Below are positions 1 through 20,411 of a DNA stretch of 20,411 nt, piece by piece (within the stretch, counting starts at the first letter, position 1; every line of letters begins with the position of its first letter). The notes below the pieces were generated by a model that was not told the DNA's origin, made no database searches, and worked only from the letters and a program-made list of their open reading frames with translations. The DNA lies in IMG/VR virus record IMGVR_UViG_3300031951_017410, positions 1-20,411 of that record, one strand, 5' to 3'. The position numbers and the translations under genes are program-made. The DNA comes from a virus.

Positions 1-823
1 TTCCGACGGCGACGGCGGCGGCCGCGGCGACAGTGACGGCGGTTTGGTGTTCTCTGATCCAGGCGGCGGTTTGAGCCGTGGCGTTGGTGAGGGCGTCGAT
101 GGCGGCGGTCAGAGCCGGCGCGAGGGCCGCGCCGATTTGGTTGGTGACGCCTCCGCCGGCGGCTTTGAGGCGGTCGAAGGAATCCCCCAGAGCGGCGGCC
201 GCGGCGACGGCCGCGCCGTCCATCGTGATTCCCAGTTGTTTGGCCTCGGCCTCGAGGTCGGCAAGTTCGGTGGCGAGCGGAATCAGTTCGGCGCCGGATT
301 TTCCCCAGAGTTCGAGGGCGGCGGCGGTTTTGCTGGCCGGGTCGGCGATTCCGTTGAGGGCGTCGGCGATGCGGGAGAATTGTTGGTCGGCTGACAGTCC
401 GGCGAGGTCCGCGGCGGTCAGTCCGACGGCGGCGAGGGTCTCTTCTGCTCCTTTCGAGCCGGCGGCGGCTTCTGCGGCGGCTTTCTGCGTTTTGAGCAGC
501 GCTTTTTCGACGGCTTCGAGGCTGCTGCCGGTGCGGCCGGCGGCGTATCCCAGCACACTGAGCGCCTCGGCGTTGGCGCCGGTGCGTTGGGCAATGTCGT
601 CCAGTTGGCTGCCGGAGGCGACAAAATTGGCGGTGGCAGCGGCGAGCGGCGCGAGAATCGCGGCGGAGGCCGTGAGGGCGACGCGGCCGGCGGCGGTGAC
701 GCGGTCCGACCAGCCAGCCAGTTTGTTTTCCCATTTGGCGAGGCTGGCCGTGAGGGGTCCGTCCGCGGCGAACAGTTCGACAAAGGCGCGGCCGGCGCGG
801 ATCCCGCTGGGGCTAGTGGCCAT
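1..823 (-). CDS. Tail tape measure protein, N-terminal part (partial)
   Basis: The reading frame opens with ATG at 823 and stays open to the left edge, so about 274 N-terminal residues are visible and the rest lies outside. The translation is Ala-rich and helical. It begins MATSPSGIRAGRAFVELFAA and contains the pattern SQLDDIAQRTGANAEALSVL followed by FSRIADALNGIADPASKTAAALELWGKSG. That is typical of the N-terminal domain of phage tape measure proteins, which fill the tail tube and set tail length. It follows the tail tube and the G/GT-like chaperone genes, the standard siphophage order. Its ATG overlaps the stop of the T-like frame (TAG at 815-813) by 11 nt. The family call is firm, but total length and any C-terminal peptidase or lysozyme domain cannot be seen. 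Confidence 0.88.
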   Translation of the reverse strand, partial: MATSPSGIRAGRAFVELFAADGPLTASLAKWENKLAGWSDRVTAAGRVALTASAAILAPLAAATANFVASGSQLDDIAQRTGANAEALSVLGYAAGRTGSSLEAVEKALLKTQKAAAEAAAGSKGAEETLAAVGLTAADLAGLSADQQFSRIADALNGIADPASKTAAALELWGKSGAELIPLATELADLEAEAKQLGITMDGAAVAAAAALGDSFDRLKAAGGGVTNQIGAALAPALTAAIDALTNATAQTAAWIREHQTAVTVAAAAAVAVG

Positions 824-1187
824 TGGGCAGAAAGATCCTGAGGGCGGTAATGGGGACGCGGGTTAGCGGGGGGTCGGGCCATTCGTCCGGCCAGGGATAC
901 CAGTGCCGGGGGTGCGTGTGGGTGTTGCCGGGGATGGTGGCGGCGATGATGGCGGCGAGGGTGGCGGTGTGCGTCCATTCGTCGCGGCTGCGTCGGTCGG
1001 CGGCTGCGGCGAGTTCGCGGAGGGTCCAGGGCCAGGGCTCGAGTTGAGCGCGGGCGGCGAGGATGGCGACGGCGTTCCAGGGATTTCGGTTCTCTCGAGG
1101 GTGGAGGTGGCCGTTACCAGTGCCTTCGCCCAAATCCGTCCGCTGGTGTGGAGCAGTTCTGCCAGGTCCGTCCGGCCGAGTTTCTGG
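813..1187 (-). CDS. T-like frame of the tail chaperone, reached by -1 frameshift
   Basis: This frame has no good start codon of its own; the first candidate is a TTG at 1133 with only a weak Shine-Dalgarno. It lies exactly -1 relative to the G-like frame and ends with TAG at 815-813, overlapping the tape measure start. From about position 1085 downward it has strong GC at third codon positions and a credible protein: NPWNAVAILAARAQLEPWPW, then a basic helix and a Trp/Pro-rich end. The G-like frame over the same bases is low-complexity Pro-rich. A canonical slippery heptamer T TTT TTC sits in the correct G frame at 1193-1187, and the -1 frame is open from there to the stop. A shift there would give a fusion of about 221 aa. 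Composition suggests the switch could be later, near 1085. Independent initiation at TTG 1133 is the alternative. Confidence 0.6.
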   Translation of the reverse strand, partial: PETRPDGPGRTAPHQRTDLGEGTGNGHLHPRENRNPWNAVAILAARAQLEPWPWTLRELAAAADRRSRDEWTHTATLAAIIAATIPGNTHTHPRHWYPWPDEWPDPPLTRVPITALRIFLPNGH

Positions 1188-1477
1188 AAAAAATCGACAA
1201 GTTCCTCCGTCAGCGCTTGGTAGGCGGCGGCGAGCGCCGGGCCGTCGAGGAGGCCGACAAAGTCGGTCTCGGAGAGGTTGGCGTGTTCGAGTTGCGGGGC
1301 GAGGAGGGCCCAGAGGATTTCGCCGGTGGTGTAGGGGTCAGAGCGGAGCCGGAGCGCTAGCGGGGGGTCGCCGGCGTCCAGTGCGAGCAGGTCCCAGCCG
1401 GCGGCGCGCACGCGGCGCAGTTCCCCCAGCGTGAGGTTGATTTGAAACGTGTGGGCGCCGGCGGAAAAGCTGTGCAT
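863..1477 (-). CDS. Tail assembly chaperone, G-like (unshifted product)
   Basis: The ATG at 1477 overlaps the TAA stop of the tail tube gene (TAATG), so I reject the longer open frame that runs upstream. The predicted product is 204 aa. Roughly residues 1-130 look like genuine protein: LTLGELRRVRAAGWDLLALD near the start, then helical segments and a ...TDLAELLHTSGRIWAKAL stretch. After about residue 130 the frame turns into a Pro/Ser/Thr-rich tail with poor codon periodicity, because the DNA there is read in the -1 frame as a different, better-looking sequence. Position between tail tube and tape measure, together with the overlapping -1 frame, matches the G/GT chaperones that bind the tape measure during tail assembly. 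The role is inferred from position and architecture more than from sequence similarity. Confidence 0.72.
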   Translation of the reverse strand: MHSFSAGAHTFQINLTLGELRRVRAAGWDLLALDAGDPPLALRLRSDPYTTGEILWALLAPQLEHANLSETDFVGLLDGPALAAAYQALTEELVDFFQKLGRTDLAELLHTSGRIWAKALVTATSTLERTEIPGTPSPSSPPALNSSPGPGPSANSPQPPTDAAATNGRTPPPSPPSSPPPSPATPTRTPGTGIPGRTNGPTPR

Positions 1478-1920
1478 TAGGTGACGGTCATCCAAACGGG
1501 CGGGTTGGTCACGTTGAATCCGGGTTTGGCCGTGATGGAATAGGTGACGGCCTCGCGGAGGTTTTCGTTGCGGGTAAATCCGATGATTTCCCAGAGGGCG
1601 CGGAGGCCTTGGGCGCCGGAGGCGTTGGCGGCTCCGTCGAGTACCGCCAGGTCGATTTGAGTGCCGTTGAGCCAGGCATCTCGTAAGGCGGTAAAATCGG
1701 CGTTGGTGTTGTCGGCGGCCATTTCGAAAGACAATTCGGCCTCCTTGATGGTGCCGCGCGTCTGCGCCCATCCGCCGGAGCCGCGGGTCGTGACGTCGGT
1801 TTCGGCCTTGCTGAGGTTGAGCGTGGCGTCTTTGACCAGTTCGAGCGCGTTCCAGGTCGGGGCGGCGTAGGTCTGCGCCGTGTTGCGGCTGATCACACAA
1901 TCGAGGGCCAGGCGGGTCAT
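1477..1920 (-). CDS. Major tail tube protein
   Basis: The product is 147 aa, beginning MTRLALDCVISRNTAQTYAA. It shows the beta-rich pattern of TP901-1-like tail tube proteins: a central DVTTRGSGGWAQTRGTIKEA followed by ELSFEMAADNTNADFTALRDAW and a C-terminal strand region with EAVTYSITAKPGFN. Such proteins polymerise into the inner tube of long-tailed phages. The ATG at 1920 overlaps the TGA of the upstream neck gene (ATGA), and the TAA overlaps the start of the tail chaperone (TAATG). Its place immediately before the chaperone and tape measure fits the role well. Confidence 0.85.
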   Translation of the reverse strand: MTRLALDCVISRNTAQTYAAPTWNALELVKDATLNLSKAETDVTTRGSGGWAQTRGTIKEAELSFEMAADNTNADFTALRDAWLNGTQIDLAVLDGAANASGAQGLRALWEIIGFTRNENLREAVTYSITAKPGFNVTNPPVWMTVT

Positions 1921-2354
1921 TTGAGGACGTCTTTCCAGAGTGGGGGCAGTTTGGACAGGTTGGCCGCGAGGGCCGGGCCCATGTACGGCCGCGGTTCAAT
2001 CCGGCGGGCCTCGAGGGCGTCGCGGCGTTGGCGGTAGAAGGTTCCGCCGGCTTCAAGAGTCAGCGTCGGGGGCGTCGGTCCGTCTGGTGATTTGCGGCCG
2101 GCAAACAAGGCCGGGCCGACGACAACGGAGGACGTTGAGCGGTCGTAGCCGAAAAACAGCAGTTTTTTGAGTGTGCCGGTTTGGTTGGTCGGTGGCTGGC
2201 CGGGAGTGGAGGGCGTCTTGCGCCGGCGGATTGAGTTACGGGCGGTCCGGCGAATGAAGGCGCCACCGCGGGCGAGGGCGACGCGGCGCGATGGGTCGAG
2301 CGCGGTCAGTACCGCGGCGGAGTCGAAAAAGCTGGCGGTTTGCAGGCGGAGCAT
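1917..2354 (-). CDS. Neck/minor tail protein, HK97 gp10-like
   Basis: The product is 145 aa. It starts MLRLQTASFFDSAAVLTALD, with a basic region (RRTARNSIRRRKTPSTPGQP) that resembles the RK-rich helix and S/T-P-G-x-P loop of HK97 gp10-like proteins. A beta segment with SVVVGPALF follows, then RPYMGPALAANLSKLPPLW near the end; the conserved R-P-x-x-x-P-A pattern is seen in this family. Members work at the head-tail junction or in tail completion. It sits between the tail terminator-like gene (4-bp gap) and the tail tube (ATGA overlap). Family assignment is good and the exact role is inferred. Confidence 0.72.
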   Translation of the reverse strand: MLRLQTASFFDSAAVLTALDPSRRVALARGGAFIRRTARNSIRRRKTPSTPGQPPTNQTGTLKKLLFFGYDRSTSSVVVGPALFAGRKSPDGPTPPTLTLEAGGTFYRQRRDALEARRIEPRPYMGPALAANLSKLPPLWKDVLK

Positions 2355-2358
2355 TGGG

Positions 2359-2805
2359 TCAGCGTGAATAGGTCAGCCGGGCGACAAAAAACCAGGCGCC
2401 GCGGGCGAGCGGGTCGGCGTCGGCGAGGGCGAGGTTGTCGCGGGCCGTTTGGGTCCAGGTGAGTCCGGAGGCGTCGGTCAGGGTGCGGGCCTGGGTGATC
2501 AGTTCTTCGGCCAGGTCGAGCAGTGGGTCGATTGTGGCCGGGTCGACGTTGGCGACGGCGGCGACGATGGCCAGGTCGATTGAGATTTGACGGTCGTAGG
2601 TCGAGCGCGTTTCGATGGTCTCGAGGTCGTCCGCCGGAATGATCAGCGCGGCGGGGATTGTGGGGAGTTGTTCCCGGGCAAAAGTGGGCGGCCGCCAGTA
2701 GCGGGCGGCGGTCAGGGTCGGCGGGTTGGCGGTGGCCTGCGGTAGCGCGGCGAGTCGAGCCGTGAGGGCGGCGGCGATGAGCCGGGCGGGGTGTTGCGCG
2801 GGCAT
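2359..2805 (-). CDS. Tail terminator/completion protein-like
   Basis: The product is 148 aa with ATG at 2805, one base beyond the stop of the head-closure gene. The N-terminal part (ARLIAAALTARLAALPQATA) is a helix. A region with IPAALIIPADDLETIETRSTYDRQISIDLAIVA follows, then a helical segment FAEELITQAR-like, and the C-terminus ends in a strand (WFFVARLTYSR). Proteins of this size with a central D-x-x-x-x-x-x-x-x-Y-x-x-x-I-x-V/L-x strand and a final F-x-V-x-x-x-T/Y strand are typical of phage tail terminators, which cap the tail and join it to the neck. Identity rests on position and fold pattern, not on a diagnostic motif. Confidence 0.6.
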   Translation of the reverse strand: MPAQHPARLIAAALTARLAALPQATANPPTLTAARYWRPPTFAREQLPTIPAALIIPADDLETIETRSTYDRQISIDLAIVAAVANVDPATIDPLLDLAEELITQARTLTDASGLTWTQTARDNLALADADPLARGAWFFVARLTYSR

Positions 2806-2806
2806 T

Positions 2807-3169
2807 TTAGGCGGTGCGGGTGGTGTGAATTCGGAGGTGGGTGGCGGCGTTGTCCGACGGCGTCCAGGTGCGGCCGGTGGCCGGGTCGGGTGTTACCCGG
2901 TAGGTTTCCGTTCCGCGGCTGGTGGCGTGGTCGATTTCGTCTCCCTCGAGCGGCGTGAGTGGCTGGCCGTTGGCGGTCAGGTCGTTCCCCCGGATGATCC
3001 AGGTGGGAGCTAGGGGGGCCAAACTGGCCGGGTCTGCGGTGTCTGGTGTGGTGACGCGTTGGCCGCGCGTGGCCGTGAGGGAGATTGAGGTTCCCCCGCG
3101 GCGGTAGGTGATCTGCCGGCCGAGTGCGGCGCGGCCGGCAGATAAGAACGGCTCGAGGTTGAGCGGCAT
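2807..3169 (-). CDS. Head closure / head-tail joining protein
   Basis: The ATG at 3169 overlaps the TAA of the cement-protein gene (TAATG), giving 120 aa; the much longer open frame upstream is read against the capsid gene and is rejected. The protein begins MPLNLEPFLSAGRAALGRQI and continues with an RRGGTSISLTATRG strand pair. It then shows TWIIRGNDL and PLTPLEGDEIDHATSRGTETY before ending in RTWTPSDNAATHLRIHTTR. The W-x-I/V-x-x-x-D-L ... P-x-x-G-D-x-I ... Y-x-V ... W pattern is typical of phage head-tail joining/stopper proteins, which close the filled head. The position between capsid cement and tail terminator supports this. Confidence 0.7.
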   Translation of the reverse strand: MPLNLEPFLSAGRAALGRQITYRRGGTSISLTATRGQRVTTPDTADPASLAPLAPTWIIRGNDLTANGQPLTPLEGDEIDHATSRGTETYRVTPDPATGRTWTPSDNAATHLRIHTTRTA

Positions 3170-3576
3170 TAGAAGACGAGCGCAGCCGTGGCGTTGGCCG
3201 CGCTGGCGTTGCCGGCGGCGGAGTTCGTGGCGGTGAAGCCGATATAGCGGGGGCAATTGGTTGGCAGTCCGACGCGTTTTGAGGCCGCGGCGGCGCCGGT
3301 TCCGCCGGCTCCGGTCTGTACGAGCACACTGCCGGCAATGGTGACGGGGTTGGACAGGTCGGCGGCGGTCGAGCCGATTACCGAATAGGTGATTGTGGCG
3401 CCGTTCCCGAGTTGGCCGGTGGTCAGGGCGGGCGCTGAGATTTCCAGTTCGGTGTGCGCCGTCAGGTCGCCGCGGGTGCTGTTGCGGGTGTCGAGGCTGG
3501 TGCTGGTGACGGTGGCGGCGCCGTTGGGCAGGGCGCGGGTGAGCGACAGGGCAGCGTCGCGGGCGGTCATGGTCAT
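3169..3576 (-). CDS. Capsid cement/decoration protein, Bbp16-like
   Basis: Two closely spaced ATG codons (3576 and 3570) both fit; I take 3576, which has a GGA about nine bases upstream. An upstream TTG at 3600 is possible. The product is about 135 aa, rich in Ala, Thr, Gly and beta strands, starting MTMTARDAALSLTRALPNGA. It contains a strand-rich LGNGATITYSVIGS section, a SVLVQTGAGG turn, then P-x-x-C-P-R-Y-I-G-F and a closing ASAANATAALVF. The ...L/VPxxxxRYIGF...xGxxTAxLV layout is characteristic of Bbp16-type cement proteins that trim and stabilise capsids. It lies just downstream of the major capsid gene. Function is inferred from this pattern and position. Confidence 0.66.
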   Translation of the reverse strand: MTMTARDAALSLTRALPNGAATVTSTSLDTRNSTRGDLTAHTELEISAPALTTGQLGNGATITYSVIGSTAADLSNPVTIAGSVLVQTGAGGTGAAAASKRVGLPTNCPRYIGFTATNSAAGNASAANATAALVF

Positions 3577-3654
3577 TTGCGGGGTTCCGTTGGGGTGCAA
3601 AGAGTTGGAAGTCGGCTGGCGGCTGGGGTTCGGGCCTCAAAACACAGCGGCGGC

Positions 3655-4569
3655 CTACAGGGCGAGTTTTTCGGTGTCGAGGATGGAATCGGTGGGATAC
3701 AGGGGGATTCCGAATGATTCCGTGGGGATGGGGGCCGGGGCTCCCGTGGCGTTGGTGGCGGTGCGGCTGCGTTGGAGTTGATTCAGCGAGCGCCTCGAGA
3801 GGAACAGGGCGTCGGGGGGGCGGCCTACGGGAAATTTTGCGAGCAGGTCGGAAATGAGTCCGTCGGTGAGTCCCTTCCCGTTGTCGGTCGTCAGTTTTTT
3901 GATTCGGCCGACGGCGTAGCGTTCGCCGACCATCAGGCCGGGCCGGGACAGGATTTCTTGCCGGTAGGCGGTGTAGGGGTTGCCGGCGCCGTCGGTGACG
4001 CGGACGGTGGCAACTTCGGAGAGCGCCAATTCGCCTCCGTTCCCCCAGAGCCATTGGACTCCCTGGCCTCCCCAGCGAACGGCCCACACACTCGAGGCGA
4101 CGTCGTCAGTCGTGCCGCCGGCGTCGACGGTGAGAGCCGAGTCCAAAAAGTCGAGGAGTCCCGGGTGGCCTTTGGCCTGGCCGCCGGTGGCTTTGTTCCC
4201 GTAGTAGAATTGGCTGCCGAGCGTGACCATTGCGGCCTCCATCGCTCCGAGCGCCTCATTGGCCATTGCGGCGGCCGCGCCGTCTTCGTGGGAATCGGCA
4301 ACGGCTTTGTCGTATTCCCAGTAGGGATTGAGGATGTGACACGAGTAGAGGCGGTTTTCCCATTGGCTGAGGGAGGCGTTGCCGCCTTCGTTGGCGTTGC
4401 GGAAATTGGCCGTGGGGAGGTTGGAGCGGACCAGCGTGCGGAAATTGATTCCGGTGATGGTGCGGGCGGCTCCGAATTCAATCTCCGGGTGGGCTTTGAT
4501 GACGTCTTCGATGATGCCGACGACGGCGTCGGAGCCGTTTTGAATCGCGATATTGAGCAGCGTGGACAC
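3655..4569 (-). CDS. Major capsid protein
   Basis: The product is 304 aa and starts with GTG at 4569, preceded by AGAGG six bases upstream. Near the N-terminus it has AIQNGSDAVVGIIEDVIKAH and an FRTLVRSNLPTANFRNANEG segment. This is followed by a Y-S-C-H-I-L-N-P strand and DKAVADSHEDGAAAAMANEA. FYYGNKATGGQAKG comes next, and the C-terminal half carries an FPVGRPPDALFLSRRSLNQL region. These blocks match a recognised family of HK97-fold phage major capsid proteins near 300-330 aa. It sits between the protease/scaffold gene (58-bp gap) and the cement gene, as expected. As the most abundant virion protein it has its own clear ribosome site, unlike the coupled genes around it. Confidence 0.9.
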   Translation of the reverse strand: MSTLLNIAIQNGSDAVVGIIEDVIKAHPEIEFGAARTITGINFRTLVRSNLPTANFRNANEGGNASLSQWENRLYSCHILNPYWEYDKAVADSHEDGAAAAMANEALGAMEAAMVTLGSQFYYGNKATGGQAKGHPGLLDFLDSALTVDAGGTTDDVASSVWAVRWGGQGVQWLWGNGGELALSEVATVRVTDGAGNPYTAYRQEILSRPGLMVGERYAVGRIKKLTTDNGKGLTDGLISDLLAKFPVGRPPDALFLSRRSLNQLQRSRTATNATGAPAPIPTESFGIPLYPTDSILDTEKLAL

Positions 4570-4627
4570 AGGGGGCCTCTATTCGGAAGGGGGAGGAAGT
4601 GGTTGGCGTTTTGGGGCGTGGCGGTTG

Positions 4628-5830
4628 TCAGCGTTTCTGGAATTGCGTCGACAGGGCGGCGACCAGTCGGGCGCGGCCGTGGAGCGCGGGCGGCGGGGCG
4701 GCCGGGGGTGAGGCGGTGGCGAGCGGGGTCGTTCCGCGGGCGGATTTGAGCGCGGCGAGTTCGGCGGTGAGGGCTGCGGTGTGACGGTCGGCTGCCTCCT
4801 GGGGCGTGAGGCCGTCGGCCCAGTATTCGAGGCCGGCGGCTCCCCACCTGCGGCGGAATTCGCGGGCCTCGGCGCGGGCGTCGTCCGTGACAGAGCCGGG
4901 CGGGGCAATGTCTGCGGCGGGCTGTTCCGCGGGGTTGGGGTGGGAGGGCGTTTCAGTTGCGGCAGGGTTGGGCATGGGTTCGGGGATCGGGTCGGGGATT
5001 GGGTCGGGAATCGGGTCGGGAATTTGGTTGGGCAGCGGTTGATTCGGTTGGGAGAGGCTGAGTTGGTTGCGGCGCAGCCAGGCGGCAAAGAATTTGCGAG
5101 CGCGGGCCAGGTCGATTCCGGGCGGAGGCGTGGACGGCGTTTGGTTGGTGCGTCCGGTGATGTACGCGGTAGTCGTCTCCCAGTTGATGGGGTTGGCGGA
5201 GAACATACCGTCGGGGTTGGCGGCGGGTTCGTCGACGATGTCCGCGGCGTGGAGCCGGCGGAGCCGCGCGTGGGGCAGGTTGTTGGTGTTGTCGGGGTCC
5301 GGCGACACGAAAAACGGGTTGGAATTGTCGGTCAGAAAAGCGTTTTCGGCTTCGGGGTCGTGCGTAAAGCTGATCGAAACGCCAAAGAGGGTGGGGTCCT
5401 CGTCGGCCAGGTCGAGCAGGTAGCCGGGCAAATCTCCCTCGGGGGCCCGGGTGGCGGCGTCGAGGAAATGGATGTCGGCGCGGACGGTGTCTCCCTCGAG
5501 AAATGCGTCGGTGACGCGGCCGACGGCGCGGCCGAGTCCGTCGTTGCAGTAGTTGGGATGCGACCAGCGTGACTTGATTCCCTCGGGTCGGGCGTTGATG
5601 GCATCGACGACACTGGCCAGAAAACTGGCGTCGATCCACAGGCCGTGGCCAGACGCCTCTCCGCGGGTGACGATGGCGGCGCCTCGAATCCATCCGGCTC
5701 CGTAGCGGCCTCCGCGGTTGGGTTGGCCGGCCTCGGCGGTGGCCGTGGTCGTGGCGGGTCCGTCGGAGGGTTGCCAGTCGTCGTCGTGGTAGGAGAGGCC
5801 GCGGGCGGGGTCTGTTTGGAAGCGGGTCAT
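4628..5830 (-). CDS. Prohead protease with scaffold-like C-terminal region
   Basis: The product is 400 aa and its ATG at 5830 overlaps the portal stop (ATGA). Residues about 40-200 look like a capsid maturation protease: IKSRWSHPN (His near 91), VRADIHFLDAAT, and LFGVSISFTH with a candidate nucleophile Ser near 152. ADIVDEPAAN follows, a motif common in this protease class. After that comes a Pro-rich linker with a tandem I-P-D-P repeat (DNA 4983-5030), then a charged helical segment (ARAEAREFRRRWGAAGLEYW) and an Ala/Pro-rich end. The second half probably serves as the scaffold, the usual fused arrangement when no separate scaffold gene exists. Catalytic residues are assigned by pattern only. 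Confidence 0.82.
   Translation of the reverse strand: MTRFQTDPARGLSYHDDDWQPSDGPATTTATAEAGQPNRGGRYGAGWIRGAAIVTRGEASGHGLWIDASFLASVVDAINARPEGIKSRWSHPNYCNDGLGRAVGRVTDAFLEGDTVRADIHFLDAATRAPEGDLPGYLLDLADEDPTLFGVSISFTHDPEAENAFLTDNSNPFFVSPDPDNTNNLPHARLRRLHAADIVDEPAANPDGMFSANPINWETTTAYITGRTNQTPSTPPPGIDLARARKFFAAWLRRNQLSLSQPNQPLPNQIPDPIPDPIPDPIPEPMPNPAATETPSHPNPAEQPAADIAPPGSVTDDARAEAREFRRRWGAAGLEYWADGLTPQEAADRHTAALTAELAALKSARGTTPLATASPPAAPPPALHGRARLVAALSTQFQKR
4983..5030 (-). repeat. Four 12-bp tandem units coding an IPDP repeat in the protease linker
   Basis: Four 12-bp units, the last one degenerate, lie in frame in the protease/scaffold gene and encode repeated Ile-Pro-Asp-Pro. Because the period is a multiple of three, copy-number change would lengthen or shorten the linker without breaking the frame. 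It lies between the protease domain and the scaffold-like tail. Confidence 0.85.
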
Positions 5831-7260
5831 TGTGCGGCGTCCGTGGTGGTGGTGTCGGTGGGCGTCTGGTATCCGATTTGGGCGGAGAGGCCGGCGGCGG
5901 TGAGTTCGTCCCGTTCCCGGGCCAGTTCGGTCACGATTTCGGACCAGTCCTGTCCCTGGGCGGCGAGAATGCGGGTCCGGCTTGTCAGTTGCGCTTGGAG
6001 TGCGAGCGTGTCGGCTTGGACTTCGCGAAGCGGGTCAATCCAGGGGACTCCGTTGGGGATCCATCGCCAGGGGCGGGCGGTCAGGTCGAGTGGTGGCAGG
6101 GCTCCGGCCGTGATCCATTGTTCGAGTTTCCATTGGGTGATTCTGTGCAAGAGTGCGAGCGTGGCGCGCCTCTTTTGGCTGGCGGACAGGTCGTATTGAA
6201 TCCAGGCCTGCCGCGCGCCGCTGAAATTGGTGAAGTTTTCGGAGTGGAACGAAAAGGGAATGTCCAGGGCCTTCAGAGCCGACGCGGTGACGGCGGAAAA
6301 CCAGCTTTGAAACTCTCCGGCCGGGGATTTGCTCTCGAGGATTTCGGCTTTGTCGCCGGCGTCTAAGTCGAGTTGGTACGGGCCTCGAGAAAAGTCGACG
6401 GCCAGGGCGTCTCCGTCGTCGGTGGTGGCGGGCGCGAGCGGGTCGGAGGAATTGCGGTACAGGGCCAGTCCGAAGAGTTGGCCGATTTTCATTTTGGCGA
6501 GCGAATAGGCTTTGGCGTCGGCCAGGTCGCGGAGGTCGGTCAGCGCGGCTGCAAATGGGGAGATACCGCGGGTGGAGTCAAAACGCCAGAAATAGGCGTG
6601 CAGGTGGAGGTCCTGGGCGTCGACGATGCGGTCGAACGTCCATCCTTGGGCGCCGGGGGCCCGGTCGTTGGGCGTGGAGCGTTTGCAGATTGCGTAAGCC
6701 AGGGGTTTGCCGGCGGAGTCGGTGGCGACTCCGTGCGACCAGATGGCGAGGCCGGTTTGATTGGGCGGAATTCCGCCGGGCGGCGTTCGGATCCGGTCGG
6801 ATTCAATGGCTTGGAGCCGGCCGTCGGTGAGAAACACAATACCGACGTCTCCGTCGATGGTGCGATGTGCTTCTGCGAGGCGAATCAGGTCGGGAAGGGC
6901 GATTTTTCCCGCGGCGTTGCAGGCCTCGGGATCCTCCGCCCATTGGTTCCAGAGGCGTTCGATACGGGTATTGAGTTGCGGCGAGTCCGTTTTGGCCTGA
7001 AACGCGAACGTGGCGACGTAGTCGAGGTGCCGGCGGAGCATCCATCCGGCGAGGGAGTAGTTGCGTTGCAGGTCCCGGGATTCCGCGAGCAATTGGCGGC
7101 GGCGGTCCGGCGTGAGTTCGGCGTCTTCGTGGCGGAGGATTGGCGGGGCGTGCCGGCGCAGGGGCGACGGCTCCGCGGCGTCATAACTCCAGGCACGTTG
7201 AGCGGCGCGGACGGCGGCCAGGCCGGCGCGGCTGAGGCGCTCGAGGGGCGTGGGGCTCAT
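5827..7260 (-). CDS. Portal protein, lambda gpB-like
   Basis: The product is 477 aa. The ATG at 7260 overlaps the stop of the gpW-like gene (ATGA), so the open frame further upstream is rejected. The N-terminal part has SRDLQRNYSLAGWMLRRHLD followed by FAFQAKTDSPQLN and a W-N-Q-W-A-E-D segment. The middle includes DGDVGIVFLTDGRLQAIESD, RIVDAQDLHLHAYFWRFDST and RGISPFAAALTDLRDLADAK. Near the end come SFHSENFTNFSGARQAWIQY and PWRWIPNGVPWIDPLREVQA. These are the standard blocks of lambda-type portals, including Y-S-x-x-G/R and the P-W-I-D-P-x-K/R-E block. Twelve copies would form the DNA entry channel at one capsid vertex. Confidence 0.93.
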   Translation of the reverse strand: MSPTPLERLSRAGLAAVRAAQRAWSYDAAEPSPLRRHAPPILRHEDAELTPDRRRQLLAESRDLQRNYSLAGWMLRRHLDYVATFAFQAKTDSPQLNTRIERLWNQWAEDPEACNAAGKIALPDLIRLAEAHRTIDGDVGIVFLTDGRLQAIESDRIRTPPGGIPPNQTGLAIWSHGVATDSAGKPLAYAICKRSTPNDRAPGAQGWTFDRIVDAQDLHLHAYFWRFDSTRGISPFAAALTDLRDLADAKAYSLAKMKIGQLFGLALYRNSSDPLAPATTDDGDALAVDFSRGPYQLDLDAGDKAEILESKSPAGEFQSWFSAVTASALKALDIPFSFHSENFTNFSGARQAWIQYDLSASQKRRATLALLHRITQWKLEQWITAGALPPLDLTARPWRWIPNGVPWIDPLREVQADTLALQAQLTSRTRILAAQGQDWSEIVTELARERDELTAAGLSAQIGYQTPTDTTTTDAAQ

Positions 7261-7469
7261 CGGGTGGGGCCTCCGAGATTCATCCGGAAAAGTCGGGGGC
7301 GGGTGTTGTTTTCTACGGCCGCGCGGTTTTTCCAGTAGGTGTGTGTGCGGTCGCGGTCGGCGAGGCTGGCAAAAGTGACGGTTTGGCCGTCGACAGTGGC
7401 GGAGAGCGTGAGCGGGTTGGCAAGGATGGCGGCTTCGAGGGCGGCGACAATGGCGGCGGCGTTGTTCAT
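7257..7469 (-). CDS. gpW-like head-tail connector
   Basis: The start is taken at ATG 7469, which overlaps the TGA of the peptidase gene (ATGA); a start four codons further upstream is possible but breaks the coupling pattern. The product is 70 aa, close to the 68 aa of lambda gpW. It begins MNNAAAIVAALEAAILANPL, then has a short beta hairpin (VDGQTVTFAS) and a helix with DRTHTYWKNRAA. The helix-hairpin-helix layout, the size and the place directly before the portal all match gpW. In lambda this protein closes the filled head and prepares it for tail joining. Confidence 0.7.
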   Translation of the reverse strand: MNNAAAIVAALEAAILANPLTLSATVDGQTVTFASLADRDRTHTYWKNRAAVENNTRPRLFRMNLGGPTR

Positions 7470-8377
7470 GCGGCCACCCATTTTTGATAATCGCGCGGCT
7501 CAAACCCCTCATAGGCGGACAGGGCCCATGAGTCGGGTTGACGGGCGAGCATGTTGTGGGCGTCGCGGGCGCGTACCCAAAATGAGCCGGCGGGTTGGTC
7601 TTCGGGCCAGGTCGGCCCGGTGATCCAGTCGGGTCCCCAACTATTGAGGCAGAGCAAGGCCGGCTCCGGCCTCGTTTCGTCGGCGGCAATGAATGTCATA
7701 CAGTGGGGCCAGGTGCCGCGGGCCTCGGCGTATCCTCCGGCGGTCCGGCGGTCGGAAAATCCCTGATTGGAGCAGACGTAGACGGGATAGCCGGCGGCGA
7801 TGGCGTCGCGGGCGTCTTCGTAGGTGGTCACGAGCGAGGTGGTGAGCAGCCGATGGCGTTTGGCCTCCGGCTCGAGGTCGTTGGGGGCTCCGGCCCGGGG
7901 TGCGCCCCATTGGCGGGAGCGAGAGCCGTCGTATTGGCGCAGGTCGTGGCCGTTGGGGTATTGGCGCTGGAATACGATTCCGTAGAGCCGGACGGCGTCG
8001 GCCGCCCAACTGCCGGTTGATCCGTCTCCGGCTCCGAGACGGCCGCGGCCGATTTCGACGCGGCTGGCGGCGTAGATCCATTCGGGCGACGGGTCGCCGG
8101 GCCAGGTGATGGGGTGGGATTGGTCCAGGGCGGCGACGGCGACGGCGAGCGCTGCGGCTTTGGCGGCTCCGTGGCCTACGCAATCCCCGACGGTTTGGTC
8201 GTTGGGTCGCAGCGTTCGGCCGGCGGCTTTGTGGTAGACACGGTAAAGCGGGGAGAATTTACCGCGGCCGATGTCGCGGCCGGTCCAGGCCGCAATTCGA
8301 TAGAGCGGCGTCGGACTTGTCGCCAGTGTGCGGCCGACGGCCTCGGCGTTCCAGGTCCATCCCATCGGGCCGATCAT
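7466..8377 (-). CDS. Papain-like (C1 family) cysteine peptidase
   Basis: The product is 303 aa and the ATG at 8377 overlaps the upstream stop (ATGA). Three blocks appear in the order required for papain-like peptidases: NDQTVGDCVGHGAAKA with nucleophile Cys66 and a candidate oxyanion Gln61, TWPHCMTFIAAD with His225, and LCLNSWGPDWITGP with Asn245. The last is the classical N-S-W-G-x-x-W block. No signal peptide or propeptide is obvious, so it may act in the cytoplasm, in the virion, or after lysis. It lies between an exported Ig-like protein and the gpW-like connector, inside the packaging/head operon. A peptidase here, in addition to the separate prohead protease, is unusual. A role in virion maturation, lysis or host-protein cleavage is conjecture. 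Confidence 0.8.
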   Translation of the reverse strand: MIGPMGWTWNAEAVGRTLATSPTPLYRIAAWTGRDIGRGKFSPLYRVYHKAAGRTLRPNDQTVGDCVGHGAAKAAALAVAVAALDQSHPITWPGDPSPEWIYAASRVEIGRGRLGAGDGSTGSWAADAVRLYGIVFQRQYPNGHDLRQYDGSRSRQWGAPRAGAPNDLEPEAKRHRLLTTSLVTTYEDARDAIAAGYPVYVCSNQGFSDRRTAGGYAEARGTWPHCMTFIAADETRPEPALLCLNSWGPDWITGPTWPEDQPAGSFWVRARDAHNMLARQPDSWALSAYEGFEPRDYQKWVAA

Positions 8378-9132
8378 TGGCGACGACTCCAGGCGTCGAG
8401 GCCGGCGGCGATTTCTCGCCAGGCGGTGGCGAGGTCGGTGGCGGTGGAGAGTCCCGGGGCGGTCTCGAGGCCGGCGAGGGTGCGGGCGAGCGGTTCGAAC
8501 AGCAGAGGCAGGAGGCGGGCGCGGTGTTCTCCGAGCGTGGCGCGGTTGGCCTCGGCGGTCTGGCGGCGGATTTGGTCGGGCGTCTGCCAGGTGGGGTCGC
8601 CGGCGGCGATGCGGCGCGCGGCGTTGTTGTAATTGGTGGCAATGGCGGCGATGAGCGGTCGGTCGGTTGGCGGCAGGGCGCGACAGAGCGCGAGCGTGGT
8701 CGCGGCGAGGTTGTAGCGGCCAGCGTCCGGCGCCGGGATGGGGTCGGGGCTGGGGTCCGGTCCCGGCGCCGGGGCTGGGTCGGTCCCGGTCAGCGTGATT
8801 TGATGTTCCGCGAGCACAAGGGCGGCTGAATCGGCGGCGGCGGCGACAAATGTGTATTGGCCGGGCTGCGGGCTGGCAAATGTGACCGTGCGGCCGTTGG
8901 TGTCGGTCCGCCAGGTGGACGGGTTGCCGGCGGCAAGAATCCAGGCGGTTTTCGGCGCGGTCGTCCGGGCCGTGAGCGTGACCAGCGTCCCGGCCGGGGC
9001 GGTCGCCGGGCCTTCAATCTCGAGTTGGGGGAGTGGTCCCGGTTCGGGCGAGGGCGACCAGTCGCCGGGGCCCGGGGATTGGGCGGCGGCTGCGGCGAGC
9101 AGGATGGCGAGCCAGGCGGTGGCAGTGCGCAT
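8374..9132 (-). CDS. Exported protein with Ig/PKD-like domain and Pro-rich linker
   Basis: The ATG at 9132 forms TGATG with the stop of the upstream gene, giving 252 aa. Residues 1-20 (MRTATAWLAILLAAAAAQSP) are a signal peptide with no lipobox Cys. A Pro-rich spacer follows, then a domain of about 80 residues: EIEGPATAPAGTLVTLTART, TNGRTVTFASPQPGQYTFVA and AEHQITLTG. The G-x-Y-x-F/V-x-x-x-A pattern is typical of PKD/Ig-like folds. After a second Pro-rich linker the C-terminal 100 residues are helical. I do not know the function. Its coupling to the C1 peptidase suggests a joint role at or beyond the membrane or on the virion. Confidence 0.68.
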   Translation of the reverse strand: MRTATAWLAILLAAAAAQSPGPGDWSPSPEPGPLPQLEIEGPATAPAGTLVTLTARTTAPKTAWILAAGNPSTWRTDTNGRTVTFASPQPGQYTFVAAAADSAALVLAEHQITLTGTDPAPAPGPDPSPDPIPAPDAGRYNLAATTLALCRALPPTDRPLIAAIATNYNNAARRIAAGDPTWQTPDQIRRQTAEANRATLGEHRARLLPLLFEPLARTLAGLETAPGLSTATDLATAWREIAAGLDAWSRRQ

Positions 9133-9467
9133 CAGGCGAGGTCCCATTTGGTCAACTCGTCGGCGATTTGCGCGCGGTCCTGGGGCGCGGCGCGGCGTTG
9201 GGCCTCGAGCAGCGCAGTAAGTGCGGCTTCGACGCGGTGCGGTGTCGGCCGTTCTCCGCGCTCGCGGAGTTCGCGGCGGATGGCTCCGCGGAGTAAGGCG
9301 GTTTCAGCCAAGCCGGGGTTGCCAGTGATGGCGGCGGCGGCGGGTGTTTTGTTCCGGCATTGCGCGACCAGTCCGACCAGTGCGGCCAGGGCGGCGGCAA
9401 TGGTGGCCGGGTCGAGGCCGACAGCGTGTTGTTCCAGATCGGTTTCGAGGTCGGCGAGGTTGTGCAT
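9132..9467 (-). CDS. Small helical protein of unknown function
   Basis: The product is 111 aa, beginning MHNLADLETDLEQHAVGLDP. One moderately hydrophobic helix (ATIAAALAALVGLVAQCRNK) is followed by two amphipathic helices, the last rich in Arg, Gln and Ala. It is translationally coupled to the exported Ig-like gene by TGATG. A holin or other small membrane protein is possible because of the hydrophobic stretch and the position in the cargo block, but there is only one weak candidate membrane segment and I do not assign a function. Confidence 0.6.
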   Translation of the reverse strand: MHNLADLETDLEQHAVGLDPATIAAALAALVGLVAQCRNKTPAAAAITGNPGLAETALLRGAIRRELRERGERPTPHRVEAALTALLEAQRRAAPQDRAQIADELTKWDLA

Positions 9468-9503
9468 GGGAACTGGTAAGAGATGCTTACAGGTTGGCGG
9501 GGA

Positions 9504-9704
9504 TCAGCGGCGACGGTGTCGCGTCGTGGTTTTGGTGATTGTGGTTCGGGTCGTGGTGCTGGTGGTCGCGCGGGGGGGAGCCGGGCAGTTGCCGGCGGAG
9601 CAGGTTGCGCGATGGCGTTCGATGCGCGTGGAGGCGTGGGCGGCGGTGGTCAGCGCCAGCAGGCACAGGCAGAGCAAAGCGGCAAAGAGCGTGGTGAGGC
9701 GCAT
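9504..9704 (-). CDS. Small exported basic protein
   Basis: The product is 66 aa with ATG at 9704. The first 24 residues are a strong signal peptide, with hydrophobic core TLFAALLCLCLLALTTA and A-H-A before the likely cleavage site. The mature part is about 42 residues, very rich in Thr and Arg, with two Cys in a C-S-A-G-N-C turn and a basic Thr/Arg tail. I recognise no family. It is the first gene after a 150-bp gap that contains a candidate promoter and palindrome, so it may open the late transcript for the cargo block. Confidence 0.5.
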   Translation of the reverse strand: MRLTTLFAALLCLCLLALTTAAHASTRIERHRATCSAGNCPAPPRATTSTTTRTTITKTTTRHRRR

Positions 9705-9757
9705 AGGCGGAAAATGGGGGAGTGTGCGAGCGGCGGACGGGTGAAGCGTTCGGCGCG

Positions 9758-9792
9758 ATCATAGCGGGAGACAGTCGGCGGCGCGACAATTG
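9758..9792 (-). promoter_or_regulatory. Candidate promoter with overlapping palindrome
   Basis: On the minus strand a TTGTCG (9787-9782) and a TATGAT (9763-9758) are separated by 18 bp. This is a fair sigma70-type match in an otherwise GC-rich gap. The -35 overlaps a perfect 10-bp palindrome GACAATTGTC at 9783-9792, which could be an operator. It would transcribe the small exported gene at 9704 and the packaging/head genes downstream. Confidence 0.35.
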
Positions 9793-9854
9793 TCAGAGCG
9801 TTCCGACGGAAATTTGAGTGGAAAATAAGGCGGTTTGGTGTTTGTTGGCGGGAG

Positions 9855-10103
9855 TTATGCGGGGTCCGGGTCGCGGCCTTGAAAAGTGAGCGTTCGGTCA
9901 ATGCGCGTCTGGCCGCAGTGGGTGCATTGGACGCGTTGGCGGCAAATGGCGTCGAACGGTTGGCCGTTGGCGTCCAGGCCGGCAAATGGTTGGTACTGCT
10001 TGCGGCCGAGTTTGATTGAGTCCGTGGAGGAACAGCGTGGGCAGCGGCTGGCGACGGCGTCGGATTGTTCTCGGACGTTTTTGGCTCCCTTGGGTCGGCT
10101 CAT
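9855..10103 (-). CDS. Zinc-ribbon protein
   Basis: The ATG at 10103 overlaps the stop of the large terminase (ATGA), giving 82 aa. It starts MSRPKGAKNVREQSDAVASR and carries two Cys pairs, C-P-R-C and C-T-H-C, about 40 residues apart, which would bind one zinc ion. Between them is a basic and aromatic stretch (IKLGRKQYQPFAGLD). Small zinc-ribbon proteins beside terminases are common in phages, where they may bind DNA or act with packaging or transcription. No specific function can be claimed. Confidence 0.72.
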   Translation of the reverse strand: MSRPKGAKNVREQSDAVASRCPRCSSTDSIKLGRKQYQPFAGLDANGQPFDAICRQRVQCTHCGQTRIDRTLTFQGRDPDPA

Positions 10104-12190
10104 GCGTAGCGTACTCCTCTCCGGCGGCGGCCGGTGTTGGGTTGCGTGGTGGGTTGCGCGGTGAGCGGGCAGCCGGCGACGGACGCGGCGACGGCTGACA
10201 GGATGAGAGCGTCCCAAAGGTGATTGTCGGGGGCCGTTGGGCGTGCGGTCCATTCGTCGATTGTGCGGCCGCGGCCGGTGACGCGTCGCCGGTATTCGGC
10301 GGCCAGGTGGTCACACAGCATTTCGTGGGGTCGCGGGTCGGTGCCGGGCAGCGTGATGGCGGCCGCGGCGGTCAGCGGCAGGGCCAGGCGGTCGGCCACT
10401 ATGGATTTCCAGGCGTTTACGTCGATTTGCAATGTCCGGGGTTCGCCTCGGGTCGGCGCGGGGAGTCGCCAGCAGTGGCCGGCGAGGTCTCCGGGTTTGT
10501 GGTTCCATTCGGCCATTGGGCGTGAGCCGGCGCCGACAAAGCGGCCGCGGGAGGGCGTGGCGTGGATCGTGCGGCCGTTGGGCAGGTTGCAGACGCGGAA
10601 TACCGCGGATTCCGATTGGTTCCAGTTGCAATCGATGAGCGTGCGGCCGATGGTGAGTTGTTCGCCGGCGGGATTGGTCCAGGGGAGTCCGGCGAGGTGT
10701 CCGGCGAGGGCGTCCAGGCCGGCGGCGATTTGATCTTCGAGGGTTTGGCCGGGATATGCGGTGGCGAGAGTTTTTCGGAGGCTGGCGAGGCTGGCGTATT
10801 CGGCGGTTTGCCGGGGCCAGATACCATAATCGAGGATGGCCGCGCCGAAGCCGGCCGACCAGGCGGCGACCACCCACCAAAGAGAGCTCTGTTGGACGTC
10901 GATTCCGGCGGTGATCCAGTGGGCCTCGGCTGGGGCCCGGTGACGCGGCTGGCCGTTGAGCCGGGTGGCGAGGGCCCGGTTGTTGAGTATCGACGCGGTT
11001 TCGGCGCCGTCGCGGAGCGGGTCGTTTTGGTACTCGGCCAAAAAGGCCTTGTCTCCCTTGTCGAAGCGGAGATTGTAGGCGTTTTGAAGTGCCGATAGTT
11101 CGTTGGGTGCGTGTCGTTCGGGCCAGGCGAGCACGGCGCCGGCGTCCATCGTGGGGCGGTGGGTCTGGTAGAAGTCGTTTTCCGGTCCGGGGGTGGTGCC
11201 GGCGAGCATGGCGGCGGCGCGGATGTCTTTGTACTGCGTCCAGAGTTCGGAGGCTTTGGGGTCGGTTGGCCAGGTCTGGACAAGTTTGGTTCGAATCCCT
11301 TTCCATTCGGGGTGTTTGGCGTGGTCTAGAAAGCGGTCGGCCAGGTCGTCGGGTTCGATTACCGTGCACGGCATGACGGCGGCCAGGCTCTTGCCGGGGC
11401 CGGCGAGGCCAAGCACGGTTTGCAAGATGAGCGCCTCTCGTTGGGCGTTGCCCGCTGGGGATTTGGCGCTTTGGTCGGTCTGGGGGTCGTCGATGATGAC
11501 GAGGTCAGGCCGGAGGCTGCGGCCGTCGGGGGTGATCCATTTGCGGCCGCGGATACTGCCGGTGAGGCCGGCCGTGGCCAGCAGGCTGCCGGCCGTCGGC
11601 GAGGGCGGCAGGTTGGGCAGGGCGAGGGTTTCGGCGGTCAGTTTCTGGACGATGGGGGTTCCGTTCCACAACAGGCGGCGTTGGGAAATACCCTCGAGCC
11701 GCCGGAGCGGGTAACAGGTGGCCGGAAAGTCGGCCGCGAGGTCCTCGTTTCGGCTGAAGGTTTGCGCGAGCGCTTGCAGGGAGGTGGCGGCGTGTTGAGC
11801 CGTGGCGCAGATCAGCAGGACGAATTTCCGGGTGCCGCGGAGAATGGCCCATTCTGCGGCGGCTTCGCAAAGTGAGGTTTTGCCTGAACCGCGGGGCATG
11901 GCGACGGCGATTTGTCCCCCGTGCAGGATGGTGGTCTCGAGGGCGGCAATTACGCGGCGATGGTCCGCGGAGAATGGCAGGTCAAAGATTTTGGGTTTGT
12001 AGGTTTTGCAATAAAACTCAAGCGACGCGAGCGCGGCCGCGCGGCGTTTGAGGCTTTTGGGCCTGGGGCAATCGGGAGCAATTTCCCGGGAGGCGGCTGA
12101 TTTGAGACGCGAGGCCGCCGCGGCCTTGGTTTTGTGCCGCGTGTAGGCAGTGTTGCGCGTGGTGTGTGATGGCGCGGCGGAGGGAAACAT
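10100..12190 (-). CDS. terL: Terminase large subunit, GpA-like
   Basis: The product is 696 aa and the ATG at 12190 forms TGATG with the small-subunit stop. The ATPase domain has Walker A M-P-R-G-S-G-K-T-S near 98-106 and Walker B L-V-I-I-D-D near 230-235. A C-A-T-A-Q motif near 128-132 is a likely coupling element. The nuclease domain is in the C-terminal half, with GID at 429-431 followed by VQQ, LIDCNWN with Asp520, and DNHLWDAL with Asp660; these are the expected acidic residues. Length and order match the lambda gpA-type packaging motor, which cuts concatemers and pumps DNA through the portal. The basic N-terminal 50 residues may contact the small subunit. Confidence 0.93.
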   Translation of the reverse strand: MFPSAAPSHTTRNTAYTRHKTKAAAASRLKSAASREIAPDCPRPKSLKRRAAALASLEFYCKTYKPKIFDLPFSADHRRVIAALETTILHGGQIAVAMPRGSGKTSLCEAAAEWAILRGTRKFVLLICATAQHAATSLQALAQTFSRNEDLAADFPATCYPLRRLEGISQRRLLWNGTPIVQKLTAETLALPNLPPSPTAGSLLATAGLTGSIRGRKWITPDGRSLRPDLVIIDDPQTDQSAKSPAGNAQREALILQTVLGLAGPGKSLAAVMPCTVIEPDDLADRFLDHAKHPEWKGIRTKLVQTWPTDPKASELWTQYKDIRAAAMLAGTTPGPENDFYQTHRPTMDAGAVLAWPERHAPNELSALQNAYNLRFDKGDKAFLAEYQNDPLRDGAETASILNNRALATRLNGQPRHRAPAEAHWITAGIDVQQSSLWWVVAAWSAGFGAAILDYGIWPRQTAEYASLASLRKTLATAYPGQTLEDQIAAGLDALAGHLAGLPWTNPAGEQLTIGRTLIDCNWNQSESAVFRVCNLPNGRTIHATPSRGRFVGAGSRPMAEWNHKPGDLAGHCWRLPAPTRGEPRTLQIDVNAWKSIVADRLALPLTAAAAITLPGTDPRPHEMLCDHLAAEYRRRVTGRGRTIDEWTARPTAPDNHLWDALILSAVAASVAGCPLTAQPTTQPNTGRRRRGVRYA

Positions 12191-12531
12191 CAGGAGTTCG
12201 CGAGGTGATCAATTTCGCGGAGGGTGCGCAGGGCGGAGGCAAAATCTCCCACTTCGATTTGTCGGCGGTACAGGTCACGAGCGGCTAAAAACACCCATCC
12301 GCGGACGGTGTCGGCGTCTGGGTGGGCGTGGGCGCGGCAGAATGAATAGGCGGCGTCCATCAGCTTTTTAGGGTCACGGTCGGGAAATTTGGTCGCGGCG
12401 GCTTCGCAAACGTCGGCGTCTGGGGCTCCGGAAATGAGCCATTGGACGATCTGGTGAACGATTTCCGGAGCAATGGGTTCACATTTGATCGCGCCAGTAT
12501 TTGGCGATTTGTCCCGGCGATTGGTCGGCAA
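12190..12531 (-). CDS. Terminase small subunit-like protein
   Basis: The frame starts with TTG at 12531 and gives 113 aa. No in-frame ATG or GTG exists nearby, so the start is uncertain, and this start overlaps the preceding gene by 53 bp. The sequence has a helical HTH-like section (IVHQIVQWLISGAPDADVCE), then a block DPKKLMDAAYSFCRAHAHPD followed by TVRGWVFLAARDLYRRQIEV. The end is FASALRTLREIDHLAN. The pattern matches a class of short phage DNA-packaging small subunits located just before the large subunit. It would bind the packaging site and load the motor. Confidence 0.7.
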   Translation of the reverse strand: MPTNRRDKSPNTGAIKCEPIAPEIVHQIVQWLISGAPDADVCEAAATKFPDRDPKKLMDAAYSFCRAHAHPDADTVRGWVFLAARDLYRRQIEVGDFASALRTLREIDHLANS

Positions 12532-13177
12532 GTTCGGGTCTCTGATTGGTCCAGAAGTCGTCGAGGAGTGCAGTCAAAAATTTGTGGAGTTCTGGGTCGG
12601 CCGAGATTGTGAAGTCTTCGAAGCGTTTGTTTAGATTGAGGTTTGCCGATGTTCTGAGTGTGACCGTTGTGTTTTTGCCGGTGAGCAGGGCAAATTTTGA
12701 ATGGGTGAGGCATACCCGGACGGCGCCGTGGCCAAAGTGTTTGCGGATTGCTTGGATGGTTTGCGGCTCCCGTTTGACAAAACTGGTATCGAACAGGAAG
12801 CGGCCGGATGTGATACGGCCGGCGGATTGTTCGCCGGCGAGAATCCCGATTTGTGAAGCGTGCGCGGTCCAGGTCGATAGCGATAAATCGGCCGGTCCAG
12901 TTTTGTTGAGCGTGGCTAGGAGCAGGTCGAGGAATCCGAATGCGCCCTTGGTGAACCCATAAACTTCGATTGATTCAGTCGGTTCCCAGTTTGCCAGGGC
13001 GTCGGCGGCGGATTTGTGCCGTCTCATATCGATTAGGCGGCGCTTTGGGTTTGGTCGCGCAAAGATTGTTGCCGCTTGCGAATGTTCCATGTCTGCGGTT
13101 TCGACAACTCCTCCCTCCGTGACGCGGTTGGGAGTTGTGGGCAGATTTGCGGCAGTGCGGAGTTCGAGGCTGTGCAT
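12479..13177 (-). CDS. PLD-like (HxK) phosphodiesterase-fold protein
   Basis: The start at ATG 13177 gives 232 aa; later Met codons at residues 30 and 51 are possible. No good Shine-Dalgarno is visible for any of them. The middle shows IEVYGFTKGAFGFLDLLLAT and a S-T-W-T-A strand. A single HxK block, L-T-H-S-K-F-A-L-L near 157-165, follows, and then TLRTSANLNLNKRFEDF near 173-189. H-x-K followed by a S-x-N-x-N-x-R-x-E segment is the half-site typical of phospholipase D-fold nucleases and phosphodiesterases, which act as dimers. It sits directly before the terminase genes. Its role in packaging or DNA processing is unknown. Confidence 0.66.
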   Translation of the reverse strand: MHSLELRTAANLPTTPNRVTEGGVVETADMEHSQAATIFARPNPKRRLIDMRRHKSAADALANWEPTESIEVYGFTKGAFGFLDLLLATLNKTGPADLSLSTWTAHASQIGILAGEQSAGRITSGRFLFDTSFVKREPQTIQAIRKHFGHGAVRVCLTHSKFALLTGKNTTVTLRTSANLNLNKRFEDFTISADPELHKFLTALLDDFWTNQRPELADQSPGQIAKYWRDQM

Positions 13178-13251
13178 GGCCGGGCAAAGAAACAGAGTCT
13201 TGGTAGAAGCGAGTTCCCTCGGGGGGCTTCCGTCGTTCGGTCGGAAAGAAC

Positions 13252-13602
13252 CTAAGCCGGGGGGGGGGTCGGGCCTCGAGCGTGCGGCGGCGGGGTGCTG
13301 GGTGGGTCGTGGGGCGGTGCCGGTCTGGTGCGGCGGAGTCGCCGGCGGTCGCGGTGCAGGTCGCGGCGGAGGCCGCGGGTTTCTTTTGCGACGGTGTTTA
13401 GGCTGGCCGTGACGTCGTTTCCGAATTGCTCGAGCCGGCGGAGTGCGGCCAGGGCCAGCGACCAAAGAATGGTTGCCCATCCTCCGAGATTCAGCGCCAA
13501 TTTCCCCAGAGTGTCCCAATCGGTGGGCGGCGGGGTGGCGGTGGTGGCAGCCGGCGCGGCGTCGGCCAGCGTGAGGAGCGTGGTGAGGTCTGGTAGTGGC
13601 AT
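13252..13602 (-). CDS. Single-pass membrane protein with basic, Pro-rich tail
   Basis: The product is 116 aa with ATG at 13602. One hydrophobic helix (LALNLGGWATILWSLALAAL) near 34-53 is followed by a helical segment RRLEQFGNDVTASLNTVAKE. After that comes a very basic stretch and a Pro-rich end. The topology resembles small phage membrane proteins such as spanin- or holin-accessory types, but no diagnostic motif is present. A C10 tract (G10 on the plus strand at 13259-13268) encodes the final prolines and is prone to slippage. Function is unassigned. Confidence 0.55.
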   Translation of the reverse strand: MPLPDLTTLLTLADAAPAATTATPPPTDWDTLGKLALNLGGWATILWSLALAALRRLEQFGNDVTASLNTVAKETRGLRRDLHRDRRRLRRTRPAPPHDPPSTPPPHARGPTPPPA

Positions 13603-13696
13603 TGCGCAGAGGTCCCGGGGGCTGGTGCGGGTCCGTCGCGCTGGTAGATTGTGCCGCGGGTTGGAGGGTATGTCAAATTGTTTGGTTTTTGTGTGT

Positions 13697-14140
13697 TCAT
13701 TGCGGGCTCAGCGTCAGGTAGACGGCGGAGAGGTAGGGGAGCAATAAGCGTGGCGGCGAGGTCAGTTTGTGTTGTCGCGTCGGTCGGAATGGCCGGGACC
13801 AGGTCGATTTCGGCAGTACGGCCTCCAGAATGAGGCGTAAATGTTTGTCGTCGGTCAGGGCTCCCCCGTCGACCAGGCCGTCGATTGTCGATTTGAGGGC
13901 CGCGATTGCGTTGTCGGGGTCCGGGGCCTGGGCGGGGCAGTGCAGGCAGATGGAGAGTGTTGCAGAGTCGAGCGTTTGCCAGGGGTCGTCCGTCGGTCGT
14001 GCGGCAATCGCGGTTCGAGTCGCGAGCGCGGCGGCAAAGCGTTGGGTTTTGACTAGCCGGGCGCGGCGTGTCCAGTGGGGGCGCTTGTTGGGCCAGAGCG
14101 CTCCGGCAGGATACGGCGTGGTGATTGTGAGTGGTTTCAT
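13697..14140 (-). CDS. rusA: RusA-like Holliday junction resolvase
   Basis: The product is 147 aa and its ATG at 14140 overlaps the stop of the inserted upstream gene (ATGA). The core reads A-P-D-P-D-N-A-I-A-A-L-K-S-T-I-D-G-L-V-D near 72-91, then G-A-L-T-D-D near 93-98. This matches the conserved acidic site of RusA-type endonucleases: paired Asp near 74 and 76, Lys83, Asp87 and the DD pair. These enzymes cut four-way junctions during phage recombination or before packaging. The first 18 codons are duplicated as a broken copy at 14674-14621. Confidence 0.85.
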   Translation of the reverse strand: MKPLTITTPYPAGALWPNKRPHWTRRARLVKTQRFAAALATRTAIAARPTDDPWQTLDSATLSICLHCPAQAPDPDNAIAALKSTIDGLVDGGALTDDKHLRLILEAVLPKSTWSRPFRPTRQHKLTSPPRLLLPYLSAVYLTLSPQ

Positions 14141-14604
14141 TGGTTCAGGTTAGTCTCGTCTGTGATTTCCGCGGGCGGTGGTGGGTTTAGGTGGTTTGCA
14201 CCGATGGAAATGAGCCAGGTCGTGGCTAAAACTGCGAGTTGTTGGCGGTCGTTGTAGTTTCCCGTATGAAAATTGAGCGTGCTCGTGGCAAGCTTCGAGA
14301 GCATTTTAGTTGCTGTTGTTAATTGGTCTTCTGTTGCTGTGGGGTTCGGCAGGTCGTTTGGCTTGGGGAAAATGATTGTTGCAAGGCGGTTTTGGATACT
14401 TTTGAGACGATTTGCACAGACATATGCGGTTCCGGTGGCTGCTCGGGTGAAGTCGTCACGTGGTTTGTGAGTCGTCGCGATGCGGTCGAGGTCTCGCAGG
14501 TCGTTTTCGACGGCGGCGAGGTGGTCAATGATTGTTGCGATTGTCTGAGCCGGCCACATGGTGGCCTTCGAGTCCGTCGCGACGATTTGGTAAATTGGGC
14601 TCAT
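14137..14604 (-). CDS. Unknown protein, probably inserted later
   Basis: The product is 155 aa, starting MSPIYQIVATDSKATMWPAQ, mostly helical, with VENDLRDLDRIATTHKPRDD in the first half. I recognise no family. By eye the DNA is richer in A+T than its neighbours. The gene lies exactly between a broken copy of the rusA start (14674-14621) and the intact rusA gene, and it is coupled to rusA by ATGA. The picture suggests that the gene arrived together with a fresh rusA start, leaving the older start as a remnant. Confidence 0.6.
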   Translation of the reverse strand: MSPIYQIVATDSKATMWPAQTIATIIDHLAAVENDLRDLDRIATTHKPRDDFTRAATGTAYVCANRLKSIQNRLATIIFPKPNDLPNPTATEDQLTTATKMLSKLATSTLNFHTGNYNDRQQLAVLATTWLISIGANHLNPPPPAEITDETNLNQ

Positions 14605-14617
14605 GTTGTTTGGGTTT

Positions 14618-14674
14618 CTAGTTGGGCCAGAGCGCTCCGGCAGGATAGGGCGTGGTAATTGTGAGTTGGGTCAT
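14618..14674 (-). pseudogene. Broken rusA 5' copy (18 codons then stop)
   Basis: From the ATG at 14674 the frame reads MTQLTITTPYPAGALWPN and then stops at TAG 14620-14618. The intact rusA begins MKPLTITTPYPAGALWPN. The two 54-bp DNA segments (14087-14140 and 14621-14674) match at 49 of 54 positions by hand alignment. The remnant still keeps the ATGA overlap with the upstream exported-protein gene, showing where rusA originally began. Confidence 0.85.
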
Positions 14675-15102
14675 GGCAGTGGGTTGAGCGTCGTCAAGAT
14701 GGCTTCCGCGGCGAGCAATTCGGTTTGGGCGGCGTCGAGTGATTCGCCGGCGCTCGTGTGGAGTTGGTCGTAAACGTCCGCGATTTGAGCGGCGAGCGGA
14801 GGGTTGCGCGTTCGAGCAAAGTCGTACGCGGCGAGGGCGTCGGCGCAGGCGGCGATTTTCTGGGCGGCGGCGGTCAGGTGGTCTGATGCGGTGGTGATGT
14901 GCGTGGCAGCTTGGCGGAGAGCCAATTGGCGGCGCAGGTCGGAGGCGAATGGCGTCGCGGCGAGGGTTTGGGCGGTGGAGTTCCGGAGGTCGGTGAGTTC
15001 AGCGAAGTCAGAGCGCAAAACGGCGAGCGTTGTGGCGGTCTGGGCGTTGGCGGCCGTGGAGAGGAAAGCGAGCAGCGTGGCGAGCGTGGTCAGGTATTTC
15101 AT
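14671..15102 (-). CDS. Exported helical protein of unknown function
   Basis: The start is taken at ATG 15102, giving 143 aa; the longer open frame upstream overlaps known genes in another frame and is rejected. Residues 1-21 (MKYLTTLATLLAFLSTAANA) form a signal peptide with A-N-A before the cleavage site. The mature part is Ala-rich and helical, with two Cys-poor heptad-like stretches (LAVLRSDFAELTDLRNSTAQ and AAAQKIAACADALAAYDFAR). It may sit in the periplasm as a coiled-coil protein. No family is recognised, and its location among early genes is unusual for an exported protein. Confidence 0.6.
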   Translation of the reverse strand: MKYLTTLATLLAFLSTAANAQTATTLAVLRSDFAELTDLRNSTAQTLAATPFASDLRRQLALRQAATHITTASDHLTAAAQKIAACADALAAYDFARTRNPPLAAQIADVYDQLHTSAGESLDAAQTELLAAEAILTTLNPLP

Positions 15103-15131
15103 GGGAGCCGGGGGGAAGGGGTGAGGGGCGG

Positions 15132-15827
15132 TCAGTCGGTGGTGAGTGGCGTGGTCTGGGTTTTGGTTGTGATCTCCTCGAGTTTGGCGATGGCTTGGCG
15201 GGCTTGTTCCCAGTTGGCGGCCGTGCCGACGGTCCAGTCGCGTTGTTTGACGCGGCGCGTAAAGACGGCGCCGGGGTTGGTCAGGTTTTTTGCGGCTGTG
15301 ATTGCGGCGGCGAGCGCGAAAAAGCCGGTCCGGTCTTCGGGTCCGATCCAATTTCGAGACGCGGCGAATTCGTACAGGGTTTGCACGGTGGCGACAGTGC
15401 GCAGCGTGTCGCGAGTCAGGGCGAGCGGCCAGCCACCGGGATACAGTCCGGCCGGGCGGTTGGTGGCGGGGGTCTGGACGGCCGCGGCTGGCGGCTGCGG
15501 CTCGGCGGGCGTGGCAGGATTCGGGCCGCGAGCGGCGCGGAAGATGCCAGGCCAGTCGATACGGTATCGGTTTGCGTCTCCGCGGGTCGGCGTCGTCTGG
15601 ACGGCTCCGACGGTCTCGGCCAGGCGGAGCAGTCGCGCGATTGTCCGCGGGGTTACCTCGAGCTTGGCGGCGAGTAATTCGCGTGTGCGGCCGTCGGCCG
15701 GCGTTGTTTCGAGGGCCCAAATAAGCCGGCGCAATTGGCGTTGCGTTCGCGGCGCGGCGAGGAGCGGCCAGACGGTTTGCTCGAGGGCGGTTTGTTTTTG
15801 GTGGCGGCTGGGGAAAAGGTCGGTCAT
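15132..15827 (-). CDS. Winged-helix DNA-binding protein, possible replication initiator
   Basis: The product is 231 aa with ATG at 15827 overlapping the HD gene stop (ATGA). Residues about 25-95 form a winged-helix region: RTQRQLRRLIWALE, then LLAAKLEVTPRTIARLLRLA with the recognition helix, then NRYRIDWPGIFR. A Pro/Ala linker follows, and a C-terminal helical domain includes LRTVATVQTLYEFAASRNWI and a W-T-V-G-T-A region. The layout of an N-terminal HTH, linker and helical domain is common in phage replication initiators and regulators. The position among early genes fits that, but no origin sites were found inside the gene. The role is inferred. Confidence 0.6.
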   Translation of the reverse strand: MTDLFPSRHQKQTALEQTVWPLLAAPRTQRQLRRLIWALETTPADGRTRELLAAKLEVTPRTIARLLRLAETVGAVQTTPTRGDANRYRIDWPGIFRAARGPNPATPAEPQPPAAAVQTPATNRPAGLYPGGWPLALTRDTLRTVATVQTLYEFAASRNWIGPEDRTGFFALAAAITAAKNLTNPGAVFTRRVKQRDWTVGTAANWEQARQAIAKLEEITTKTQTTPLTTD

Positions 15828-16501
15828 ACATCAAGGTCCGCCGAAAAGCCGAGCAGAGCGCGGGCGGTGTTGCGCAGCGAGTCGAGCATGGCGCCGCGGT
15901 CGGCGAGTTGGGACGTATAGGGTTCGAGTGGGGTGGCTGTGTCCGTTGTCGCCAGGTGAACGGCGTCGGTCCAGATTTCTGCAATTCTTGGGATGTACTT
16001 GTCCCTTCCGTAGAATCGGTCGAACAGGAATGGCGTGTAGGGGTAGTTGGCGAGGTCGGGCAGGGTCGTCGTTTTGATAGCCCATTGTTTTTGGTTGAGG
16101 AGGTGTCGGGCCTCGAGCACGGTGGCGAGGTCATCGGCGGCCGCGATTTGGGAGGCGTCCAGGTCCGACAATGGCGGGAGTTGGAAAAACGTGTTGGCGG
16201 CGAGTTGCCAGGATTGGCAAATGGTGTTGAGTGCCGGGAAAGCGTCGCGAAACGGCCGGCAGATATCTCCTGTGATGGCTTCGCCGGCGTCGTGGATCAG
16301 GGCGGCAAGGGTCAGGCGACGCGGCACGAAAGAGGCCACGATTAAACTGTGTTCGGCGACGGAATAGGCGAACGGGGTATGTCCGTTCCATCGGTTGATT
16401 GTGGCGAGTGTCTGGGCTACTTCAATTTTGGAAAAGGTTTGCGGGTCCGGGTCGTACAGGTTGCAGGTGGCTCCGCGGCTGAGAAAAAACAGGTTGGTCA
16501 T
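15824..16501 (-). CDS. HD-domain phosphohydrolase (5'-nucleotidase-like)
   Basis: The product is 225 aa and its ATG at 16501 overlaps the CsrA-like gene stop (ATGA). The metal site is visible: F-A-Y-S-V-A-E-H-S with His51, A-A-L-I-H-D-A-G-E with His70-Asp71 and Glu74, then G-D-I near 78-80, and a later A-A-A-D-D with Asp123/124. This H...HD...D set matches HD-domain hydrolases close to the YfbR 5'-deoxynucleotidase group. Phage members are thought to adjust nucleotide pools during infection. Substrate cannot be read from the sequence. Confidence 0.8.
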   Translation of the reverse strand: MTNLFFLSRGATCNLYDPDPQTFSKIEVAQTLATINRWNGHTPFAYSVAEHSLIVASFVPRRLTLAALIHDAGEAITGDICRPFRDAFPALNTICQSWQLAANTFFQLPPLSDLDASQIAAADDLATVLEARHLLNQKQWAIKTTTLPDLANYPYTPFLFDRFYGRDKYIPRIAEIWTDAVHLATTDTATPLEPYTSQLADRGAMLDSLRNTARALLGFSADLDV

Positions 16502-16731
16502 TGGACAGGGGACAATTCGGCGAGGATTTGCGCGTCGGTTTGGCCGGGTTGGCGCGGGGCGTGTTTGAGGCGGTAAATGGGGATTTGTGGCGGGGCGGTG
16601 ATTCCGATGGCGTGGCGGCCGGCCGGGTCTTCGTTGGTGATCGTGATTTTCACCGGGTTCCCGGCGGAGTCGTAAGCGTCGATTGTGCAGGCGTCGGGTT
16701 TGGCGCGGGGGTTAAGGCGCAGGCGGAGCAT
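16498..16731 (-). CDS. Divergent CsrA-like RNA-binding protein
   Basis: The product is 77 aa; ATG at 16731 has a GGA nine bases upstream. It starts MLRLRLNP, similar to the M-L-x-L start of CsrA, and the core PVKITITN...RHAIGITAPPQIPIYRLK lines up with the CsrA core of strands followed by I-G-x-x-A-P-x-x-I/V-x-V/I-x-R. The G-I-x-A-P and Y-R-x segments, central for RNA binding in CsrA, are kept. The usual R-x-x-G/E loop after strand 1 is not clear, and an insert of about ten residues lengthens the first part. If real, it could control translation of host or phage messages. Confidence 0.55.
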   Translation of the reverse strand: MLRLRLNPRAKPDACTIDAYDSAGNPVKITITNEDPAGRHAIGITAPPQIPIYRLKHAPRQPGQTDAQILAELSPVQ

Positions 16732-16760
16732 GTTCCATCCGTGGGTGAGAGGCGTGGGGT

Positions 16761-16838
16761 TTATTGCTCGGAGTTGGCCGTGGCGTAAAACAGCGCGACG
16801 ACAGCGACCAGCAGGGCCAGCAATTGGGCGGCGGTCAT
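16761..16838 (-). CDS. 25-residue membrane peptide
   Basis: The ATG at 16838 overlaps the stop of the HTH gene (ATGA), and the TAA is at 16763-16761. The peptide starts MTAAQLLALLVAVVALFYAT and ends in a short polar tail (ANSEQ), so nearly the whole length is one hydrophobic helix. It is too short for normal gene callers. The coupled start supports translation. Small phage membrane peptides often act in lysis, lysis timing or superinfection exclusion, but the early position does not single one out. Confidence 0.5.
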   Translation of the reverse strand: MTAAQLLALLVAVVALFYATANSEQ

Positions 16839-17038
16839 TGAGTGCGGGCGAGCCGGTGCAGGTCCGGCCAGGGGATTCTTTTGTCGGCTCCCAGCGTCAC
16901 GGCTGACAATCGGCCGGCTCTGAGCGCCTCGTAAATCGTGGTCCGTGAGACGGCCAGGAAGGCGGCGGCCTCGGTGATTCGGGCGAGTCCCTCACGTGGC
17001 CAGGTCGTGGGGCGTCGAGTGGGTTTGGCGTGTCTCAT
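16835..17038 (-). CDS. Small MerR-type HTH protein (excisionase/regulator-like)
   Basis: I start at ATG 17038, giving 67 aa; an upstream TTG at 17065 would add nine residues. After a basic N-terminus comes the HTH_17 pattern: G-L-A-R-I-T-E-A-A-A-F-L-A-V-S-R-T-T-I-Y and then ALRAGRLSAVTLGADKRIPW. A final DLHRLA follows. This is the winged helix used by excisionases and small phage regulators. It opens the early operon after a 170-bp gap with repeats, so it may regulate early genes or act as the recombination directionality factor. Confidence 0.72.
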   Translation of the reverse strand: MRHAKPTRRPTTWPREGLARITEAAAFLAVSRTTIYEALRAGRLSAVTLGADKRIPWPDLHRLARTQ

Positions 17039-17215
17039 GCGGGCATGATACTGCCGGTTTGTCAAAAACAGCGAAAAAACTGGTGGCGGTACAGGGCGCC
17101 TGTGTACAGGCCTTGCGGCGTGGGCACAGTGTCGGCGCGTTGTCGGCGCGTTGTCGGTACGGTCGAAAAACTTGGAAAAAAATGGTCGCCAGCGAGCGGC
17201 GGGGGTTGACAGTGT
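17039..17215. promoter_or_regulatory. Early-region gap with inverted and 11-bp tandem repeats
   Basis: No gene is supported in this gap upstream of the small HTH gene. It contains an inverted repeat ACAGG-GCG-CCTGT at 17091-17103. It also has a tandem repeat of period 11: GTCGGCGCGTT at 17131-17141 and 17142-17152, with a partial third unit. A period near one helical turn suits protein binding on one face. I see no convincing -35/-10 pair, so the early promoter here remains undetermined. Confidence 0.4.
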
Positions 17216-17539
17216 TCAGACTGGGTCGGGCGTTGTCGTTCTGTGGCGGAGCGTTTTGACGATGGCGACGGCGGCGTCGATGGCGCGGGCGTGGTCGGCT
17301 GCGTCGACGCGGCGGGCGATTTGGTAGGCGTCCAGGGCTGCGGCGAGTTTTTGGTTGACGTCGCAATAGCGAACGTATTCGAGGCCGGCGGTGGCGGCGT
17401 GTAGTTCGACCAGGGCCCGGGTTTGGGTGGCGGCGAGGTGCCAGGCGCCGCGCGAGCCGATCCGAACATAGATCAGGGGCGGATTTGGTCCGGCGTCGGG
17501 TCCAGAGATTTCAACTCCGTTGATCGTGGTTGCGTTCAT
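17216..17539 (-). CDS. Hypothetical protein
   Basis: The product is 107 aa with ATG at 17539, starting MNATTINGVEISGPDAGPNP. The first half looks like beta strands (LIYVRIGSRGAWHLAATQTR) and the second half is a long helix with LNQKL-like and DAADHARAIDAAVAIV segments. No family is recognised and there is no signal peptide. It belongs to the early region and is separated from the next gene by 17 bp. Codon periodicity is good, so it is likely a real gene. Confidence 0.6.
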   Translation of the reverse strand: MNATTINGVEISGPDAGPNPPLIYVRIGSRGAWHLAATQTRALVELHAATAGLEYVRYCDVNQKLAAALDAYQIARRVDAADHARAIDAAVAIVKTLRHRTTTPDPV

Positions 17540-17556
17540 ATCGTTTGCGTGAGAGG

Positions 17557-17844
17557 TCAGTTCGGGATTTTTGAGTCGGTCCGTTCGATCCCGGTGGTTG
17601 TTCGGTCGGAATACCAGAATTTGAGCGGTGTGACGTGCGGGCCGAAATGGTAACCGGCGTCGTCGATGTGGAATGTGGTCCAGGGCGAGGGGGTGCCGGG
17701 CGTTGGGGGCAGGGCCTCGAGAGTGTTCGGCGTGTTGGGGCGCGGCGATGCGTTGGCCGTGGGTTGAGTCGGTCGCCAGGTCGTGACGGTCGAGAGGGCC
17801 AGGCCGGCGGCGATTGCGAGCGCGGTAGCGGTTTCGAGTTTCAT
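17557..17844 (-). CDS. Small exported or membrane-anchored protein
   Basis: The start is taken at ATG 17844 (95 aa). The longer open frame that runs through the att site reads tRNA sequence in antisense and is not real there. Residues 1-22 (MKLETATALAIAAGLALSTV) form a signal or anchor segment. A Pro/Thr-rich linker follows and then a short globular part with TTFHIDDAGYHFGPHVTPLK and F-W-Y-S-D. No family is recognised. Its start codon lies on one of the two GTTAGC arm-like repeats beside attP. Confidence 0.52.
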   Translation of the reverse strand: MKLETATALAIAAGLALSTVTTWRPTQPTANASPRPNTPNTLEALPPTPGTPSPWTTFHIDDAGYHFGPHVTPLKFWYSDRTTTGIERTDSKIPN

Positions 17845-17865
17845 GTTAGCTGGGGTGTTAGCTGG
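17844..17865. repeat. Left pair of integrase arm-like repeats
   Basis: Two copies of TGTTAGCTGG (17844-17853 and 17856-17865) repeat directly with a 12-bp period. A matching pair with the same spacing lies on the other side of the att core (18060-18081). This fits arm-type integrase binding sites. Confidence 0.55.
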
Positions 17866-17954
17866 CTGTGGCGCGGGGTGGTTGTGTGTGGCGTGGAGCA
17901 AGTCGTATTGCAGGGCGGTGGCGGACGGTGCCGGACGGTGGCGGCCGTCAAAAG

Positions 17955-17999
17955 GGACTTTTAATCCGTAGGTCCTGGGTTCGAATCCCAGCCGAGTCA
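17955..17999 (+). other. attP core: 3' half of tRNA-Lys(UUU)
   Basis: On the plus strand the sequence carries the anticodon loop CTTTTAA (anticodon TTT at 17960-17962), a TCC stem side and the T arm CTGGG-TTCGAAT-CCCAG at 17975-17991. The acceptor 3' strand ending GAGTCA at 17999 follows, with no CCA. To the left of 17955 the match to a tRNA ends: the anticodon stem gains a G-G mismatch and there is no D arm. This is the identity block a phage keeps so that integration at the 3' end of a host tRNA-Lys gene restores the tRNA. Phage genes lie on both sides, so it is attP. Confidence 0.82.
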
Positions 18000-18000
18000 T

Positions 18001-19221
18001 TCAATTTTCCCGGTTTTCGGCCGGGGTTTGTTGTTGGTCGGCGTTCGGGTTGGGGGTCAAGTTAGCAAAAGTGTTAGCTGGTGTCTCTTGGATAACGTTT
18101 TGGGGCTCACCGGGGGGAGTTGCCGGCGCGAGGGGTTGCAGGTCGGTCCAGAGTTCTCGCGCGGAGGCCAGGGCGTCGGCGGTGGCGTAATAGGTGAGGG
18201 TTGTTTGTATGGATCGGTGGCGCATTAGCAGTTGGAGGAGAGCGGGGCGGACATGGGGAGCCAGGCGGAGGGCAAAGGTCCGGCGGAGGTCGTGGGCGCT
18301 CGCCCATTTGCGCGGCGAGTCACTGACGACGATTCGGGCGAGTTTGCCAAGTCGGCTGATGGTCTTGGAGACGGTGTCGAGCCGTTCGAGCCGGCGGCCG
18401 TTGGCGTCAAGCGGGCGGAAAACCTTTCCGCGGCGTCGGTCCGGCGGAGTTTGGGCAAAGAATTGGGCGGCGTCCGGCGTGAGCGGCAGAATCGAGGCGC
18501 GGCGGCTTTTGTCCGTCCCGGCGTCAATTTCAAGGGTTGGCGGATTGGTCCAGGCCAGGCGGATTGGCGGGGCGGTCCAGTCCAGGGCCAGGGCCTCGGA
18601 GAGTCGGAGACCGGTAAGGTACAGGCCGCGGATCAGGTGGCGCCAGGTCGGGCCAGATTCTCCGAGTGTGTCGGCGGCGGCTTCGAGGCGGTCGAGCTCC
18701 TCCTGAGTGATTGGTCGGCCGCGGGCCCGGTGGACGTTCGCGGGCGTCGGCGGCATGGGTGGGACGGTTGGGAAATACTGGTGAGCGGCCGCCCATTTGG
18801 CGAGCGTGGAGAGATTGCGCAGGTGGCCGGCAATGGTGGATTCGGAGCGATTGGCGGCGCGCAGCGCGGCGACAAAGCCGGCAAGCGTGGTTGTGTTCAG
18901 TCCGGCGGGTTTTGTGGGTCGGCATTGGGCGGTGAATTTGTCGAGAGTGGTCTGGATTTTGGCGCGGCTGGCGGCGGCCAGGGCGGGCCATTTGGCGGCC
19001 TTGTACGCGGAGACCATATCCGACCAGGTGGCGGAGGTCGGTTGGAGTCCGGCGGCCAGTTCCGCGGCCAGTTTTCCCGCGGCTCTCTCGGCGGCGCGGC
19101 GGTCGGAGGTTTTGAGCGTCTTGGTCCGTTTGCGGCCGGTCGCCGGGTCGAGCCATTGCGCGACATAGTGGGGCCGGTCCGCGGGGCGGAATACGGTCAG
19201 TCTCGGGGCGGCGGCGTCCAT
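18001..19221 (-). CDS. int: Tyrosine recombinase integrase
   Basis: The start is taken at ATG 19221 (406 aa), overlapping the HTH gene by 25 bp. The N-terminal arm-binding domain carries HYVAQWLDPATGRKRTKTLK. The core-binding SAM-like domain follows at about 85-190 (TWSDMVSAYKAAKWPALAAA). The catalytic domain shows the complete set: TGLRLSEALALDW (Arg), DKSRRASILPL (Lys), AHDLRRTFALRL (His-x-x-Arg), LLMRHRSIQTT (His) and TLTYYA (nucleophile Tyr). The stop codon is two bases from the att core. It would integrate the phage into host tRNA-Lys and, with a directionality factor, excise it. Confidence 0.93.
   Translation of the reverse strand: MDAAAPRLTVFRPADRPHYVAQWLDPATGRKRTKTLKTSDRRAAERAAGKLAAELAAGLQPTSATWSDMVSAYKAAKWPALAAASRAKIQTTLDKFTAQCRPTKPAGLNTTTLAGFVAALRAANRSESTIAGHLRNLSTLAKWAAAHQYFPTVPPMPPTPANVHRARGRPITQEELDRLEAAADTLGESGPTWRHLIRGLYLTGLRLSEALALDWTAPPIRLAWTNPPTLEIDAGTDKSRRASILPLTPDAAQFFAQTPPDRRRGKVFRPLDANGRRLERLDTVSKTISRLGKLARIVVSDSPRKWASAHDLRRTFALRLAPHVRPALLQLLMRHRSIQTTLTYYATADALASARELWTDLQPLAPATPPGEPQNVIQETPANTFANLTPNPNADQQQTPAENREN
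18060..18081. repeat. Right pair of integrase arm-like repeats
   Basis: AGTTAGCAAA (18060-18069) and TGTTAGCTGG (18072-18081) repeat directly with a 12-bp period, inside the 3' end of int. Their spacing and core GTTAGC equal those of the left pair, placing arm-like sites on both sides of the att core. Confidence 0.5.
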
Positions 19222-19439
19222 TGGCGGAGCAATTCGAGCAGGTCGTCGGAGAGAATAAACGCGTGGCGGGTTCCGGGGCGGATGATTCGGAGGCCCGTGG
19301 CCTCCCAGCTTTTGACGGTGCGGCGCGAAAATACCCGGCACAGGTCGGCCAACAAATACACCTCCCCACTACGGAAAAAGGGCGTGGGGGGGGTTGGCGG
19401 CTTGGGTTGCCCGGGTCGGAGTGTGGGCGTAGAATCCAT
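19197..19439 (-). CDS. MerR-type HTH protein upstream of int
   Basis: I start at ATG 19439 because GAGGA lies seven bases upstream (plus-strand 19447-19451). This gives 80 aa, and longer open frames upstream lack support. After a Pro-rich N-terminus comes an HTH_17-like domain, GEVYLLADLCRVFSRRTVKS followed by WEATGLRIIRPGTRHAFILS. A last helix DDLLELLRQW closes the domain. It is translated just before int with an overlap, so it is likely an excisionase/directionality factor or a regulator of integration. A palindrome upstream (19481-19499) could be its own operator. Confidence 0.72.
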   Translation of the reverse strand: MDSTPTLRPGQPKPPTPPTPFFRSGEVYLLADLCRVFSRRTVKSWEATGLRIIRPGTRHAFILSDDLLELLRQWTPPPRD

Positions 19440-19480
19440 TTGCATTTCCTCGGCTGGCGGCTGGGGGATGTACAGCCGGG

Positions 19481-19499
19481 CGAATGTTCGAAGCATTCG
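19481..19499. promoter_or_regulatory. 19-bp palindrome, candidate operator
   Basis: The sequence CGAATG-TTCGAAG-CATTCG has perfect 6-bp arms around a loop that is itself nearly palindromic. It sits about 40 bp upstream of the HTH gene start, in its leader. It could be an operator for the HTH protein, or an RNA hairpin in the leader. Confidence 0.4.
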
Positions 19500-19647
19500 T
19501 CCGGCGTTTTTCTGCGCAGGGCGCAGCGTGACGCAAACTTGAAACAATCGGGCTCTCGCCGGGAGCGAATATTGCGGCGAGCAAAGAGCAGGCGGGGCGC
19601 GTGAATTCACGGCGGTGGGTTCCTGGGTTGCTTCCGGGGACTCTTTG

Positions 19648-19687
19648 GAGGCGTTCGGCTGGCCGGCCGACGCCTCACGTCGTTTTT
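19648..19687 (+). terminator. Weak candidate terminator on the plus strand
   Basis: GAGGCGTTCGGC (19648-19659) pairs with GCCGACGCCTC (19666-19676) with one bulge, and TTTTT follows at 19683-19687. Six bases separate stem and T run, so it is not ideal. No plus-strand gene was found that would need it, and it may instead be a structured region of the minus-strand leader. Confidence 0.25.
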
Positions 19688-19712
19688 GTAGCGGTCGTGA
19701 TACCGCGGGGCA

Positions 19713-19740
19713 AGTGTAAGCGTGTTGCCGACACGGTCAA
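19713..19740 (-). promoter_or_regulatory. Candidate promoter for HTH-int with operator-like repeat
   Basis: On the minus strand TTGACC (19740-19735) and TACACT (19718-19713) are 16 bp apart. The spacer holds an inverted repeat CGTGT-TGCCG-ACACG (19721-19735) that a repressor could bind to block RNA polymerase. The promoter would read toward the HTH and int genes, with a leader of about 270 nt. Confidence 0.4.
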
Positions 19741-19770
19741 GAGGTTTTTGGATGGCGTCCGTTTGTTGTG

Positions 19771-19817
19771 ATGAATGAATGGATGGATGTTATTTATTCA
19801 TTCATTCATTCATTCAT
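19771..19817. repeat. ATTC microsatellite and inverted partner
   Basis: Five ATTC units run from 19796 to 19815. About 15 bp to the left is ATGAATGAATGGATGGATG (19771-19789). ATGAATGAAT (19771-19780) is the exact reverse complement of ATTCATTCAT (19808-19817), so the region can form a hairpin or cruciform. It is one of the few AT-rich spots in the window. Confidence 0.75.
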
Positions 19818-19900
19818 ACATGGGGCCCGGGTAGTGTACGGGCATATTTTGGAAATGGCGTAAGGCGTGCGTGAGCATGGAGTTTGGCGCGGTCGGCAGG

Positions 19901-20020
19901 GGTGACAAAATAGCGTCACGGGTGACAAAGTGGCGTCACGGGTGACAAAGTGGCGTCACGGGTGACAAAGTGGCGTCACGGGTGACAAAGTGGCGTCACG
20001 GGTGACAAAGTTTTGTCAGC
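19901..20020. repeat. Six tandem 20-bp dyad repeats
   Basis: Six units lie head to tail. Units 2-5 (19921-20000) are identical GGTGACAAAGTGGCGTCACG, unit 1 (19901-19920) differs slightly in the middle, and unit 6 (20001-20020) ends in TTTTGTCAGC. Each of units 1-5 holds GTGAC-N8-GTCAC, and at each of the five junctions between units GTCAC-GG-GTGAC forms a second dyad. Unit 6 contains a perfect palindrome with 7-bp arms, TGACAAA-GT-TTTGTCA (20003-20018), that overlaps the stop codon of the tail gene. A 20-bp period is about two helical turns, so bound proteins would line up on one face. Iterons, a partition-like site or a regulator array are possible. Confidence 0.9.
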
Positions 20021-20411
20021 GGGCGCGGCGGAGCGTGAGGGTTCCCGTTTGCAGCGTGATTGTGTGGCCGTTGGACAGCGTGGCAGTGATTGCAAAACTG
20101 TATTCCCAACTCGGCGCGGCGTCCGTGGGAGTGGGCAGGTCCTGGGCGGTCGGCTCAAATCGGATTTGTTGAGCCCCGGTCGGGGTTTGCACGGTCCCGG
20201 GGAATTGGAGCCGGCGGGCGCCGTTGCGGTGGGCGGTGAGTTGCAGCGCGGCCGCGGTGAGGTTGGGCCAGGTGCCGGCGGCGTTGGTCCAGAGGAGGGC
20301 GCGTCCGTCCGCGGCGCGGTAGTCGTCGCCGGCGTACAGTTCCAAGTTTCCTTCGGGTGTGAGCGGCGAGGTGACGGTCAGGGCGGCCGTTCCAATTTGT
20401 CCGAGTCGGTG
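20016..20411 (-). CDS. Tail/baseplate-type structural protein, C-terminal end (partial)
   Basis: The frame is open from the right edge to TGA at 20018-20016, so only the last 131 residues are visible. A linker-like TVTSPLTPEGNLE leads into a beta-rich domain: LYAGDDYRAADGRALLWTNA, then WPNLTAAALQLTAH and a G-T-V-Q-T-P-T-G turn. The end is YSFAITATLSNGHTITLQTG followed by T-L-T-L-R. The G-D-D-Y-x-x-A-D-G-R pattern with a strand-rich remainder resembles small domains of baseplate upper (BppU-like) proteins and fibre-associated proteins. It would be the last gene of the tail operon on a circular map. The stop codon lies inside the first dyad repeat. Confidence 0.6.
   Translation of the reverse strand, partial: HRLGQIGTAALTVTSPLTPEGNLELYAGDDYRAADGRALLWTNAAGTWPNLTAAALQLTAHRNGARRLQFPGTVQTPTGAQQIRFEPTAQDLPTPTDAAPSWEYSFAITATLSNGHTITLQTGTLTLRRAR

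Follow-up and report, generated by a model that had tools for sequence, protein, structure and literature searches.

We have identified, in a 20,411-bp stretch of viral DNA (the window), what is almost certainly the lambda-type attachment site (attP) of a temperate tailed phage whose hosts are freshwater-type Planctomycetaceae, located at positions 17845–18081 and probably used for integration at the anticodon loop of a host tRNA-Lys(UUU) gene. The virus record is a linear contig of 20.4 kb, an orphan that the site links to a narrow group of hosts and to a mechanism already described. The site also belongs to a natural arm-site family, comprising 36 loci linked to tRNA genes and about 20 free attPs, whose members share one constant geometry while their sequence varies along with a few residues of the integrase. 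The features referred to below are:

16835–17065, minus strand: HTH_17 protein, candidate excisionase (Pfam HTH_17, 4e-7; weak PHROG excisionase matches, 2.5e-4 and 8.6e-4)
17557–17844, minus strand: small ORF with its start codon abutting the left arm (no Pfam match)
17845–17865, plus strand: putative left (P) arm, two direct GTTAGCTGG units with a 12-bp period (10 integrated relatives, and the element in genome G168, have a same-hexamer pair at their distal end)
17955–17999, plus strand: attP core, 3'-half of tRNA-Lys(UUU), from the anticodon stem-loop to the discriminator base (45/45 against host loci L002 and L003)
17958–17964, plus strand: anticodon loop CTTTTAA with GGA/TCC flanks, probable 7-bp crossover (overlap) region (from the onset of host identity, the relatives and the arm midpoint)
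18061–18081, plus strand: putative right (P') arm, GTTAGCAAA and GTTAGCTGG units with a 12-bp period, within the 3'-end of the integrase gene (12-bp pairs in 36/58 tRNA loci of integrase relatives)
18001–19221, minus strand: tyrosine integrase of about 406 aa with predicted arm-binding, core-binding and catalytic parts (Pfam PF00589, PHROG phrog_1, AlphaFold)
19197–19439, minus strand: small HTH-like gene just upstream of the integrase gene (homologue beside the integrase gene in phage contig L142)

The Attachment Core

Exact matches to the core (GGACTTTTAATCCGTAGGTCCTGGGTTCGAATCCCAGCCGAGTCA) were found at only two loci among 84,980 genomes, L002 and L003, both in metagenome-assembled genomes of uncultured Planctomycetaceae. 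Each is a complete tRNA-Lys(UUU) gene, the 3'-part of which is identical to window positions 17955–17999 over 45/45 bp. Extension against these loci places the left border of core/host identity at exactly 17955, and the right border at 17999 in L002 and two bases beyond in L003. A preliminary description of this DNA had placed a 45-bp tRNA-Lys(UUU) 3'-half beside the integrase stop and had proposed looking for a block of identity that stops where the tRNA does, at its 3'-end; its coordinates proved exact, and so did the length and end of the block. The integrase stop codon, at 18001–18003, begins one base past the core. ARAGORN detected no complete tRNA in the window and the tRNA 5'-half is absent. 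Within the host family, only four of the 170 genomes contain a core with up to two mismatches. A search of IMG/VR for the exact core yielded zero matches. RNA folding gave an unconvincing result for a terminator after the core (z −1.6).

Host identity starts within the anticodon stem both in the window and in integrated relatives, which is consistent with a crossover at the anticodon loop.

Arm Repeats

The hexamer GTTAGC occurs five times in the window, against a chance mean of 4.0, and four of these copies form two pairs with a 12-bp period, at 17845/17857 and 18061/18073. The pairs had been reported earlier at precisely these positions, with the minor correction that three of the four units read GTTAGCTGG and the first right-hand unit matches as GTTAGC only; a dense, genome-wide distribution of such pairs, which would have counted against their being arm sites, was not found. 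The pairs form part of a longer repeat, 17841–17865 and 18057–18081, with 20 of 25 positions the same at an offset of 216 bp, and their common midpoint is 17963, within the anticodon loop. Equally spaced pair-core-pair arrangements, built from any 6-mer, arose in only 2 of 2000 dinucleotide shuffles.

Between the left arm and the core, at 17916–17944, lies a GC-rich tandem repeat of 10 bp (CGGTGGCGGA, 2.9 copies), possibly a candidate site for an accessory protein (IHF/HU or Xis) or else a mere effect of composition.

The Integrase

The AlphaFold model of the integrase (pLDDT 86) starts with three strands (E7-10, E19-23 and E30-34) followed by a helix (H40-57), and its best fold match is the full-length lambda integrase structure 1z1b, with 5j0n also matching. 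Residues R205, K237, R312, H334 and Y344 of the catalytic site are invariant in alignments A1 and A2, and H309 is present in at least 90% of their rows (trimmed numbering in each case). The protein therefore combines the catalytic R-K-H-R-H and Tyr residues of lambda-type integrases with a modelled N-terminus of three strands and a helix, and its attachment site carries shared-motif arms on both sides. The Pfam arm-binding models failed to recognise the window integrase, and DUF4102, a mark of the P4/IntSXT subgroup, is not among the Pfam families matched by the window protein or by members of A1.

Integrated Relatives in the Host Family

Relatives of the integrase (E ≤ 1e-10) are present in 79 of the 170 genomes of the family to which the L003 host belongs. 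An integrase was found in neither of the two genomes with an exact core, and no integrated prophage of this very phage was detected; the integrated elements are relatives with integrases that are about 30–40% identical. At 54 of 86 scanned loci, the window itself included, the integrase stop faces the 3'-end of an intact tRNA gene, and the adjacent tRNAs include those for Thr, Asn, Cys, Arg, Lys, Leu, Ser, Pro, Met, Gln and Phe, among others. A repeat pair with a 12-bp period (at 8/9 identity or better) lies about 70 bp from the tRNA in 36 of 58 tRNA-bearing loci, with other periods occurring three times at most; at 9/9 identity, period 12 is seen in 21 loci, period 9 in one and the rest in none. 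About a third of the loci with integrase relatives show no clear 12-bp pair, and some of these may be decayed or more distant.

For 12 elements, up to 60 kb past the integrase gene was fetched in a search for the far end, and in 11 of these a second copy of the tRNA 3'-part was located 9–59 kb away. Beside this copy, 10 elements carry a 12-bp pair with the element's own hexamer and one carries a degenerate pair, the hexamers differing between elements (GTTAGC, GTTACC, GGTACC, GTCAGT, GTTGTG and others). Integrated relatives, including that of G168, have an intact tRNA gene at one end and a fragment at the other. The two ends of these elements hold the parts of the attP in the window, separated by integration. 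The arm-site reading of the preliminary description, based there on spacing and position, is strongly supported by the conservation across the integrase family of the 12-bp pair, its position and the use of one hexamer at both ends.

Two genomes carry elements in the equivalent tRNA-Lys(UUU) gene. In G167 (C1063) the core has one mismatch, the tRNA is followed by GTGTTAGCCAAATCGTTAGCTGG and then by a related integrase C-terminus, with ASARELW as in the window, at which point the G167 contig stops; this relative bears the same GTTAGC arms. G168 (C219) has both attL and attR at the same tRNA-Lys(UUU) gene. Each end of its element has a ATTCACCC pair, and the tRNA 5'-half is missing from its attR. 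The host flanks of the two are 88.7% identical, and the same locus is occupied in the two genomes by different elements with different hexamers, GTTAGC and ATTCACCC.

Genome G161 (contig C1) shows two integrase copies at a tRNA-Met gene, at 223090–224178 (L070) and 259259–260347 (L012), about 36 kb apart. Each contains one in-frame TAG within the matched stretch, and they are apparently a tandem pair of inactivated elements.

Free Viral Relatives and Arm Spacing

Searches with the single integrase sequence yielded nothing in IMG/VR or in INPHARED (50,697 phage records), and profile A1 was therefore used in IMG/VR, where it retrieved 56 integrase loci. Convincing pair-core-pair sites were recognised in about 20 viral contigs. 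Some of the free attPs carry a tRNA 3'-half, as in the window, and others a 5'-half in the opposite orientation (for example tRNA-Met in L133 and tRNA-Lys in L147). The two kinds coincide solely in the anticodon stem-loop, and this supports a crossover there. Users of the 5'-half, with the integrase gene at the tRNA 5'-side, include L130, L131, L133, L147, L157, L159 and others in IMG/VR, and L016, L075, L098 and L114 in the genomes; a phage of this kind would need to provide the tRNA promoter.

The distances between the pairs fall into classes about 10.5–10.75 bp apart, a phasing equalled by none of 2000 uniform nulls when all 30 sites are taken and by 2 of 2000 for the 21 viral sites. Since kinship between sites reduces their effective number, this argues strongly, though not conclusively, for a requirement that the two arms lie on one face of the helix.

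Integrase Residues and Hexamer Bases

A global test of N-terminal identity against arm similarity was unspecific (partial r 0.09, 75/500 permutations; 0.15 for the catalytic domain), and a single-column test was consequently used in which the rest of the protein served as an internal control. The covariation set comprised 41 integrases with assigned arms, the hexamers and their register having been assigned by hand, and the counts ignore kinship. The most informative columns were 73, 91 and 53 for base 3 of the hexamer and 59, 62, 51 and 57 for base 5, and they lie mostly in the predicted arm-binding domain. Glu73 occurs with C at base 3 (10/10), Thr73 with T (15/18) and Tyr or Pro at 53 with T (14/14), while G at base 5 occurs solely with Gln62 (9/9) and never with Arg or Lys at that position (0/25). 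Among separate viral loci, Tyr or Pro at 53 again accompanies T at base 3 (7/7), as does Thr73 (10/11), Glu73 never does so, and G at base 5 is found only with Gln62 where residue 62 can be aligned. The window, with Pro53, Gln62, Thr73 and GTTAGC, is consistent with this pattern. In the AlphaFold model, residues 51, 62 and 73 are located in the three strands, with 53 and 59 beside them in the loop that joins strands 1 and 2 (numbering here is that of the model plus 41).

It seems reasonably probable that these correlations reflect a readable code, in which residues 53 and 73 set base 3 and residues 51, 59 and 62 set base 5, while the 12-bp period, the two units per arm and the helical phase are fixed. 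Given the unspecific whole-domain test, the manual assignment of hexamers and the disregard of kinship, the code is a lead and not a proof. If it is true, arm sites, and hence the att compatibility of elements sharing one tRNA gene, would be predictable from integrase sequences alone. Because the layout is rigid while the hexamer follows a few residues of the integrase, the rules of arm-site recognition become testable; recognition of arms by integrase N-terminal domains, studied so far in a handful of phages, can now be addressed directly. The family also supplies candidate integrases for planctomycetes.

Proposed Mechanism and Alternative Explanations

We propose that the N-terminal domain of the integrase would grip the two GTTAGC pairs while its core-binding and catalytic domains grip the anticodon stem-loop of the core, with the arms folding back onto the core to form one nucleoprotein complex. 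Strand exchange would then occur inside the 7-bp anticodon loop (17958–17964) of the host tRNA-Lys(UUU) gene, the 45-bp 3'-half of the phage restoring the tRNA and the displaced host half passing to the far end of the prophage.

The preliminary description had considered the DNA to be a free, circular or tandem form in which the attP is unsplit, with phage genes on both sides. The attP is indeed unsplit, because the tRNA 5'-half is absent and phage genes are present on both sides, with terminase, portal and head genes to the left and, to the right, the small HTH gene that has a homologue by the integrase gene of L142. Left pair, core, right pair and integrase gene are contiguous, whereas the same parts are divided between the ends of integrated relatives. 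The contig is linear and no end overlap exceeding 10 bp was found; a packaged linear genome would account for it just as well as a circular or tandem form. The linear record, with no end repeats detected, could also be accommodated if the contig were an end of an integrated prophage or a decayed remnant, with an attP that is not really unsplit. This is highly improbable given the missing tRNA 5'-half, the contiguity of left arm, core and right arm, which in integrated relatives are split 9–59 kb apart, the head and terminase genes on the left, and the intact catalytic residues of the integrase. Host genes just beyond the integrase gene, on the right, would have counted against an unsplit attP; none were found, and that position is occupied by the small HTH gene. 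An intact attP is also held by a tandem lysogen, and the window could then derive from the internal junction of two prophage copies in a chromosome, for which G161, where a single tRNA has two integrase copies some 36 kb from each other, provides a parallel. We consider this unlikely: host sequence is absent from the window and, together with the about 20 similar free sites in viral contigs, this makes free phage DNA the simpler reading.

The GTTAGC pairs themselves might be operators for a regulator or encode a conserved protein motif (ANTFAN, at the integrase C-terminus), given that the right pair lies in the integrase reading frame with a period of four codons and the small ORF has its start codon directly against the left pair. 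Conservation of the right pair at the protein level was rejected, because its translation varies freely in relatives in which the DNA repeat is preserved, and in L012, L079 and L106 the pair lies at or downstream of the integrase stop. A second pair with the same hexamer at the end remote from the integrase gene, the tracking of the hexamer with the integrase's own residues and the helical phasing of the distance across the core argue further against either function, and we judge both to be very improbable by comparison with arm sites for the integrase.

Comparison with Known Systems

Like the integrase and attP of phage lambda, the window system has a three-domain tyrosine integrase, arms flanking the core and a probable 7-bp overlap; unlike lambda, its core is half of a tRNA gene and each arm has two direct units, all four being co-oriented with a 12-bp period. 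In mycobacteriophage attPs (L5, Giles and Cluster K phages such as CrimD, and Pixie and Tweety in tRNA-Lys), paired arm sites flank a tRNA or tmRNA core, and related integrases differ in their arm consensus, for which residues 17 and 19 have been proposed as determinants; Cluster K1 phages, at tmRNA, carry 11-bp repeat pairs with the right pair inverted (PMC3203893). The window family differs from these in its planctomycete hosts, its fixed 12-bp period and direct orientation, and a much wider variety of hexamers. Parts of a report on Oenococcus oeni IntF and IntB-F prophages describe integrases that are divergent N-terminally, otherwise similar, and matched to different direct arm repeats (PMC8074189); that set consists of few close integrases, and a residue-base assignment was not found in those parts of the report. 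Direct paired arms, tRNA-Lys cores and arm specificities differing among related integrases are therefore already known (PMC3203893, PMC8074189), while we found no description in the literature of a family in planctomycetes that combines a constant 12-bp geometry with helically phased arms and a candidate residue-base code.

The N-terminal arm-binding (AB) domain of Tn916-type tyrosine recombinases consists of three beta-strands and one helix (PMC8138268), an arrangement shared by the model of the window integrase even though the Pfam arm-binding models miss the protein. In the anticodon-centred ('A' site) tRNA islands of Islander, the tRNA fragment of the attP restores the gene and crossover occurs at the anticodon loop; both kinds of attP are present, the 5' kind being rare, 159/3919 (PMC4383910). 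The window does not differ in kind from these islands, and among the related viral contigs there are many attPs with a 5'-half, a kind apparently far commoner here than the 4% of Islander.

Genes around the Site

To the left of the core are genes for the candidate excisionase (HTH_17), an HD-domain protein, the terminase large subunit (GpA nuclease domain), the portal and the major head protein. In phage contig L142, the homologue of the candidate excisionase lies on the same side of the attP as in the window, and on the opposite side of the integrase gene from the small HTH homologue. The small ORF abutting the left arm also exists in a longer form (17557–18000) that starts in the core and opens with MTRLGFEPRTYGLKV, the antisense tRNA read as protein; the real start is likely to be 17844, directly against the left arm pair.

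A sister contig, L004, is 98.5% identical across window positions 2810–12343. In the region 12190–12531 (L004 260–601) identity falls to about 45–53% at the protein level, and this marks a sharp mosaic boundary beside the terminase gene.
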